A stretch of 64,000 nt of DNA from a virus, in the IMG/VR virus record IMGVR_UViG_3300010883_000001, positions 1-64,000 of that record; one strand, given 5' to 3'. The position numbers and the translations under genes were made by a program. Below, one piece after another: positions 1 to 64,000 of this stretch. The number at the start of each line of letters is the position of its first letter. Positions within the stretch are counted from its first letter, which is position 1. Below the pieces are notes generated by a model. That model saw only the letters and a program-made list of their open reading frames with translations, had not been told where the DNA came from and did no database searches.

Positions 1-3000
1 AAGATAATTGTCGAAATTATGATAGCGTGTGCCTCAACATTATATTCACACTATCCATCATTGGCAGGTTCTACATCTGATATAATGTCCGGCCGGGCAA
101 GGCTCGGGTTACCTGGTCAGCTCCACGGCGCGACTCGTGGTGGCAAAAATGATACACTCGGCGTCGGCGTGCACTTTCGACGTATCGTTCATAATTTTAC
201 CGGTGAAGGAAGTAATGGAGATATAGGGTATGTGATGCCGGTATGTTCGGGATTTGTTGGCGATTCACTCCGTGCGCGCCCATTACGAGATTTCGTGAAT
301 AGCTATAGGTATCGCAAGTATCAACCTCGACATCCTCTAGCAAGGTGTGAAATATTATTATCGGCATTTGCACAAACGCTTAATTTATCATCGGCAACAG
401 CAAGGTTGTCACAGACGTCGGTGGGTATGAAGCATGGTGTCATGACCAACCAACCTCTTAAGCAAGTATTTGGTAAGGGATTGATGAATCAATTTGAGTA
501 CCACAAAAATAAGTGGATACGAAAAGAGATGAGGAAAAAATATAATGCCCATCGTGCACATACCCCGGGTAGTTCCCGCCGCGGCGATACTAATTTACAG
601 GTTGGAAGACAGACCATTCTTGATCAGTTGTTCGCCGTTATGGGTGGCGGCAGCAGTGACCATGGCCGTCAAGGGCAAGGTAATCCACCAATTGTACACA
701 TGTTTGAGACGCCAGGAACAATAAACAGGTCGACCTTTGATTCCGCCGATGCCAGGTCTGATTATACTGCAACAACCGCCTTTATAGAGGCACCAATGCG
801 ATTGTTTGACATGATAGATGATCGTGGTCATGATACATCTTCAACTAAAAAAATTCACGAGATTTTCTTTAATGAGCTTGAAGACATGAAAGAAACAAAT
901 GCTCAGGCCTTCGAGTATATTGAACAATTATTTAATTTCGCAGAAAAGACCGGTCTTCCTAATATTGACACAGTTGAATTGCTAGATGATGTGTTAGAGA
1001 TTGTCGAGTTTTGTGCGGGATCAATGGCGAGAGAGGGTGGTATAGGCATTGGCAAAAACTCCAGTACACTCGCCACATTACGAGACAGTAGTACTAGAGT
1101 TAAGAAACTTAGGGATGTGAATCGGGCAACAGCATCTAATAACAGCAATACTGCTATAATGTTTGAGATAGCGTTATTATGTCTGGCAAATACATGTGTC
1201 TTACCGCCGGGCGCCTTGTCCGGAGATACACATTCAAGTTCAAGATATGGTACCATTTTCACCGGATTGATAGTTACCGGGGGTAATATTCCTCAGTTTT
1301 CATTAGACTATATGTTGCTAGCAGCGCTTTTATTAGGGGGCTTTTCAGTAGAATTTGAAGGATATGGCGCCACGGCATTAGAATCAGTGGATGAGACCTT
1401 GGCTGCTGGTAACCGTGGTCACCTATACGGAAATGCCAATGTTGGTGCCGTCCAGGGTGAGGGTTCACTCACATATGTTAATGCTGAGGGTGACGAGAAT
1501 ACAAGAGATCAAGCTAGGTCTTTATCCAGGCAGTCCGGAAGAAGTAGGAGAAGATATATTGGTGGCACCGGAGGGGTGGCACAAGGTGATTCAGTATTCC
1601 GCAGAGACTATTCAGGGTATTCATCCCCATCACCGGGAAGCGAAGATGTTACCGATTATGTCCCCTCACCGATCGGTCATGAGTTAATCGTAGCACAGGG
1701 CACGAGTCTTGCTGCCGTTCGCCAGGATCTTAGAAACAAGTCTAATTCTTTTATGGAAAAAGTTAGTTTAGTGGGCCAGGTTCAACAAGGTGCTGATAGA
1801 TTCTCACTAGAGGGTGGCGCGACAGTTGACAATGCCAGAACCGCCGCGGCCCGGGCCAATCCGGACCTAGGTATGGGTGGTAATAGTAGTATTGTTGAAC
1901 AGGAAGTGAGTAATCGACTTACCAATGCTGTTGAGGGCGGCCCTACATCACCATACACTACGCAAGCTCAAGCCGCAGCATATTTTCTATCACGACAACC
2001 TGGTGATATTGGTTCTGATTTTAGTGTTGAGGCATCCGGTAACGTTGCGTGGTCATCATTTTTAGTATTGGCCGGCCTAATGCCTATGCCACTCTATCAA
2101 GAAGGTATGTATACTGATGATGAAGGTGATCATGTTAACCCTATTAAAAAAGAATTTGATAAGGTAACAGTAATAAAGAAATTAATTTCTATGTATAGTA
2201 CGTCAGCACTACAGGAAAACAATACAGTATTTGAAAAAATATTTAGTCTAGTTAGAAAATTTCAACGAAAGGCATTTGATCTTGCTGGTGGCACACAATA
2301 TTTTTCTATGGACGGAAAGACATTTGCTGGTGATATGCGTGATATGGAAATGCATTTATGCATATTGACGGTGATTGCCGGTCTGATTGACACATGTGTA
2401 CATGTTAGGATGTCATCACAGCCAATATTGGATCAGAGAAATTTAACAGCCGCCAGCTCAGTTAGCGACTGGACAGGTGGGGCCGATACAGTTTTTCGTA
2501 ATTTTCTTGATGGAAATGATGGCGTCTCACAGAATATGGTGGATAATGCGCACTTTGATCCGGACGCATGCCGTAAGTCGATGGATTTAATTCGCGCAAT
2601 AAGATCTAGTCTTCGTAGTGAAAATATAGGCGTTGATCTTTTCGGTCCGGATGGTATGAATGATATTGCCGTACAAGGTGTGAATAAGGATACGCCTATA
2701 GGCATTTTTGGTGTAAAGGCGGGTGAGTTTACAGATACAGCACTTAAGTTACAGATGCAATCTCAGATGACCATTTTCATCCCCGCATTGCTCAAAGCAG
2801 TGATAGAAATATATATAGAGTCGGCCGAGGCGGCAATATCATTACAAAGAGATATTCATATCGTTGCACACGGTGGTGATCCAACTGGTGAACACTCTGA
2901 AATATTTACGTTGGCAATGAGAAGATTATTACAGAAACCACTTGGGCGTATTGCACTTAAGAATTTATCATACTCACAGGCTCGTGTTGCGAGGATGAAA

Positions 3001-4494
3001 TTGCTCAGGGATTCTCCTTTAAATTCCTCATCCGGGCTTGAAACACATTCAGTAATTGGACAAAGTGAAAAATTATTTTTATTATCTGTAGTCGATGAAT
3101 TATTCCCACGCGGTGGTGATAGTACAATTATTACGATAGGGATCGAGAAGGGTACACTACGTGCCATGGAAGAAAATCAGTTAGGTGATAGATCTGGATC
3201 TGGTACTAGCGATATACAGTTTTATTTAGAGCTTGGATCAGAGTTTATGAAAGACAATCTTCCATCGCGACTAATTGCTGATAGCGCCTCTACTGGCCAA
3301 AATGCGCGCTACCATGACAGCCGGTACCGTTGGCAGACAATTCATGCTTATAACTCTGATCTGTCACAAATTCTTGAGATTAGAAAAATACAAAAACATT
3401 TACATTATGGTAGTGATCATGAAGAGATCAGTCTTGAGTCTGCATCAATTGATAATAGGTTTGTCTATAAGTTTAATACCAATATTTTCGTGACGCCATT
3501 AAGCTTTTATGATGTTAGGCCTAGCGAGGGAGATCCGGAAAGTATAATTCCAGGCTTTTGGCAGAATGAAGATGATCAGGTTTTGACTGATGAAAATATT
3601 GGTAATAATGGTCATGGCGGCCGTAGCTTACGTGATTGGGCACACAGAATAAAGTTTTGTGAAATAAATAGAAATGGGCAACCGGAGTATGCATTCGGTG
3701 ATGATTTGAAGTGGGTGAATCATATTGCTGGAGGTGCAGGCCAGGCTGACCAAGATAACCCAGCCCCCGGACTCCCTTCTAGTGAAGGTATACAATTGCT
3801 ACCTGGGCACTCTGAATATATCCTTACAACGATGGTACCTATTTTAAAAAGCTACGCAATCGGCCGGTTAATATCATTAATAGCAGGACTAGATTTTGAT
3901 TCATATGAGTATGAATGTATAGATCATACAGTAAAAGGCGAAGAAACTCGTGATTATATGGGCCCAGTTTTTGATGGGTTTGCGATGGGTATTTTAAGGG
4001 GATTATTATCACGTACAAAACTAACGTCCGGAATTCCTGACGCTGAAAAATTAATATTTTTTATCGATAACTTATTAGAGCCAATTGAAAACAATCCTGG
4101 GGTATTAAAGATAAAGACTCCGGCAAATAATGAAAATGAAATATCTGGTCTAGCCGCTGCTCTCAAATTTAGAGCGGCAAACATTGTAAATGCTGAAACC
4201 GGTGAAGTGGTTGGTCGAACGTTTATACAGGAAATTAAACAAGTTCATGCTCAAATAATGATGGCATTATCTAGGAGTATATTTCTAAACACGCTAGGAA
4301 GAGAAGAGGTATCATTAGCACCTTGTAGGTATGATAGAATATTTCATGTTGTAGTCCCTGGTCCAGCAATGATAAAGGTAACACTTTTAGAGAAAGAAAT
4401 GATGAAACAGAATTATTCAGAAGCAATCAATTTTGGTGACACGTTTAATGGCAATGATCTTAGATATTGCGTAAAATTAATTCGAGATCAGTAA
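1..4494 (+). CDS. Large unrecognised protein, probably virion-associated (5' end outside window)
   Basis: The reading frame is open from the first base of the window. The first in-frame ATG at 19 has no clear ribosome binding site, so the gene probably starts upstream and at least 1491 residues are present. I do not recognise a family. The protein is Gly/Ser/Asn-rich in the middle (roughly residues 450-650) and mixed helical elsewhere, with no signal peptide, evident membrane segment or catalytic motif. It lies just upstream of an FN3-like protein and other apparent virion proteins, all co-directional, so a tail, baseplate or internal virion role is inferred from position only. A large size with low-complexity segments fits phage structural or injected proteins. 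The existence of the gene is secure; its function is not. Confidence 0.6.
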   Translation, partial: KIIVEIMIACASTLYSHYPSLAGSTSDIMSGRARLGLPGQLHGATRGGKNDTLGVGVHFRRIVHNFTGEGSNGDIGYVMPVCSGFVGDSLRARPLRDFVNSYRYRKYQPRHPLARCEILLSAFAQTLNLSSATARLSQTSVGMKHGVMTNQPLKQVFGKGLMNQFEYHKNKWIRKEMRKKYNAHRAHTPGSSRRGDTNLQVGRQTILDQLFAVMGGGSSDHGRQGQGNPPIVHMFETPGTINRSTFDSADARSDYTATTAFIEAPMRLFDMIDDRGHDTSSTKKIHEIFFNELEDMKETNAQAFEYIEQLFNFAEKTGLPNIDTVELLDDVLEIVEFCAGSMAREGGIGIGKNSSTLATLRDSSTRVKKLRDVNRATASNNSNTAIMFEIALLCLANTCVLPPGALSGDTHSSSRYGTIFTGLIVTGGNIPQFSLDYMLLAALLLGGFSVEFEGYGATALESVDETLAAGNRGHLYGNANVGAVQGEGSLTYVNAEGDENTRDQARSLSRQSGRSRRRYIGGTGGVAQGDSVFRRDYSGYSSPSPGSEDVTDYVPSPIGHELIVAQGTSLAAVRQDLRNKSNSFMEKVSLVGQVQQGADRFSLEGGATVDNARTAAARANPDLGMGGNSSIVEQEVSNRLTNAVEGGPTSPYTTQAQAAAYFLSRQPGDIGSDFSVEASGNVAWSSFLVLAGLMPMPLYQEGMYTDDEGDHVNPIKKEFDKVTVIKKLISMYSTSALQENNTVFEKIFSLVRKFQRKAFDLAGGTQYFSMDGKTFAGDMRDMEMHLCILTVIAGLIDTCVHVRMSSQPILDQRNLTAASSVSDWTGGADTVFRNFLDGNDGVSQNMVDNAHFDPDACRKSMDLIRAIRSSLRSENIGVDLFGPDGMNDIAVQGVNKDTPIGIFGVKAGEFTDTALKLQMQSQMTIFIPALLKAVIEIYIESAEAAISLQRDIHIVAHGGDPTGEHSEIFTLAMRRLLQKPLGRIALKNLSYSQARVARMKLLRDSPLNSSSGLETHSVIGQSEKLFLLSVVDELFPRGGDSTIITIGIEKGTLRAMEENQLGDRSGSGTSDIQFYLELGSEFMKDNLPSRLIADSASTGQNARYHDSRYRWQTIHAYNSDLSQILEIRKIQKHLHYGSDHEEISLESASIDNRFVYKFNTNIFVTPLSFYDVRPSEGDPESIIPGFWQNEDDQVLTDENIGNNGHGGRSLRDWAHRIKFCEINRNGQPEYAFGDDLKWVNHIAGGAGQADQDNPAPGLPSSEGIQLLPGHSEYILTTMVPILKSYAIGRLISLIAGLDFDSYEYECIDHTVKGEETRDYMGPVFDGFAMGILRGLLSRTKLTSGIPDAEKLIFFIDNLLEPIENNPGVLKIKTPANNENEISGLAAALKFRAANIVNAETGEVVGRTFIQEIKQVHAQIMMALSRSIFLNTLGREEVSLAPCRYDRIFHVVVPGPAMIKVTLLEKEMMKQNYSEAINFGDTFNGNDLRYCVKLIRDQ

Positions 4495-4532
4495 TGATTA
4501 TTAAAACATGAGAATATATTGGAGTATTTTAT

Positions 4533-6743
4533 ATGTCAAATGAGACGATAATATTCGACGTAGAAGACCCTATAATACCACCACAGATAACATTCGTGTA
4601 TAACTACTACGTTACCGATGAGAAAAAATCATTAGAGTCTATGGCTAGCCCTGGTACATTCATTGTAGACAATGGGGGATTAAATAACGAGAACCGATTC
4701 GCAGATGGGGCATTACCACCTAGGTTTGTTCGTATTAGATTTAAGTTCTGCCGCGGCCCACATCAAGCAGTAGTAAGAAATCAAGGAAATAATATATTCA
4801 TGAATTTCGAAACCGGTGCTATGATGACAACAAAGGAGATATTACGAGATTTTGATATACGACTACCAGAGACCGCCCTTAATTCTGGTCGTTCAAATCC
4901 GGTGAGATTTCAAGGTCTTTTAAATAAGAACAAATATGGCGCCGCATCCCAACCCCAGATTAAAACAGAAGGTGAGATATTGTCACCAATAATGTCAGCA
5001 AATTCTGTCTCAAAAGATAATAGGCGATTAATCTTAAGATTACAAGATTTAATTAAGGATTTGCATATGGATATGCTAGACGGTGAGTATGACGAGACTT
5101 CATATTCATCATCGTCTGATATGGCTGATTTTATATCTAATAATACCGGTACGGACATTGATTCATATACAATAAAATCTATATTATCTGATTTTAACTC
5201 TGGAGGAATAGAGCTAGAGAGGGAGTCAAGCTCCCAAAGAATGTCAAGAGAAATCTCTGACAACCCTTCAAATTCAAAGGTTGTAGGCGTAGTTGATAAT
5301 AGAGTTATTCGTGATATGAATAATAGGCCAGTGCGTATGAATATAGATAAAAAACACCAGCTTGATATTATGAACATATCTGTTAAGTGTGTTGGTGCAT
5401 TGAGTCCAATTACATATGATCATAATTATTTTTTAGCTTGTAAAGAAGCACAGAATGATGCAGCGTCGTTATCACCTCTAAGTGCTGCAAGGTTTGGTTC
5501 ACTAGCAGATCAGATGATGACTAGTGCAATAATCTATGAACCACCGTATAATGAAAACAGTGGTGGTGCACTCATAAATATAACGGAAGACTTTAACCTA
5601 AATGATTTATCACAAATTGTCTTGGTAGGTCATGTAGTAGAGAAGTTTAGAATAGAGAGCGGAGGTAAGAAAGTACCTGTAGAATCTTTATTATTTATGA
5701 ATGATTATGATGTTCATGAGGCTGCCAATCGACCTGAGATAATTTTTAATGATACGAAGGTTAGGTACGGTGATAAATACTCATATCAATCTAGGTATTT
5801 ATATTGTGTTAGAATTTTAGATGTTGACATAAATGATGCAGCCAGTGGAAAAACCACATTAAAGAGTTTTCTCGTTATGTCTAGAGAATCAGAAGATGCG
5901 ATTGTAGCATGTGAAGAGTTTACCCCGCCACCTCCCCCAACAGTAATGAGATTTCGTTTTGACTATACAAATGAACGGGGATTGATAATGTTCTGGCAAA
6001 TACCTCGTAATAACCAGGAAGATATTGTAAAGTACCAAATATTCAGAAGAAAGACTATCTTTGAACCATTTGAGTTAATTAGGGAAGTAAACTTTGATAA
6101 ATCAATAATAAAGACGCCCTCCATGGAATATGTTAGGGATGATCTTATCTCATATCATGATCGTCATACGGTTTTATTCAAGGATGAGGATTATACTCGT
6201 AATGATAAATACATATATGCAGTCTGTTCAATAGATGCACATGGGTTTACTAGCAATTATAGTCCACAGACGGAGATTAGTTTTGACAGGGATAATAATA
6301 AGCTTTCTAGAAAGACGATATCAAATATTCCTTGCCCCAAACAGTATCCTAATCTGTATATTAATCCAACGGACGCCGGCGTTGCTTCTTCACCAAGGAT
6401 AACTGAAGATGTTATGAAAATATCGGGATTCGATACAATGAGAATATATTTTGACCCTGAATATGTTTTTCTAGACAGTGGTGACGGTCGACAATTAAGA
6501 GATCGACAATTAATTGCATTTGCACCGGGTACTACATCTGAGCTAGCAGCAACAACAAATATTGGGAATTATAAATTCCAGATAATTAATACTGACAGAC
6601 AGAAAGTAAAAAACATTACTATGAAAATAGGTGTTGATGAGGATAATAACCTTGGAGGCGTTTCAGGGCGTATATTAAGTGCTAGACGCGCGTTTGATAC
6701 TGAACTGAACGACAGTCCGGGAGGTAATAGCACAAGAGCTTAG
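4533..6743 (+). CDS. Virion protein with fibronectin type III-like domain
   Basis: 736 residues. The start is ATG at 4533 with GGAG about ten bases upstream. After a proline run (PPPPPT) near residue 466, a segment to about residue 580 reads like an FN3 domain: alternating beta strands, a Trp on one strand (MFWQIP), a VKYQIFRRK strand, and a late strand KYIYAVCSIDAHG. FN3-like domains are common in phage tail, baseplate and fibre proteins, where they mediate protein or surface contacts. The N-terminal two thirds resemble nothing I can name. The gene sits between a giant partial gene and a small conserved structural gene, supporting a tail or adhesion role. No chaperone gene or collagen-like repeat was seen next to it. 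Confidence 0.6.
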   Translation: MSNETIIFDVEDPIIPPQITFVYNYYVTDEKKSLESMASPGTFIVDNGGLNNENRFADGALPPRFVRIRFKFCRGPHQAVVRNQGNNIFMNFETGAMMTTKEILRDFDIRLPETALNSGRSNPVRFQGLLNKNKYGAASQPQIKTEGEILSPIMSANSVSKDNRRLILRLQDLIKDLHMDMLDGEYDETSYSSSSDMADFISNNTGTDIDSYTIKSILSDFNSGGIELERESSSQRMSREISDNPSNSKVVGVVDNRVIRDMNNRPVRMNIDKKHQLDIMNISVKCVGALSPITYDHNYFLACKEAQNDAASLSPLSAARFGSLADQMMTSAIIYEPPYNENSGGALINITEDFNLNDLSQIVLVGHVVEKFRIESGGKKVPVESLLFMNDYDVHEAANRPEIIFNDTKVRYGDKYSYQSRYLYCVRILDVDINDAASGKTTLKSFLVMSRESEDAIVACEEFTPPPPPTVMRFRFDYTNERGLIMFWQIPRNNQEDIVKYQIFRRKTIFEPFELIREVNFDKSIIKTPSMEYVRDDLISYHDRHTVLFKDEDYTRNDKYIYAVCSIDAHGFTSNYSPQTEISFDRDNNKLSRKTISNIPCPKQYPNLYINPTDAGVASSPRITEDVMKISGFDTMRIYFDPEYVFLDSGDGRQLRDRQLIAFAPGTTSELAATTNIGNYKFQIINTDRQKVKNITMKIGVDEDNNLGGVSGRILSARRAFDTELNDSPGGNSTRA

Positions 6744-6780
6744 TTTATTCTTAAATTAATTAATTAATTCTGGTGATTCT

Positions 6781-6812
6781 TTAGGTACAAATTTGATTAC
6801 CTAAATATTTAG
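6781..6812 (+). terminator. Weak hairpin in the gap 6744-6892, possible terminator
   Basis: TTAGGTA at 6781-6787 can pair with TACCTAA at 6798-6804 around a 10-base loop, followed by an AT-rich tail. The 149-base gap also carries an AATT tandem run at 6754-6769. There is no strong T tract, so termination is only possible. The next gene has a good AAGGAAA ribosome site, and a promoter may lie in the gap, though I could not define one. Confidence 0.3.
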
Positions 6813-6892
6813 TCCATGATATTTTACTGTTTGTGATGCATTTTTATGTTTAATATGCATTTAGTTTATTTTAATACGTTAAGGAAATTTGT

Positions 6893-7603
6893 ATGGGTTT
6901 TTTAGATCATTCTACAAATAATGTTATAGTCGATGCTGTTTTAACTGACGAGGGCCGAAGACTTTTGGCTACACAGGGTACTTTGACACCCACAAAATTT
7001 GCCCTGGCAGATGATGAAGTTGACTATACATTAATAAAAAAATTCGGAAGACAGGTCGGAAAAGAGAAAATAATCAAAAATACACCTGTTTTTGAAGCTA
7101 CCACCAATGGTTTTCTTGGCTTAAAATATAAGCTTGTGACAACCAGCATAGCAACCGCAACAATTACTCGGCTTCCGATACTAACATTTTCCGGAGGTGA
7201 TGTTGTAGGTTCAACGTTAACATTTACAGCAGGTACTGATGTAACAAAGCAATTAAATTTTATTCAGAAGATGGTCGAAGAAAATCGAACAATCCCTACC
7301 GGTCTTCAAGATGCTTTATATACAGTTGTACTTCCTGGAAAATTTGTGACAATTACAGGTCAAACACCAGACGGTCGTGATCCAGCTACTGGCCAGTCGT
7401 TCTATACAAAGACGTCTAGCACTAATTCATCAAACTTTCAACTGCAATTGATTCGAACACCAACGGCAGCTGAGTTTAATGAGTTTGGATCTGAGACAAA
7501 CAAAAATATAATTCGCGGTACCGGCGCGGTAATAGGTGAAATGTCTGGGTTTGTACTTCAGTTTTCTATTCGGATTAAGAAAGATAACACTGTTTCTGAT
7601 TAA
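6893..7603 (+). CDS. Conserved T4-like phage structural protein (MGFLDHS family)
   Basis: 236 residues, ATG preceded by AAGGAAA. The N-terminus MGFLDHSTNN, followed by a VDAVLTDEGRR block, FALADDEVDYT and a Lys-rich VGKEKI segment, matches from memory a structural protein found in many marine T4-like myoviruses, often annotated as hypothetical or virion structural. The first 80 residues are the conserved part; the rest is predicted beta-rich. Its biochemical role is not established to my knowledge. It sits immediately before two proteins with a shared C-terminal motif, consistent with one tail or baseplate-periphery cluster. Confidence 0.6.
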   Translation: MGFLDHSTNNVIVDAVLTDEGRRLLATQGTLTPTKFALADDEVDYTLIKKFGRQVGKEKIIKNTPVFEATTNGFLGLKYKLVTTSIATATITRLPILTFSGGDVVGSTLTFTAGTDVTKQLNFIQKMVEENRTIPTGLQDALYTVVLPGKFVTITGQTPDGRDPATGQSFYTKTSSTNSSNFQLQLIRTPTAAEFNEFGSETNKNIIRGTGAVIGEMSGFVLQFSIRIKKDNTVSD

Positions 7604-7632
7604 GGCAGTTAGTTTATTTGGGGTTTTAGATT

Positions 7633-8877
7633 ATGAGTTATAAGGATTTAAGCGGACAGACTGATATAAAGACACGTAGATCGATATTGAATCAATTAGT
7701 TGATGTCGTTCAAGAAGATATATCAGGTTCTGCTACAAGAAGAAAATACCAAGTTTTTGTTACGGGAGGTGTAGGCCCGGGTGTAACATCATCATTATTC
7801 CAGACGGTCTATGATACTGATCATACACTTTCAACAGCAAATTCTATATTTGATTTGACCCTAGGCGTTTCAACAGGATCATCCGCCGTGATTGTATCAC
7901 AGACGGATGTCGATGCTGCTGGGAAAAGATTATTTCCCTCGAATAGTTTAATGATGCGTGAAAAGATTGATAATTATCGACAATACGCCAAAGCCTTATT
8001 AGGCTCATCTGATACCATCTTTACAACTCCGGTTGGGTCCTCCACGACGGCAGATCAAACGCACGAGGCAATATTCATATCATTCAAACGCTTATTTTCC
8101 CGTGATAAGATCAAGAAAGAAACCTTCGCAATGAGGATGTATAGATCAGCATCTATCCAGCCTTTCCCTTACTCTGCAAATAATGGATCAAATATAGGGC
8201 ACTTAGTAACAGGCTCAGGCCAGGGGCCAGTTATAATAACTGATATAGGCGCTGCGACAAATACTGAGGTTGTTTTTGGTGGTGAGGTTGCGTCATTGGT
8301 TAATGCAGCCAATACAACTGAGAATTTGGGACTGATATTTTATGATCATGGAACCATCGTCTTAGATGCTGCCAAGATAATAAGCGGATCACAATTTGTT
8401 TCAGGTGTAATCGATGCCGTCGCCAATGTGACCAAAGGAGTAATAACGACGGGGCAAAGTATAATAGGAAACACATATTATAACAGTGCTGCAGCTAGGA
8501 CAAAATTTATACCTGACTTCTTTGTGTCTGCTTCTATAGATAATATCGTAGATCATTTTGCTCGTGATAGATTTGGCAGTACAACCTCAACGGCATTCAC
8601 ATTTCAAAATGAGACAAGAATACATTCACAATTAATTTTTTGTCGCGCGGACGCTGACAGCTTTAACTTTTCTGCAAACCCAACTTTCGCAGACGCCAAT
8701 GGCAGGATCAACTGTATAGAGACAGGGCAAGAGGGTAACCAGAGATCATTTACGTTTCCGACAACAATTGGTCTTTACAATAATGATTTGACCTTACTAG
8801 CCGTCGCTAAGTTGTCGCGACCGGTAGAAAAAAATGATGAGCGTGATATTACGTTTAGGGTCAGGCTAGACTTTTAA
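7633..8877 (+). CDS. Putative tail/virion protein with C-terminal RVRLDF motif
   Basis: 414 residues, ATG at 7633 with a weak GGGG ribosome site. Most of the chain is Ser/Thr/Ala-rich and predicted beta-structured, and I cannot name a domain. The last 36 residues (LAVAKLSRP, then a charged stretch, then ITFRVRLDF) closely parallel the end of the next gene's product. Similar endings occur, from memory, in virion proteins of marine T4-like phages, where they could be a docking module for the tail or baseplate. The stop is 12 bases from the next start, so co-translation is likely. Confidence 0.5.
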   Translation: MSYKDLSGQTDIKTRRSILNQLVDVVQEDISGSATRRKYQVFVTGGVGPGVTSSLFQTVYDTDHTLSTANSIFDLTLGVSTGSSAVIVSQTDVDAAGKRLFPSNSLMMREKIDNYRQYAKALLGSSDTIFTTPVGSSTTADQTHEAIFISFKRLFSRDKIKKETFAMRMYRSASIQPFPYSANNGSNIGHLVTGSGQGPVIITDIGAATNTEVVFGGEVASLVNAANTTENLGLIFYDHGTIVLDAAKIISGSQFVSGVIDAVANVTKGVITTGQSIIGNTYYNSAAARTKFIPDFFVSASIDNIVDHFARDRFGSTTSTAFTFQNETRIHSQLIFCRADADSFNFSANPTFADANGRINCIETGQEGNQRSFTFPTTIGLYNNDLTLLAVAKLSRPVEKNDERDITFRVRLDF

Positions 8878-8889
8878 AGATGGGAAGAA

Positions 8890-11394
8890 ATGTCCGAAAA
8901 CGCTATTATCAAATTAGGTCCGGCTAACGTCGAATCGTACGAGTTAATTCTAAGACCAAGACAGATATTTATTTCATCCTCGGCGTCAGGCGTAACGCAG
9001 GGATATGTCAAGGTATTTCCTGATGGGTCATCAATAGAAAAAGACGTAGTAACACCTGGATCATTTCCAAAAACTAAGTTTGATGAGAGTGGTGTTGAGG
9101 AGTACCGCAAGCAGCTAGCGGATCGCGTAAACAGAAACGTAGATAAACACAAAAGGGGTATTCGGGGTAAACCTCCAAGTTTTGGATCCTCATTACAGCT
9201 GTATATGGATGCTGTAAACGCACATACGGCCTCAGCACCCAGAAATAAGCAGGTTGAGATTATGCGTTTTACTCCTACGTTTAAGTTTACGAGTAATACG
9301 CTCAGAAAAAACATAGTCCGCGAAACTTTATCCCATTATTATCGGACAACCTATCCTGATCTGGGATGGAATGTTACGAATTACAACTGCCTTAATTTCT
9401 TTACGTCAAGCCAAACACCTACCAGGCACTGCCTAATGTACCCAGCTTCTGCTAGTGTTGGTACAAGTATTTACCCTTACAGGCCTAAAGATGCATTCAC
9501 GTTTGAGTTCTGGGTTAATCCGAAATATACTGTCGAGTCTTCGGGAAAATATAAGCCGGGAACAATTATGCACATGTCCTCTTGTTATGCGATAACATTA
9601 CATACGGGTACAAATGCAAATGAAAAAGGGCAGATTTCTAGATTTAGAATAGCTCTCCAACTATCCCATTCAGCAGATATACCCCCAAGTCATCTGAAGT
9701 TTGGAAAGACGGGTATACAGAACGTAACGGCTAGCAGACATTCTGTTGGTAAAGATGATATTGTTTTCGTATCTACTCCATCTTTGAAATTAAATCATTG
9801 GCATCATGTCGTGATGAGGTGGGGAAACAAATCATTTAATGCAGGTTCTGGTTCAATTATAATTGATGGAAAAATTGATGGATCTTTTGTAATACCATTA
9901 TCATCCTCTATAATGCCAACAAAATTTAAGGCCGGTGTAACATCAGATCCGGATTCTCTAATTATAGGGAATTATTTTGAGGGTAAAAATATTGGGAATA
10001 CTATGCTAGCAAAGTGGTTTAATGATAAATCCCATGCTGCCCATGGTGTTGGTAGTGAGTTTCCAGGATCTGTTCTACCTTTTAAACCCGAAGGATCTTT
10101 TTTCCATCATCCTTTAAATGCAGAAATTCATGAGTTAAGAATCTGGAACCAGTATAGAACATTAAATCAGGTTAGGTCTGGATCAACTAGTGGCTTAACA
10201 AACCTAGCAAGCAAGAATAACTCAAAATTGATGTTTTATGTCCCTCCATTCTTTCAGAAACAAAGTCCAAAAAGAAATGTGCTACAAACCCCATTTCAGG
10301 TTCATAAAACAACAACTGATGATCCATTTAATACTGCTATGTCATTTGGTGTAGGTGGGAAAATAATAAATATTCAAAATTATACCCGAGATTTTGTTAA
10401 GGGTGTATATCCATTACCAGTTTCTTTGACTGCCAGTCAGATCTTGGGCTCTACTAAGGCCTATCCTGCAAATGAGTTTTTTGCTAGAAATCATGAGTGG
10501 AATGCGGGCAGTCTTTTATTACAACCTTGTGATAATGGACTATTTAAGCCGGCGTTTTCATTATTAGCTAGCGGTACGGTCACTGATCACCCTACGTCTG
10601 GTAGCAATCATGATCGTTTTATAGATGAATTTGGAAATTTAGATTTTAGTTTAATAGGGTTACATCAACTACTGACGAGTGCATCATTACCATCAATTGA
10701 TGGGAGATCTGGCCCATTTACAAGTGATGGTACTTCTGACGCCGGCGCAAGAATGTCCGGATCTATGACCGAAGAATTACAAGGAGCAAACCCTGAAGAT
10801 CCTGGACGTGCCCAAGGATCTACACTAACAATTCTAAATAGAACTAGAGATTTTTCTTCAAATGAAATTGTTTTTTATGATATATCAAATCTATATTATG
10901 GATCTAAGATTGAACCTGATTCATTTTTGATAATAGACGAGAGTATTACGGGGTCGGGTGGAAAGGTATCAATGAAGCTTCGTGACAATGGTATTGGTTC
11001 ATTGTACCGTGCAGATGCTGAGACAAAACATGCAACATGGAATAAAGTTGGAAACATATTCTATGATGAAGGGATCGTGACGATACTATCCCCAAACATT
11101 CAGTTTTTTGGAAAGCATCAAACCAAGGTATATTTTAACGGAATAAAAAGAATATTCGTTAAAGAAGTGAACATTCCCGTTCCCGCAGGAATGATTAATT
11201 CATCATCAAACCCTGAATGGAAAAAGATGCCACCGAGTTCAGCAGCCTCAGAAAATGCAGATAAGTTTGTGTATGTTTCCACGGTAAATTTGCATGATCA
11301 AAATATGAATGTAGTTGCGAGAGCAAATTTAGCGCAACCTTTTATAAAGAGGGATGAAGAAGAATTTTTAGTTAGGTTGAAGTTAGATTTTTAG
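8890..11394 (+). CDS. Tail fibre/adhesin-like protein with LamG/concanavalin-type domain
   Basis: 834 residues. Residues ~190-425 carry the hallmarks of a concanavalin A-like/LamG jelly roll: FTFEFWVNPK, then a Trp-rich LNHWHHVVMRWG strand, IIIDGKIDG, LIIGNYFEG and the closing AEIHELRIWNQYRT. In phages such domains usually sit in tail fibres or other surface proteins and bind glycans. The C-terminus (VRLKLDF) echoes that of the upstream gene. The N-terminal ~190 residues, rich in Lys/Arg, may attach to the virion. Receptor binding is inferred from the domain and context; no trimerisation or autocleavage motif was recognised. Start ATG at 8890 follows GGGAAG. Confidence 0.65.
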   Translation: MSENAIIKLGPANVESYELILRPRQIFISSSASGVTQGYVKVFPDGSSIEKDVVTPGSFPKTKFDESGVEEYRKQLADRVNRNVDKHKRGIRGKPPSFGSSLQLYMDAVNAHTASAPRNKQVEIMRFTPTFKFTSNTLRKNIVRETLSHYYRTTYPDLGWNVTNYNCLNFFTSSQTPTRHCLMYPASASVGTSIYPYRPKDAFTFEFWVNPKYTVESSGKYKPGTIMHMSSCYAITLHTGTNANEKGQISRFRIALQLSHSADIPPSHLKFGKTGIQNVTASRHSVGKDDIVFVSTPSLKLNHWHHVVMRWGNKSFNAGSGSIIIDGKIDGSFVIPLSSSIMPTKFKAGVTSDPDSLIIGNYFEGKNIGNTMLAKWFNDKSHAAHGVGSEFPGSVLPFKPEGSFFHHPLNAEIHELRIWNQYRTLNQVRSGSTSGLTNLASKNNSKLMFYVPPFFQKQSPKRNVLQTPFQVHKTTTDDPFNTAMSFGVGGKIINIQNYTRDFVKGVYPLPVSLTASQILGSTKAYPANEFFARNHEWNAGSLLLQPCDNGLFKPAFSLLASGTVTDHPTSGSNHDRFIDEFGNLDFSLIGLHQLLTSASLPSIDGRSGPFTSDGTSDAGARMSGSMTEELQGANPEDPGRAQGSTLTILNRTRDFSSNEIVFYDISNLYYGSKIEPDSFLIIDESITGSGGKVSMKLRDNGIGSLYRADAETKHATWNKVGNIFYDEGIVTILSPNIQFFGKHQTKVYFNGIKRIFVKEVNIPVPAGMINSSSNPEWKKMPPSSAASENADKFVYVSTVNLHDQNMNVVARANLAQPFIKRDEEEFLVRLKLDF

Positions 11395-11397
11395 TAA

Positions 11398-11961
11398 ATG
11401 AAAATACTCGGTTTAGATATATCAACTAGTTGTACCGGCTTTTCCGTAATTGATAACACACCTTCAGGTATGAGATTGATTTCTTTATCTAGCGTAAAGT
11501 TATCAAATGAGAAAAGTCGATACAATAAAGCCATACTAGTTCGTACACATATAGAGGATCTTCATAAAAGATATAAGATAGATAAGGTTTTCATTGAAGA
11601 GAATCTACAGGCATTCCGTCCTGGGTTTTCATCAGCAAAGACTTTATTAACATTAGCTAGATTTAATGGTGTTGTTTCATTCTTATGTGAGTCGATTGTG
11701 GGAGTATCTCCAGTATTCCTAAACGTAACAAAAGCAAGAAAATCAGTAGGCTGCCAGATTAAGCGTGCAAAAGTAGTCGGTGTAAGTACTAAGGAACAGG
11801 TCTTTGAGTTTGTAAAGAACCATTCAGAGGCTAGTAAGTATCAGTGGCCAATGAGAACCATTACCCGAGGTCCCCGGGCCGGACAAGTCATCTATGCAGA
11901 TGAGTGTTTTGACATGGCTGATGCATTTGTAATCTCGTTAGCTGGTTGCCTGTACAATTAG
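11398..11961 (+). CDS. RuvC-like Holliday junction resolvase
   Basis: 187 residues with an RNase H-fold RuvC pattern: Asp7 in the first strand (ILGLDIS), Glu68 in VFIEEN, and the C-terminal acidic pair Asp172/Asp175 in DMADAF. These are the metal-binding positions of RuvC-type nucleases that cut four-way junctions. Phage versions resolve recombination intermediates and trim branched DNA before packaging. The gene starts three bases after the stop of the adhesin gene, with no strong ribosome site, suggesting translational coupling. It is followed by primase and SbcDC genes, forming a DNA-processing island inside the virion genes. A related transposase-like or Cas-like RNase H role is unlikely given the short length. 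Confidence 0.8.
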   Translation: MKILGLDISTSCTGFSVIDNTPSGMRLISLSSVKLSNEKSRYNKAILVRTHIEDLHKRYKIDKVFIEENLQAFRPGFSSAKTLLTLARFNGVVSFLCESIVGVSPVFLNVTKARKSVGCQIKRAKVVGVSTKEQVFEFVKNHSEASKYQWPMRTITRGPRAGQVIYADECFDMADAFVISLAGCLYN

Positions 11962-11984
11962 ACGTATAACGTTAATTTTTATTA

Positions 11985-12953
11985 ATGCATTCTTTATCCG
12001 ATAGACGCCGGCTGTTAGAGCGGGCGTTCGGGGGCACATCACTGTCCAGTGACGGCATCAATATAGCTGTATCATGCCCGAAGTGTGCAAAAGATAACCG
12101 GAAGAAAAAATTAGTTATTCGAATTGATGATGGCCGATATCATTGTTGGGTTTGTGGTCTTAAGGGAAAAAATATTGTTAATCTTTTTGAGAGATATAAA
12201 CAAGGGTTAGTGAATGATGCTAAGAGATGGGCAGACTCCGCCGGCATTAGACGATCAAAAAGTACTTACGACAATGAAAAAAAAGAAAATATAGTAAATG
12301 CACCTAATGGGTTTATGTTATTGGCACTATGTCAAAATAGTAGAGATCCGGATGTTAGAGAAACATTTCAATATGTTCGAACACGTGGCGTTAGCATTTC
12401 TAATATGTGGCATTATAGACTGGGGACATGTAAGACTGGAAAATATAGACGAAGGGTTATAATACCTTCTTTTGATGTTGATGGAGAGTTAAATTATATT
12501 ACAGCGAGATCAATTGACGATAGTAGGATACCAAAGTATCTAAATTCAAAGGTTCCAAAAACCGATATTATAATAAACGAAATTAATATTGATTGGAAAG
12601 AAGAACTAACTTTGGTTGAGGGACCATTTGATTTATTAAAGTGTAATCTAAATGCGACCTGTTTGTTAGGTTCTTATCTTTCTCAGAAAAGTGCATTATT
12701 TACTGAAATCGTAAAAAATATGACGCCAGTTTTATTGGCACTTGATCCGGACGCCGACGAAAAATCTCATAAGATTGCCAGAGATTTATATAGTTTTGGA
12801 ATTGATATTAGAATGGCAAAAATAATTAAGGGAGATGTAGGTGACATGTCATTATCGGAGTTTGATGAGATAAGGAGTAAGGCCGGTGACTGGTCAGATA
12901 TAACCTATCTACAATCAAAGATACGTTCGATAAAGACGGGTTCACTGATTTAA
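11985..12953 (+). CDS. DNA primase (zinc-finger plus Toprim)
   Basis: 322 residues. An N-terminal zinc site is formed by CPKC (31-34) and CWVC (54-57), the CHC2-like finger that reads template in DnaG-type primases. The Toprim domain shows EGPFD at 212-216 and the acidic DPDAD at 254-258, which bind the metals used for primer synthesis. It is shorter than bacterial DnaG and lacks a helicase-binding C-terminal domain, as expected for a phage primase that works with a separate DnaB-type helicase (59650). It fills the T4 gp61 role although it is unrelated in position. The start is ATG at 11985; a ribosome site is not obvious. It is followed after 3 bases by the SbcDC gene. Confidence 0.85.
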   Translation: MHSLSDRRRLLERAFGGTSLSSDGINIAVSCPKCAKDNRKKKLVIRIDDGRYHCWVCGLKGKNIVNLFERYKQGLVNDAKRWADSAGIRRSKSTYDNEKKENIVNAPNGFMLLALCQNSRDPDVRETFQYVRTRGVSISNMWHYRLGTCKTGKYRRRVIIPSFDVDGELNYITARSIDDSRIPKYLNSKVPKTDIIINEINIDWKEELTLVEGPFDLLKCNLNATCLLGSYLSQKSALFTEIVKNMTPVLLALDPDADEKSHKIARDLYSFGIDIRMAKIIKGDVGDMSLSEFDEIRSKAGDWSDITYLQSKIRSIKTGSLI

Positions 12954-12956
12954 TAT

Positions 12957-15900
12957 ATGGGTTTTAAATGCGCACATATTAGTGATATTCACTGGAGAGG
13001 TTTAAAAAGACATGATGAATATCGATATTCATTTGGTAAAATGTTTGAGGAGCTTGAGGAGTTGGCTCCTGACGCTATATTCATTGGAGGTGATATTGTT
13101 CACAACAAGACACAGGGGATATCACCTGAGTTAATTGACAATCTTACATGGTGGTTTAGATCACTAGCGGCAATTGCACCTACACATATAATCTTAGGGA
13201 ATCATGATGGTTTAATCATGAATTCTCATAGACAGGATGCTATAACACCAATAATAAATGCAATAAATTCAGACAACCTAATTTTATATAAAGACTCAGG
13301 AACATATCCTATACGAGATATTCCTGGATTTAATTGGTGTGTTTTTTCATGTTTTGATACTGAGAACTGGGATAACGTTTTACCTATTAAGGATGAAATA
13401 AATATTGCCGTATATCATGGTTCTGTTGTTGGATCAAAGACTGATACCAATTGGGAGCTTGATGGTGAGGTAGATGCTGAGTTTTTTAGTGATTTTGAGT
13501 TTGGTTTTTTAGGTGACATTCACCAATACCAGTTTGTCAATGAAGAAAATACAATAGCTTATCCAGGTTCAACAATTCAACAGAATTATGGTGAATCACC
13601 AGAGAAAGGTTTCTTATTTTGGGATATAGAAAATTCTAATGAATTTACTGTAGATTTTCATCCGGTAAAAAATCTTAGACCACATATTACCATCAGGTGG
13701 AATGGCACTGTCAAAAATACAATTGCACGGATTGATAATGCTGTTAATGGTGCCAGATACAGGGTTAAAATAAAGGGGCCGATATCACAAGCAGAGATAA
13801 GACAGTTGTATGCTGCTTTACGTGATTATCACGATGCATATGAAGTAGTTCTAAAACATGAAGAGATGGAGGGATCAAGTCTCTTATGCGCTGGCTTAAC
13901 TGAATTTGAGAAAGAGAATTTAAGGGATATATCTACACAGAAAAAAATATTACGACAATTTTACTCTGCCGAAGATTTAAGTGACGAAGTACTTGAAGCT
14001 TTAGATTTGATGTTATCAAAATACCTATCACAGGCGTCAAAATCAGATGTAGTTAGGAATGTAAAGTGGTCAATAAGAAATATCGAGTTTGAAAATACTT
14101 TTGCCTATGGTAAGGGAAATTTTATAAATTTTGATAATCTACGTGGTATTACTGGGATATTTGGTCAAAATAGAGCTGGAAAATCTTCAATTCCTGGAAC
14201 ATTAATGTTTAATCTCTTTAACACATCTGATAGAGGATCACTATCCAATTTACATATTATAAACGCTAGAAAAGGTCATTGTTTAAGTAAGGCAAACATT
14301 AGTGTAAATGGAAAATCTTTTCTTATAGAGAGAAATGCTAATAGATATGTCTCTAGATCAGGCGTACAGAGGGCAATAACATCATTAAATTTATTTGAGA
14401 TAGATAAAGAAGGAAATATCCTAAGCGATTTGAATGGTGAACAAAGAAGAGACACTGAAAAAACCTTAAGAAAGATGGTGGGAACACCCGATGATTTTCT
14501 ATTAACATCTTTAGCTAGCCAGGGTGATATGGGCAACTTTATAAAGTTTAGAGGTACCCAAAGAAAAGCAATACTTACGAAGTTTTTAGATCTATGTGTA
14601 TTTGATGACATGTTTGATCTGGCAAAAGCTGATTCTTTAGAGCTTAAGGTACTATTAAAAGATGTACCTGACCAGGATTGGGATTTGATGATATCAACAA
14701 TATCTGAAAAACTCACAGACGTACATCTTAAGCGAGAAGAAACTGATAATATGTTGCTAAAGAAGAGATCTGATCTAAGTGAATTAAGAATATTACTAGC
14801 CTCAGACTCAAGTTCTAACTTAGTAACGGAATCCGACATAAGTAGAAAGAATAAAGAAATTGAAGAAGCAAAAGATTGCAACCTGAGATTAAATGATGAA
14901 TTAAATCAAAATGAAGCTCAGTTAACAGACATGCAAGAAAAAGTTAATTCGTTAGTATCATTAAAGAGTGATTTTCCTATTGAAGAGTTAAGAAAAAAAT
15001 ATTCCTCACAGCTTGACTTAGAAAAAAATCTTAATAACCTAAAAAATACTTTAGTGAATGAAAGAGATGATCTTCGGCGAAAGAAGAAGTCGTTAACTAT
15101 ATTAAGTGATGTACCATGTGGCGATAAATTTCCAACATGTAAATTTATTAAAAATTCATATGAAAATAAGCAGAAAATTCCAGATCAGGAGTTATTAATA
15201 AATGATCTGATTAAAAAAGTTTCGTTAGCAAAACGCACGTTATCTTCCTTAGGGAGGAAGAATTTAGCTGAAAAAATTGAAAAATACAACTTAATTCTAA
15301 AGAAAGAATCTAGTTTATTAGAAGCACTATCAGATCTAAAGCTTCAGAATGCTTCACTAAAAAATAAGCTGCAGCCAAGTAACGAAAACATTGATATACT
15401 AATCTTGGATTTAGAAAAACTTCAGATAAATGTATGCACAGGAGATGAGGCCGATCGGATATCTAGGGCAAAAGACATGATCTTTGTAACAGAACGTGGA
15501 GTTATGGATTTAGATGCATCCCGAATAAGCCTGGCTGAGAGTGCAGCTAGATTAGAGGTTGAGATTTCAAAAGCAAGAAATGATCAAAAAAAATATCATG
15601 AAATAAGCTCACAGTGGAAAGTTTTTGATTTATTTTTGAGAGCTGTTTCGAAAAAAGGTATACCTCTACAAATAATCTCTTCATTGTTGCCAAGTATTAA
15701 TACGGAGATTTCAAAAATACTACAGACTTCCGCCGGTTTTACTGTTGAGCTAGAATCATCACAAAGTTCAAATGATATAGAGATTTATATAAACTATGGT
15801 GATTCTAGGCGTGTAATAGAGGTGGCTAGTGGGATGGAGAAAATGATGGCTTCTCTTGCTATTCGTGTTGCATTAATTAATATTACAACACTTCCAAAAT

Positions 15901-16100
15901 CTGATATGCTAATTATAGATGAAGGTTTTGGTGCTTTAGACGATGTAAATGTAGAGGTATGTAGTCGATTACTTGAATCACTTAAACAATGGTTTAAGAA
16001 TATAATAATAATTTCTCATGTAGATTCAGTAAAAGACGTAGTTGATGATGTCATAGATATAACGAAAAAAGGTAAGGATTCTCTTGTTTATGTCAAATAA
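12957..16100 (+). CDS. Single-chain SbcD-SbcC (T4 gp47-gp46) recombination nuclease fusion
   Basis: 1047 residues uniting both subunits of the Mre11-Rad50 type complex. The N-terminal ~350 residues are a calcineurin-like phosphoesterase: SDIH (Asp10, His12), GGDIVHNK (Asp46), GNHD (82-84), YHGS (His154) and GDIH (186-189). The remainder is a Rad50/SbcC ATPase: Walker A GQNRAGKSS (403-411), long coiled coils, a hook with Cys721 and Cys728 (CX6C), a SGMEKMM signature near 957, and a Walker B IIDEGFGALDD near 985. The complex processes DNA ends for recombination-dependent replication and, in T4, degrades host DNA. In T4, T5 and bacteria the subunits are separate genes; here one uninterrupted frame encodes both. 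The stop overlaps the next small gene. Confidence 0.9.
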   Translation: MGFKCAHISDIHWRGLKRHDEYRYSFGKMFEELEELAPDAIFIGGDIVHNKTQGISPELIDNLTWWFRSLAAIAPTHIILGNHDGLIMNSHRQDAITPIINAINSDNLILYKDSGTYPIRDIPGFNWCVFSCFDTENWDNVLPIKDEINIAVYHGSVVGSKTDTNWELDGEVDAEFFSDFEFGFLGDIHQYQFVNEENTIAYPGSTIQQNYGESPEKGFLFWDIENSNEFTVDFHPVKNLRPHITIRWNGTVKNTIARIDNAVNGARYRVKIKGPISQAEIRQLYAALRDYHDAYEVVLKHEEMEGSSLLCAGLTEFEKENLRDISTQKKILRQFYSAEDLSDEVLEALDLMLSKYLSQASKSDVVRNVKWSIRNIEFENTFAYGKGNFINFDNLRGITGIFGQNRAGKSSIPGTLMFNLFNTSDRGSLSNLHIINARKGHCLSKANISVNGKSFLIERNANRYVSRSGVQRAITSLNLFEIDKEGNILSDLNGEQRRDTEKTLRKMVGTPDDFLLTSLASQGDMGNFIKFRGTQRKAILTKFLDLCVFDDMFDLAKADSLELKVLLKDVPDQDWDLMISTISEKLTDVHLKREETDNMLLKKRSDLSELRILLASDSSSNLVTESDISRKNKEIEEAKDCNLRLNDELNQNEAQLTDMQEKVNSLVSLKSDFPIEELRKKYSSQLDLEKNLNNLKNTLVNERDDLRRKKKSLTILSDVPCGDKFPTCKFIKNSYENKQKIPDQELLINDLIKKVSLAKRTLSSLGRKNLAEKIEKYNLILKKESSLLEALSDLKLQNASLKNKLQPSNENIDILILDLEKLQINVCTGDEADRISRAKDMIFVTERGVMDLDASRISLAESAARLEVEISKARNDQKKYHEISSQWKVFDLFLRAVSKKGIPLQIISSLLPSINTEISKILQTSAGFTVELESSQSSNDIEIYINYGDSRRVIEVASGMEKMMASLAIRVALINITTLPKSDMLIIDEGFGALDDVNVEVCSRLLESLKQWFKNIIIISHVDSVKDVVDDVIDITKKGKDSLVYVK

Positions 16101-16302
16101 ATTATTTGAATTTACTAGTGGTGAATGTTTTTTAGTGACTGAAATTGAAAGTAAGCCTGAGATTCCACTTGAATGCCCAATATGTAATTATGTTATGCGT
16201 GATGATCATGATGCATATCACTATACGGTCTATAAGGCATGTACTGACTGTTGTATGTACGGGGATCGTTTAAAAATAAAAAAGAAAATGGAGAGTTTAT
16301 AA
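16090..16302 (+). CDS. Small zinc-ribbon-like protein upstream of terminase
   Basis: 70 residues from the ATG at 16090, overlapping the SbcDC stop by 11 bases. An upstream in-frame TTG at 16084 is less likely. Two cysteine pairs, CPIC and CTDC, separated by about 20 residues that include several Asp, His and Tyr, suggest a zinc ribbon. Small proteins with this pattern are known from memory in T4-like phages near packaging genes, with no assigned function. Possibilities are a transcription accessory factor or a structural zinc knuckle. The TAA stop overlaps the next ATG (TAATG), which implies coupled translation. Confidence 0.65.
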   Translation: MSNKLFEFTSGECFLVTEIESKPEIPLECPICNYVMRDDHDAYHYTVYKACTDCCMYGDRLKIKKKMESL

Positions 16303-16679
16303 TGAAGAGTGAACATATTAATACAATAGGTGATATTCTTGATTCAACATTTGGAAAATCATCATCGCCTCGGGGCGATAACTCCGTGACACATTCAATG
16401 TTGGATAATAGATTAACAATGAAATTCCAATCCATTGTTCATTTTGCTGAAGGTCAAAGCCTTCAACTACAGACCGTAAAACTTAGGGAAGAGGCTGTTG
16501 AAAAAATAAGACTTAAAATTGATTTATTAAAAAAGCAGTTTAAAGAGAGATCTGGCGAGTCATTAAAACTTAAAGAAGAGAGTGATTCCGACAATCTGGA
16601 AGTAATTGCTGGGTCAATTCATTCTCCTAGAAAGATGGCTTATTATAGAAGAAATCATGTTTTCACAATACAGAATTAA
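16302..16679 (+). CDS. Small helical protein before terminase; candidate small terminase subunit
   Basis: 125 residues, chosen to start at the ATG at 16302, with GGAG at 16290-16293 eight bases upstream; a longer frame from 16251 would overlap the previous gene needlessly. The central region (VKLREEAVEKIRLKIDLLKK) is strongly helical and charged, and the C-terminus is basic (MAYYRRNH). I recognise no family. Its place directly ahead of the large terminase is where T4 gp16 lies, and small terminases are short helical oligomers, so that role is a positional guess. It could equally be a small head or hub assembly factor. Confidence 0.5.
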   Translation: MKSEHINTIGDILDSTFGKSSSPRGDNSVTHSMLDNRLTMKFQSIVHFAEGQSLQLQTVKLREEAVEKIRLKIDLLKKQFKERSGESLKLKEESDSDNLEVIAGSIHSPRKMAYYRRNHVFTIQN

Positions 16680-16689
16680 GAATTGATGA

Positions 16690-18300
16690 ATGAGTGTAAC
16701 TGGCAAACAGAGACAGATAAAGGAAATTGTCAGATGTGGCAAGGATCCTGTTTATTTTTGTAATAAATACCTAAAGATACAGCATCCAACCCGCGGATTA
16801 ATTCCTTTTGCAACATACCCATTTCAGGATGAATGTTTAAATGATTTTAGCACACATCGTTTTAATATAATACTGAAATCTAGGCAGTTAGGTATATCAA
16901 CACTTACAGCGGCATATGCAATATGGTTGACTATTTTTCATAAAGATAAAAATGTTCTTATTATTGCAACAAAGTTAGCCGTCGCCCAAAACTTTATAAA
17001 AAAAGTAAAAGTTGCTATAAGGAGTATGCCAAAGTGGTTGTTGATGCCTGAGATAACCGGAAACAATAAACAGACTATAGAGTTTGGCAATGGATCACAA
17101 ATAAAGGCTATACCAACGTCTGATGACGCTGGTCGATCTGAGGCATTATCATTATTGATTGTTGATGAGGCTGCATTTGTTAGAAATTTTGATACCTTAT
17201 GGACATCATTATATCCAACGCTTACAACCGGTGGTCGTGCAATTGTATTATCAACACCAAATGGTGTTGGTGGCCAGTATTATGATTTATGGTTACAAGC
17301 AGAAAACAACATAAATGAATTCAATCCAATAAGGCTTCCTTGGGATGTGCATCCTGAACATGATAATGAATGGTTCGAAAAAGAGTGTAGGAATTTTACG
17401 AAGAGACAAATTGCACAAGAGCTATTATGTGATTTTTCTAGTAGTGCGGAGACATTTTTAACCTCTGAAGATATAGAACACCTTTCTTTTTGTGTGACGT
17501 CACCTATAGAAAAATGGGGCCCGGGCCAGAATGTTTGGGTTTGGAAATATTCATTAACTGGAAATGACTATGTAATTGCGGCTGACGTATCAAGAGGTGA
17601 TGCCGCAGATTATAGCGCTTTTCACGTTATAGATACAACAAAATCAGAGGTTGTGTGTGAGTTTAAAGGAAAGATCCCGCCTGATCAGTTTGCAATACTT
17701 TTGTGTGAGGTAGGGGGTAGGTATGATAATGCATTATTATGCCCGGAGAACAATACATACGGTTATGCTGTAATAATGAAACTACGCGAGCTTGGCTATA
17801 AAAACCTATACTTTAAAAATGAGAAAGATAGATTCAATGCACTTTATGGTACCACTCCATTAGATCTTCATAAGATAGGATTTACGACCAGTGGGCAGTC
17901 TCGAAGTAAAATACTGACAAAGCTTGAGCAGGTTATAAGGAATAAGAATATAAGAGTATACTCTGCTAGATTATACGAAGAATTTAAAACATTCGTATGG
18001 AACCATTCAAAAGCCCAGGCAATGAAGGGTAAGAATGATGATTTAGTAATATCATTAGCAATAGGAATATGGTTATATGATGCAGAAAATATTACTCACG
18101 TTACTAACATTGATCTAAACAAGGCAATGTTGCAAGGGTTTGGCGTAAACTCTGATGATTATAAGTTGGTGCCTGACAATATGCATTATATGTCAAAAAA
18201 TATTTATAAAAATAATATACCAATAACGGGTACACCTCAGCAAGATCAGGGTGTTTCTGGTAGTATGACAAGTGATTTTGATTTCTCTTGGCTTCTGTAG
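16690..18300 (+). CDS. terL: Terminase large subunit (T4 gp17-like)
   Basis: 536 residues, the packaging ATPase/nuclease that threads DNA into the prohead and cuts the concatemer. The ATPase domain has the variant Walker A KSRQLGIST (63-71), lacking the usual Lys before Ser/Thr as in many marine T4-like terminases, a Walker B LLIVDE (155-160) with catalytic Glu160, and the LSTP coupling motif (188-190). The nuclease domain keeps the RNase H-fold acids: Asp299 in IAADVSRGD, Glu353 in CPENN, and Asp450/451 in KNDDLVIS. No intron or intein interrupts it. It lies immediately upstream of the portal, as expected. Recognition is firm; it is slightly shorter than T4 gp17 (610 residues). Confidence 0.95.
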   Translation: MSVTGKQRQIKEIVRCGKDPVYFCNKYLKIQHPTRGLIPFATYPFQDECLNDFSTHRFNIILKSRQLGISTLTAAYAIWLTIFHKDKNVLIIATKLAVAQNFIKKVKVAIRSMPKWLLMPEITGNNKQTIEFGNGSQIKAIPTSDDAGRSEALSLLIVDEAAFVRNFDTLWTSLYPTLTTGGRAIVLSTPNGVGGQYYDLWLQAENNINEFNPIRLPWDVHPEHDNEWFEKECRNFTKRQIAQELLCDFSSSAETFLTSEDIEHLSFCVTSPIEKWGPGQNVWVWKYSLTGNDYVIAADVSRGDAADYSAFHVIDTTKSEVVCEFKGKIPPDQFAILLCEVGGRYDNALLCPENNTYGYAVIMKLRELGYKNLYFKNEKDRFNALYGTTPLDLHKIGFTTSGQSRSKILTKLEQVIRNKNIRVYSARLYEEFKTFVWNHSKAQAMKGKNDDLVISLAIGIWLYDAENITHVTNIDLNKAMLQGFGVNSDDYKLVPDNMHYMSKNIYKNNIPITGTPQQDQGVSGSMTSDFDFSWLL

Positions 18301-18334
18301 TTTAAATTTCTCAAAGGATAGTTAGTTTTCAATC

Positions 18335-20335
18335 ATGGCAAACAAAGAAAAAAGTTTATTCAGGCGCCTGACAGGTCTATTTAGATCCGGCCCAATTATA
18401 AGAAGAAAAGTTAAAAACTTTAAGCCGGCTGGTGCGTCTAGTGCTGTTGAGATATTTAAGCACTCTTCGAGTGACGTATACAGCAGCGCTATATCTGCAT
18501 ATGGTGCGTTTGATAGGATGTCAAGATATGCTGATTTTTCTGAAATGGAAGCAACACCTGAAATAGCGTCTGCATTAGATATATACTCTGAAGAGTGTGT
18601 ATCACCTGACGCATCTGGGGAAATACTACATATTTACAGTGAAAATAGAAAAATAAAAGAGTTATTAGGTGAACTTTTTTATGATGTAATAAATGTAGAA
18701 TTTAATCTTAGTATGTGGGTTAGAAACCTTTGTAAGTACGGTGATTTTTTCTTATTTAACGATGTATCTCCTGAGTTTGGCATCATTAATGTTTTCCCAA
18801 TAAACATAGCTGAGATTGAGAGAGAAGAAGGATTTGATACAGATGATCCTATGGCTGTACGATTTCGTTGGATAACACAGGGTAACCAGTCTTTAGAAAA
18901 TTGGCAGATATCTCATTTTAGATTACTGGGAAATGATGCATTCTTACCATATGGTTCATCTGTTCTAGAGTCAGCTAGAAGAATTTGGCGCCAGCTAATC
19001 TTAATAGAAGATGCAATGTTAGTATATCGTGTCATAAGGGCTCCGGAGAGAAGGGTATTCTATATAGACGTTGGTAATGTTCCTCCGGAGGATGTCGCAA
19101 ACTATTTAGAGCAAGCAAAGACTAGCCTTAAGAGAAATCAAGTGATTGATAGATCCTCGGGCAAAGTTGATTTGCGATATAACCCATTATCAGTGGATGA
19201 AGATTATTTTTTGCCAGTTCGAGGTGGCGATTCAGGCACTAGAATTGACACTTTGGCCGGAGGGCAAAATACAGCGGCAATAGAGGACGTTGAATATATC
19301 CAGAAAAAATTATTTGCCGCGCTAAAGATCCCTAGAGCATACTTGGGATATGATGAAGATATTGGATCTAAGGCAACATTGGCCCAAGAAGATATTAGGT
19401 TCTCCAGGACAATACAACGAATTCAGAAGACGATAATCTCAGAATTAAATAAAGTAGCAATGATTCATCTTTATTCACATGGATATGAAGATGAGGATTT
19501 ACTGGATTTTGAATTAAGCCTGTCAAACCCTTCGTCTGTCGCACAACAACAAAAGCTTGAACTTTTACGATCAAAGTTTGAAATTGCCGGATCTGCTCCG
19601 GAAGGTATGATAAGTAGAAAGTGGATAATGAAAAATGTGCTTGAATTAACACTTACAGATATAGAACAAATAAATAGAGAGAAAGTGGAAGAAAAATCTG
19701 AAGATTTAGAGCTTGAAAACATGCCATCGCCAGAAGATGAGGGTGGTGAAGGTGGTGAAGACGCCGGAGGCGAAGAAGATGCCGGTGGCGAAGATCTATT
19801 TTCAGCTGACAAACCTAAGGATTTACCTTTGTTAGCTGAACCAGATATTCGAGGCCTAAGTGATGACGACGATGACGACGATGACGATGATGATCTAGAC
19901 AAGCTGTCATTGTCTATGGCTGATATAGATTCACCAATTGCCGCAGAGAAGCAAATACTATCTATCACCGGTAAACCCATAAAGAATAGAAGGAAAAATA
20001 ATCGTAATATGTTGGCTAATCCGGATTTTGTTGCGATGACGGGGATGAGAAGAAAACAAGATAACCCTATTTCTCAAGAGCCCCTAATTAATTTAGTAAA
20101 GCCAGACCGAGGTTCTTTTATGGAGGCAATGTTTCCACAAAATGATGAGATGGACGATTTTATTAGCGAAAAACTTTCCCAGAGGGCAAGAATGACAAAT
20201 GATATAGAGAGAACGTTAAAATCTCTTAGAAGTTTTATACCTATAAAAGGAACAAAACACCTGCTGAGTGAAGATTCAGCTGATATTGATGATTTAGAAG
20301 AAAAAAGTCAGGATTATCATGTCGAAAAGAAATGA
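18335..20335 (+). CDS. Portal protein (T4 gp20-like) with long acidic tail
   Basis: 666 residues. The dodecameric portal is the DNA entry channel and docks terminase and neck. Residues 1-450 match the gp20 family: MSRYADFSEMEATPEIASAL near 62, APERRVFYIDVGN, SVDEDYFLPVRGG, and the VEYIQKKLFAALKIPRAYLG block. The C-terminal ~200 residues are unusual: Gly/Glu repeats (coding 19742-19795) and a run of 11 Asp (19862-19894) precede a basic tail. T4 gp20 is 524 residues, so this acidic extension is an addition. The next gene overlaps the last 17 bases. Confidence 0.93.
   Translation: MANKEKSLFRRLTGLFRSGPIIRRKVKNFKPAGASSAVEIFKHSSSDVYSSAISAYGAFDRMSRYADFSEMEATPEIASALDIYSEECVSPDASGEILHIYSENRKIKELLGELFYDVINVEFNLSMWVRNLCKYGDFFLFNDVSPEFGIINVFPINIAEIEREEGFDTDDPMAVRFRWITQGNQSLENWQISHFRLLGNDAFLPYGSSVLESARRIWRQLILIEDAMLVYRVIRAPERRVFYIDVGNVPPEDVANYLEQAKTSLKRNQVIDRSSGKVDLRYNPLSVDEDYFLPVRGGDSGTRIDTLAGGQNTAAIEDVEYIQKKLFAALKIPRAYLGYDEDIGSKATLAQEDIRFSRTIQRIQKTIISELNKVAMIHLYSHGYEDEDLLDFELSLSNPSSVAQQQKLELLRSKFEIAGSAPEGMISRKWIMKNVLELTLTDIEQINREKVEEKSEDLELENMPSPEDEGGEGGEDAGGEEDAGGEDLFSADKPKDLPLLAEPDIRGLSDDDDDDDDDDDLDKLSLSMADIDSPIAAEKQILSITGKPIKNRRKNNRNMLANPDFVAMTGMRRKQDNPISQEPLINLVKPDRGSFMEAMFPQNDEMDDFISEKLSQRARMTNDIERTLKSLRSFIPIKGTKHLLSEDSADIDDLEEKSQDYHVEKK
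19742..19894 (+). repeat. Gly/Glu and poly-Asp low-complexity coding repeat in portal gene
   Basis: Codons for Gly-Gly-Glu/Ala-Gly-Gly-Glu units (19742-19795) are followed, after a short spacer, by 11 consecutive Asp codons (19862-19894) written with mixed GAT and GAC. The codon mixing argues against recent triplet slippage. The antisense frame reads as poly-Ser and is not a gene. Confidence 0.85.
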
Positions 20336-21200
20336 CAATAAAAATTTGAAGCATAATAAGAAAAGAAATGTAGGAATAATCTACGAGCAGCTTGTCAGGA
20401 CTATATCTGAAAATATTATAGATGATAGAGGCAAAGAGGCTGAAAAGATTATTGATATAGTCAAGAGAAGATTTGCACCGGGAAGTGAGTTGTATAAAGA
20501 GTTTCGATTATTTAATGCGTTAGCCAGGACCAGGGTCAATGAGCCTTCTATGGCAACGAGGATTATAAGCGAAGCAAAAAATGCTGCTAAGGATCACGAT
20601 GAAAAAGTCTTGGATAGAGAAAAGTCTCTTTTGATAAAGGAGATAAATACAATGTTTGATTCAAAATTGTTTTATACTAAGCAGGTACCTGAGTATAGAA
20701 CGTATGCAACAATCCAAACTCTATTAAATGACTGGCGTTGTGATAGGGTAACAAATTTTCAAAGAGTTGCAAATTTTGAAAAGTCAATACATGAACATCT
20801 CCTAAGGGATGGCGATGATTATAATACGTTAGACTCTGAAAAGACGCCTGACGTAAATTCTTTGACTGTTAAGATAATGTCACGGAAATTTTCTGATTCC
20901 TTTTCGCCAGTTCTTACCGGTGAGCAAAAGAGCGCAATACAAAAATATGTTTTATCTTTTGGGGATGATGTAGCTACTAATAATCTTTTATATGAGGTAA
21001 AAGAGGAAAAAAAGTTACTTCTTCGCACGTTGAACAATTATACGGCGGCATGTAGGAACAAGATTATTAAGGGCAGAATCCCTACTATTTTGGAAAATAT
21101 TGATGAATTTTCTCCTTCTAAATTAGATGATAGTACAATGGCAAAATATTTAACAATGATAAACTTGAGAAAAGAATTGTCGGAGCCTGATGATGAGTGA
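20319..21200 (+). CDS. Conserved head-module protein of unknown function
   Basis: 293 residues, starting inside the last 17 bases of the portal gene. The N-terminus is very basic (KNLKHNKKRN), then GIIYEQLVRTISENI and a PGSELYKEFRLFNAL block; the rest is alpha-helical and charged. I believe homologues sit between portal and protease in other marine T4-like phages, but no function is known to me. T4 has small prohead core genes (67, 68) at this place; this protein is much longer. A prohead core or internal head role is inferred from position. Its stop overlaps the protease start by 11 bases. Confidence 0.55.
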   Translation: MSKRNDNKNLKHNKKRNVGIIYEQLVRTISENIIDDRGKEAEKIIDIVKRRFAPGSELYKEFRLFNALARTRVNEPSMATRIISEAKNAAKDHDEKVLDREKSLLIKEINTMFDSKLFYTKQVPEYRTYATIQTLLNDWRCDRVTNFQRVANFEKSIHEHLLRDGDDYNTLDSEKTPDVNSLTVKIMSRKFSDSFSPVLTGEQKSAIQKYVLSFGDDVATNNLLYEVKEEKKLLLRTLNNYTAACRNKIIKGRIPTILENIDEFSPSKLDDSTMAKYLTMINLRKELSEPDDE

Positions 21201-21810
21201 TAAAAATGTTCTTAGATTATTAACTGAGTGGACACAATTTGAATATACACCAAATATGGTTACTGAGTCAAAAGAGTTAAACAACGGAAAGATAATATTA
21301 AATGGGATCCTGCAAAAATCCGATGCGCTAAATCAAAATGGCAGGATATATCCAAAAGCAATATTAGAGAGAGAGATTAGGAACTATCAAAAATTCATAA
21401 AAGAAAATAGGGCTTTAGGTGAATGTGATCATCCAGACTCATCAGTTGTAAACCTCAGGAACGCATCACACATTGTCCGCGAAGCGCACATGGATGGAGA
21501 TGTCTGTTATGGGTCTGTTGAGTTGTTAGATACCCCAAGTGGAAAAATCTTACAGAGTCTTGTAGAATCCGGTGTTACATTGGGGATATCATCCCGAGGT
21601 GTTGGATCAACAAAGAGAGAAGGAGACTTTCAGATAGTGCAAGACGATTTTCAATTAATTTGTTGGGATTTTGTCTCCGAACCGTCGACACCAGGAGCTT
21701 TTATGATGAGTGAAGGTCACGTTATTGATGAGAATGAATTAAAAAAGCACTTTACCAAGTCAGATAAGTTATATAGAATATTCAACGATATAAATTCCTG
21801 GAGTGAGTGA
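21190..21810 (+). CDS. Prohead maturation protease (T4 gp21-like)
   Basis: 206 residues of the herpesvirus-fold serine protease family that cleaves scaffold and capsid N-termini during head maturation. Visible elements: NGRIYP (50-55), the catalytic His81 in ECDHPDS, and the nucleophile region LGISSRGVGS (131-140). In T4 gp21 the corresponding residues are a His and a Ser in similar blocks. Two adjacent ATGs (21190, 21193) are possible starts; CGGAG at 21180 serves either. It is followed at once by a small structural gene and, further on, by scaffold and major capsid protein, the classical T4 order. Confidence 0.9.
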   Translation: MMSDKNVLRLLTEWTQFEYTPNMVTESKELNNGKIILNGILQKSDALNQNGRIYPKAILEREIRNYQKFIKENRALGECDHPDSSVVNLRNASHIVREAHMDGDVCYGSVELLDTPSGKILQSLVESGVTLGISSRGVGSTKREGDFQIVQDDFQLICWDFVSEPSTPGAFMMSEGHVIDENELKKHFTKSDKLYRIFNDINSWSE

Positions 21811-21812
21811 TA

Positions 21813-22217
21813 ATGTCTTTACATCATCCAAAACCGAATCATAATCATGCTGCAGAGTATCAATGTTCTGGTGTTCCGTTTTTATCAAGCTCGGCCCGAA
21901 ATGGGGTTACGACTGCAGGGGTAAAAGTTTCATTTCCTTATGTGACTAGGTGGGTGCAAGTATTTTGCCATGCCGACGCCGCTAAAGAATTAAGGGTTGG
22001 ATTTACGGTGATAGGCATCTCCGATGAGCTTGAAAGAAACTTTGTTCTTGTACCTACAGGGACATGCACTCCAAGGCTAGAGGTAAAGTGCACTGAAATT
22101 CACTTAAGATCAGACACTTCAACCTCAGGATATAGTCTAATTGCAGGATTAACAAATGTAGGTCCATCACAATTTTTTACTATGTCTGGTTCTAACGGCG
22201 TTGCAGGGGTAGGTTAA
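21813..22217 (+). CDS. Small conserved virion-type protein (MSLHHP family)
   Basis: 134 residues from the ATG at 21813, which lies four bases after the protease stop and has GGAGTGAG upstream; an in-frame GTG at 21807 would overlap the protease. The N-terminus MSLHHPKPNHNH is His/Pro-rich. The body is predicted beta-rich (VTRWVQVFCHAD, LRVGFTVIGIS, SLIAGLTN), like a small jelly roll. I recall similar small proteins in marine T4-like head clusters. A capsid accessory or decoration role is an inference from fold type and location. Confidence 0.55.
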   Translation: MSLHHPKPNHNHAAEYQCSGVPFLSSSARNGVTTAGVKVSFPYVTRWVQVFCHADAAKELRVGFTVIGISDELERNFVLVPTGTCTPRLEVKCTEIHLRSDTSTSGYSLIAGLTNVGPSQFFTMSGSNGVAGVG

Positions 22218-22685
22218 GTGGCTAAGTTGAGTAGATCTATGCTAAAAGGTATCGTAAAAGAGTGTCTTTTAGAAATATTATCCGAAGGTATTACAACGTC
22301 TAAGGTGCAGTTATCTGAATCTATAGTTAGAAAGAAGATTGCCACACCTCAACCCGGCTTATTTTCATCAAAGCCTAAACAAAAACGTAAGACTAATCCT
22401 GCATTAGATAATACCTCATATACAAATGACAGAGAAAAAATTGTAGAGCAACGTCGTACCACTACGGTTAACGCCCTGACTGATGATCCTATACTATCGG
22501 AAATATTTAGGGACACTATGGATACTACATTGCAGGAGCAACTGGGGAACGCCACCCCTGCATCATCACAACCTGGTCCGGAAATTAGAACAAAAAATAA
22601 TGATATTTCAGAGGTTGGAATGTTTAATGATGCAGCAAATAATTGGGCAGCCCTAGCTTTTACAGAAAAAAAGCAGTCAAACTAG
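22218..22685 (+). CDS. Small head-module protein, unknown
   Basis: 155 residues with a GTG start directly abutting the previous TAA, which implies coupled translation. The N-terminus reads MLKGIVKECLLEILSEG, an amphipathic helix seen in small proteins of related phages; the remainder is polar, Ser/Thr/Gln-rich and probably disordered. No domain is recognised. The position between protease and scaffold suggests a prohead core component or a packaged internal protein. Confidence 0.5.
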   Translation: MAKLSRSMLKGIVKECLLEILSEGITTSKVQLSESIVRKKIATPQPGLFSSKPKQKRKTNPALDNTSYTNDREKIVEQRRTTTVNALTDDPILSEIFRDTMDTTLQEQLGNATPASSQPGPEIRTKNNDISEVGMFNDAANNWAALAFTEKKQSN

Positions 22686-22750
22686 TAAAGACTTACTGCG
22701 CTGATGAATACATATTAATATAAAGATTTATTTTATTGGAGTTAATAGAG

Positions 22751-23038
22751 ATGAGAAATAGAAGAAGAAGAGTAAGAAAGCTTACGCCTAATCTTTTACG
22801 AAGAATCGTGATGGAAGAAAGAACCCGCGTTTTGCGTGAGAACGATCCTATTGTCCAAGGAATAGAAGATCCTGAGAAGGTTGATGCTGAAGAGGTCGAT
22901 GCTGATGAGTATGCTAATACTTTGGAGAAAGATCTGGATCACCTTAAAGCTTTAAAGATTCAAGAGAGTCGGTTACGTAAGCAGTTGGGTAGAATATCAA
23001 CTGCAAAGAAAATTTTAGTTAGAAGATTAGCAAAATAA
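22751..23038 (+). CDS. Small basic coiled-coil protein, unknown
   Basis: 95 residues, starting at the ATG at 22751 with GGAG at 22738-22741; an upstream TTG at 22736 lies on the ribosome site itself. The N-terminus is strikingly basic (NRRRRVRKL), the centre acidic, and the C-terminal half forms a heptad-like helix (LKALKIQESRLRKQLGRI). T4 places small prohead core proteins gp67/gp68 in this area and the charge pattern would suit such a role, but no sequence match is claimed. Confidence 0.5.
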   Translation: MRNRRRRVRKLTPNLLRRIVMEERTRVLRENDPIVQGIEDPEKVDAEEVDADEYANTLEKDLDHLKALKIQESRLRKQLGRISTAKKILVRRLAK

Positions 23039-23065
23039 TTACAAAACTGACAATTAGGAGAAAAA

Positions 23066-23548
23066 ATGCCAACACATATACAAAAAATGGTTGAAAATTT
23101 ACCGAGCCCGTGGGGCACGGCAAGAGATAAAGGTGTAGCCGATTACCAGGCTCTGCAAGGAATGTTTCCGGGATCACCCATACATTCTGGTGAAATTTCC
23201 AATGAAAGCCTTACGAAAAAGTATATCGAAAAACAACATGGCGAAGTAAATGATGAAGGCCACACATTTGGTGTATTTAAATTAGATTATAATGAAGCAC
23301 CTGATGTAGCTGCTGGACCTCATGGTGAAGGAACTGATCCTCCAAACCCGTATGTTCCTAATCCAACATCTCCTGGACCATCCTGCAATGCGGCTGATAA
23401 GCCAGACGCTCCTGAAGGTTTTGGCAAGAAGACATCAAATACACCAGGTGAGGGCGATGGCGCATTATCGAACCCCAGTAATACGTCGGTGGTAATTGCC
23501 CAACAAACGTTGGGTACGTATTCATTTGGATCGTCCACAAACGGTTAA
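23066..23548 (+). CDS. Gly/Pro-rich small protein, unknown
   Basis: 160 residues; ATG preceded by TTAGGAGA. The N-terminal 70 residues are ordinary (HIQKMVENLPSPWGTARDKG), whereas residues ~75-140 are Pro/Gly/Asn-rich and probably disordered. There is no membrane segment or known motif. It belongs to the run of small genes between protease and scaffold and is likely a head-associated protein, on context alone. Confidence 0.5.
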   Translation: MPTHIQKMVENLPSPWGTARDKGVADYQALQGMFPGSPIHSGEISNESLTKKYIEKQHGEVNDEGHTFGVFKLDYNEAPDVAAGPHGEGTDPPNPYVPNPTSPGPSCNAADKPDAPEGFGKKTSNTPGEGDGALSNPSNTSVVIAQQTLGTYSFGSSTNG

Positions 23549-23562
23549 CTGGTTTATAGTTA

Positions 23563-24135
23563 ATGATTGGACAATCTTTCCTGGAGGCCCGCCTAGATGA
23601 TAAGAGAGGAACCGGTTACGGCACTGACGCCGGCCGGTTCTCTCATAGATTGTCTAATTCAAATTTTCCTTATAATGATTTCGATGATGATGAATTTTTT
23701 GAGGAAGAAGATTTAGAAACTCAAATACATCAAAAAAAAATAATAAATAAGACATCCCCCTATGCGGCTTCCGGCTGGGGTGATAAAGCAAAAGTTGATA
23801 AAAGATATTTTGTTGCTGGTAATACAAAACTTAGTGATTGTTTTTTTAGGACAGACAAAATTTTACTTGAGATTGAAATATTTAATAATTCATTAGTCCC
23901 GATACCTGGCCTATATAAAAAATCATCTATGGTTAAAGGGTCTGGACCATTTTTACCGGCTGGTATAGGAAGCTATAAGAGGACAGGAACAAAAAAAGGT
24001 TACGCATCCAGTCCACCGGAATATAAAATCGATTTTGATCTTCATGGTGATAATGAGGAAGATATCGAAGATGATGAGGTTTTAACACTTAGGGATATAG
24101 CTCTAAGATTAAATAAGATAGATGGTTATACTTAA
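23563..24135 (+). CDS. Acidic small protein, unknown
   Basis: 190 residues with a strongly acidic patch (DDDEFFEEEDLE) near residue 45 and another at the C-terminus before a short amphipathic helix (LTLRDIALRLNKI). The middle is predicted mixed beta. No family is recognised. The ATG at 23563 has no strong ribosome site. Position and acidity are compatible with prohead core content, as for other genes here; this is inference. Confidence 0.5.
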   Translation: MIGQSFLEARLDDKRGTGYGTDAGRFSHRLSNSNFPYNDFDDDEFFEEEDLETQIHQKKIINKTSPYAASGWGDKAKVDKRYFVAGNTKLSDCFFRTDKILLEIEIFNNSLVPIPGLYKKSSMVKGSGPFLPAGIGSYKRTGTKKGYASSPPEYKIDFDLHGDNEEDIEDDEVLTLRDIALRLNKIDGYT

Positions 24136-24212
24136 TTTTATGGGTAAATTTGCCATCTACCTTGATAGTTAGTAATTGCGCACTACAGATGAGAGCAACA
24201 ATAAGAGGGTAT

Positions 24213-25958
24213 ATGGCACACGATCTTTATTCCGATGCAATTTTAGAAGCTAAAAAACTTCGCACGATGGCTGAAGAGGCTGCTAAAAATAGAATTATCG
24301 ATGCAGTCACACCTCGTATACGAAGGTTAATAGAAAATCAACTCCTTATAGAGGGCGATGATCTTATAGATGATGAACCGCCTGAGGATGTAGTTGATGA
24401 TATTGAATTACCTGAAGAGCCGGATGCTATGTCGGCCGATACAGCACCCCTGGCCGATGATTTAGGTACATCAGATTTAGCTGCAGCCTTAGGCTCAGTT
24501 ATTGATACACCCGTAGAACAGCCTGGTACCCCGTATACAGAACCGGCGGCTGATGCAGGCGTCGGTCCCAAGATTTCTATAGGTGCAGATGGTGAGATAG
24601 AGATTGAAGTTGATGGTCTTAGCATAGAAGTTGAAAAATCAGAAGGTTCCACAGACGATGGCCTAATGCTTGATCAGCCGGTTGCTGAGGCTTTAAGTTC
24701 TGCTTTAGGCAAACTACACACAAGAAGAAAATTATCAGCACAAATAAATGCTATACACGAAAAAATAGATTTTTTAAAGAGGGCGCTAACGCTTGCAAAG
24801 CAAGATGCTACTGTCCAACAGAGAAAACGCGTATCTAATATTTTTGAGGCGCTAGCGAGGAAAGTAATTTCCTTGAAGCGCCAAGCTATACTTAGTGAAC
24901 AGAACGGAGTTTCCGTTAATGAAGAAAAAAACAAGCTTGATACTATCATAGAGGAGATGGACCAAATGTCAAGACATAATCGAAGCGGGCGAGGAAATCG
25001 CAGCATATTCGACTTCTTGTTCGAGGACTCCGTTGAAGAAGCTGGGGGTCTCGAAGAGGGGGACGAAGAATTAGAAGCAGAAGAAACCGAAGAAGGCGCC
25101 GAAGAGGTTGACGTTGATGCTGCTAGTACAGCATTGGAGGACTTGGGCGCAGCCCTGGGCCTTGACGTCGCTATTGGTGAAGAAGGAGAAGAGGATTTCG
25201 AAGATTTGGAAGCCGATGAGGACGTAGAAGAAGAGGTCGAGCTTCCTGAGGCTGACGTTGATGAGGTCTACGAAATTGACGAGGTTGCTCTTCGGAGAGA
25301 ACTTCGACGCCTTCGAAGATTAGATGAAAATGATCCAGTTGATGGATCAGGTGATTCATCATTCGGTGGCGGTGAAGCTGGAGATGAGCCTTTCATTGAG
25401 GTTGATGAAGAGGATCTCTTAAATGCCTTAGCCGATGAGCTTGGTGATGCACCAACCCCATCAGTCGGGGCCGATTCAGCTAGTGGCACGGATGCAATGA
25501 CTACTGAGTCACGTCGACGCCTAGCAAGACTTCGCACCAGACGCTCAACCACCAGGAGTTCCTCCCAGAGGACTCCAGCAAGAGCAGCTAACAGGCAGAT
25601 TAAAGAGTACAAACGAGTTGTTGGTGCACTTAAAGGCCAGTTAACAGAAATGAATTTATTTAACGCAAAACTGCTTTATGCTAATAAGCTAATGCAGAAT
25701 AGAGATTTGACACCAAGGCAACAAAGAGCAATTGTTGAGGCTTTAGATAATGCCAAGACGCTCCGTGAAGCTAAGCTACTATATAAGAGTCTAACGACTT
25801 CACTTAATAAACGAGGTAGATCATCTGGTCGCTTGAGTGAAGGAGTTGTTAGAGCTAGGGGTTCTTCCTCGGTTCCAACCCGGACGGCACAGCCGGCCAA
25901 TAATGGAGTTGGAGAGAAAGATCGTTGGGCTGTACTTGCAGGGCTCGAGAATAACTAA
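24213..25958 (+). CDS. Prohead core scaffold protein (T4 gp22-like)
   Basis: 581 residues from the ATG at 24213 (MAHDLYSDAILEAKKL); in-frame starts at 24189 and TTG 24150 exist but have no ribosome site, while GAGGG lies just before 24213. The protein is highly acidic, with long Glu/Asp tracts (coding about 25020-25270), helical ends and coiled coils, as in scaffolds that are cleaved and lost. The C-terminal block MNLFNAKLLYANKLMQN, and then LREAKLLYKSL, is the part I recall from gp22 relatives. An Arg-rich patch (coding about 25510-25600) lies before it. It directly precedes the major capsid gene, the T4 order. T4 gp22 is 269 residues, so this version is about twice as long. Confidence 0.75.
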   Translation: MAHDLYSDAILEAKKLRTMAEEAAKNRIIDAVTPRIRRLIENQLLIEGDDLIDDEPPEDVVDDIELPEEPDAMSADTAPLADDLGTSDLAAALGSVIDTPVEQPGTPYTEPAADAGVGPKISIGADGEIEIEVDGLSIEVEKSEGSTDDGLMLDQPVAEALSSALGKLHTRRKLSAQINAIHEKIDFLKRALTLAKQDATVQQRKRVSNIFEALARKVISLKRQAILSEQNGVSVNEEKNKLDTIIEEMDQMSRHNRSGRGNRSIFDFLFEDSVEEAGGLEEGDEELEAEETEEGAEEVDVDAASTALEDLGAALGLDVAIGEEGEEDFEDLEADEDVEEEVELPEADVDEVYEIDEVALRRELRRLRRLDENDPVDGSGDSSFGGGEAGDEPFIEVDEEDLLNALADELGDAPTPSVGADSASGTDAMTTESRRRLARLRTRRSTTRSSSQRTPARAANRQIKEYKRVVGALKGQLTEMNLFNAKLLYANKLMQNRDLTPRQQRAIVEALDNAKTLREAKLLYKSLTTSLNKRGRSSGRLSEGVVRARGSSSVPTRTAQPANNGVGEKDRWAVLAGLENN

Positions 25959-25986
25959 ACCATTAACTTAAGGAGTAATAAAAAAA

Positions 25987-27882
25987 ATGGCAAATACATT
26001 CTCACTTCAGCAGTTGACGGAGGGCATCAGGCAGCGCCATCTCGGCACCCAGAACCGTCACCTAGTTGAAAAATGGACACGCACCGGCCTTCTTCGAGGA
26101 CTCGAGGGAACCGGTCGCGAAAATATGGCGCGTATGCTTGAGAACCAGGCAGCGCAAATGTTAAAAGAGGCTAGTGACCTGGGATCAGGTACGGCCGGTA
26201 ATGCTGACATTCGTGGTTTCACGAATATCGCCTTTCCAATTGTTCGTAGGGTCTTCGGTGGCCTCGTTGCTAATGAGCTTGTCTCAATTCAGCCAATGAG
26301 TCTTCCTTCAGGCCTCTTATTCTATCTTGATTATACGTACGGAACCACACAGGCTGGTGGTACAAATGTTGATGGTTCCGGTGCATATAAGGCCGGCGAA
26401 TCAATTTATAATAACCCCACCGGTAGAGGCGTACAGTCAGGATCTTTGGGTACAGGTGGACAGGCTGACTTGGCTGGTGCTGGTTATTCCCGTCGACATT
26501 CATCAAAAGATGTATCAATTGTTCAGACTACAAAGATTTTTGCATTCGGTGGTTCTTCATCGGCTACATTATCTGGTAATAACGCAGCTGTAACCGTTCA
26601 ATGTCATGCTACCGGTACTGATGGAAAGCTTTTACAGTTTGATCCTCAAATCACAAACTTGATTGAGAGTGAAGAGGGTAAGTTCGTTTTTGCGGCTGTG
26701 CCGTTTACGGCAGCAAACTTTCCTAGCGTTGATGCAACGATGATAAAAGATGTTGGTTTACAGGTATCAGGTACCGGTGGTCCTCTTGGTCAAAATAACG
26801 ACTTGGCTAAGATTCCTGCCGCAATTCAAGGTGGAAGCGTCTACAACATACGTAGATTAAATCAACTTGTTACATGGGATGGTACAAATGCCCCTGTTGC
26901 TGCACCGTTAGCAACGACTTCAACTGGTAATGCTCACGTCTTGTTAGTGTGTTCAGGCACACGTTGGTCTGATGCAGATGATAGTTTTGGCGTTTCATTC
27001 GTCAAGTCACCAGTTCTTGATTCAGCCTCCGGGGCCGCCGATACACTCGTCGTTCCTAGTTTCGAATCAGATTTTGGTACAAACCCTTCACCAGCTATTC
27101 CTGAGATTGATATCAAGATTGAGTCAATTGCAGTTACGGCTGTTACACGTAAGTTAAGAGCACGATGGTCACCAGAGCTTGCACAGGATTTAAATGCCTA
27201 TCACAGTCTAGACGCTGAGGTTGAGCTTACACAGATCCTTTCCGAGCAGATTGCCTTAGAGCTTGATAGAGAGATACTTGGTGATCTTCTTACGAATGCC
27301 AATGGTGCTAACCTTTACTGGTCACGCGCTCCTGGTAAGTTCGTTAATAAGGAAACTGGCGCAACTGTACAGCGTGCTTCTAGTCTCGATCCTGGACCTG
27401 CCTTTACTGGTACAGTTCGAGATTGGTATGAGACCCTTATTGAGACCATCATCGACGTTGCTAACACGATCCATCGCAAGACCCTCCGCGGTTCTGCTAA
27501 CTTTATCGTTGTTAGTCCTGACATTGCTACGATCCTTGAGGCCTCAGTTTATTACAGACCGTCTTACGGGCTGGATAGTGATGGCCAGGTTCAAGCGCCT
27601 ATGACGCTTGGTGCCGACAAGGTTGGTACATTGAGTAATCGTTTCACGGTCTACAAGGATCCTTACTTTCCACGCAACAGAATTCTTGTTGGGTATAAGG
27701 GTGGTAGCTATCTTGAGACTGGTTATGTATATGCTCCGTATGTACCTCTTATCGTTACGCCAACGATTTTCGCGCCTGAGGATTTCACCCCACGTAAGGG
27801 TGTCATGACTCGTTATGGTAAGAAGATGGTTCGTTCCGATTTTTACGGTACTGTTACATGTCTTGATTTGAACATCATCTAA
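25987..27882 (+). CDS. Major capsid protein (T4 gp23-like)
   Basis: 631 residues; the start follows an AAGGAG site. Recognised by position after protease and scaffold and by the RGFTNIAFPIVRRVFGG block (about residue 77) and LPSGLLFYLDYTYG, both typical of the HK97-fold gp23 family, and by the C-terminal end with EDFTPRKGVMTRYGKKM. T4 gp23 is 521 residues; the extra length falls in a Gly/Ser-rich insertion near residues 120-300, possibly an enlarged surface domain. The N-terminal ~60 residues are probably removed by the prohead protease. A perfect terminator follows, suggesting that high expression ends here. No gp24-like vertex paralogue was seen. Confidence 0.93.
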   Translation: MANTFSLQQLTEGIRQRHLGTQNRHLVEKWTRTGLLRGLEGTGRENMARMLENQAAQMLKEASDLGSGTAGNADIRGFTNIAFPIVRRVFGGLVANELVSIQPMSLPSGLLFYLDYTYGTTQAGGTNVDGSGAYKAGESIYNNPTGRGVQSGSLGTGGQADLAGAGYSRRHSSKDVSIVQTTKIFAFGGSSSATLSGNNAAVTVQCHATGTDGKLLQFDPQITNLIESEEGKFVFAAVPFTAANFPSVDATMIKDVGLQVSGTGGPLGQNNDLAKIPAAIQGGSVYNIRRLNQLVTWDGTNAPVAAPLATTSTGNAHVLLVCSGTRWSDADDSFGVSFVKSPVLDSASGAADTLVVPSFESDFGTNPSPAIPEIDIKIESIAVTAVTRKLRARWSPELAQDLNAYHSLDAEVELTQILSEQIALELDREILGDLLTNANGANLYWSRAPGKFVNKETGATVQRASSLDPGPAFTGTVRDWYETLIETIIDVANTIHRKTLRGSANFIVVSPDIATILEASVYYRPSYGLDSDGQVQAPMTLGADKVGTLSNRFTVYKDPYFPRNRILVGYKGGSYLETGYVYAPYVPLIVTPTIFAPEDFTPRKGVMTRYGKKMVRSDFYGTVTCLDLNII

Positions 27883-27913
27883 TTAATTAGATAAGTTTAA
27901 GATGACTTAACTA

Positions 27914-27940
27914 GGGAGGGCGAATTCGCCCTCCCTTTTT
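27914..27940 (+). terminator. Rho-independent terminator after major capsid gene
   Basis: A perfect 22-base inverted repeat (GGGAGGGCGAA with its complement, 27914-27935) is followed by TTTTTATTTTT. The stem is GC-rich and the T tract is on the + side only, so it ends rightward transcription about 30 bases after the capsid stop. Confidence 0.92.
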
Positions 27941-28022
27941 ATTTTTACGCTTATTTTTACGCTAGAGACACTTGTTGTTACAAATAAGGGGAATATATTA
28001 ACTTATTCCTAAGGAGCATCAG

Positions 28023-28289
28023 ATGGCATCTAGAACCCCCAAACCGGCATTAAAAGCTATAGCTAAGCCGGCAAAAAAGACATCTCCAACAAAAACAACC
28101 AAAACAACCAAAGCAAGCGTATCAACCGATAAACAAGTCAAAGAATTGACTGATCGCTTGACCATCATGGAAAATAAAGTAGAAAGTTTCATAAATTTAG
28201 TCGAGCGTGAATTTTCTTCAGAATTACTTTTAGGACCCCGAGGTCTAGGAAAGAGGATTCGCAAATTTCTCAACGGGGATCCCGAGTAA
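28023..28289 (+). CDS. Small Lys-rich protein with coiled coil, unknown
   Basis: 88 residues; ATG with AAGGAG upstream. The N-terminal 35 residues are a Lys/Pro/Thr/Ala-rich tail resembling histone H1-like or other DNA-binding tails (TKTTKTTKAS repeats). The rest is a coiled coil (VKELTDRLTIMENKVESFINL) ending in a basic segment. It might bind packaged DNA or act as a small capsid linker; both are guesses. It sits alone between the capsid terminator and the next gene. Confidence 0.5.
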   Translation: MASRTPKPALKAIAKPAKKTSPTKTTKTTKASVSTDKQVKELTDRLTIMENKVESFINLVEREFSSELLLGPRGLGKRIRKFLNGDPE

Positions 28290-28391
28290 ATTTTTCTAAA
28301 TTTTCCTCCTAATTAGCATTTAGGTCCGTACCTTTGATCAGCTGAAACTGCCGGCGGTACGAGAGCATGCAGATAATAAAGGAGAAAGATC

Positions 28392-28907
28392 ATGCCACAG
28401 GTAAAATTTACAGATAAAAAAGGCTTACATCAGGTTGCCGGCGGCGGTATACAAATAACCGGCGGACAGATGAATTCTAAGCGTAACGTTATTGCACTAA
28501 CCGATGCCGCTGCTGATTCGGCAATACGTGTCCCGTTAACAATTGCAGAATCAGGTGCTATTATAACGGTCCCGGCAATGACCGTGGATAACCAGACACT
28601 AGTTCTGCCGGTCCTTACGGCTAGTACGGTTGGGTGTACATACACATTCGTCATGGTCGGTACCGCTGCCCAGACTCTAACGATTTCAACTCCCGGAGCT
28701 GAGAAGATACTGGGTGTTCTTCCAAAGGGTGACGGTGACAACATGGCTGCTGGTGCAGCATTTGACACCTTGACAGTCGCTGCCACTGCTCTAATGAGCA
28801 CGTCTTGGACACTTACATGTATCTCTGCTACGGCAGGTGTCGCATGGCTTTGCCATGGCGTACAGGACGGCGTTGCGGCCAACACACTTAGTCTAGCCTT
28901 AGCTTAA
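28392..28907 (+). CDS. Putative capsid decoration or abundant virion protein
   Basis: 171 residues, Ala/Thr/Val/Gly-rich, with a beta-sandwich-like pattern and no Trp-rich or catalytic motif. It has a strong AAGGAG site and is followed by a very stable hairpin, so it may form its own highly expressed transcript. Base composition is more GC-rich than its neighbours. Small beta proteins next to the capsid gene are often decoration proteins; this is inference from place, size and expression signals. No named family was recognised. Confidence 0.5.
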   Translation: MPQVKFTDKKGLHQVAGGGIQITGGQMNSKRNVIALTDAAADSAIRVPLTIAESGAIITVPAMTVDNQTLVLPVLTASTVGCTYTFVMVGTAAQTLTISTPGAEKILGVLPKGDGDNMAAGAAFDTLTVAATALMSTSWTLTCISATAGVAWLCHGVQDGVAANTLSLALA

Positions 28908-28928
28908 TAGCTAGTTGAACATTATAAT

Positions 28929-28950
28929 ATCCCCCCCTTCGGGGGGGGAT
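28929..28950 (+). terminator. Strong UUCG hairpin, probable terminator
   Basis: ATCCCCCCC (28929-28937), loop TTCG, then GGGGGGGAT (28942-28950): a nine-base-pair stem closed by the extra-stable tetraloop. The following bases are T-rich (TCATCTATTCTATT) but not a clean T tract, so it may terminate transcription or protect the mRNA 3' end. Confidence 0.8.
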
Positions 28951-28978
28951 TCATCTATTCTATTATGAGGACTAAAAA

Positions 28979-29512
28979 ATGAGACATGGACTAGAAAAAT
29001 TGAGAAACCTTGTAGACGGTTTAACTGATCGTGATGTCCAGCTTAAAGAAGAGACAAAGCTTTTAGATCATATATTCACAAGTTTTCCAATACCGTTATT
29101 GGTTTGGTCTGTTGACGTTAATGGAAAGGTTAGGGCACTTAAGGGAAATAGCATAATGAACCCTAGCGCAAAGTTAGAGGACGAGTTATTTTCTGAAAAG
29201 AATGTGAAAAAAGCTCTACGTGAATGTAAGTCTGATGCTGAGAAATCAGATGATAAAAAGGCACATAAGTTTTTGGACACAAATGGAAAAGTGTTCTACA
29301 TGACGATTACCAGGAGATTCACCCAAGAAGGCGATGAGCTAGGATATTTAGGGATGGCTTGGGATATTACTTCAAATGCCATAATACTTAGAAATATTAA
29401 TATGATATACTCCGAAGCATTAGAAGATTGTAATAAGCAAAAAATACTTAGCTTATGCCATGAAGCGTTAAGTGCTAACCAGCTAGCAAAACTAATGGCT
29501 GAAGAGAGATAA
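28979..29512 (+). CDS. PAS-domain-like protein
   Basis: 177 residues. Residues ~28-135 read as a PAS fold: a helix leading to SFPIPLLVWSVDVNGKVRALKG, a variable helical centre, then KVFYMTITRRF and the final strand ELGYLGMAWDIT, the usual end of PAS domains. It is flanked by helices and has no kinase, HTH or GGDEF domain. PAS domains bind small ligands or cofactors and mediate protein contacts. Similar isolated PAS-like proteins occur in some marine phages, with unknown roles. The gene begins a new unit after the hairpin at 28929 and is followed after two bases by a membrane-anchored protein. Confidence 0.6.
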   Translation: MRHGLEKLRNLVDGLTDRDVQLKEETKLLDHIFTSFPIPLLVWSVDVNGKVRALKGNSIMNPSAKLEDELFSEKNVKKALRECKSDAEKSDDKKAHKFLDTNGKVFYMTITRRFTQEGDELGYLGMAWDITSNAIILRNINMIYSEALEDCNKQKILSLCHEALSANQLAKLMAEER

Positions 29513-29514
29513 AA

Positions 29515-29844
29515 ATGTCTGCAGATAATCAAAATGGGTGGAATGAGTATTCTAGACTTGTTCTTAAGGAGCTAGAGACACTTGCTGGTGGCATAGATGG
29601 CCTAAAGACTGATATTCAAGAGTTAAGATCTGAAGTTGCTATAATTCATTTAAAAGAAGACAAGGTTAAAGAATTAGGGTTATGGAAATCAAAGATTGAT
29701 GAAATAGCTTCTCCTACACACTTACAGAAGATGACAACTGAGATAGAAGATTTGAAATCTTTTAAGACGAAGGCTATCACTATATTTGCAGTAGTTCAGT
29801 TTACCATGGCTGCAATTTTGTTTGCAAAGAATTTTGTATCTTAA
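29515..29844 (+). CDS. Small coiled-coil protein with C-terminal membrane segment
   Basis: 109 residues. The N-terminus SADNQNGWNEYSRLVLKELE leads to a coiled coil (residues ~20-80), then one hydrophobic segment near the C-terminus (AITIFAVVQFTMAAILFA). Proteins of this design are widespread in marine phages and their role is unknown; lysis accessory (holin/spanin-like) or membrane tether are possible. It lies two bases after the PAS-like gene, so the two may act together. Confidence 0.55.
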   Translation: MSADNQNGWNEYSRLVLKELETLAGGIDGLKTDIQELRSEVAIIHLKEDKVKELGLWKSKIDEIASPTHLQKMTTEIEDLKSFKTKAITIFAVVQFTMAAILFAKNFVS

Positions 29845-29891
29845 TTCTTTGTTTTCATTTTTATAATTAGTCTTATACGATCGGAGATGTG

Positions 29892-31061
29892 ATGGCGACA
29901 TTTGCACAGACATTAAAACCAACACCTTTTGGGTTTTTTGATGGTGATAAAACATTCCAGACCGATGCTGATTCAATGGTCACTTATACTAAGAGAAAAT
30001 TGGGAGATGATATTCTTAGCGTTGAGCTGACAAAAAGGCAGGTTTGGGCATGCTTTGAAGAATCTTTTTTAGAGTTTGGATCTATAATAAATCAAGCCCA
30101 GGCAAAATCTCAACTAGGTAATTTATTGGGAAATGCAACCGGAAGTTTAAGTGGCTCTGAACAAAAGTTTCCCCGCGAAAATTTAGAGTTTATGCTTAGG
30201 CGAGGTGAACCATATGCAATGGAAGCCGGTCTAGGCGGCTCTTATGACACACTTTCAGGTAGTATAGCACTAGAAACGAATAGGCAAGATTACGATATAT
30301 ATACTGAGTTATCTGACTCTGCTGGAAATGCTCTTTTTACCAGTGCAAATAATAATCCTCGTACTAAAATGAGGATATTTGAGGTATTTCATTTTTCTAA
30401 CCAGGCAGCATATAGATTTTTCGATACTACGTCTGCAATAAATTATCTTAATAATGAATTTTCTTTTGAGTCTTTTACACCCGAAACGGTTTTTTATGTA
30501 CTTCCTGTCTTTGAAGATATTTTACGTGGTGGCATGCTTGATATGTCATCTAGGGTTAGGAGATCGAATTATTCGTATAAGATTACCGGGACAAAACTAA
30601 GAGTATACCCTGTTCCTACCAAGGGTACACCTGGGAAATTATGGGTAAGAGTTGGATTTTCTCCTGACGTACTAAATCCAGCATATAGCGATTCATCAAT
30701 ATCAGGTGTCAGTAATTTATCAAATGTCCCATACGGAAATTTAGAGTACGGAAAGATAAATAGCATAGGTCGGCAATGGACCCGCCAATATGCATTTTCA
30801 TTAGCGAAAGAGTTATTAGGGCAAGTTAGATCAAAATTTGCATCAGTGCCAATTCCGGGGGGTGATCTATCATTAAATGGGGGAGATCTAATATCACAGG
30901 CAAGAGAAGAACAGGATAAATTAAGGACTAATATGATTGAATTACTTGACTCTCTAACCTATAGCAAGTTATTAGAGGATGAAGCCGGCGCTGCCGAGAA
31001 CCTACAAACAATACTAAAGTCTATACCCATTCCAAATGGGCAAGCTATCATAGTAGGATAA
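29892..31061 (+). CDS. Neck/head-completion protein (gp13-like by position)
   Basis: 390 residues from the ATG at 29892; an adjacent GTG at 29889 is in frame. The conserved-looking block ADSMVTYTKRKLGDDILSVE followed by QVWACFEESFLEF near residue 25-60 is one I associate with neck proteins of marine T4-like phages. It starts the gp13-gp14-gp15 order before the sheath genes, so a role closing the portal vertex and joining the tail is inferred. A baseplate role is less likely given this synteny. Confidence 0.6.
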   Translation: MATFAQTLKPTPFGFFDGDKTFQTDADSMVTYTKRKLGDDILSVELTKRQVWACFEESFLEFGSIINQAQAKSQLGNLLGNATGSLSGSEQKFPRENLEFMLRRGEPYAMEAGLGGSYDTLSGSIALETNRQDYDIYTELSDSAGNALFTSANNNPRTKMRIFEVFHFSNQAAYRFFDTTSAINYLNNEFSFESFTPETVFYVLPVFEDILRGGMLDMSSRVRRSNYSYKITGTKLRVYPVPTKGTPGKLWVRVGFSPDVLNPAYSDSSISGVSNLSNVPYGNLEYGKINSIGRQWTRQYAFSLAKELLGQVRSKFASVPIPGGDLSLNGGDLISQAREEQDKLRTNMIELLDSLTYSKLLEDEAGAAENLQTILKSIPIPNGQAIIVG

Positions 31062-31065
31062 GTGA

Positions 31066-31737
31066 ATGTCTAAGCTTTTTATTACTCACCGTGAAGTTGA
31101 TTTTATATCAGATCTAACAAAAGAAATAACGAAAGACGTTAGAGGTCAAAGTATTTTTTACTTTAAAGTAAGGAGAGATCTCAGCGACGTACATGACGTA
31201 TATGAAGAGGCAACTAATAAGGTTTTTGATCCTCCCGTGGAAATTGAAGCGTATGTTTCATGGCAACCAACAGAGTATAAAACAAACCGATATGGATCCG
31301 AAGGTGTATCATCGATTGAAGTATTTATACAATCACGAGATTTATTAGATAGAGAAATAAAAATGGCTGAAGGTGACTATTTCAGTTATGGGACGGTATT
31401 TTTTGAAATAACGACTATCACAACTGAGAAACAAGTTTTTGGCCAGGTTGATCATAGCGTAGGTATGAAGATTATAGGTAAATACGCTCGTGTAGGACAG
31501 ATAGATGTTCGACCTGCCGGCCCGTTGGGCGAAGATATCATGGATGAAAACGGCGATCGGGCAGTACAGAAATCGTTTGTGCAACAACGAGGTAAGGGAT
31601 CTAATCGTCTAGGCGAGACTGGAGATAAACGTGCCCTTCAAGATCAAGGAAAATTAGATAAACCTGAAAAGATTGCTGAAATCTCTAAAAAAGGTGACAG
31701 TGCTGGTATAGGTTCTTCTTTCTATGGGGATGATTAA
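31066..31737 (+). CDS. Neck protein (T4 gp14-like)
   Basis: 223 residues, starting 5 bases after the previous stop. The N-terminal segment (HREVDFISDLTKEITKDV) and the VEIEAYVSWQP, FIQSRDLLDREIKMAEGDY and FGQVDH blocks agree with the head-tail joining neck protein of marine T4-like phages, size similar to T4 gp14 (256 residues). The C-terminal 60 residues are charged and probably flexible. Its TAA overlaps the next ATG (TTAATGG), indicating coupled synthesis. Confidence 0.65.
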   Translation: MSKLFITHREVDFISDLTKEITKDVRGQSIFYFKVRRDLSDVHDVYEEATNKVFDPPVEIEAYVSWQPTEYKTNRYGSEGVSSIEVFIQSRDLLDREIKMAEGDYFSYGTVFFEITTITTEKQVFGQVDHSVGMKIIGKYARVGQIDVRPAGPLGEDIMDENGDRAVQKSFVQQRGKGSNRLGETGDKRALQDQGKLDKPEKIAEISKKGDSAGIGSSFYGDD

Positions 31738-32999
31738 TGGCAACTAGGGAAAATAAGGGAGATGTTGGAAAAGATAATATTCCGTTGGGGTATGAAGGTA
31801 ATGATATTCCTGACGAGACTCTTCCTCCCTGTACAATAGAGGATGTAGACAGATCGGTTTTTAATTTATTTGATGAGGATTTACCATTTCAGTATGATAC
31901 AAGGGTAGGCTCTAAAAGGGTACCAGTTATTTTTGCAACCGGCGAGCGATTTGCAGTTTTAACAAGGCGAAAGCCTCTAAGGGATAAAAATGATGCGTTA
32001 ATCTTACCCTTAATATCGATCATGCGAACAGATATAAATCAAGAAGTTTCTAATGGGATGGGCCCAGGTCAGACAGCACCATTCATTTTAAAAAGAAGAA
32101 TTCATAAAGATACTGCTGATTATAAGAAGCTTATAGGAGAAATGGGATTTAAGAACTCAGATGATATCGCCGGTTCAAAAAGTTTAGATGGATCCCAACC
32201 AACACAAAAGTCAGGAAGATTAGCATCAAGAAGATCGCTGGGGGGACTCGATAATCTTCGTAGATCTGGTGCAGTATTGACAAAGAATGTGGGTCCAACA
32301 ATTTATGAAATAATACAAATGCCACCGGTTAAATTTTATCAAGCAACATATGAAATTCATTTTTGGGCACAATACACTCAACAAATGAACAACATGTTGT
32401 CTGCACTTATGAGTATGTATTTGAGTAATCATAAAAGAACATTCAAACTTGAGACTAAAAAAGGATATTGGTTCGTAGGCTTTGTTGATGAAGCTTTTTC
32501 ATCTGGAAATAATTCTGATGATTTTACTGATGATGAGAGAATTGTTAGGTATACGTTCACTATGAGGGTTAATGGATACCTGATTAATCCAGAATATCCC
32601 GGTGCACCTCCTCCTTTGAGAAGGTTTTATTCTGCACCAAATATTAGTTTTGATGCATCAAGTGGATCAGAAATTGTCAATCTGCCGACAGGCAACGTAC
32701 TTAAAAATGATCCGGATGCTTTTATTCTTGCGGATTTGGATCTTGAAACAGATGAAGGGCAGAAACAAGCTGTTGCATCTTGGGGTCCAAATGATCCAAG
32801 AGTACCCGGTAAGGATAGTACGGTTGCAAATGTTGGTGGTTTTTCCAATGTCAGTACGACACCATATATGATCTTAAAAATTGATCCATTTACGGGTGAG
32901 AAAAAGACTAGCATATTGCGAGTAAAACATAGAAATCAGAGAACGGGTGAGACGGTATTATCTGCCGGTATCACGGACGATCTGATTAAATTGATATAG
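31737..32999 (+). CDS. Tail completion/sheath stabiliser (T4 gp15-like)
   Basis: 420 residues. The core aligns by eye with T4 gp15: RVPVIFATGERF, then a LPLISIMRTDI segment, PPVKFYQATYEIHFWAQYTQ, a hydrophobic helix, and the last strands VRYTFTMRVNGYLINP. gp15 caps the tail tube and sheath and binds the neck. The gene has an N-terminal extension and an insertion rich in Ser/Arg (residues ~140-175), plus a C-terminal extension, making it longer than T4 gp15 (272 residues). Placed just ahead of the sheath genes, as expected for the role. Confidence 0.75.
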   Translation: MATRENKGDVGKDNIPLGYEGNDIPDETLPPCTIEDVDRSVFNLFDEDLPFQYDTRVGSKRVPVIFATGERFAVLTRRKPLRDKNDALILPLISIMRTDINQEVSNGMGPGQTAPFILKRRIHKDTADYKKLIGEMGFKNSDDIAGSKSLDGSQPTQKSGRLASRRSLGGLDNLRRSGAVLTKNVGPTIYEIIQMPPVKFYQATYEIHFWAQYTQQMNNMLSALMSMYLSNHKRTFKLETKKGYWFVGFVDEAFSSGNNSDDFTDDERIVRYTFTMRVNGYLINPEYPGAPPPLRRFYSAPNISFDASSGSEIVNLPTGNVLKNDPDAFILADLDLETDEGQKQAVASWGPNDPRVPGKDSTVANVGGFSNVSTTPYMILKIDPFTGEKKTSILRVKHRNQRTGETVLSAGITDDLIKLI

Positions 33000-33081
33000 A
33001 GAATCTGTAGTTTTGGTTTCTTGATCAATAATTACAGAATGACTTACAAAAGAATGATTCGTGTCTAAGGAGATTCATTAA

Positions 33082-36000
33082 ATGGCTGAGCAAACTTTTC
33101 GTTCACCTGGGTTTTTCGAGCAAGAAATTGATCTTTCATCGAAAAGAGCTGCTGCTTTGGGAACACCCGCTGGTGTAATAGGTACTTCGCAAAAGGGACC
33201 GGCATTTGTCCCTGTTGAGGTTGGGACTTTTGTCGATTTTACACAAAGATTTGGGAGCCTTGATCCTAACATGTTTGGACCTTATGCTGTTAGAGAATTC
33301 TTAAAGCATAGGCAATCCCTTACATTTCTTAGGGTCTTGGGCGCGGGTGATAATGAGACAATTACAGATATATCTACGACTGAGACTGCTGGGACTGTTA
33401 AGAGTGCTGGATTTAAGGTCGCATCGACCGTCGTTGATGCCGCTGCAATAGAAAAACATCAGGGTGCAGTCCAGTTTCTTGTGGGTAGGCATAAGCTTAG
33501 GGGCCATGAGTCAGTGGGCTTTCCAATGTTTTCAGATAACGTTAGTACACCGCTTGGGACAAACCGACTAGCAGGGTCTGCATCATTCGGAGGATTATCA
33601 TCTGAGACAGTAAACCTGGTTAGGGCCGTAATATTAATGGCATCTGGCACTAGAGCAGGGATTGTTTCAGGTTCTGTTACAGATAGTATAAGTAAGACAG
33701 CAGGTGATACTGGGTTTATCCAGAGTTCTGGTGACATGAAGGGTCGCTTTGGTTTATTCTTAAGCTCGACCGCAGGTCACAGTTATGGGTCGGCAGAGGG
33801 TATAAGTGGTGTTAGGGTATATACGGCCAGCTTAGATCCTAGAGACCAATATTACATATCAAAGATTTTAAATACAGACACTAGGGCCTTCGCGGAAGAA
33901 GAGCATTTACTCTATCTAGATCTCGCGGTTGAGGATGAATTAGCCGCAGTACCAGAGGGTGAGCATGTAGGTCACATAGCGATGTTGTCGGGCTCTGCTT
34001 CAACTTCATCAACCTCTGGGGCTAATACAACAGTATTTAGGGATTTATTTGGGAGATTTGATACTAGATATACGACACCTAGGACCCCATCAATTCTATC
34101 ACAACCATATGGCAGAACTGAGCATGCATTATTCTATTTCGAGACTATATCGGACGGCGAGGCTGATAATTCAAATTTTAAGATATCAATTGCTAATTTG
34201 AGAAAGAGTACAGATCCAAAAGATGAATATGGGACATTTGAGGTTCAGGTTAGAAAATATAGTGATAATGATTTAGCACCAGATATTTTAGAGAGATATT
34301 CTGAATGTAGCCTTAATCCTTTTAGCGAAAATTATATTGCTAGAAAGATTGGTGATAAGAAGGTTAAATATAATTTCGACGCGACCGATGAGGATGAACA
34401 GAGATTAGTAATTTCCGGAAAATACCCGAATCGCTCCGGTCGAATTCGTGTTATTATGAACCCGAACGTCGACAGGGCTCTTGTTCCTGGGGACGTATTA
34501 CCTTTTGGATTTACCGGTATTCCTACATTAAAAACGTCTGAAACGCTCACCGATGTTACGACTACGGCACTAGCGGATGATAATGGAATTGCACTGGGTG
34601 CCGCCACAACAGACCGGTTAGCATTCGTAAACCTGCTGGCCAATCATGGCACCTCGGCCAACGCCGAGGCAGTACTAAATAGATTATCAGCATTGACAGG
34701 TTCTATAGTACCTCCTCTTCCATTTAGATTCAAACAGACGCGTGGCGCTGTTGCTGAGACACCAACTAGAGTTGGAGAGGTTGGAACAAACGAAAGGGTT
34801 GATAGTCGACTATATTGGGGTGTTAAGTTTGAATGTGCTCCAATGTCATCATCACATGCCCAGGGTTCAACTCCGTCAGCAGCACTAAATACTAACATTG
34901 GATCGTTAAAAAATCCTCTTGTCGCTGCTTATGGGAAATTTCAAGGCATCTTAAAGCTCGATACTCTCGTTACCGGCGCCGGCGCAGATAAGTTTAATAA
35001 CAATAAATTTACGTTGGCGCGTGTGGCATTAGATGATCAAACATTATCAAGTTTAACGTCCAGTGCTAAAGAGCATATGATCAAGGCTTCATATATCCGG
35101 AATGGCCTGTGGGATTCTGTTGACTATAGGGTAAAAGACCCTGTCTGGAATAATGCTGGAGGTTCCTTAAACAGAATAACCATGGCGTCGCTTGTGCACA
35201 CATCGGCAGTAACATTTAATAGGTTCACTGATTTTGCAAAGTTTTCGACTATGTTTTTTGGTGGATTTGATGGAGTAAATAAACTTGATGGTGATGTTGT
35301 AAACATGAACCATAAGGCCGCGGCCGTTGGAGCCGGTGGGAAGGCTGGATCAAGCTATACTGGTGGCATGGGGCTATTAGGAACAGACGATGGTACACTG
35401 ATGGGTACCGGTCGTCATAATAATTCAATTGTATCATATAGGCACGCAATTACAATAATGACAGATCCTATGGCATCTAGAATTAACATCCTCGCAATTC
35501 CAGGAATAAAGGATGAATTTGTTACTGACTTTGCTGCCCAACGAGTTAAAGATTATGGTATGGCATTATATTTGATGGATATAGAATCGTATGATGCTAG
35601 TAAAAATATATTATTTGATGATAGTACAGCAAGGATAGATGTTCAGGAAACAGTCGATCAATTTGAAGGAAGAGTTGTGGATAATAACTACACCGCGACA
35701 TATTTTCCAGATATTTTTATCGAAGATCCTGTTAATAATAGATCCGTTGAGGTACCGGCATCCGTTGCTGCTATAGGCGCACTGGGATTTAATGACAAGG
35801 TTGCATTCCCATGGTTTGCTCCTGCTGGATTTAATCGCGGCGCATTATCGGCGGTACAGAACGTGAAGACAAGACTAAATTCTGCTGATAGGGATACATT
35901 ATACGATGCTAGGATTAATCCAATAGCATCTTTTCCAAATAGTGGATACGTTATATTTGGGCAAAAATCATTGCAGATGGCTAAATCAGCATTAGACAGA

Positions 36001-36309
36001 GTTAATGTTAGAAGAATGCTTCTGGAAGTTAAGCGATTAATTGTCGGTATTTCTAACAGGCTATTATTTGAACAAAATAATGCAGAAACAAGGTCACAAT
36101 TTGTAAATCAGGTTACGCCACTGTTGGCGCTGGTTCAAGCCCAAGCGGGTATAGAACAATTCAGGGTTATTTGTGATGATTCTAATAATACGGAATCTGA
36201 TCGCGAGGCTAGTAGGATGAACGGAAAGATCGTTGTCGTTCCCACTAGGGCGGTCGAATTTATTGCTATAGATTTTATTATCACAAATAGCGGAGTTAGT
36301 TTTGAGTAA
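33082..36309 (+). CDS. Tail sheath protein 1 (T4 gp18-like)
   Basis: 1075 residues, the contractile sheath subunit. The N-terminus has FRSPGFFEQEIDLS and GTPAGVIGTSQKGPAFVPV, typical of myovirus sheaths; the C-terminal domain (coding about 35810-36060) has FAPAGFNRGALSAV, INPIASFP, YVIFGQKSL and ALDRVNVRRMLLEVKR, the conserved core that bundles around the tube. T4 gp18 is 659 residues; the surplus lies in the middle as protruding domains. Start ATG 33082 after AAGGAG. It is paralogous to the next gene, 42 bases away. Confidence 0.93.
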   Translation: MAEQTFRSPGFFEQEIDLSSKRAAALGTPAGVIGTSQKGPAFVPVEVGTFVDFTQRFGSLDPNMFGPYAVREFLKHRQSLTFLRVLGAGDNETITDISTTETAGTVKSAGFKVASTVVDAAAIEKHQGAVQFLVGRHKLRGHESVGFPMFSDNVSTPLGTNRLAGSASFGGLSSETVNLVRAVILMASGTRAGIVSGSVTDSISKTAGDTGFIQSSGDMKGRFGLFLSSTAGHSYGSAEGISGVRVYTASLDPRDQYYISKILNTDTRAFAEEEHLLYLDLAVEDELAAVPEGEHVGHIAMLSGSASTSSTSGANTTVFRDLFGRFDTRYTTPRTPSILSQPYGRTEHALFYFETISDGEADNSNFKISIANLRKSTDPKDEYGTFEVQVRKYSDNDLAPDILERYSECSLNPFSENYIARKIGDKKVKYNFDATDEDEQRLVISGKYPNRSGRIRVIMNPNVDRALVPGDVLPFGFTGIPTLKTSETLTDVTTTALADDNGIALGAATTDRLAFVNLLANHGTSANAEAVLNRLSALTGSIVPPLPFRFKQTRGAVAETPTRVGEVGTNERVDSRLYWGVKFECAPMSSSHAQGSTPSAALNTNIGSLKNPLVAAYGKFQGILKLDTLVTGAGADKFNNNKFTLARVALDDQTLSSLTSSAKEHMIKASYIRNGLWDSVDYRVKDPVWNNAGGSLNRITMASLVHTSAVTFNRFTDFAKFSTMFFGGFDGVNKLDGDVVNMNHKAAAVGAGGKAGSSYTGGMGLLGTDDGTLMGTGRHNNSIVSYRHAITIMTDPMASRINILAIPGIKDEFVTDFAAQRVKDYGMALYLMDIESYDASKNILFDDSTARIDVQETVDQFEGRVVDNNYTATYFPDIFIEDPVNNRSVEVPASVAAIGALGFNDKVAFPWFAPAGFNRGALSAVQNVKTRLNSADRDTLYDARINPIASFPNSGYVIFGQKSLQMAKSALDRVNVRRMLLEVKRLIVGISNRLLFEQNNAETRSQFVNQVTPLLALVQAQAGIEQFRVICDDSNNTESDREASRMNGKIVVVPTRAVEFIAIDFIITNSGVSFE

Positions 36310-36351
36310 TTTAATATCTATTAAATAAAGGCATAAGCTAGGAGACTACTA

Positions 36352-39300
36352 ATGGCGCGATTGGATTTTAAAAGTCCGGGAGTTAGCACGCGAGAAATTG
36401 ACCTCAGTGGACCAACCAGGGTTTTACCCCAGGGCACGCCCGCGGGAGTTATTGGGACATCGTTAAAAGGACGAGCGTTTGTACCCATAACGTTTGCAAC
36501 ATATCAAGATTTTGTCGCTGAGTTTGGCACCACGGATGGTGAGAAATTTGGTCCTCTTGCTATCAACGAGTGGATGAAGAACGCAAGGGCAGGTACATAC
36601 ACACGTGTTCTTGGAGTAGGTGATGGTAAGAAGCGCCGAACGGCGGCATCAGCTACAGGTGCCCCTGCCGGACGAGTAAATCGAGCCGGGTTTGTTGTAG
36701 GTGCACAACAGGTACAGTCAAATGGAACTGTTGGCCATAATGCTGCGACGGTTGTTCCAACAAATGCTGTACCTGGAATTACGGGAAAAACCTTCTTTCT
36801 TGCGGCATTAATGCAAGCGCAAGGGACAAGTAAAATATTTTCCGACGCTGGAATTGATGCTGCAACAGAGGCAATGCCAATAATCAGAGGCGTAATCATG
36901 GCTGCTTCGGGCATTATGCCGGCGCTATCATGTTCTTGGGCAAACGGGGCTACACTTCTTAACACGGTTATTTCAAGTCGTCCAGCAGGTAAGTTCTTTT
37001 CCTCTCATGGATCTAAGACTGCAACTACAAATGCTGGTGCATCATTTGGCACTGTTAAAACCTTAAGTGGAGATCCTACATTTACAATTCTATTAAACGG
37101 ATTAAAGAAGAGTGATTCTTACCCTAACGTTATAACATGTTCATTTGATCCAACATCACCTCAGTATATATCAAAGGTTCTTAATAAGGATCCTGAGAAA
37201 CTCGAGAAGGCCGGCTATATGTTATATACACATTATGATATATTTCCAGCTTTGGCAACCGTATCAGGTTCTAGAAAAGGCACAAACCAGACTGATTCCT
37301 ATAAGCTAAATAAACACCAGGGTCTTGCCGGCTCTAATACGCACATTGCCGCATTATTACTTTCATCATCGGTTACATCTGATAATGGTAGTGCTACAAT
37401 ACCAAATTATGAAAATTTTGAAGACAAATATAAAACTGCAAAGACACCATTTATAATATCTCAAAAGTTTGGTGTTTCAAATAAGAACTTATTTAGGATC
37501 CATGCTTTGGACGATGGTGCATCTGCAAATGATCTTTTTAAGATAACGGTAGAGAATATCCAGTCTAGTAACAATTCAAATAACAAGTATGGCCAATTTG
37601 ACTTAGTTGTGAGGGATTTTTATGATTCAGATGAAGACGCAAAAGTATTAGAGGCATTTAGAGGCTTATCACTAGATCCAGGATCCGATAGGTATCTATC
37701 CAGGATCGTAGGTGATCAAAATGTATTTTATGATTTTAATCAGGCTCCAGGTGCACAAAAGCTTAGAGTTGACGGCGTACATGCAAATGTTTCAAAATAT
37801 ATTAGGGTTGAGGTTACCCAGGACGTTGCACAGGCTCGTATTGATGAATCTGCGTTACCCGTTGGGTTTAGAGGTCATGACCACCTGGTAACATCAGGTT
37901 CATCGATAATGCAAGCAACTGGCTCCGTCTCCGCCGGTGTTACACTTGATTATGTTCGAAGAGTCGTACAACCCCCTGTACCTATGCGTGAAACAGTCGC
38001 ACAGGGTCAGGCACCTAAGAAACGTTCAAATGCAGCTCTTTGTTGGGGCGTACAATTCGAGATGAAAGACAGCATTGTAGAACCAAATAGATCACAGAAA
38101 ACAGATCCTAGTCTTGTATCTTTTACAAAGTACTTTCCAAACTTTGCAACAGCCTATCAGAACGTCCTTGCTGGTGACAATGAGGGTGTGGCTGATGTGG
38201 CCGGAACAATATTGGACGCTGACCGGTTTAACAACAACTTCTTTACATTAGAGAGGGTGCAGGTATCAACAGGGTCTGATGATAGACCAATATCAGGTAG
38301 GTGGTCCGCGGCCGAGTATCGCAGAAATGGCGTTGAGTCTGCTACGCTTACTTTAGAGGATGGAACAACCGTAAGTAAAGATAGCACCAGGTTCCTTGAT
38401 CCGGCAAAAGATTTTAATCATGCGCCATCAAAGAAATGGCTTAAGTTTAATATGTTCTTACAAGGTGGGTTTGATGGTCTCAATATTTTTGATCATGAAA
38501 AGGGTCAAATGACAAACCTAGCCGCAAAGAGAGAGATGGACGACTCCATTAATCAAGGCGGCGTTTCAGGTCCAACTGTTGCTGCATTTAGAAAAGCAAT
38601 AGATATTATGGAAGAAAAGGCTGATGTTGATATCCAGCTGTTGGCGATCCCAGGCATTAGGCACGAAGGTGTGGTAGATTACGCAATAGACTCTGTCGAG
38701 GCCAGCTTTGATGCACTATATATTCTGGACATACAGGAACGTGATGCGTCAAATAACGTAGTTACTGGTTCTTCTCAATTAATTGATGTTACAAATACGG
38801 TTTCAGACTTTGAATCAAGAAATCTAAATTCATCATTTGCCGCAGCATATTTTCCGGATGTCGTAATTACAGATCCAAGGACATTAACAAATGTAAGGTG
38901 TGCACCATCCGTCGCGGTCCTGGGTGCTTTTTCTAGAAATGATGTTGTTGCCCACCCATGGTTTGCACCGGCTGGTTTTACTAGAGGGTCATTAACCTCA
39001 GTAGAAGAGGTTCAGGTTAAGCTGAAGAAAGCAAATATGGATTCCCTTTATGAAGCGGATATTAATCCAATAACATCTTTTCCTCATGGTGGTGGTCCGG
39101 TTATCTTTGGTCAAAAGACATTGTTGGCGACCCAGAGTGCTCTGGATAGGGTAAATGTTAGAAGGTTGTTGATAGACATTCGTCGAAAGGTTAAGATAGT
39201 AGCGAATAGCGTACTATTTGAGCCAAATAGAGCTTCAACGCTAGCTAGATTCTCTTCGTTAGTAAGTCCAATACTACAACGGATCCAGGCGCAACAAGGT

Positions 39301-39456
39301 CTAGACCGATTTAAGGTACAAATTGATACATCAACAACGACGCAGGCCGATGTTGAAAATAATACAATAAGAGGAAAGATATTCCTCCAGCCTACACGGG
39401 CACTGGAATTTATTGCTCTTGATTTTGTTGTAACAAATCAAGGTGCAGAAATTTAA
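36352..39456 (+). CDS. Tail sheath protein 2 (paralogue)
   Basis: 1034 residues. It shares with the preceding gene the N-terminal pattern (FKSPGVSTREIDLS, GTPAGVIGTSLKGRAFVP), FGPLAINEWMK, and the C-terminal core (FAPAGFTRGSLTSVEEV, INPITSFP, VIFGQKTL, ALDRVNVRRLLIDIRR; coding about 38960-39230). The middles are clearly diverged, so the duplication is old. Both copies keep the residues of the core domain, suggesting that both are assembled. They might form a mixed or segmented sheath, or be used at different tail positions. Strong ribosome site TAGGAG. Confidence 0.92.
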   Translation: MARLDFKSPGVSTREIDLSGPTRVLPQGTPAGVIGTSLKGRAFVPITFATYQDFVAEFGTTDGEKFGPLAINEWMKNARAGTYTRVLGVGDGKKRRTAASATGAPAGRVNRAGFVVGAQQVQSNGTVGHNAATVVPTNAVPGITGKTFFLAALMQAQGTSKIFSDAGIDAATEAMPIIRGVIMAASGIMPALSCSWANGATLLNTVISSRPAGKFFSSHGSKTATTNAGASFGTVKTLSGDPTFTILLNGLKKSDSYPNVITCSFDPTSPQYISKVLNKDPEKLEKAGYMLYTHYDIFPALATVSGSRKGTNQTDSYKLNKHQGLAGSNTHIAALLLSSSVTSDNGSATIPNYENFEDKYKTAKTPFIISQKFGVSNKNLFRIHALDDGASANDLFKITVENIQSSNNSNNKYGQFDLVVRDFYDSDEDAKVLEAFRGLSLDPGSDRYLSRIVGDQNVFYDFNQAPGAQKLRVDGVHANVSKYIRVEVTQDVAQARIDESALPVGFRGHDHLVTSGSSIMQATGSVSAGVTLDYVRRVVQPPVPMRETVAQGQAPKKRSNAALCWGVQFEMKDSIVEPNRSQKTDPSLVSFTKYFPNFATAYQNVLAGDNEGVADVAGTILDADRFNNNFFTLERVQVSTGSDDRPISGRWSAAEYRRNGVESATLTLEDGTTVSKDSTRFLDPAKDFNHAPSKKWLKFNMFLQGGFDGLNIFDHEKGQMTNLAAKREMDDSINQGGVSGPTVAAFRKAIDIMEEKADVDIQLLAIPGIRHEGVVDYAIDSVEASFDALYILDIQERDASNNVVTGSSQLIDVTNTVSDFESRNLNSSFAAAYFPDVVITDPRTLTNVRCAPSVAVLGAFSRNDVVAHPWFAPAGFTRGSLTSVEEVQVKLKKANMDSLYEADINPITSFPHGGGPVIFGQKTLLATQSALDRVNVRRLLIDIRRKVKIVANSVLFEPNRASTLARFSSLVSPILQRIQAQQGLDRFKVQIDTSTTTQADVENNTIRGKIFLQPTRALEFIALDFVVTNQGAEI

Positions 39457-39474
39457 TTAAGCTGAATATTTAAT

Positions 39475-39486
39475 GTGGAAAGCCAC
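39475..39486 (+). other. Small hairpin between sheath 2 and tube genes
   Basis: GTGG-AAAG-CCAC (39475-39486) can fold with partial extension on both sides. It lies a few bases before the tube gene's TAGGAG site. It has no T tract, so it is not a terminator; it might be an RNA-processing or translation-tuning element. Confidence 0.3.
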
Positions 39487-39504
39487 TTATTAGGAGAATA
39501 AAAA

Positions 39505-39993
39505 ATGGCAGATACTCTATCAGTCGCGAGAATGTTACCAAACAAATTTGAACCGAAACGAAAGTTTCGTTGGGTCTTTGCAATAGAGGGTATTGATGCT
39601 TTCTTGATGAAGACAGCTGCACGGCCGTCATTTACTACTACGGGCGTTGAGCTAAATTATATCAATTCAACTAGATTTATTGCAGGTAAGACAAAGTTTG
39701 ACACACTTGCCGTTACACTGCATGATCCAATAGCACCATCTGGTGCACAGCAGGTTATGGAGTGGGTACGTACTCATTTTGAATCAGTATCTGGTCGTGC
39801 AGGCTATGCTGATTTTTATAAGAGAGACTGCCAACTTAAACTTCTAGACCCAGTAGGTACAGTTGTTGAGTTGTGGGATATCAAGGGATGTTTTCTAGAG
39901 CAAGCCGGTTTTGGCGATCTAGATTATGGCTCCGAAGATCCGGCGGATATTTCTTTAACCATTAGGTTTGATAACTGCGTACTGCAGTACTAA
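39505..39993 (+). CDS. Tail tube protein (T4 gp19-like)
   Basis: 162 residues, equal to T4 gp19 in length. It forms the hexameric rings of the inner tail tube through which DNA passes. Visible are the N-terminal PNKFEPKRKFRWVFAIEG, then PSFTTTGVELNYIN, the DTLAVTLHDPIAP strand and the C-terminal PADISLTIRFDNCVLQY, all typical of the family. It follows the two sheath genes and precedes a strong terminator, an order seen across contractile phages. Confidence 0.92.
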   Translation: MADTLSVARMLPNKFEPKRKFRWVFAIEGIDAFLMKTAARPSFTTTGVELNYINSTRFIAGKTKFDTLAVTLHDPIAPSGAQQVMEWVRTHFESVSGRAGYADFYKRDCQLKLLDPVGTVVELWDIKGCFLEQAGFGDLDYGSEDPADISLTIRFDNCVLQY

Positions 39994-40027
39994 TAACGAT
40001 AAGTGGCAAAAGTACATTCTCCTTTTT

Positions 40028-40061
40028 ACGGCCGGTTTTTTAGACCGGCCGTTTACTTTCT
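40028..40061 (+). terminator. Rho-independent terminator after tail tube gene
   Basis: ACGGCCGGT (40028-40036) pairs perfectly with ACCGGCCGT (40044-40052) around a T-rich 7-base loop, followed by TTACTTTCTT. It ends the sheath-tube transcript and separates it from the chaperone/tape-measure group. The remaining gap to 40153 holds a weaker TGCCT/AGGCA inverted repeat and no recognisable promoter. Confidence 0.85.
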
Positions 40062-40153
40062 TGTGTAGCGTTTTAGTTTTAAAAATGCCTAAATTTTATA
40101 TTTAATTCAGGCAATAGAAATAACGGTCGTTAGTTTAAGTCCGGAGGTTAATT

Positions 40154-41008
40154 TTGAGTAACGATAATACTAGATCATCAAATGAAATATTCACGGCTGA
40201 TCAAGCACGTGCCATGGGGCATCAAACAAGAAACGTTTTAAAAGACGATTTCAATTTTGAGATTCCTGTTGAAACAGTTCCATTACCAAGTGCTGGTATA
40301 TGCTATAATGCTGATTCTCCCTTATTCCAGAAACAGACTGTTGAAATAAGGGCAATGACTGCAAAAGAGGAAGACATCCTAACATCTCGAGCACTTATAA
40401 AGAACGGGACGGTTATAACACAGCTTCTAAAGTCATGTCTGGTTGATAGGGACATAGATCCTGCAAAAATGTTGTCAGGTGATAGAAACGCAGTTATGAC
40501 AGCATTACGAATTACCGGTTATGGTAATGAGTATAAGACGGAGGTTGACTGTCCAGAGTGTGGCGAACGCTCAAAGCAAGAATTTAACCTATCTGAGTTG
40601 CCCATTAAACGTCTGCAGATTGATCCTGTTGTTCCAGGTGCTAACCAGTTTAACTTTGTTTTACCTGTTACAAAAAAAGACGTTGTATTTAAATTTTTAG
40701 ATGGTACAGATGAAAATGAGATTCAAAAAGTTATGGAAAGAAGAAAGAAGCAAGGCGCTGCTTCCGAGTCTTTGATAACAACAAGATTACAATATTCAAT
40801 TATTTCCGTAGCTGGTATTACTGAGAAACATAAGGTTAATCTCTTTATTAGGAGTATGCCGGCAAGAGATTCATTGGCTTTGAGAAATTATATTGATACT
40901 CATGAACCGGGTATAGAAATGGAAGCATGGATGGAATGTCCAAGCTGCTTTGAAACGACGGAGGTAAAGATGCCCTTAGGGGCATCGTTTTTTTGGCCTG
41001 ACTCCTGA
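40154..41008 (+). CDS. Tail assembly chaperone / baseplate hub protein, first frame (T4 gp26-like)
   Basis: 284 residues; TTG start at 40154 with CGGAGG upstream. The family (I recall it as the T4 baseplate gp26 type) is recognised by VPLPSAGICYN, EIRAMTAKEEDILTSRALIK, a SGDRNAVMTALRITGYG block and two cysteine pairs, CPEC and CPSC, likely binding zinc. It lies directly before the tape measure, the place of tail assembly chaperones in most phages. The frame ends soon after a T7 run at 40988; a +1 shift there enters the frame that continues to 41261. It therefore probably makes two products, short and extended. Confidence 0.75.
   Translation: MSNDNTRSSNEIFTADQARAMGHQTRNVLKDDFNFEIPVETVPLPSAGICYNADSPLFQKQTVEIRAMTAKEEDILTSRALIKNGTVITQLLKSCLVDRDIDPAKMLSGDRNAVMTALRITGYGNEYKTEVDCPECGERSKQEFNLSELPIKRLQIDPVVPGANQFNFVLPVTKKDVVFKFLDGTDENEIQKVMERRKKQGAASESLITTRLQYSIISVAGITEKHKVNLFIRSMPARDSLALRNYIDTHEPGIEMEAWMECPSCFETTEVKMPLGASFFWPDS
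40978..40994 (+). promoter_or_regulatory. Candidate +1 programmed ribosomal frameshift site
   Basis: The zero frame reads TCG TTT TTT TGG CCT GAC TCC TGA. Skipping one T of the seven at 40988-40994 changes it to TTT TTT GGC CTG ACT CCT GAG, which stays open to 41261. An AGGGG at 40978-40982, five to eight bases before the run, could act as the anti-SD-binding stimulator seen in the prfB type of +1 shift. No start codon sits at a proper distance from the AAGGAG at 41013, so separate initiation of the second frame is poorly supported. Confidence 0.7.
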
Positions 41009-41261
41009 GGATAAGGAGATATTTCTAGAGCATATATTTTTATTGATGTACTATACTGGGTTTACCTATTGGGGTGCCTATAAGTTACCAATATGGCAAA
41101 GAATATGGTTCATAGAGAGAATTAATACAGAGTTCGAAAGAGCTAATAAAGCAAATGGCCAATCCCAGTCTAGGGCGGCTCATCATAATACACCGGATCA
41201 TAGATCAATGATGGGAAATGCTAGACCTCAGGTTCCCGCTCGGCTCAGACGATTTACTTAG
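40995..41261 (+). CDS. Tail assembly chaperone, second frame (T4 gp51-like extension)
   Basis: Reached by the +1 shift at 40988-40994, this frame encodes GLTPEDKEIFLEHIFLLMYY, then WGAYKLPIWQRIWFIERI, and ends LRRFT. The sequence upstream of the first possible start (TTG 41043, ATG 41046) is plainly protein-like and continuous with the helix after it, which argues that it is translated as an extension of the 40154 product rather than alone. Such fused proteins load onto the tape measure during tail assembly, as lambda gpGT does. In T4 the corresponding gp26 and gp51 are listed as separate hub factors. Confidence 0.7.
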   Translation, partial: GLTPEDKEIFLEHIFLLMYYTGFTYWGAYKLPIWQRIWFIERINTEFERANKANGQSQSRAAHHNTPDHRSMMGNARPQVPARLRRFT

Positions 41262-41345
41262 TCAAAAAAATGTTAAACGTATCTTAATGCTCAGCGCCGA
41301 ACTTAGTTAAGTGAATACTTAGGCCTGTGAACGGAGTCTTTTGAT

Positions 41346-44300
41346 ATGGCTGAAGGTAATGATGGTGGACAGCTAGGTGCGGCAATGTCCATTAATAAGG
41401 TTCTTCAAGAAAGAACAGCCCTTTTAGATAAACAATCAAATGTCTTATCTTCTCAAGTTAAGATTGCCATGGAGTTGTGTAAGGCTCTAGAGTGTAAAGA
41501 TCTAGATGGCATGATTGATCGTGTCAATGATATTAATGATTCCCTTAAAAAGAGTTCAAAAGAAGCTAAGAAGATGGGTAAAGATACCCAAGGCGCGCTC
41601 AAGAAGACGGGCAAACAGGCCGATAAGACAAAATTAAGTACAAGCTCAATATTTAGTAAACTCACGCCCTCCGCCGGCGCAGCCATGGGTGCAATATTTG
41701 GTTTCGGCAGCGCACTTAAAGGTATCGGTGGATTAATATCTGCCGGTGTTAAAGGTGTCTTTAGTCTTGTTTCATCATTCTTCAAGCTAGGCGCCACCAT
41801 TGTTATGGTCCCATTTAAAATGTTGTCTGGCCTTATAGGGATGGCTCAAGAAGAAATGAGTGGCAGCAACGGTCTACGTGACGCAATAGAAGAAGTGCGT
41901 GATGCATTTGGTAGCCTGACAGAAGCTACTGGTGGAAAATTCATGGCTTCCATGAACCATATGAGACAGACCGCTAGTAATCTTGCCGGTTCAGGTCGGT
42001 CACTAGCCAGCATATATGGCCATGGCCCAGAAGGCATTGCTAATGCGTTCAAGGACAATCTTGAGTTTACCAAGGCTCTCGGAGGTGCCTATGATGAGCT
42101 AGCGCAGACACTCGACAAAAAAGCACTAGCGAAGTTCGTCATATATAGAAAAGCACTCGGTTTGACAGGCGAATCACAGGCTGCAATTCTTAAACAGGCA
42201 ATGAATTTAGGCGAAGATCCTGTTAAGGCCATGGCCAAATTCGGTGCAGCAGCAACAAGGATGTCCAAGGCGACAGGGGTTGCAGTAAAAAATATTACGA
42301 AGGCCATGTCTGAGATGATTGAGGAGGTCGACAGTTTTGGTGTTATGGGACCGAATGCAATGTCTGCCGTTGCCGCCTGGTCAAACAAAACAGGCGTCGA
42401 AATTAAGACACTAGCGTCAATTACAAATAAATTCTTAAACTTTGAGGATGCTGCTGAGTCCGCGGCAAAGTTGAACCAGGCGTTGGGAATGAACGTCGAT
42501 ACAATGAAGTTGATGAAAGGTGGTACAACCGCTATTGAGGAGCTGAATAGATCTTTTAAGGCACAAGGAAAGACACTTAAAGATCTATCGGTTGCAGAGA
42601 GACAAATGATTTCTAATGCAACCGGCCTACAGGGTGCCCAACTTAGCGCCGCACTTGGTGAGAAAACCAAGAAGAATGAGATGAAGAAATTCAATAAGCA
42701 AGCCAGGATGCAACAAAAGATATTGGTTAATCAGGAAAAGCTTATTAAGAAACTGGGCAAGATGATAAAGAAGACGTTTGGCCAGGGTAGCAAACAGTTT
42801 AAAGGATTTTTTGATGCGTTTGTGAAGGGCGTTGAGCGTGGTGTTAAAAGATCACAACCAATGCGAAAATTGTTTCGGAATATAACAAGATCTTTATGGA
42901 TGACCCATAGGGCCGGCCGAAAAGTTGGTAAGGATTTCGTAAACTTCTTCCCCGGGTTTAAGCAGTTTATAAAGGGCCTTCAAGAATTCTTTAGTCCAAA
43001 GTCATTTAAGCCAATGCTGGGCGAGGTTGTGTCTGCCTTTAAGGATTTCTTTAAGATGCTGGATAAAGATCCGGATGCCAGTTTTGAGATGTTTTTTGAT
43101 AGAATAAAGAAGGCATTTCTGAAATTTTTTGGTGGAAAGGGTGGTGCCGTAGACAACGTAAAGTCGGGTGGATCAAAAATACTCAAAGCATTTGGGCAAA
43201 TATTTAAACATCTGTTAATCAAGGCCGCCGAAGGTGTGGCATTCCTTCTGAATAAGTTGGCAGATCTGATAGAGAATCCGGCCCCGCTAGTGACGGCTGC
43301 CAGTAAGGCGTGGAACACTCTAGCAGATGCTTTTGGTAGAATATGGGAGATACTCATTACCAAGATTGCCCCCCCACTTGGCCGGGCCTTTGAGAGATTA
43401 TTCACAGTAATAGGAAAAAAACTAGGTAGCTCTGGTGTTCTTAAAAAAGTCTTTAGCGTATTGGCCAAAGTTTTCATCGCTAAATTGATGCTATCAATGT
43501 TAGCCAACGCGATAAAGGGTGGCCTTGTAATTACAATAGGTAGGAAGATTGCCTCTTTTCTTGCCATGGCAATGACCCCTAAAGTCCCGGGTCCAGTTAC
43601 GGGATTTTGGACAACTTTATTTACTCAAAGTGCTACCACATCGACAGCTGCAGCCGCAAACGCAAAAGCTCCTGTCGCTCTAGGTATTGCCGGCATCCAA
43701 AAGATAATACCTTTTATATTGGCCTTAGCACTTTTGATTCCTGCGGTATATGTTCTTTATCAGGTTGCAAAGTCAATGAAGTCTTCTGCGATTGCAAAGA
43801 CTGCATTACTCATGGCCGCCGTTGCCGGTATGGCTGTTGCCGTCGCCGCCACTGCATACGCATTAACTACAGTAGCTGCATCACCCGCAGAGACGGCCCT
43901 GGCTGGCGTGCCTAAGATGGCAATGGTGATGGCAGGCGTCGGCGTCGTGGCCCTAGCAATAGTTGCCCTAATGTCTACGTTGCCGAAGATAGAAACGTCT
44001 GTTATTGTTGCATTTGTGGCAGCGATGTTGGGAATGGTCCTGGGGGCTATACCAATATACATGGCCGCCGTCGCGATGGGGACGGTAACAATGGCATCCG
44101 GAGGCCTGGATCAGGCAGCATTGGTTGCTGGCCTATGGACATTAACAGCAGTGATGGCCGTTGTTGGTCTTTTAGGTGTAGCCATGGTCGCATCAATGAG
44201 TATGTTCTCCAAGGATTCTGCTGAAAAGACAAAGAACATTATGGGTCCATTAGCCTCATTACTAGCGGTGGTTGGTCTGACCCTAATTCCTGCAATATTA

Positions 44301-46862
44301 ATTGCGGGTATAGCATCCGCGGGAATACTTGGAGCTATTGCTTTGGTGGCCGGTCTCGGTGCACTAGCGATCGTCTTTGATGCAATTGTAGGTGAGGGTG
44401 GTGTGGCCGAGAGGATGGTCAAGTTAGCAGATTTAAAGGTTGGAAATCCTGGTAATTTTAAGCAGGTTGTTGAGGGTATATCTGCTGGAATTAAGGCCGG
44501 TGCATGTCTGATGATGGCATTGGCTGAGATAATTGACCAGGCAGATGACTTTGCCGATAATCATGAAGAGATGGATATGATCCTAGGTCATATGAAAAAT
44601 CTCATTGATGCAGTCTTGAAAAATGGGATTGTTTCGATTGTTGACAAGTTGGCAGAGTTAGCAAAGATAAAAGATATTAGCTCTGAGGCCGGCCCAGCAA
44701 TTCGAGCCATATCAGGCGCAATTAATGCTTCAGCTGCGATGATGAAGGCAGTGCAGTTTCCAAAAGAGATGTTCTCGATGATCGAAGAGTTAGATGACCC
44801 GGACATGATAAATCAGGTCTTTACCAAAATGCTAGCCCACCAAAAAGCTGTTTTTGACACGATGACAAAGAAAGATGGCTTGCTTGATGTTGTTATCGAT
44901 AAATTTATGTCTCCAGAATTTACCTCTCGCCTCAGCAAGATTCCGGAACCAGAGAAGGTTGCAAAGCTCATAGGTGGTCTTTCTAAGATGATTGGTACCG
45001 TCATGAAGATTGGTTCCGCATTTTCGATGAACCCCCAAGAGGCTAGCGTATTGAATAAGTTGACGGAGGAGGATGATGATGAGACCCTGGACGCAATAAA
45101 GGCACTGAACGATCGTCAAGATAAAATGATGCAGAATATGCCGGCGATGCTAACAGTAATGATGGATGGTGTCAAAGGCATGGTCACAGAACTGGGTCCA
45201 ATTTTCAAAAAAATAGAGACCTTCTCAGGTTCAACTGAAAAAATGCAGGCCGGTGGTTCTATTATTTCGGCTGTCATGTCTGGAGCGGCAGCGGTTTTAG
45301 GTGCGGTAGTTCAGGCCGTGGTACCAATTATTGATATGCAAAAGAGTATTGTTTCAAAGCAGAAAGGCCCGCTAGCTGCAGCGCAGCAGGGCAGTAGTTT
45401 CAAGTTATCCAAACTCATGGGTCCCATAAGCAATCTAATGACCGATGTTTTGGGTGCCATTAATAATCTAGATCTAACAAAGATGTTCAAGGGAATTATG
45501 GAGGCCGTATCGATCCCAACTGCCTATACTACACGAATTGAGGCTGCTGCAAAGCTATTGGGTCCGATCGTGGGTATGATAGGAACAATAATCCAGGCAA
45601 CAAGCCAGTTGGCTACTACATTTTTAAAGAATAATACTGAAAAATTCGCGAAAGATGTTAGCAAAAAGAAAGATGCTGCCGGCAATGCAATAGATGCAAC
45701 CAAGTCTACCGGTGATAGTGTAAAGCACATAATGGGATCTATAGGTGAAATATTTAAGCAAATTGATGTGGGTCCAGCCATTAAATCAGCACTCGCTGCA
45801 GCAAGGGGCTTGGGTAAGAGTAAGGGCGCTCTTAAAAGTGTCCAGACGATAACCGGTCTAATGGCCGCTGTAATGAGTATGATATCAGGTATAGCAGGGG
45901 TCTTATCAGCAAGTGAAGATGCTGTCAAGGATTCTCCGGCATATACAAATGCCAAACGTTTGCTTGATTATAATGAGGATTCATGGGAGAAAACGTACAA
46001 AACCGCAAGTCACTCCCAAGGGGCAGCATATGTGGCAACCAAGGCCAAACACTCAGAGAAGATGGCAGACCTTCGTAAAGCGGCAATTGAGGATTCCGTT
46101 CCCAGAATAACGAGGTCGATGGAAAAAATGGGCGGCTTGATGAAGGCCGGCGGCCCGATCGATAAGATGATTAAGGGGATTTCGGATAAAGATGGTATCG
46201 GTGCGATTCCAAAAAATATTGTTCAACGGACTGCAAACCTGGTTGCGATAATGACGGATATGGGCAAGTTGATGCAGGTAATGGGTGATGAGAAAATGGC
46301 CGCGGCACTTACCAAAGGGGCAGGTGGCACTACGAAGCTGGAAGCCAATGCCAAAATGCTGAAAGATGGAATAACGAGAAGCGTGGTCAACGATATCTTG
46401 CGGGTAGGAAAGAATATCAAGAAACTGGGCAGCCTAGGGGTGACGGAGAAGAACGTAAAGGCAATGAGCCAGATGTCTATAGCGTATCTTGAGGCTGCAA
46501 AACTGGGTAGTGATATCAACACCTTTAATAATCCTGGTGATAAGATAAAAGAGGTAGGCATAGCTATTTCTGAGGGTGTGACCACATTTAACAAGATGTA
46601 TGGAATTAAGAAGGGTGGCCTTAAGGCTGTGTTAGACATTGCAAAAGCATTAAACACAAATGGTTCACTCACTATTAAGCATGATGTAACTGACAAGATC
46701 CAGATTGAGGTTAACGTTAAGCTGGATGCAGAGTCTGTTGCCGCCGCCGTCAGTAATACTAAGGCTGGAAAGGCTAGCACCCCACAATCCAGTGCGGCCG
46801 GACCGAAGAAGAAGGTAGCCAGTAAATCTAAGAGATCGGCCGTTGCCTCAAAGACGCAATAG
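41346..46862 (+). CDS. Tape measure protein
   Basis: 1838 residues, the largest gene here, following the chaperone as expected. It has long Lys/Ala-rich helices at both ends and Gly/Ala/Met-rich hydrophobic stretches at residues ~105-165 and ~720-1030, some long enough to be membrane-spanning (FILALALLIPAVYVLYQV), typical of tape measures that are ejected with the DNA. No lysozyme or peptidase domain was recognised. By the usual ~0.15 nm per residue it could specify up to ~275 nm of tail. T4 gp29 is 590 residues. The start follows CGGAG. Confidence 0.88.
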   Translation: MAEGNDGGQLGAAMSINKVLQERTALLDKQSNVLSSQVKIAMELCKALECKDLDGMIDRVNDINDSLKKSSKEAKKMGKDTQGALKKTGKQADKTKLSTSSIFSKLTPSAGAAMGAIFGFGSALKGIGGLISAGVKGVFSLVSSFFKLGATIVMVPFKMLSGLIGMAQEEMSGSNGLRDAIEEVRDAFGSLTEATGGKFMASMNHMRQTASNLAGSGRSLASIYGHGPEGIANAFKDNLEFTKALGGAYDELAQTLDKKALAKFVIYRKALGLTGESQAAILKQAMNLGEDPVKAMAKFGAAATRMSKATGVAVKNITKAMSEMIEEVDSFGVMGPNAMSAVAAWSNKTGVEIKTLASITNKFLNFEDAAESAAKLNQALGMNVDTMKLMKGGTTAIEELNRSFKAQGKTLKDLSVAERQMISNATGLQGAQLSAALGEKTKKNEMKKFNKQARMQQKILVNQEKLIKKLGKMIKKTFGQGSKQFKGFFDAFVKGVERGVKRSQPMRKLFRNITRSLWMTHRAGRKVGKDFVNFFPGFKQFIKGLQEFFSPKSFKPMLGEVVSAFKDFFKMLDKDPDASFEMFFDRIKKAFLKFFGGKGGAVDNVKSGGSKILKAFGQIFKHLLIKAAEGVAFLLNKLADLIENPAPLVTAASKAWNTLADAFGRIWEILITKIAPPLGRAFERLFTVIGKKLGSSGVLKKVFSVLAKVFIAKLMLSMLANAIKGGLVITIGRKIASFLAMAMTPKVPGPVTGFWTTLFTQSATTSTAAAANAKAPVALGIAGIQKIIPFILALALLIPAVYVLYQVAKSMKSSAIAKTALLMAAVAGMAVAVAATAYALTTVAASPAETALAGVPKMAMVMAGVGVVALAIVALMSTLPKIETSVIVAFVAAMLGMVLGAIPIYMAAVAMGTVTMASGGLDQAALVAGLWTLTAVMAVVGLLGVAMVASMSMFSKDSAEKTKNIMGPLASLLAVVGLTLIPAILIAGIASAGILGAIALVAGLGALAIVFDAIVGEGGVAERMVKLADLKVGNPGNFKQVVEGISAGIKAGACLMMALAEIIDQADDFADNHEEMDMILGHMKNLIDAVLKNGIVSIVDKLAELAKIKDISSEAGPAIRAISGAINASAAMMKAVQFPKEMFSMIEELDDPDMINQVFTKMLAHQKAVFDTMTKKDGLLDVVIDKFMSPEFTSRLSKIPEPEKVAKLIGGLSKMIGTVMKIGSAFSMNPQEASVLNKLTEEDDDETLDAIKALNDRQDKMMQNMPAMLTVMMDGVKGMVTELGPIFKKIETFSGSTEKMQAGGSIISAVMSGAAAVLGAVVQAVVPIIDMQKSIVSKQKGPLAAAQQGSSFKLSKLMGPISNLMTDVLGAINNLDLTKMFKGIMEAVSIPTAYTTRIEAAAKLLGPIVGMIGTIIQATSQLATTFLKNNTEKFAKDVSKKKDAAGNAIDATKSTGDSVKHIMGSIGEIFKQIDVGPAIKSALAAARGLGKSKGALKSVQTITGLMAAVMSMISGIAGVLSASEDAVKDSPAYTNAKRLLDYNEDSWEKTYKTASHSQGAAYVATKAKHSEKMADLRKAAIEDSVPRITRSMEKMGGLMKAGGPIDKMIKGISDKDGIGAIPKNIVQRTANLVAIMTDMGKLMQVMGDEKMAAALTKGAGGTTKLEANAKMLKDGITRSVVNDILRVGKNIKKLGSLGVTEKNVKAMSQMSIAYLEAAKLGSDINTFNNPGDKIKEVGIAISEGVTTFNKMYGIKKGGLKAVLDIAKALNTNGSLTIKHDVTDKIQIEVNVKLDAESVAAAVSNTKAGKASTPQSSAAGPKKKVASKSKRSAVASKTQ

Positions 46863-46884
46863 AACTAATAAGGTATTATATCAA

Positions 46885-47217
46885 ATGGACGAATTATTAA
46901 AAGATGAGTTAGTAAAAAAGGGGCTGGAAATATTTAGAAAGAGAGCCGAAGGCGGTGACAATTTTGCCGGTGCATTTATTTCAACTTATGATAAGCAGCC
47001 TGACGGTATGAAGGAAGGACTGTTAAAAGAATATTCAGGATATCTAATTGCTGCTGCGAAGATAATTGAAGCGCATAAAGAAGTAAAGAATCCGATTCAG
47101 ATGAAGAAGTTGCAGGAGAAGGTAAGTAGATATAAAAGTGATCTAGATGGAATTGGTCATAATGATTATGCAAAGATGCAGGCTCTAGCTAAAAAAATAA
47201 TATCGGATACTGATTAA
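46885..47217 (+). CDS. Small helical tail protein, unknown
   Basis: 110 residues from the ATG at 46885 (MDELLKDELVKKGLEIF); a longer frame from a TTG inside the tape measure gene is unlikely. The protein is alpha-helical and Lys/Glu-rich, with no Cys or membrane segment. It lies between the tape measure and a large baseplate-like gene, and its TAA overlaps the next ATG. A tail or baseplate assembly factor is inferred from position. Confidence 0.5.
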   Translation: MDELLKDELVKKGLEIFRKRAEGGDNFAGAFISTYDKQPDGMKEGLLKEYSGYLIAAAKIIEAHKEVKNPIQMKKLQEKVSRYKSDLDGIGHNDYAKMQALAKKIISDTD

Positions 47218-50200
47218 TGCCAACAACGAATCAGACAAAATCATCAATTGCAAGACCTCCTGAGGAATTGTATAACCCACACCCGGATCGGTCAATGCCA
47301 CTATTGGATGCACCGAATCAGGATTTGTCTGAAGAGGCCCGGGAGACGCTAGCGTCATGGGCACAGCTTGTTACTATGGGCGCTGCTGGCTCAGCAGGAA
47401 GACCGAACGCATTTATCCTTAAGCCAAATTTGGGTGAAGCGTTAGATGAAGTAAATATAAATGAATCAGTTAATGCATCGTTAGAACCATCCGAGGCCGC
47501 GCGCACGGCCGGTGATACTGGTATTACATTTGGAACATTCGCGGATGTGTCTGAAGGAAATACTGAAGGTTCATTTACGAATGCATCATATGGATTTTAT
47601 AATGTAAAAAAATCAGATTTTTCGAGATCAAAAGAACCCATTCATCTCAACGAGATGGCTAAAGGTACCGGTCATACATTATTGCCCATGATAAAAGGCA
47701 AAGGGGAAGCAGCCAAAGATGGTGAGGACGGCCCGGCCGATCTGTACGCCACACCGGGTGCACCTGCTGTGCACGAGCCAAAATCATATGCCGATCTGCA
47801 CCCCATACAACAAAAGTTATCTGCTGTATTAAAGATTAATCGGTTTAATCCAGAGGCAGGCACCCCATACATGCAGGATCATGCCCACTCTACAAAAATA
47901 AGCGGGATGGGATCCGTACAAGAGAAATTTGGTAAATATGATGCTGATGCACCGCAGGTTGAATTCGGCGCACTCACCCATGTCGGTGACCAGTTGCTTC
48001 AATCACAAGTAGGTCATGCGGATGACACCGGTCAAGGAATGGCATTGTTACCTTCGGGTCAACAACTATTACCACAAATACTAACAATAGGCGTAAGTAA
48101 TCTCCGTGCAAAGAACACCGATGTTGGTGCCGGATTAACAAAGGACAGGACAACCCTGCACTCGTCCGAAGACAGTTTAGAAAGTGTTGGGGTCTTAAAT
48201 TCAGATCTGGAACCATTTTCTGGCGGTACCATGGCCAAGATTGGGATGGCTACCGTTGCAATACCCGCGGCAATTGCTATATTTTTAATTGTTGCCATCC
48301 TCGGTCTTGTAATCGATTTCTTTGCGAAATTTGAAGGAATGAGACAACCAGCTGAAGATCCTTTCAGCATAAAGAGTCTTGCTAAAGGTAATCACTCTCC
48401 GAATATGTCAAGCTTCCAGAGGGATACATTACAGATTCCTGCTATTGACTATCCAATTGATAAATGTTTTAATTTGGGTTTTGGCCAATGGCTTGGCATG
48501 AAAATCAGTAAAGGTGAGTTTAGTGTAGCTGATCTATTAATAGGCATGCTAACGGGTGATGTTGGTTATCTACTCTCTACTCCAGGATATTATGCAATAG
48601 TGATGAGAAGGGTTATTGCCGATACAACTCAGGTAGCTGAGGCGTTTGGTAATATTGGATTTTCAATATCAGGAATTTTAGCGATATTTGATATATTCTC
48701 GACGATTACTAAAAGTATGACATATAAGTTTATCATGACTATGATCGCTGCTGGGAACTTGGCGGCATACAGATACCGCGGCCACCCGCGGCTTGATGAT
48801 ACTGACCTGGATAGCTTACCCAGTACCGGTCCTCACCGCGGTGGCAAGAGTAGGATTTCCTCTACCCCATTTCATTCATATGATCTATATCATAATATGG
48901 CATGGAAACATTCTGCACCCCCGTCTAGATATTTGATTCCGGCATCCGTTATGAATGCCTGGGCAGCCACCAGACCAAAGGCCGGCGCGGTAGAGCATCA
49001 ATTAGGGACAACAATTTCTGCAAGAAAGGCCGGCGGAGGTGAGAAAGGCTCAGCGGCATCTGAGGATGAAGCAAAGCTTGGGTATAAAGACGCAGGTCAA
49101 TCATCCTGGTCACCTACGGAGCTAGCTCAACTATCGGCGAATGATGGCAGGCTTTCTAATGAATATGTTGAGTTTATAGAGAGAAATTTAGATGCAGAAT
49201 ATATGCCGTTCTATTTTCATGATCTTAGAAACAATCAGATAATTGCATTTAATGCATTTTTAGATTCATATAGCGATTCATTCTCACCTTCGTGGACAGA
49301 GGTTGAAGGATATGGTCGCGCAGATCCAGTTGCAATATACAAGAATACAAGGAGATCAGTCAGCATTTCATTTACGGCCGTCGCGACCAGCAAAGAAGAT
49401 TTTAATGTTATGTGGTTTAATATGAACAATCTTGTTTCAATGATATATCCACAATATTCTAGAGGCAAGATGATGGTTACGGCCGATAACAAAGATAATT
49501 TTATTATGCCATTTTCTCAATTACAGACTGCCTCACCAATTATTAGGATGCGAGTTGGTGATTTATTTAGTTCAAATTATTCCGAGATTATGGGTTTAGG
49601 CAGAAGTTTTGGTGTTGGTTTACCTGCGGAGAAATCTGAGTTTGATTTTAAGGCTAGGCAGGAAGCAATTACTGCTGCAGAAGACAAGATTGCTGCAAAG
49701 TTACAAAATCCAGGTGATAAAAATACAGTCTTCGGCGGCGGCCCGGATGGCTTGGGATACGCAGAAGGAGATAAGGTTCATCTTACTGGACGTGGTTCAT
49801 TAATTGCCAGAAAAGATGATGGTACATTTCTAATGTTCCAGGACGAAGCATATAAAGGGCGAGGCGCTGAACCGGTGATGAAACAGAAGAAATTTCCTGT
49901 TGATTCTAAGATGAAATTTGAAATTACAAAAACCGGTAGGGCAGATAAGGCTTTTCTTGAGTTGATGAAGGGCGCTGGTGATTCAATGTCACTTTTTTAC
50001 GTTGTTAAGCCTGATGCTGAAACGGCAACCGATCTTTTTCCAAAAGCCAAAGATGTGCATTTTGTTATAACGCACGAGCAGATTAACGGGTTGACAAAAG
50101 AGGATTTTGACAAGATGTATTCTGGTATAGCTGATGCAGGCCTAGACAAGAAAATGTTAATTAAAGATCCAAAAGACTTTTTAGATCCAAAAAAGAATGC

Positions 50201-50570
50201 GATAGTTAGGGCATTCAATACCACAAAAGGTAAAGGTATGGCCGGATATATAACTTCACTTTCGATGGATTGGACTGACGCTACATGGGAGATTGATTAT
50301 GGGCATAGGGCACCAAAACTTATTAAGTTATCTGTATCATTTAGCCCGATACATGATACACCTCTAGGCCTAACACACGATGGTGGCTTACGTGGCGTAG
50401 CCTACAACGTTGGATCTGCATCTAGATTATATGCCGGTAATCCTTATGCATCCGCTGCGGTGGACGAGAATGAGGCTGAACGAGATGATCTAAAGGTGAT
50501 AGGTGTACTAAAGGGAGGTAAATTCACCGCCCGCGGCGCAGGTGAGGATCCCGACGGCGGGTTGTTTTAA
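47217..50570 (+). CDS. Large baseplate/tail protein with one membrane-like segment
   Basis: 1117 residues. A region near residue 660 (EYMPFYFHDLRNNQIIAFNA, then a TEVEGYGRADPVAIY stretch) is one I associate with large baseplate or hub proteins of marine T4-like phages. Residues ~340-370 form one very hydrophobic helix (IPAAIAIFLIVAILGLVIDF), unusual for a virion protein. A second part (residues ~780-960) is rich in Lys/Asp and might bear an inserted domain (LTGRGSLIARKDDGTFLMFQ). The start overlaps the previous stop. Function in the hub/tube initiation complex is inferred from position only. Confidence 0.6.
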   Translation: MPTTNQTKSSIARPPEELYNPHPDRSMPLLDAPNQDLSEEARETLASWAQLVTMGAAGSAGRPNAFILKPNLGEALDEVNINESVNASLEPSEAARTAGDTGITFGTFADVSEGNTEGSFTNASYGFYNVKKSDFSRSKEPIHLNEMAKGTGHTLLPMIKGKGEAAKDGEDGPADLYATPGAPAVHEPKSYADLHPIQQKLSAVLKINRFNPEAGTPYMQDHAHSTKISGMGSVQEKFGKYDADAPQVEFGALTHVGDQLLQSQVGHADDTGQGMALLPSGQQLLPQILTIGVSNLRAKNTDVGAGLTKDRTTLHSSEDSLESVGVLNSDLEPFSGGTMAKIGMATVAIPAAIAIFLIVAILGLVIDFFAKFEGMRQPAEDPFSIKSLAKGNHSPNMSSFQRDTLQIPAIDYPIDKCFNLGFGQWLGMKISKGEFSVADLLIGMLTGDVGYLLSTPGYYAIVMRRVIADTTQVAEAFGNIGFSISGILAIFDIFSTITKSMTYKFIMTMIAAGNLAAYRYRGHPRLDDTDLDSLPSTGPHRGGKSRISSTPFHSYDLYHNMAWKHSAPPSRYLIPASVMNAWAATRPKAGAVEHQLGTTISARKAGGGEKGSAASEDEAKLGYKDAGQSSWSPTELAQLSANDGRLSNEYVEFIERNLDAEYMPFYFHDLRNNQIIAFNAFLDSYSDSFSPSWTEVEGYGRADPVAIYKNTRRSVSISFTAVATSKEDFNVMWFNMNNLVSMIYPQYSRGKMMVTADNKDNFIMPFSQLQTASPIIRMRVGDLFSSNYSEIMGLGRSFGVGLPAEKSEFDFKARQEAITAAEDKIAAKLQNPGDKNTVFGGGPDGLGYAEGDKVHLTGRGSLIARKDDGTFLMFQDEAYKGRGAEPVMKQKKFPVDSKMKFEITKTGRADKAFLELMKGAGDSMSLFYVVKPDAETATDLFPKAKDVHFVITHEQINGLTKEDFDKMYSGIADAGLDKKMLIKDPKDFLDPKKNAIVRAFNTTKGKGMAGYITSLSMDWTDATWEIDYGHRAPKLIKLSVSFSPIHDTPLGLTHDGGLRGVAYNVGSASRLYAGNPYASAAVDENEAERDDLKVIGVLKGGKFTARGAGEDPDGGLF

Positions 50571-50584
50571 TTAAGGAGTGAGTT

Positions 50585-50878
50585 ATGCCATCTAGATATT
50601 TGCGCGCACCAAGAATGGGTTCTGGTAGGTTTACCGGTACAAGTCATGCATGCAACCTAATCACGCGTGCGGTTGATAACGGGATGATTGGTGTAAAGAT
50701 GACGGTATTGAGAGAAGGCCAACGGCTTGACGTAATGGCACAACATGAATATGGTGATGCTAGTCTGTGGTGGGTAATTGCTGCTGCTAGTGGCATAGGC
50801 TGGTGGTTACAGGTACCTCCGGGTACTGAGATTTTAATCCCTACTTCATTGAGGCAAGTTATGGGTCTAGTCGCATGA
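50585..50878 (+). CDS. LysM-like baseplate protein (gp53/tail protein X-like)
   Basis: 97 residues; ATG with AAGGAG upstream. Residues ~43-90 read as a LysM-type fold: EGQRLDVMAQHEYGDASLWW, then IAAASGI and PPGTEILIP. This matches tail protein X and T4 gp53 baseplate wedge proteins, in which the LysM-like domain contacts the hub or other baseplate subunits. The next gene begins within its last four bases. Confidence 0.75.
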   Translation: MPSRYLRAPRMGSGRFTGTSHACNLITRAVDNGMIGVKMTVLREGQRLDVMAQHEYGDASLWWVIAAASGIGWWLQVPPGTEILIPTSLRQVMGLVA

Positions 50879-53800
50879 GTGATTTACCAAAGCCACCACT
50901 CTCGCAGGCGATTGAAGCATTGGGTAGGTTTTTTGAAGTTTTTGAGAAGGGCGGAATTTTACAAGCGATTCGTCAAAAAGAGCTATTTCCAGAGTCGAGG
51001 CCGAAGCCCCCAAGCACTCCCAAAATAACTACTGAGTCGATTATGACAGATTTTTTATACGACTCGTCTCTAGGAGGTATTCGTTTCTCCCGTCTGCTTG
51101 AAGGTATCGAGACTGCCGTAAAAGATCGTAAGGATTTTGCTGAGGCAACCGCTGCTGCTGATATGGCAAAGACATTTTGCGTGACATTTGATCCAGCCGC
51201 GGCAGGTGCACTTAAACCAATGTTCAATGGGAATGGATCCCCATCTAAGATAATAGCAAAACAAGGTTTTGAGGTGGATGCACCAGATGGTCTTCCCGAA
51301 TGGAAGTTAACCGATTCAATAAATGATCAGATTTCTAGATCAACAGGCATGCCGATAGCAACAGAGATTAATACTGAGTATAAAAAACCTACGACGGCAC
51401 AACCAAACCTAATATATAATCAAATATTACAACGTGGGATAAGCCCCGCAATTCGTGATGTTGGTGCGCTTACGGTTTTCATGAACTGTATGCCTACGTT
51501 AGAGGTCAGCAGAGCAGTACCATTTATAGACGTGACCTTATTTGAGGATTTTAGTACAATAGGTGATACCGCAGATGGCAGGAGATTACAGGGTTTAAGT
51601 TTGGGCAAGTTTTTGATGGGTCAAGTTAAGGATTCTGAGTTTGATCCTAAAATATGGGAGGCTAACCCAGTTGATAATGACGGCATGATAGCGTTATTAA
51701 ATGCCAAGGCAGATCCCACAAAAACAACTGCAGAGAAACGTGGCGAGAAAGGTGTGGTTCAACCCAACACTGCTGGTATGGAAATATTTACAGCCCCCCA
51801 GACGCTAGTACCAGCTAATGAGATGTTTTCAGAGGATAATGAGATTCAGCTAACTGACAAGGTACCATATCGTGAACGTGCTGCGCCTGTATTAGATAGA
51901 TTCAGACCATTTTTATCATTGCTTTCTCTAGAGATAACCTCCGCACCATCAGTTCAAACCTTTGTGTATACACAAGCAACATTGGAGCTGGTATGTCATG
52001 ACCGGTCAAGGCTAGCTGAGGTATCGGGTTTTGTGAGTCCTAGCTTTTTAGGAAATGAGCATTTATTGATTGAGTATGGTTGGGGACATCCAGATTTTCA
52101 GGTTCATGGGAATGCTATATTCGATTCTTCAGCCGAAGGTAAGGGAAATGCATTTGGTGCATTCATAGGTTCATTAAGATCAAGGGAAAAATACCAGATT
52201 GTAAATACGTCATTTAATTTCGATGACGTAGGACAGGTTACGTTAAGTGTTAAGGTTTCCATGATGGGAAATCATGACGTCGCCAACAAGGGAATAACGC
52301 AGTTTGGATCTAAAGAAGATCATCAGCTAATCCGAAGATTAACAAAGAAAATAGGGAAAGCATATTCAAAGCTTAATGAGGTAGCTACAAGAGCTTCTGA
52401 TAATAATCCGTATGATTTTTTAGAGTCTTCATCAACAGTTGACGGTGCATTATCTTTAGACAAAGATTCCAAAAAAGCGATTAGAGCATTTTTGAAACAG
52501 AATAGAAATGCACCACCAACCTCCGGATTAAAGGAGGTTGCCGACGCACTTAGCGAGTTATACGGCGCAGATGGATCAGGTGAGGATAGTAAGTTAAGGA
52601 GAGGTCACCGCAAGACAAAAGGCGGAAATGCGGTTGCAAAATATAGACAATCTGCATCGTCATTTATTAGTAGAGAACTTGACGGCCTCTCGGATAATTC
52701 ATTTAGTGATCCATGGTTTAGGGATAACCCTCACGGCCCAGGGGCATGCAATAGAAAGACTCAGGCTGCTAAGTTTACACGCGGTTACGTTAGTCTTGGG
52801 AAGCTTTTTGCTAATCTAGTTTTTGTACCCCTATTGGATACAGGAAAATTCCATGAAATACAGGTGTCGTGGGGAATGTTCAATAAGGATGCCGGTGCAA
52901 TGTATGATTGGAATATTGCACAATTTCCTATAGATTTACATGATTTGAAGGTTGTTATGCGTGAACACTTAAAAACAAACCATCAGATGACGGTTGCAAA
53001 TTTCGTAAGCTTTATTAATAAATACTTTATGGAAGATCATGGAAACCAGGCCTTTGGTATGAGAGAGATATATAGCACACGTTCTAGAGAAGATAGGACT
53101 CAACGAAAGGCTAAAACAAATGCTATGAGAAAGAAACCTTCATTATTGAGTGATAAGACAAACTCAATATTGAAAAAAATCTATGCATCAGCCACAACAA
53201 AAAAAGAGGCCCACTTTGCACCGCCCAAACTGGGCATAATATTAGAGGCTGTTCCGGAGATAGTTGATCCAACAGATGACCCTAATTCCGGACCAACTGG
53301 CGTGGAGAGAACAATATTGAGGGTTCATATATACGATAATGTATGCCAGACATATCCCTATTATTCTTCAATATTAAATGAGTCGTCGAACGAGTCTCTT
53401 AAGTTGTTAAGAGACGCCGCAGATAACGGGGAGAACGGTTCCGACAAGGCATGGTCTGATGTACATGATCGCGCCATGGAGCTAGGGATAGTTGTAGATG
53501 TTGATTTAGCAAAAGAGACCGTAGGAAAAACTAACGTGAAAGGTATTCCCTTAAGTTGTTACAGGGTTAAAGGGGGATTCCAGGCAATAAAGGAATTTGT
53601 TATGGTCGGTGTGCCATCAATTAGATATGGCCAGGAAGCATCCGGAATACTCTCAGCAGATGTATCAAGCGAGTCAGATGGTCTAATGTCACGTATTATG
53701 ATGGATAGAATGGGTAAAGTTGGAGGAAGTAGTCCTGGACATGAGACAGACTTAGGGCTACCTTTACAAACTTCACCGGTAAAGGTTTCAATTGAAACTT

Positions 53801-54024
53801 TAGGCTGTCCATTATGGAAAATGATGCAAGAGATCTTTATAGATTTTGGTACCGGGACTACGGTTGACAACATCTATAGGGTAACAAGCGTGACACATAA
53901 AATAGAGGCAGGTCAGTATACTACTAGTGTTGAGTTAGTTACTGGTGCGGTATGGGGAAAGTATCGTTCATCTATGGATCAGGTTGCCTCGGCAATTTAT
54001 GGAATTGCGGGAATTGAACATTAG
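50875..54024 (+). CDS. Baseplate hub-type protein
   Basis: 1049 residues, ATG overlapping the previous stop (ATGA). Segments such as FRPFLSLLSLEITSAPS, ELVCHDRSRLAEVSGFV and LLIEYGWGHPD, followed by SFNFDDVGQVTLSVKVSMMG, are those I recall from hub or gpD/gp27-like proteins of marine T4-like phages. The C-terminal YRVTSVTHKIEAGQYTTSVE is a typical ending of phage late-control D folds. It is over twice the length of T4 gp27 (391 residues). A charged, possibly flexible stretch occupies residues ~480-620. It is the last morphogenesis gene before the polymerase; no lysozyme domain (gp5) was found in it. Confidence 0.6.
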   Translation: MSDLPKPPLSQAIEALGRFFEVFEKGGILQAIRQKELFPESRPKPPSTPKITTESIMTDFLYDSSLGGIRFSRLLEGIETAVKDRKDFAEATAAADMAKTFCVTFDPAAAGALKPMFNGNGSPSKIIAKQGFEVDAPDGLPEWKLTDSINDQISRSTGMPIATEINTEYKKPTTAQPNLIYNQILQRGISPAIRDVGALTVFMNCMPTLEVSRAVPFIDVTLFEDFSTIGDTADGRRLQGLSLGKFLMGQVKDSEFDPKIWEANPVDNDGMIALLNAKADPTKTTAEKRGEKGVVQPNTAGMEIFTAPQTLVPANEMFSEDNEIQLTDKVPYRERAAPVLDRFRPFLSLLSLEITSAPSVQTFVYTQATLELVCHDRSRLAEVSGFVSPSFLGNEHLLIEYGWGHPDFQVHGNAIFDSSAEGKGNAFGAFIGSLRSREKYQIVNTSFNFDDVGQVTLSVKVSMMGNHDVANKGITQFGSKEDHQLIRRLTKKIGKAYSKLNEVATRASDNNPYDFLESSSTVDGALSLDKDSKKAIRAFLKQNRNAPPTSGLKEVADALSELYGADGSGEDSKLRRGHRKTKGGNAVAKYRQSASSFISRELDGLSDNSFSDPWFRDNPHGPGACNRKTQAAKFTRGYVSLGKLFANLVFVPLLDTGKFHEIQVSWGMFNKDAGAMYDWNIAQFPIDLHDLKVVMREHLKTNHQMTVANFVSFINKYFMEDHGNQAFGMREIYSTRSREDRTQRKAKTNAMRKKPSLLSDKTNSILKKIYASATTKKEAHFAPPKLGIILEAVPEIVDPTDDPNSGPTGVERTILRVHIYDNVCQTYPYYSSILNESSNESLKLLRDAADNGENGSDKAWSDVHDRAMELGIVVDVDLAKETVGKTNVKGIPLSCYRVKGGFQAIKEFVMVGVPSIRYGQEASGILSADVSSESDGLMSRIMMDRMGKVGGSSPGHETDLGLPLQTSPVKVSIETLGCPLWKMMQEIFIDFGTGTTVDNIYRVTSVTHKIEAGQYTTSVELVTGAVWGKYRSSMDQVASAIYGIAGIEH

Positions 54025-54077
54025 ATTAAGTTGCAAAAAATAGCTGAACAATCTAGGTTATTTTTGTATCATTTTAT

Positions 54078-55286
54078 GTGATTGCTATATCAAAAAAAAT
54101 TCTAGGCACAAAAGATAACCTGATTATTAAATGTGATGATGAAATTTCGTGGTCCCCCCACGTATCAAATGACGTGTGGTGTTATGGTGATGACTATCAT
54201 ATAAGGTCTTTGAATATTCTTTTTGATATTTTAAAAATAAAGGGCCCAGTATTAAATTATGCCAATCATGTCATGGCATTCCGAAATTTAGGAATTGACG
54301 TTGATAGCATTGATATACCCATGAGGCACGTCGTTGGTCAACAAAAGTACGTCCGTGAACTTCGTGATATCATTAGAGACATATCATCACTATCTGATGA
54401 CATTCTAAAGAACGTCTATGTGCAAACATATATAAAATCTAGGGAGCTTCTATCAGCCCTTGATGATGCTTCTATAAATTTGGAAAAATTTGACCTATAT
54501 GTCTCAAAAGAGAAGAACCCTACCAATTTGTCTGCTATTAATAGTTTTAAACCTGTTTCCGGAAATAAGTCTGGCAAGGTAGTTTATTCTCAATCGTCTA
54601 CGCAAACTGGTAGGATGGTTGTTAAGAGTGGGCCGCGGATTTTAACGCTTCCATCGAAATATAGGGATATAGTCTGTTCGGCTGACGATTCAAAAAAGAT
54701 TGTTGGAATAGACTTTATCTCGCTGGAACCTAGGGTTGCGGCATACCTTACTGGGCAGACACCTAATGATGATATATACGAGGACGTTAGGGAAAATATC
54801 GGGCTTGATATATCTAGGACGGCATGTAAACTAGCGGTACTGACAACATTATATGGTGGGACAAAATCAAAGATATCTGAAATATTGAATATTCCAATTT
54901 TTGACGCAACAAAGATAATGAGTAGTATAATTTCTTATTTTGGTATCACCGGTTTGAGAATGATGCTCAAGAAACAAGCAGATGAATTTGGATCATTCAT
55001 GAATTTTTTTGGGCGCCCTATTTTTTGTGATGAAGAGAAGAGTAGAAATATAGTGAATCATCAAATTCAGTCGACGGCAGTAGATGTTTCATACGTGGGA
55101 TTTCATTCATTGGTTGAGAAGGCAAAATCTTCGAATACACATTTCAGGCCCTTATTTTTATTGCATGATGCGCTTATAGTTGAAGTAGACAAGGATGATC
55201 CTAATATCGGAGAACTAGTTTCTTCCGGAATTAATTGTGAGTTAGGATATTTCCCATTATCCTTGACCGAGTGGGGTAGTATTTAA
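54078..55286 (+). CDS. Minimal family A DNA polymerase (polymerase domain only)
   Basis: 402 residues from a GTG start at 54078 (no strong ribosome site). The thumb-to-palm segment TGRMVVKSGPRILTLPSKYR leads to motif A, DFISLEPR (Asp212, Glu217, Arg219). Motif B runs R247-x3-K251-x3-L255-x3-Y259, with Leu at the place of E. coli Phe762. Motif C is HDA (363-365), where family A enzymes normally have HDE. No 3'-5' or 5'-3' exonuclease domain is present in the N-terminal ~150 residues. Leu762-type PolA is known from marine viruses. The second carboxylate of motif C being Ala is unusual. It leads the replication cluster, replacing the family B gp43 of T4. Confidence 0.85.
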   Translation: MIAISKKILGTKDNLIIKCDDEISWSPHVSNDVWCYGDDYHIRSLNILFDILKIKGPVLNYANHVMAFRNLGIDVDSIDIPMRHVVGQQKYVRELRDIIRDISSLSDDILKNVYVQTYIKSRELLSALDDASINLEKFDLYVSKEKNPTNLSAINSFKPVSGNKSGKVVYSQSSTQTGRMVVKSGPRILTLPSKYRDIVCSADDSKKIVGIDFISLEPRVAAYLTGQTPNDDIYEDVRENIGLDISRTACKLAVLTTLYGGTKSKISEILNIPIFDATKIMSSIISYFGITGLRMMLKKQADEFGSFMNFFGRPIFCDEEKSRNIVNHQIQSTAVDVSYVGFHSLVEKAKSSNTHFRPLFLLHDALIVEVDKDDPNIGELVSSGINCELGYFPLSLTEWGSI

Positions 55287-55306
55287 TTTGTGGATCGGAG
55301 AATTAT

Positions 55307-55792
55307 ATGAAGTACATATTTGAAAAAGAAGAAAATGGAAAAGATCAGCAAACCAAACCAGCACCTTCACCGGAGAAACCGGCAGCGAAAGGTAGTTTGC
55401 AGGTAATGCCAGGCCAGGTATCCGCTAGGGATGGTGCATATTATGTCTTGCATACACTTGTTGGTGCAAGAAATGCAAACCTATTGACACTGTCAACAGA
55501 TGTGCAGGTTGGTGCAGAAGGGGGTGCCGTGATAGTCAAGGCCTTAGATACCGGCACCGGTGCTGTCAAGAAGGGTACGGTAGGCAGGGGGGGAGTAAAG
55601 AAAGAATTAAAGAAAGCTGAGATGCTTTCCGTCTCTGATCCAACGACACTCATGTCAAATCTTAGGATTTCAAATCCGGCACCGGCATCAGAGGCAAATG
55701 ATATTAAAAAAGTATTACTAATACTTCGCCAGGCTATATACAATACCGAAGCTATGACGCAGGCTTTTGTTGGCGTTAAGGAATTAAAATAA
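55307..55792 (+). CDS. Unknown small protein between polymerase and HD gene
   Basis: 161 residues; ATG preceded by CGGAG. The first 30 residues are charged and Pro-rich (KPAPSPEKPAAKG), probably a flexible tail; the rest is mixed and mildly helical with a Gly-rich loop (KGTVGRGGVKKELKK). No motif was recognised. Being within the replication group, it may be a polymerase accessory, but that is context only. Confidence 0.5.
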   Translation: MKYIFEKEENGKDQQTKPAPSPEKPAAKGSLQVMPGQVSARDGAYYVLHTLVGARNANLLTLSTDVQVGAEGGAVIVKALDTGTGAVKKGTVGRGGVKKELKKAEMLSVSDPTTLMSNLRISNPAPASEANDIKKVLLILRQAIYNTEAMTQAFVGVKELK

Positions 55793-55801
55793 AATTAAAT
55801 T

Positions 55802-56371
55802 ATGGATAATTTAGAGAAAAACTGGAATAAGTATTATGATTTATGTGGTCGATTCTGTGATCATAATTTAACAAAAATGCTAGATGACTTGGGCGAAAGA
55901 ATAGTTTCTGCGCCGGCATCTAATAGGGAACCATATGGTTTTTGTCGCCCGGGAGGTCTTTTAGAACACTCTTTAGATATAGCATCTAGATCACGGAGCA
56001 TGATAGATAAAATAGGGGGAGACGTTAGTATAAGCGCTGTTATGAAAGTTTCACTTCTTCATGATCTTGGAAAAATTGGGGATTTAGAAAATGATCTGTT
56101 TATAGAAGAAACAAGCTCTTGGCATATTGAGAAACTAGGGCAACTATACAAGTATAACGAAAACATTCGAAAGATGACAATACCTCATAGAACTCTTTTC
56201 CTTCTTCAACATTATGGTGTAAAACTGACACCTGATGAATGGCTAGCAATTGCAACAGCACAAGGTTCACATTTGGATGAAAATAAGTTTTATGAACAAG
56301 GCATGAACAGGGACGTATTATCAATAATACTACAGACGTCAAAGAAACTATCATTTACTTTGGATAGTTAA
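55802..56371 (+). CDS. HD-domain phosphohydrolase-like protein
   Basis: 189 residues. The HD metal site is visible: His56 in GGLLEHSLDIA and His87-Asp88 in SLLHDLGKIGD, with further candidate metal ligands downstream (IPHRTLFLLQHYGV, GSHLDEN). HD proteins of phages act on nucleotides or, in other families, on cyclic dinucleotides; the substrate here cannot be told. Its place beside polymerase and SSB genes suggests nucleotide metabolism. Related proteins are common in marine T4-like phages, from memory. Confidence 0.75.
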   Translation: MDNLEKNWNKYYDLCGRFCDHNLTKMLDDLGERIVSAPASNREPYGFCRPGGLLEHSLDIASRSRSMIDKIGGDVSISAVMKVSLLHDLGKIGDLENDLFIEETSSWHIEKLGQLYKYNENIRKMTIPHRTLFLLQHYGVKLTPDEWLAIATAQGSHLDENKFYEQGMNRDVLSIILQTSKKLSFTLDS

Positions 56372-56375
56372 TATT

Positions 56376-56603
56376 ATGAATTTTTTACATTTAAGAAAGC
56401 TAATACGAAGACTAGTAATAATCGCAGAACGAAATTCTGGCAATAAAAAAATCCTGAATGAACCTGATGAGATAAGTGAAGATTCAGAAGAGCAGGAAGA
56501 GATCTCAGCTGGAGGTGTTGCCGGTGCCGCAACACCTTTGGGAACAACACCTACATACCCCGCCTCAAGAAATAAAAAGAAGAAAAATAGCAAAAACAGC
56601 TGA
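56376..56603 (+). CDS. Small phage protein with conserved Gly/Pro C-terminus, unknown
   Basis: 75 residues, starting 4 bases after the HD gene. The N-terminus is a basic helix (HLRKLIRRLVIIAERN), the middle acidic, and the tail reads GGVAGAATPLGTTPTYPASR followed by Lys/Asn. Short proteins ending in this manner (VAGA-PLG-PTYP-then-basic) recur in marine phages. Function is unknown to me. A possible terminator overlaps its stop codon. Confidence 0.5.
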   Translation: MNFLHLRKLIRRLVIIAERNSGNKKILNEPDEISEDSEEQEEISAGGVAGAATPLGTTPTYPASRNKKKKNSKNS

Positions 56604-56630
56604 ACATACTTTCTTTTTTTGCTAGTTTTT
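56588..56630 (+). terminator. Possible AT-rich terminator overlapping a stop codon
   Basis: TAGCAAAAA (56588-56596) can pair with TTTTTGCTA (56616-56624), followed by GTTTTT. The stem is AU-rich and the loop is 19 bases, so it is weak. The SSB gene follows 67 bases later with its own strong AAGGAGAG site, which fits a transcript boundary before an abundant protein. Confidence 0.4.
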
Positions 56631-56696
56631 ACTACGCAATATTCATGTATTGAAAATTTGCAATTTGATATTTGATTAATTAAAGGAGAGAATAAT

Positions 56697-57488
56697 ATGG
56701 CTATTGATTTTGATGCTCTTAGAAAAAAGTTGAACCAGATTTCTGGGACGAGCAGTCGCAAGGATTCAATGTGGCGCCCTCAGGAAGGTGAGGAACACAC
56801 TGTTAGGGTTTTGTCATTCGCGGATAATGACGGGCAACCTTTTAAAGAGAGGTGGTTTTACTATAATATTGGAAACAATCCAGGCTTGTTGGCTCCATAT
56901 CAATTTGGCAAGGATGATCCAATTCAGGAATTAATTAATAAGCTTCGGGATGATGGGTCCAAGGAGTCTTATGAGTTAGCCAAGAAGTTATATCCTAAGA
57001 TGAGATGTTATGCACCGGTAATTGTTCGGGGTGAAGAAGATAGAGGTGTGAGGATTTGGTCATTTGGAAAGATGGTATACCAGTCTTTATTGAATATTAT
57101 GTTGGATGAAGACTACGGTGATATTACTGATCCCCTTGATGGCCGTGATATTAAGGTTACTTGCACAAAGGCTCCAGGTAGACAGTGGGCAACAACGGAA
57201 GTAAGACCTCGGGGGAAGGTATCAAAACTATCAGAGACTCAGGCAAAGGCTAAGGAATGGATGACGTCTGTCCCTGATCTGGATGATATGTACGCATGCA
57301 AGACCTACGCCGAGCTTGAGAAGATTGTAAATGACTGGTTAAACGGAGATGATGAGCCGACTAACTCTATAGGTACATCACGTGGAGTAGAAACTCCACA
57401 GCCTCAAAAACAAGACGATTCTGCGAATGCACCTCCGGGTAAATATAAAACGCTTGATGAAGCATTCGCTGACTTAGAAGATCTATAG
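56697..57488 (+). CDS. Single-stranded DNA-binding protein (T4 gp32-like)
   Basis: 263 residues. It begins with a short basic cooperativity-type segment (FDALRKKLNQI), then an OB-like core including HTVRVLSF, KERWFYYNIG, YPKMRCYAPVIV and VRIWSFGKMVYQSLL, and ends with a disordered, acidic tip (DEAFADLEDL), the layout of gp32: self-assembly, DNA-binding and partner-binding parts. Unlike T4 gp32 there is no His-Cys3 zinc site: only three Cys are present, none in that spacing. It coats single strands in replication and recombination. It is next to RecA and has a strong ribosome site. Confidence 0.85.
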   Translation: MAIDFDALRKKLNQISGTSSRKDSMWRPQEGEEHTVRVLSFADNDGQPFKERWFYYNIGNNPGLLAPYQFGKDDPIQELINKLRDDGSKESYELAKKLYPKMRCYAPVIVRGEEDRGVRIWSFGKMVYQSLLNIMLDEDYGDITDPLDGRDIKVTCTKAPGRQWATTEVRPRGKVSKLSETQAKAKEWMTSVPDLDDMYACKTYAELEKIVNDWLNGDDEPTNSIGTSRGVETPQPQKQDDSANAPPGKYKTLDEAFADLEDL

Positions 57489-57498
57489 AGGTTATAAC

Positions 57499-58686
57499 AT
57501 GGCAAAACAAAAAGGAAGTGTTGCTCAAGATTTCACAAATGATTTAATCAAATCTTTGAATAAAGAGCACGGATCCAGAGTTGCGTATAATCTTGCTTAT
57601 GATGAGTCTCCTACACATGTCAAAAGATGGATATCAACTGGATCAAAGCAGTTAGACTACATTATATCTAATAGGTCAGGTGGTGGGTTACCTGAAGGGA
57701 GGATCGTTGAGATTTTCGGTCCTCCTTCTATAGGTAAGTCACATATCGCAATTCAGATCGCGAGATCAACCCAGAAAAAAGGGGGAATTGTTGTATATAT
57801 TGATACTGAAAATGCTACATCAGTTGAAAATCTAGGACTATTAGGTGTTGATATTTCTAAGAGATTTGTGTATGTTGATACCCATTGTACTGAAGAAGTA
57901 CTGTCCATTGCCGAAGCAACAATTATGAAAGCAAAAGCAATGGATAAAGACGTACCAATTACTATAATCTGGGATTCAGTTGCTGCATCTTCTCCAAAGG
58001 CTGAGTTAAATGGTGATTATGATCAAAACTCTATTGGATTACAAGCTCGAGCTATTTCTAAAGGGATGAGAAAGATTACCGGTATCATTGCAAATCAAAA
58101 CGTTTTGCTGGTTTGTTTAAATCAAATAAGGACAAAGATTGGTGTGATGTTTGGTGATCCTACCGTAACCCCGGGGGGAAAGGCCATACCATTTCACTCT
58201 TCCGTTAGAATCAAATTGGGTGCAGGCCAGAAGATTGAAAATAAGGATAAGGAAGTAATAGGAATACATGTATCAGCTAAGACAATAAAGAATAAAGTTG
58301 CTCCTCCATTTCGGGCATGTAATTTTGAGATCCATTTTGGGAAAGGTATATATGAGCATGAACAAGTTTTTGATATTTTGAGAAAGCATGGAAAAGATAT
58401 CATCGGTGAGTATGAAGTAGAGGTTGGTGGCACTAGCGCATGGAAGACATTGATTGTTAATGATCCAAAAACAGGTGAAGTTATTTTAGAGAAGAAGTTC
58501 TATAAATCTGAGTTTGGTGATTTGATGAAAAATCCTGAGTATTCTCATTTTATTGATGGGTTATTGGAAAAGACACTTGTTCGAGAGATTAACAGCGACT
58601 TCACAATGAATATCGACGTTGAGTCTTATGAAGAGGTAAGATCAGTTGCCTTACATCTCAATGAAGAAATAATTGATCCAGAGTGA
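57499..58686 (+). CDS. RecA/UvsX-type recombinase
   Basis: 395 residues. Walker A is GPPSIGKS (74-81), Walker B ITIIWDSVAA (about 155), and the DNA-binding loop region is NQIRTKIGVMFGDPTVTPGG, then HSSVRIKL, which is closer to bacterial RecA than to T4 UvsX. A DTENATS adenine-side motif is present. It promotes strand exchange and recombination-dependent replication with SSB and the SbcDC fusion. The C-terminal ~100 residues are a phage-specific extension without recognisable motifs. GAGG upstream of the ATG. Confidence 0.93.
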   Translation: MAKQKGSVAQDFTNDLIKSLNKEHGSRVAYNLAYDESPTHVKRWISTGSKQLDYIISNRSGGGLPEGRIVEIFGPPSIGKSHIAIQIARSTQKKGGIVVYIDTENATSVENLGLLGVDISKRFVYVDTHCTEEVLSIAEATIMKAKAMDKDVPITIIWDSVAASSPKAELNGDYDQNSIGLQARAISKGMRKITGIIANQNVLLVCLNQIRTKIGVMFGDPTVTPGGKAIPFHSSVRIKLGAGQKIENKDKEVIGIHVSAKTIKNKVAPPFRACNFEIHFGKGIYEHEQVFDILRKHGKDIIGEYEVEVGGTSAWKTLIVNDPKTGEVILEKKFYKSEFGDLMKNPEYSHFIDGLLEKTLVREINSDFTMNIDVESYEEVRSVALHLNEEIIDPE

Positions 58687-58689
58687 CTC

Positions 58690-59649
58690 ATGGAACGACC
58701 GGTACTAATTATTGATGGTCTGAATGTTTTTATACGTCATTATATTGCGAACCCTACAATGAGCGATGAGGGCCAGCATGTTGGTGGGATAGTAGGGTTT
58801 CTTAAGAATTTACAGCTTTTATCTGACAAATTGAAACCTTCATCGATATATGTTGTTTGGGAAGGCGGGGGCTCAGCCAGAAGAAGGGCAATATACCCGG
58901 ATTATAAAAAAGGTCGCCGACCAAAGAAGTTGAATAGATTTTATAGTGATATTCCGGATTCATCTAAGAATAAAAATTCTCAATTAAGTTTGCTGATAGA
59001 GATATTAAAGAAAGTTCCGGTATGTCAACTTTATATAGGGGATTGTGAGGCTGATGATATTATTGGATATGTCACAAGGAATATTTTTAAAGATGATGAA
59101 ATCGTGATAATATCATCAGATCAGGATTTATATCAGTTGATAAATGATAAAGTCATACAATGGTCACCTGGTCAGAAGAAATTTATATATGAACAAACAG
59201 TGATAGACAAGTTTGGTTGTCATCCCGTTAATTTTTGTACGGTGAAGTCTTTTGTGGGAGATCACAGCGATTGTATAGATGGGATTAAGGGTGTTGGGTT
59301 TAAAGCTTTATCTAAGAGGTTTCCAGAGGTTTTGGGGCCATCTCATGTATCTGTTAATGATATTATAATGTCATCACAAAAACTGTCTCAGAAATCAAAA
59401 CTAAAGATATTTAAGTCAGTTGCTTTAGGTAAGAGCGTTGCATTAAGAAATTGGGATTTAATGTATTTAGATACGACAAATCTTGCAGCGACACAATCTA
59501 TAAAAATATCAGGTATTTTAGAACAATTTGAGCCGGTTCGTGATAAAATTTCTATAATGAGAATATTAATACGTGAAGGTATAAAATCGTTTGATGTAGA
59601 TCGATTCTTTATGTCAGTTAGCCAAAGTTTTAGAAAGAGCGGAAATTAG
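58690..59649 (+). CDS. FEN-type 5' nuclease (T4 RNase H-like)
   Basis: 319 residues, close in size to T4 RNase H (305). The PIN/FEN acids are visible: Asp9 in IIDGLN, the DCEADD cluster (118-123), SDQD (143-146), and the C-terminal GDHSDCIDGIKGVGFK helix-hairpin-helix near 190-205. It should remove RNA primers and 5' flaps on the lagging strand, which the minimal PolA cannot do as it has no 5' nuclease. The start ATG lies 4 bases after the RecA stop. Confidence 0.88.
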   Translation: MERPVLIIDGLNVFIRHYIANPTMSDEGQHVGGIVGFLKNLQLLSDKLKPSSIYVVWEGGGSARRRAIYPDYKKGRRPKKLNRFYSDIPDSSKNKNSQLSLLIEILKKVPVCQLYIGDCEADDIIGYVTRNIFKDDEIVIISSDQDLYQLINDKVIQWSPGQKKFIYEQTVIDKFGCHPVNFCTVKSFVGDHSDCIDGIKGVGFKALSKRFPEVLGPSHVSVNDIIMSSQKLSQKSKLKIFKSVALGKSVALRNWDLMYLDTTNLAATQSIKISGILEQFEPVRDKISIMRILIREGIKSFDVDRFFMSVSQSFRKSGN

Positions 59650-61080
59650 ATGTCAGAAAATTCAGAAATTAATTATAGTGAGACATTTGTATCAAACGAT
59701 TCTTTGTTTTCAAATTATGGAAAGCAGTTTCAGGAAAAGATATTCCAAGGACTGATGTCAGACCAGCGCTGGGCAACCCAAATGTTTGAGGTAATGGCTA
59801 GTCACTATTTTGATGTTAAGTATCTTTCTTATCTTTGCGAAAAATATTTTAGTTATTATGAAAAATATCGTTGCTTTCCTACCATGGGATTACTTGTATC
59901 AATAGTCAAAGATGATCTATCTGAAGAGTGTGACTTAATTCTTCGAGATCAGATTGTTGAGTATCTTCATAGAATTAAATCAAACCCATCAGCCGGTGAT
60001 ATTGAGTATGTAAAAGACAAATCGCTGGATTTTTGTCGGCGCCAGGCATTTCGTGGTGCATTAGAAAAAGCTGTTGATCTTATTTCTACAGATAATTTTG
60101 ATAGTGTTGTAGGTCTTATGAAAGAGGCAGTTGCCGTAGGGATTCCAAGCTCTGTTGGTCACGATTTTTTTAAAGATGCTGAAGCAAGATTTGTGAAAAT
60201 TAATAGGATGGCATGCCCGACGGGGATAAAGCGATTAGATGCAAAAGACATATTACAGGGTGGTCTAAGTCGCGGTGAGATTGGTGTAATAACTGCCAAC
60301 ACAGGTGTTGGTAAAAGCCATTTTTTAGTTGCCCTAGGCGCTAATGCAATGAAACTAGGAAAAAATGTATTACATTATACATTTGAATTATCAGAACATT
60401 CGGTTGGTTTAAGGTATGACTCGAATTTATGTGGTATACCAAGCAACGAGATCATAGATAATAAAGATAAAGTCTTAAAAAGATATGAAGATGAAGATCT
60501 TGGGAGATTAATAATAAAAGAGTACCCCACAGGTTCAGCATCCATTATCACGTTAAGAAATCATATAGAAAAATTAGCTTTTAAAGGTTTTAAGCCGGCT
60601 GTAGTTTTGGTTGATTATGCTGATGTTATGAGATCAACTAGAAATTATGATTCACTTAGACACGAATTGAAGTTAATATATGAAGAACTTAGGAATATGG
60701 CAATGGAACTGAACATCCCAATCTGGACTGCGTCACAAGCAAATAGGGAATCTGCTAAGTCTGATGTTGTAGGCCTAGAAAATATGAGCGAGGCATATGG
60801 GAAAGCAATGGTTGCTGACGTTGTCTTATCTCTTTCTAGAAAACCTATGGAAAAATCGACAGATTCCGGTAGATTATTTGTTGCAAAGAACCGCGCGGGC
60901 CGTGATGGTTTACTGTTTCCAATACGCATTGATACTGCTAGATCTGTTATCGAGATTCTAGATGAAAATAGTATAACGTTACAGGAAGCCGTATCACAAG
61001 ATGAGTCTAGTATGAAAACAATGTTAAAGAAAAAATGGGCTGAGGTTCAGGAGTTAAGTTCGTCTATACAGGCAGGGTGA
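59650..61080 (+). CDS. Replicative DnaB-type helicase (T4 gp41-like)
   Basis: 476 residues. An N-terminal helical domain is followed by a RecA-like motor: Walker A TGVGKS (218-223) in VITANTGVGKSHFLV, FELSEHS, Walker B VVLVDYADVM, a SQANRES motif, and a C-terminal FVAKNRAGRDG arginine-finger region. It unwinds the fork 5'-3' as a hexamer and should work with the primase at 11985. The start follows directly on the stop of the nuclease gene. No separate loader (gp59) was found in the window. Confidence 0.92.
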   Translation: MSENSEINYSETFVSNDSLFSNYGKQFQEKIFQGLMSDQRWATQMFEVMASHYFDVKYLSYLCEKYFSYYEKYRCFPTMGLLVSIVKDDLSEECDLILRDQIVEYLHRIKSNPSAGDIEYVKDKSLDFCRRQAFRGALEKAVDLISTDNFDSVVGLMKEAVAVGIPSSVGHDFFKDAEARFVKINRMACPTGIKRLDAKDILQGGLSRGEIGVITANTGVGKSHFLVALGANAMKLGKNVLHYTFELSEHSVGLRYDSNLCGIPSNEIIDNKDKVLKRYEDEDLGRLIIKEYPTGSASIITLRNHIEKLAFKGFKPAVVLVDYADVMRSTRNYDSLRHELKLIYEELRNMAMELNIPIWTASQANRESAKSDVVGLENMSEAYGKAMVADVVLSLSRKPMEKSTDSGRLFVAKNRAGRDGLLFPIRIDTARSVIEILDENSITLQEAVSQDESSMKTMLKKKWAEVQELSSSIQAG

Positions 61081-61086
61081 TTGACA

Positions 61087-63576
61087 ATGAAAAAAAAGGC
61101 GTTTACCTACAAGCAGGCCTTTGGTGATAGTTTAGAGTATTTTGATGGTGATGATTTAGCTGCTAATGTTTTCATTACAAAGTATGCGTTAACAGATAAG
61201 CACGGAAATATATATGAAAATACTCCGCAACAGATGCATAAAAGGTTAGCTAAAGAATATGCAAGGATAGAAAAAAAATACCCAAACCCGTTAATGGAAG
61301 ATGAAATATTCGAGCTATTTGATAGGTTTAAGTACGTAGTGCCTCAAGGATCACCCATGTCAGGAATAGGGAATGACCATCAGGTCCAGTCAATTTCTAA
61401 CTGTTTTGTAATTGAGTCACCCCATGATTCATACGGAGGTATATGTAAGACAGACCAAGAGTTAGTCCAGATAGCAAAACGTCGAGGGGGGGTGGGTTTT
61501 GATATATCTACAATTCGCCCAAAAGGGCAGACCACACAAAATTGTGCCAGATCGACAGACGGAATAGAAGTTTTTATGGATAGGTTCTCTAATTCGTGTA
61601 GGGAGGTTGCACAAAACGGTCGACGTGGTGCCTTGATGTTATCTATATCTGTTCATCATCCACAAATTCATGATTTTGTAAAGATAAAGCGTAATTTGAC
61701 TCGGGTAACTGGTGCTAATATTTCGATCCGTCTAACGGATGAGTTTATGAATGCTGTAAAGAATGAAACCCTTGTACAGCTAAGATGGCCTGTGGATTCT
61801 AAGGATCCTATTGTCAAAGAGAAGGTTAGCGCTAGCGATTTATGGCATGAGATAATAGAATCAGCCCACGCGTGTGCAGAACCAGGATTATTATTTTGGG
61901 ATAATGCAACCAGCCTTTCACCGGCAGATATCTATTCAGATCAAGGGTTTGGTTCAACGTCAACTAATCCCTGCGGCGAAATCATATTATCACCATATGA
62001 TAGTTGTAGGTTAATGCTGATTAATTTAAAGTCATTTGTTACCGATCCCTTTACTGACAATGCAACATTTGATTTTGATAAATTTTCAACTATTGTAATG
62101 AAGGCACAACGTCTTATGGACGATATGGTTGATATTGAGATTGAACAGATTGATAAGATAATATCAAAAATAAATAAAGATCCAGAGCCAAAAGCTGTAA
62201 AAAATATTGAGTTAAATTTATGGAAAAACATAAGAGATCGCGCAAAACAAGGTCGTAGAACCGGCTTAGGTATAACTGCGGTAGGTGATACATTGGCTGC
62301 GTTGGGAATTAAATACGGATCAGATCAAAGTATTGAAAGTATTGAGTCTATATATCGTTCTTTGGCAATTGCATCATATCGTTCATCATGCCAGTTAGCA
62401 AAAGAGCGTGGTGCTTTTCCTATTCACGATCATGAGCGCGAAGCGAACCACGAGTTTTTAAGTAGGATATTCGCTGCAGACCATGAGATAGAAGTTTTGA
62501 ATAAGACATACGGTAGACGAAACATTGCATTAACAACGACGGCCCCTGCTGGATCTGTATCAGTCTTAACACAGACGTCTTCCGGTATTGAGCCGGCATT
62601 TTTATTAAAATATACGAGAAGAAAAAAGTTAACTGAGAATGATGTTGATCCTCGAGTGGACTTTATAGATGATTCCGGAGATAAATGGCAGGAGTTTGAT
62701 GTTTATCACCATGGATTTAAGCAATGGATGGACGTAACTGGACTAAAGAAGATTACAGATTCTCCTTATTTTGAGGCATGTTCTAATGATATCAACTGGG
62801 TTCAAAAAGTGAAAGTCCAAGCCGCGGCCCAACGGTGGGTTTGTCATGCAATTTCAAATACAACGAACCTCCCTTCTGACACAACCATTGAAACAGTTAA
62901 AGATGTATATATGGCTGGGTGGATATTAGGTTGTAAGGGCGTGACGGTTTATAGGGACGGCTGTAGATCTGGTGTCTTGATAGGTACTAGTGATAAAAAT
63001 GATAACTCAAAAAACCCTGATTTAGTTGAGAATGCTAATAAAAGACCTGATGTATTAGACTGTGAAATCCATAGAGCGACTATTAAAGGTGAAGACTGGA
63101 CAATACTCGTTGGAATAATGAATGATAGACCTTATGAAATATTTGGTGGTCTATCTGAATATGTTGAAATCCCTAAAAAATATGGTCAAGGAAGAATTCG
63201 TAAACGACCAAGAAAAACAATGTTGTCTAAGTATGATTTAACGATAGGAAGAAATGGCGATGAGATAATTATAAAGGATATAGTAAAAGTTTTCGATAAT
63301 CCTAATCATAGTGCTTTTTCGCGAACGTTATCACTTACTTTAAGGCATGGTGTACCTATCCATTATTTAGTAGAACAATTGCAGAAAGATAAGGACGCTG
63401 ACTTGTTTTCACTTTCTAGGGTCATAGCTAGGTGCCTAAAGAAATATATAAAGGATGGAACAAGGGCTGGAAACGGTACTATCACCTGTAACTGTACAAG
63501 TATAGAGCAAAGTAACGTAATATACCAAGAAGGATGCGCGATATGTTTAACTTGCGGCGCATCTAAGTGTGGGTAA
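61087..63576 (+). CDS. nrdJ: Adenosylcobalamin-dependent ribonucleotide reductase (class II, NrdJ)
   Basis: 829 residues from the ATG at 61087; an upstream TTG at 61081 is in frame. Features of the class II enzyme are visible: QSISNCFVIE with an active-site Cys, the radical-site NPCGEIILSPYDSC, TTTAPAGSVS, a TSCPD-like region (about residues 655-730), and a Cys-rich C-terminus with GCAICLTCGASKCG, the usual end of bacterial NrdJ, which relays electrons from thioredoxin. It makes deoxynucleotides without oxygen or an NrdB subunit but needs host vitamin B12. No intein or intron interrupts it. It closes the replication group and is followed by IscU. Confidence 0.93.
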   Translation: MKKKAFTYKQAFGDSLEYFDGDDLAANVFITKYALTDKHGNIYENTPQQMHKRLAKEYARIEKKYPNPLMEDEIFELFDRFKYVVPQGSPMSGIGNDHQVQSISNCFVIESPHDSYGGICKTDQELVQIAKRRGGVGFDISTIRPKGQTTQNCARSTDGIEVFMDRFSNSCREVAQNGRRGALMLSISVHHPQIHDFVKIKRNLTRVTGANISIRLTDEFMNAVKNETLVQLRWPVDSKDPIVKEKVSASDLWHEIIESAHACAEPGLLFWDNATSLSPADIYSDQGFGSTSTNPCGEIILSPYDSCRLMLINLKSFVTDPFTDNATFDFDKFSTIVMKAQRLMDDMVDIEIEQIDKIISKINKDPEPKAVKNIELNLWKNIRDRAKQGRRTGLGITAVGDTLAALGIKYGSDQSIESIESIYRSLAIASYRSSCQLAKERGAFPIHDHEREANHEFLSRIFAADHEIEVLNKTYGRRNIALTTTAPAGSVSVLTQTSSGIEPAFLLKYTRRKKLTENDVDPRVDFIDDSGDKWQEFDVYHHGFKQWMDVTGLKKITDSPYFEACSNDINWVQKVKVQAAAQRWVCHAISNTTNLPSDTTIETVKDVYMAGWILGCKGVTVYRDGCRSGVLIGTSDKNDNSKNPDLVENANKRPDVLDCEIHRATIKGEDWTILVGIMNDRPYEIFGGLSEYVEIPKKYGQGRIRKRPRKTMLSKYDLTIGRNGDEIIIKDIVKVFDNPNHSAFSRTLSLTLRHGVPIHYLVEQLQKDKDADLFSLSRVIARCLKKYIKDGTRAGNGTITCNCTSIEQSNVIYQEGCAICLTCGASKCG

Positions 63577-63586
63577 AGGATAAAAT

Positions 63587-63979
63587 ATGGCATATTCTAA
63601 AAAAGTTATAGATCACTATGAAAACCCTAGAAATGTTGGTGCATTAGACAAGGATGATTTGAGGGTTGGAACAGGATTAGTCGGTGCTCCCGCATGCGGA
63701 GATGTGATGCGCTTACAGATTAAAGTTGATGAAAATGAAAAAATAATAGATGCTAAATTCAAAACATATGGCTGCGGATCCGCAATTGCTGCATCTTCTT
63801 TGTTAACTGAGTGGATAAAAGGACGCACAATAAATGAAGCGCTTGAAATTAAAAATACTGAAATAGTAGAATATCTAAGCTTACCACCAGTAAAAATACA
63901 CTGTTCTGTTTTAGCTGAAGATTCAATACGGGCAGCTATAAAAGATTATAGGAGTAAAGTTAGTGAAGTGGACTACTGA
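63587..63979 (+). CDS. iscU: IscU-type iron-sulfur cluster scaffold
   Basis: 130 residues. It aligns, from memory, with bacterial IscU over nearly its whole length: YSKKVIDHYENPRNVG at the start, Cys37 and Asp39 in GAPACGDV, Cys63 in TYGCGSAIA, LPPVK (99-103, the HscA recognition motif), and His105-Cys106. All cluster ligands are kept, so it should be active. IscU assembles Fe-S clusters with IscS and hands them to targets. No iscS, hscA, hscB or fdx is next to it, so it must depend on host partners. Such close likeness to cellular IscU suggests acquisition from a proteobacterial host, making it a probable auxiliary metabolic gene. Confidence 0.93.
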   Translation: MAYSKKVIDHYENPRNVGALDKDDLRVGTGLVGAPACGDVMRLQIKVDENEKIIDAKFKTYGCGSAIAASSLLTEWIKGRTINEALEIKNTEIVEYLSLPPVKIHCSVLAEDSIRAAIKDYRSKVSEVDY

Positions 63980-64000
63980 GATATCACCCCTCTTAAAAGA
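63963..64000 (+). CDS. Probable start of a further gene at window edge (partial)
   Basis: A GTG at 63963, within the last 17 bases of iscU but in another frame, is preceded by AGGAG at 63950-63954 with eight bases between. The frame (MKWTTEISPLLK) is open to the window end. Overlaps of this size are common in this genome. Too little is present to name a product. Confidence 0.4.
   Translation, partial: MKWTTEISPLLK

Follow-up and report, generated by a model that had tools for sequence, protein, structure and literature searches.

A single-chain SbcD-SbcC fusion of an already known kind is conserved across many uncultivated phages

One open reading frame of an uncultivated virus appears to encode both SbcD (Mre11) and SbcC (Rad50), and the question raised by this locus is whether such a chain is genuine and, if so, whether it works as the two separate proteins do. 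The window analysed here covers the opening 64 kb of an IMG/VR virus record that is 145 kb long. The frame starts with ATG and runs for 1047 codons with no internal stop, such that both domains lie in a single uninterrupted polypeptide, as a preliminary description of this DNA had claimed. Its parts are as follows.

12957..16100, plus strand: fused SbcD-SbcC (Mre11-Rad50) gene (ORF, Pfam, PHROG, structural model)
12957..13676, plus strand: phosphoesterase (nuclease) domain, residues 1–240 (Pfam Metallophos, alignment of relatives, fold match)
13683..13859, plus strand: capping domain, residues ~243–301 (secondary structure of the model; match to 7dog, SbcD nuclease and cap, over residues 2–301)
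13896..14045, plus strand: helical segment, residues ~314–363 (model helices 314–319, 325–335 and 343–363)
14046..14066, plus strand: linker of ~7 residues, 364–370 (model, structural comparison)
14067..14594, plus strand: Rad50 ATPase N-lobe, residues 371–546, with Walker A (403–410) and Q-loop Q522
14595..15647, plus strand: coiled-coil arms, residues 547–718 and 729–897 (model helices)
15111..15140, plus strand: coiled-coil apex with C721-X6-C728 (putative hook)
15648..16097, plus strand: Rad50 ATPase C-lobe, residues 898–1047, with SGMEK (958–962), D988, E989 and H1021

The nuclease active site and all of the Rad50 ATPase motifs are intact, in keeping with the earlier view that both domains are complete, and every motif named there is found where it had been placed. 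SDIH, GGD, GNHD and GDIH lie at residues 9–12, 44–46, 81–84 and 186–189, respectively, and Walker A (GQNRAGKS) at nt 14163–14186; the ATPase also has the SGMEK signature, a Walker B ending in D988-E989, and the H-loop histidine H1021. Walker A and the Q-loop are parted from the signature, Walker B and the H-loop by the coiled coil, as in the SbcC/Rad50 ATPase. Profile searches recover Metallophos at residues 4–159 (8e-11, Pfam), PHROG_77, a phage SbcC family, over residues 327–1043 (2e-46), and SMC_N at residues 374–1038 with a value (1e-8) that falls under Pfam's curated cut-off. The 145-kb record, which may be incomplete, holds one SbcC and one Metallophos match, both within the fused frame, and a search of it revealed no stand-alone gene for either protein.

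We built a structural model from 46 aligned sequences, in which the protein was predicted as a single chain (mean pLDDT 84; pTM 0.50, the latter no surprise given the long coiled coils). In comparisons of this model with known structures, residues 1–301 align with SbcD/Mre11 nuclease and cap structures (Z 24–25), and residues 371–1047 align with SbcC/Rad50 heads, starting from residue 1 of the latter (Z up to 28.9) and including the DNA-bound heads of E. coli SbcCD. Since the first match ends at 301 and the second begins at 371, the join is placed at ~364–370, at the far end of the 350–370 range given before. The helices at ~314–363 stand at the position of the Rad50-binding helix-loop-helix of Mre11. 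Because the structural matches barely cover this stretch, we take it as a putative helix-loop-helix of that type from its position and helix pattern, with the Thermotoga Mre11/Rad50 complex discussed in PMC3175470 as the source of the assignment.

Relatives were collected by a profile scan of viral contigs, from which the best 80 of more than 500 were taken, and by a second scan. With loci from later scans counted in, both domains lie in one frame, in this order, at 187 IMG/VR-type loci (some on the same contigs). Seventy-eight distinct full-length fused proteins, the window protein included, make up the aligned set; identities among the representatives compared are 22–50%, and one relative, a protein of 1066 aa (WWT39521), comes from an isolate, Microcystis phage Mel-JY01. 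D10, H12, D46, N82, H83, H154, D187, H189 and the ATPase motif residues are invariant in an alignment of 61 sequences, and invariant or nearly so overall. Seven of the eight residues of the metal-binding and catalytic set (D, H, D, N, H, H, H, H) are identical, the exception being the first histidine of motif V, which is aspartate (D187). A search for plasmid relatives found no match in the scan, and bacterial genomes gave four weak or partial matches in one scan. The fusion is real and conserved across many uncultivated phages.

A stop or frameshift between the two parts, or close relatives with split genes, had been named as grounds for doubt. We find no clean break at the SbcD/SbcC junction; two candidates for a split there, L163 and L246, proved to be frameshifts or truncation. 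Separately, the 735-kb phage record LR756501, which contains the fused locus L003, has a second SbcC-family match at 670999–672753 (record coordinates) that is stronger than the one at its fused gene and has four in-frame stops within the matched stretch.

The genes around the fusion, and others used below, are these.

11398..11961, plus strand: RuvC-like resolvase, an upstream neighbour (Pfam PF02075, PHROG_159)
11985..12953, plus strand: primase-like gene, with its end 3 bases upstream of the fused gene (PHROG_47)
57499..58686, plus strand: UvsX/RecA-type recombinase (PF00154, PHROG_97)
59650..61080, plus strand: DnaB-like replicative helicase (PF03796, PHROG_19)

A T4-type terminase, portal, major head protein and tail sheath, all encoded within the window, mark the carrier of the fused gene as a T4-type contractile-tailed phage. 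By terminase, its top cultured relative is Flavobacterium phage immuto (L108), which has an exonuclease of 260 aa after its primase; no match was obtained when the immuto genome was searched for SbcC, and not every member of the wider group therefore carries the fused gene. Two further long frames of the window lack profile matches: 19–4494 (1491 aa; no PHROG or Pfam match) and 41346–46862 (1838 aa; no PHROG match).

We consider that this is most probably (at roughly 0.88) a natural one-chain SbcD-SbcC of a T4-type phage that would work like split SbcCD and do the job of gp46/gp47, a reading based on sequence, the predicted structure and analogy. Three other explanations have to be weighed against it. 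An assembly or sequencing artefact could have joined two neighbouring genes, and in other phages that have SbcD and SbcC as two genes these do often touch or overlap (by 20 bases in Vibrio phage PG07), so that a single indel could fuse them. This reading is, however, ruled out for practical purposes by conservation in 77 distinct full-length relatives, which keep the join at a nearly constant length: the distance between the anchors R269 and W371 is 99–105 residues in 78/78 fused sequences. In an ATPase-half tree, 25 fused sequences also form one clade against 7 split ones (support 97/88), in a comparison that has few split proteins and some long branches and leaves Mimivirus out. Alternatively, the protein might be made fused and function as two, through an internal start or proteolysis near residues 350–370. 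The window protein has a methionine at residue 352, and proteolytic cleavage would be invisible in sequence. Nevertheless, that position is methionine in just 5 of the 78 proteins, and a start codon preceded by something like a ribosome-binding site occurs in the join (335–372) in only 2/78, more rarely than in control windows (9%), which agrees with the earlier remark that the join carries no restart signal. We regard this second explanation as very improbable.

It is somewhat less improbable, though still unlikely, that fusion alters the mechanism, with the tethered nuclease gated differently or the protein serving another role such as counter-defence. The stability of the fused lineage suggests some advantage, and the substitutions in the metal site and hook could change activity; the aspartate at the first motif-V histidine and the non-canonical hook spacing are also what we count against our preferred reading. 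Against an altered mechanism, every working element of split SbcCD is found here too, with its order and fold unchanged, and the motif-V aspartate is found in split SbcD of Vibrio phages too. Nothing indicates a different catalytic mechanism in the fused protein.

If the protein does work like split SbcCD, two chains would pair via their nuclease domains and ATPase heads to form an M2R2 head, in which ATP binding and hydrolysis would alternately admit DNA ends to the nuclease and shut them out. By analogy with SbcCD and T4, the enzyme would resect ends, leaving 3' single-stranded tails that the phage UvsX could use in recombination-dependent replication together with the DnaB-like helicase and the primase-like gene. 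Host DNA might perhaps be degraded too, as by gp46/gp47 in T4. Fusion would fix the stoichiometry and link the two genes.

One feature that varies within the fused group is the apex of the coiled coil. The canonical Rad50 hook is CXXC. It is not present in the window protein, which has C721-X6-C728 instead; across the aligned set CX6C is found in 40/78 sequences, CXXC in 38/78 and both in 0/78. The motif of the CX6C clade, encoded at 15111–15140 of the window and in its relatives, is VPCGDxFPTCKFI, and the sister clade has CXXC. Those CX6C members that are in the ATPase tree group together on a single branch within the fused clade. L043 and L044 have CXXC, though L043 nests within the CX6C clade. 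Each of the seven split SbcC proteins looked at, six from phages and one from E. coli, has CXXC. A literature search for CX6C together with hook and Rad50 returned no paper using the term CX6C, an absence which proves little.

A second source of variation is a break inside the nuclease domain of some relatives. Of the ORFs returned by a scan selected by the CX6C DNA pattern, and not by fusion state, 42 are fused, 28 are truncated at contig ends and 7 fall in neither group. Six of these seven begin at about residue 200, inside the nuclease domain and immediately past GDIHKxQ, with a nuclease fragment just upstream. When further scans are included, the break after GDIHKxQ is found at 15 loci (11 distinct sequences), plus the partial locus L129. 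The split loci include the following.

L180:1420-4715, split locus
L052:4385-7665, split locus
L107:3304-6544, split locus
L128, L145, L147, L236, L238, L239, L270 and L129: further split loci

The upstream piece ends in a conserved acidic tail, for example REVELEIDEADLSNHPGAEVIG, with a net charge of -3 to -10, and the downstream piece starts with a conserved basic stretch, for example MSKRIRIRTKKPWIGYPG; at the same site, fused members of a related clade carry a short stretch such as LGYREDSKGKKKPWISYPG. In the fused protein L134, GDIHRTQ and YSGS are separated by 44 in-frame residues that look like an acidic tail followed by a short head. At L002:3965-8190 (LR756508, a 484-kb phage), an ORF at 4686–5603 lies between the pieces; it has a TnsA-like endonuclease domain and zinc-ribbon-like cysteines and is a possible homing endonuclease. 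L129 has an 83-codon ORF in this position, and at most other split loci the pieces overlap or nearly adjoin. A search for an intron at the split sites of L002, L052 and L107 gave no Rfam match, and one for the acidic tail peptide in phage records likewise gave no match.

Split and fused states are scattered and need six changes on two (quick) trees; in the input to one of these a single L002 residue was altered for pattern matching, with other results unaffected. Clean splits do exist among relatives, but only inside the nuclease domain and never at the SbcD/SbcC boundary, and on the sequences they look secondary, apparently gained or lost repeatedly. We infer that the split pieces are held together by their acidic and basic tails. 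A broader proposal for this lineage, to which we would give rather less than even odds, is that CX6C represents a new geometry of the dimerisation hook, that a mobile insertion repeatedly cuts the nuclease hairpin, and that the acidic C-terminal and basic N-terminal tails extend this beta-hairpin and so rejoin the pieces.

The statement that known phage and bacterial systems use two genes was mistaken. Mre11/Rad50 fusions were described by Yoshida, Claverie & Ogata (2011, PMC3175470) in Mimivirus (R555), bacteria, plasmids and several eukaryotes, as well as in Bacillus phage 0305phi8-36, and the best matches of our model among the predicted viral structures in BFVD are giant-virus and Tenacibaculum phage proteins, mostly longer than the window protein, which align with it over at least 1300 columns. 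The same authors found that the domain order and short linker of the fusions fit the Thermotoga Mre11/Rad50 complex, that the fusions are not monophyletic, and that a separate SbcC/SbcD gene is absent in Mimivirus and the Bacillus phage; they also reported homologues to be abundant in aquatic viral metagenomes and argued that these were possibly phage-borne (PMC3175470). The window protein is a SbcDC fusion of this kind, known since 2011, and the finding itself is therefore fairly ordinary.

Its overall interest is modest. It corrects the view of phage SbcCD as always two genes, and fusions whose abundance in aquatic viruses was predicted in 2011 are now tied to many phage contigs, the window contig linking the gene with a T4-type terminase, portal and replication genes. 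As a single polypeptide, such a protein might serve as a handy model for studying how Mre11-Rad50 is gated. Specialist attention is best directed at the variant hook and at the secondary splits, which pose small, testable questions on hook dimerisation and protein reassembly.

Among known systems, the fusions of the Mimivirus R555 type resemble the window protein in domain order, in the short linker and in having aspartate for the first motif-V histidine (at the position of His206 in Pyrococcus Mre11; PMC3175470). They differ in length (1351 aa for R555 versus 1047 aa) and in that the window protein sits in a T4-type phage and has CX6C in its clade; the best match in the model library, a Tupanvirus protein, is 22% identical. 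T4 gp46/gp47 and other split phage SbcCD share the same domains and a presumed role in recombination-dependent replication, but T4 uses two separate genes where the window phage has one, and its motif V is GHFH rather than GDIH. E. coli and T4 both keep the first motif-V histidine, whereas the split SbcD proteins of two Vibrio phages have aspartate, as the window protein does. The E. coli SbcCD heads (6s6v, 6s85, 7yzo and 7yzp) have the folds of both halves but consist of two chains and carry a CXXC hook. For the split relatives, the nearest parallel is NrdA of phage Aeh1, a gene left in pieces after insertion of a homing endonuclease, as is known from T4-type phages (PMC2988022; see also Crona 2011, as cited in PMC3267527). 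This is a different gene, and the likeness concerns the relatives, the window copy being intact; in both cases, however, the break falls within a conserved active-site region, and in one of the split relatives an endonuclease-like ORF lies between the pieces.

Follow-up and report, generated by a model that had tools for sequence, protein, structure and literature searches.

A gene of the T4_baseplate family in a marine virus of bacteria ends inside a second, overlapping reading frame, raising the question of whether that frame is a gene of its own or is entered by ribosomes that change frame at a run of seven Ts. The window analysed here is a 64,000-nucleotide stretch (positions 1 to 64,000) of the 145-kb virus record IMGVR_UViG_3300010883_000001. 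The original prediction had proposed that a +1 frameshift at the T run joins two tail-chaperone frames ahead of the tape measure gene, and we found the second frame to be open and under selection in 79 distinct relatives. The 0-frame stop, the T run and the extent of the +1 frame were confirmed (Table 1); the fused product, first put at about 372 residues, comes to 368.

Overlapping frames ahead of the tape-measure position

The locus lies where a G/GT-type pair is expected: sheath, tube, chaperone and extension are followed by a 1,838-aa gene in the tape-measure position, and the gene at the same place in Flavobacterium phage immuto is annotated as tail tape measure. The sheath gene in Table 1 is one of two tandem tail sheath genes (33082–36309 and 36352–39456), each encoding more than 1,000 aa with the sheath domains C-terminal. 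The 0-frame protein (284 aa) begins at a TTG preceded by GGAGGT and ends in GASFFWPDS. In profile searches, it matched PF12322 (E 2.8e-16; 58–60 bits against a curated cut-off of 24.5) and phrog_150 (E 3.8e-21). For structure prediction, the 0-frame part and the extension were folded separately. The AlphaFold2 model of the 0-frame protein (pLDDT 86) has predicted T4-like baseplate hub proteins as its nearest viral models; no solved structure in the PDB matched it, the HK97 tail chaperone 2ob9 giving a weak match (E 1.9, probability 0.15). The extension is predicted, with low confidence, to be mainly helical.

Table 1 Features of the chaperone locus and its neighbours in the window
Feature	Coordinates	Strand	Evidence
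Tail sheath (context)	36352..39456	+	PF17482, PF04984, phrog_23
Tail tube, gp19-like (context)	39505..39993	+	phrog_4542 E 1e-31; PF06841 E 2e-4, below Pfam cut-off
0-frame T4_baseplate (gp26/gp51 family) protein, short form	40154..41008	+	PF12322, phrog_150, AlphaFold2 model
GGAGGT, SD-like element under synonymous constraint	40960..40965	+	TCG GAG GTN in relatives
Hairpin GATGCCC-TTAG-GGGCATC closely preceding the T run	40969..40986	+	More stable than synonymous randomisations
T7 run; proposed slip from TTT (40991–40993) to TTT (40992–40994), 0-frame TGG occupying the A site	40988..40994	+	Second Phe codon TTT in 62/62; TGG and CCT invariant
+1-frame extension, 88 aa, GLTPEDKEIF...	40995..41261	+	Conserved in 79 distinct loci; pN/pS 0.31/0.91 in the +1 frame only
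1,838-aa gene in tape-measure position (context)	41346..46862	+	Position and size; immuto gene there annotated tail tape measure

We consider it very probable that a +1 programmed ribosomal frameshift at UUU_UGG yields proteins of 284 and 368 residues, in the manner of lambda gpG and gpGT. Most ribosomes on the gene would terminate at its own stop and release the 284-residue chaperone. With tRNA-Phe on the second UUU and the single-tRNA Trp codon UGG in the A site, some ribosomes would move forward by one base; the tRNA-Phe would re-pair with the overlapping UUU, GGC would be read next and translation would continue to 41261, yielding a form of 368 residues that carries a helical extension at its C terminus. 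Both the occurrence of frameshifting and its efficiency are read here from sequence. Position, arrangement and family suggest that both forms serve the adjoining tape measure, the short one as a G-like and the long one as a GT-like tail assembly chaperone.

In lambda, as here, an overlapping pair of frames precedes the tape measure and specifies a short and an extended tail protein (PMC5009743), neither of which is found in virions (PMC5009743). By contrast, the lambda shift is −1 and its protein belongs to the gpG family, whereas the shift proposed here is +1 in a PF12322 gene. Listeria phages PSA, A118 and A500 also use +1 shifts in tail genes, but at CCC_UGA (tail) and in a different gene (PMC5009743). 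The tail frameshift of the myovirus HSTV-2, an archaeal virus, is, as here, 'very likely +1' (PMC5009743). Among the open-licence papers searched, we found no report of the frameshift described here.

Selection on the second frame and its possible starts

We fetched relatives with the +1-frame protein, obtaining 79 distinct regions that fall into 62 clusters below 85% identity; because they were fetched by protein alone, codon choices in the 0 frame were not selected for. In these relatives, the +1 frame is open from the slip site onward. In the window, it reads FFGLTPEDKEIFLEHIFLLMYY from 40989 and remains open until a stop at 41259–41261. At +21 to +48, ahead of a conserved ATG, the +1 codons gave pN 0.31 and pS 0.91, whereas the same bases gave pN/pS of 0.45/0.30 and 0.44/0.47 in the other two frames (the set includes loci L209–L286, which were chosen for the motif and were excluded from the codon statistics). 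Judged by this substitution pattern, the +1 frame is under protein-level selection upstream of any usable start, and the claim that its residues before any start codon are protein-like held up.

These observations bear directly on whether the second frame could be a separate gene, translated by re-initiation or internal initiation at the ATG at +51 (41046) or at a CTG at +3. Sixty of the 62 clusters have a Met codon ATG at +51, gene callers begin the cyanophage extension at an internal ATG, and one relative, LR756511, shows a stop/start overlap, all as a separate gene would have it. However, a Shine–Dalgarno (SD) sequence is absent before the ATG at +51 in 60/62 clusters and before the CTG at +3 in 62/62, whereas the 0-frame gene, examined as a positive control, shows an SD-like match ahead of a possible start in 61/62. 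The AAGGAG noted earlier at 41013 is present in the window. In 44/62 clusters, the stretch from the preceding +1-frame stop to the slip site contains no ATG, GTG or TTG. Moreover, 17 conserved codons under protein-level selection lie 5′ of the ATG at +51, and the extension prolongs the 0-frame protein, collinear with T4 gp51. A separate gene is thus very unlikely to account for the second frame.

A few phages have a possible independent start for the second frame: LR756511 (TAATGG overlap), Atu_ph07 and Phosso (ATGA overlap) and 121Q (TAATG). Since an ATG lies near the slip site in the last three and a stop and start overlap in the first, re-initiation is possible in these phages. In LR756511, a 595-kb phage, the 0 frame continues past GFFFP and the next frame begins at the TAATGG, a junction that may represent a switch to re-initiation.

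The proposed slip site and neighbouring RNA elements

The proposed site has the character of a G/GT-type slippery site, being conserved and followed by an open second frame under selection. TTT-TGG-CCT is invariant among the relatives, with TGG and CCT fixed; the slip codon is UUU in 62/62 clusters against a background of 69%, and the first Phe codon is TTT in 58/62. UGG occurs 7.4 times per 1,000 codons and is not among the rarest codons. The motif TTTTTTTGG is no commoner in the window than expected by chance (2 found against 1.8 expected), so the significance of the site rests on its conservation in relatives. The second TTTTTTTGG, at 55004, is out of TTT-TTT-TGG phase and lies in a gene (54078–55286) whose 402-aa product matches DNA polymerase A.

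Upstream of the slip codon, at a distance of 25 nt, we found a conserved (TC)GGAGGT element that is synonymously constrained (TCGGAGGT). Its TCG codon is used in 55/60 against a background of 11% and its GAG codon in 60/61 against 46%; the adjoining Pro and Gly codons vary freely. Binomial p values (UUU, 8e-11; TCG, 5e-48; GAG, 3e-19) treat clusters as independent and are therefore underestimates, although the effects themselves are large. The window version of TCG GAG GTN is ACG GAG GTA (40958–40966). The distant relative LR756508 has GAG GAG GTG 25 nt upstream of its UUU, and immuto has GGAGG at about the same site, over different amino acids. An AGGGG had been put forward as an SD-like stimulator; it is present at 40978–40982, but it is not conserved, and (TC)GGAGGT is the element that is. 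Likewise, aligning homologous loci bore out the open second frame and the slip TTT but not the AGGGG. The distance from GGAGGU to the slip codon, 25 nt, exceeds that of known SD-stimulated shifts, which makes its role less certain; in Escherichia coli prfB the SD-like element is 3 nt away.

The hairpin that precedes the T run ends 1–3 nt before it and exceeds synonymously randomised sequences in stability (mean z −1.2 across the 62 clusters). Its register differs among relatives, and covariation comes from one pair (36 seen against 23.7 expected). RNAalifold found no common structure in the region downstream of the slip site. The hairpin and the GGAGGU element probably assist slippage.

The T run itself admits two other readings. 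Transcriptional slippage on the seven Ts would produce a mixed mRNA pool, and most close relatives do have a seven-T run. However, 7/78 distinct loci have TTCTTTT (TTC TTT TGG), and immuto (TTTCTTT) and BRock (CTGTTTC) keep the +1 frame without a long run. In addition, an eighth T is avoided: 61/62 clusters have G or C immediately ahead of the run, and none has T. A T there would generate the −1 site T_TTT_TTT, and its avoidance therefore also fits a forward shift. We give transcriptional slippage almost no credence. A −2 ribosomal shift at UUU_UUU, raised as an alternative in the original prediction, would lead to the same final frame, and seven Ts permit the re-pairing; the TTC TTT TGG relatives (such as L008) and those with CTG TTT CGC cannot re-pair at −2, and TTC TTT TGG keeps +1 re-pairing, making a −2 shift highly improbable. 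A sequencing error in the run, which would have undone the proposal, was ruled out by the conserved arrangement in the 79 relatives and by matches to the exact 44-nt pattern TCGGAGGT-N22-TTTTTTTGGCCTGA in at least 120 IMG/VR stretches.

The family beyond close relatives and T4 gp26 and gp51

A tblastn search of named phages with the extension gave no match at E 0.01; we therefore used the 0-frame protein and IMG/VR to reach relatives, the named phages being found with the 0-frame protein. Mel-JY01, immuto, LR756508, SP-15, LIS04, SagM-GXN1, BRock and LuckySocke have an open +1 frame at the corresponding place. Their slip codons include UUU_UGG (Mel-JY01), CUU_UGG (immuto), UUU_CAC (SP-15), UUU_CGU (SagM-GXN1), UUU_CGC (BRock) and UUU_CAG (LuckySocke). 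Across relatives, the P-site tRNA could re-pair one base downstream on UUU_U, CUU_U or UUU_C; LIS04 fits less cleanly. The same UUU and CUU tRNAs slip forward in E. coli prfB (CUU_UGA) and influenza PA-X (UUU_CGU), and relatives here have CUU_U and UUU_CGU; the A-site codon in prfB is a stop, whereas in the window it is UGG. The SagM-GXN1 junction, UUC_UUU_CGU_C, matches the core of the influenza PA-X +1 site.

By contrast with the +1 scheme that had been extended to T4-like phages in general, nine named cyanophages and jumbo T4-like phages (Atu_ph07, Phosso, 121Q, GAP32, CBB, Vibrio 2.275, PA5oct, S-RIM8 and S-RIM2) have the −1 frame open at U_UUU_UUC at the same place, and T4 has two genes. 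The canonical −1 heptamer UUUUUUC is present in 56/56 distinct cyanophage-type loci, in which the open frame is −1. The usual first ATG of cyanophages lies 63 nt 3′ of the slip site and is the annotated start of a 46-aa 'baseplate hub assembly catalyst'; this is how the truncated extension genes of S-RIM8 and S-RIM2 are annotated, and the records of PA5oct and LIS04 do not show the extension gene at all. In profile comparison, the +1 and −1 fusions gave an alignment of 294 columns (E 7e-23). The +1 proteins form one clade in the tree (support 98/94) that contains several slip codons.

A link to contractile injection systems was considered and not adopted: the extension weakly matched DUF6760 (E 0.017), and among 149 genomes of the class, a search for DUF6760 found the related phage contig alone, below the cut-off. 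A search of plasmids gave no match. A second PF12322 locus in a Flavobacteriales metagenome-assembled genome (L329, G001:C64) has its extension in the −1 frame and apparently belongs to another T4-like phage.

T4 genes 26 and 51 are divergently transcribed, and both products match PF12322 and phrog_150. The two are listed as hub assembly chaperones (PMC3004832), gp51 being essential, of unknown function and not in the particle (PMC3004832). gp26 resembles the short form and gp51 the extended form, but T4 has two divergent genes and no frameshift, whereas the window has one gene with a proposed frameshift. gp26 covers profile positions 14–235 and gp51 positions 13–280. The −1 fusion aligns with gp51 in full, whereas its alignment with gp26 stops at the slip site. 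The window fusion aligned with gp51 over the 0-frame part and the first extension residues only (E 3e-5), and the extension alone gave no significant match to the T4 gp51 profile; the correspondence between extension and gp51 therefore comes from the full-length −1 alignment. On these profile alignments, gp26 and gp51 are full-length paralogues of the 0-frame protein, and the second frame corresponds to the C-terminal extension that distinguishes gp51 from gp26, not to a whole gp51-like frame as first described.

Two PF12322 genes are present in 8/8 T4-like genomes checked (T4 and seven others), the gp51 gene being divided into two open frames in one of them (G155), through either a sequencing error or a real break. 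Frameshift records have at most one, counting as one gene two matches in G166 that are adjacent pieces; this count applies where the profile detects the gene, as it misses Mel-JY01 and immuto. The tree joins gp26 and gp51 as sister clades (98/92) and places the pair next to the cyanophage proteins (98/93); this sisterhood could reflect long-branch attraction, as the gp26 and gp51 branches are long. Because the tree is midpoint rooted and has long branches, −1 as the ancestral state is a choice of parsimony. Given the gene counts and alignments, a gene duplication seems to have taken the place of the frameshift in T4, with gene 26 encoding the short form and gene 51 the long form.

The G/GT frameshift scheme is described as widely conserved in long-tailed phages 'except T4' (PMC5009743). 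We think it reasonably likely that T4_baseplate is the G/GT system of the T4 supergroup, in which an ancestral frameshift changed direction, being −1 at U_UUU_UUC or +1 at UUU_UGG and its variants, and a duplication in T4 fixed the short form as gp26 and the long form as gp51. The family would offer a natural series for a single gene, comprising +1 shifting, −1 shifting and a two-gene arrangement, and several phage records carry extension genes that were annotated truncated (46 aa in cyanophages) or missed (PA5oct and LIS04). If true, the T4-supergroup reading accounts for T4 as the exception to the G/GT scheme.
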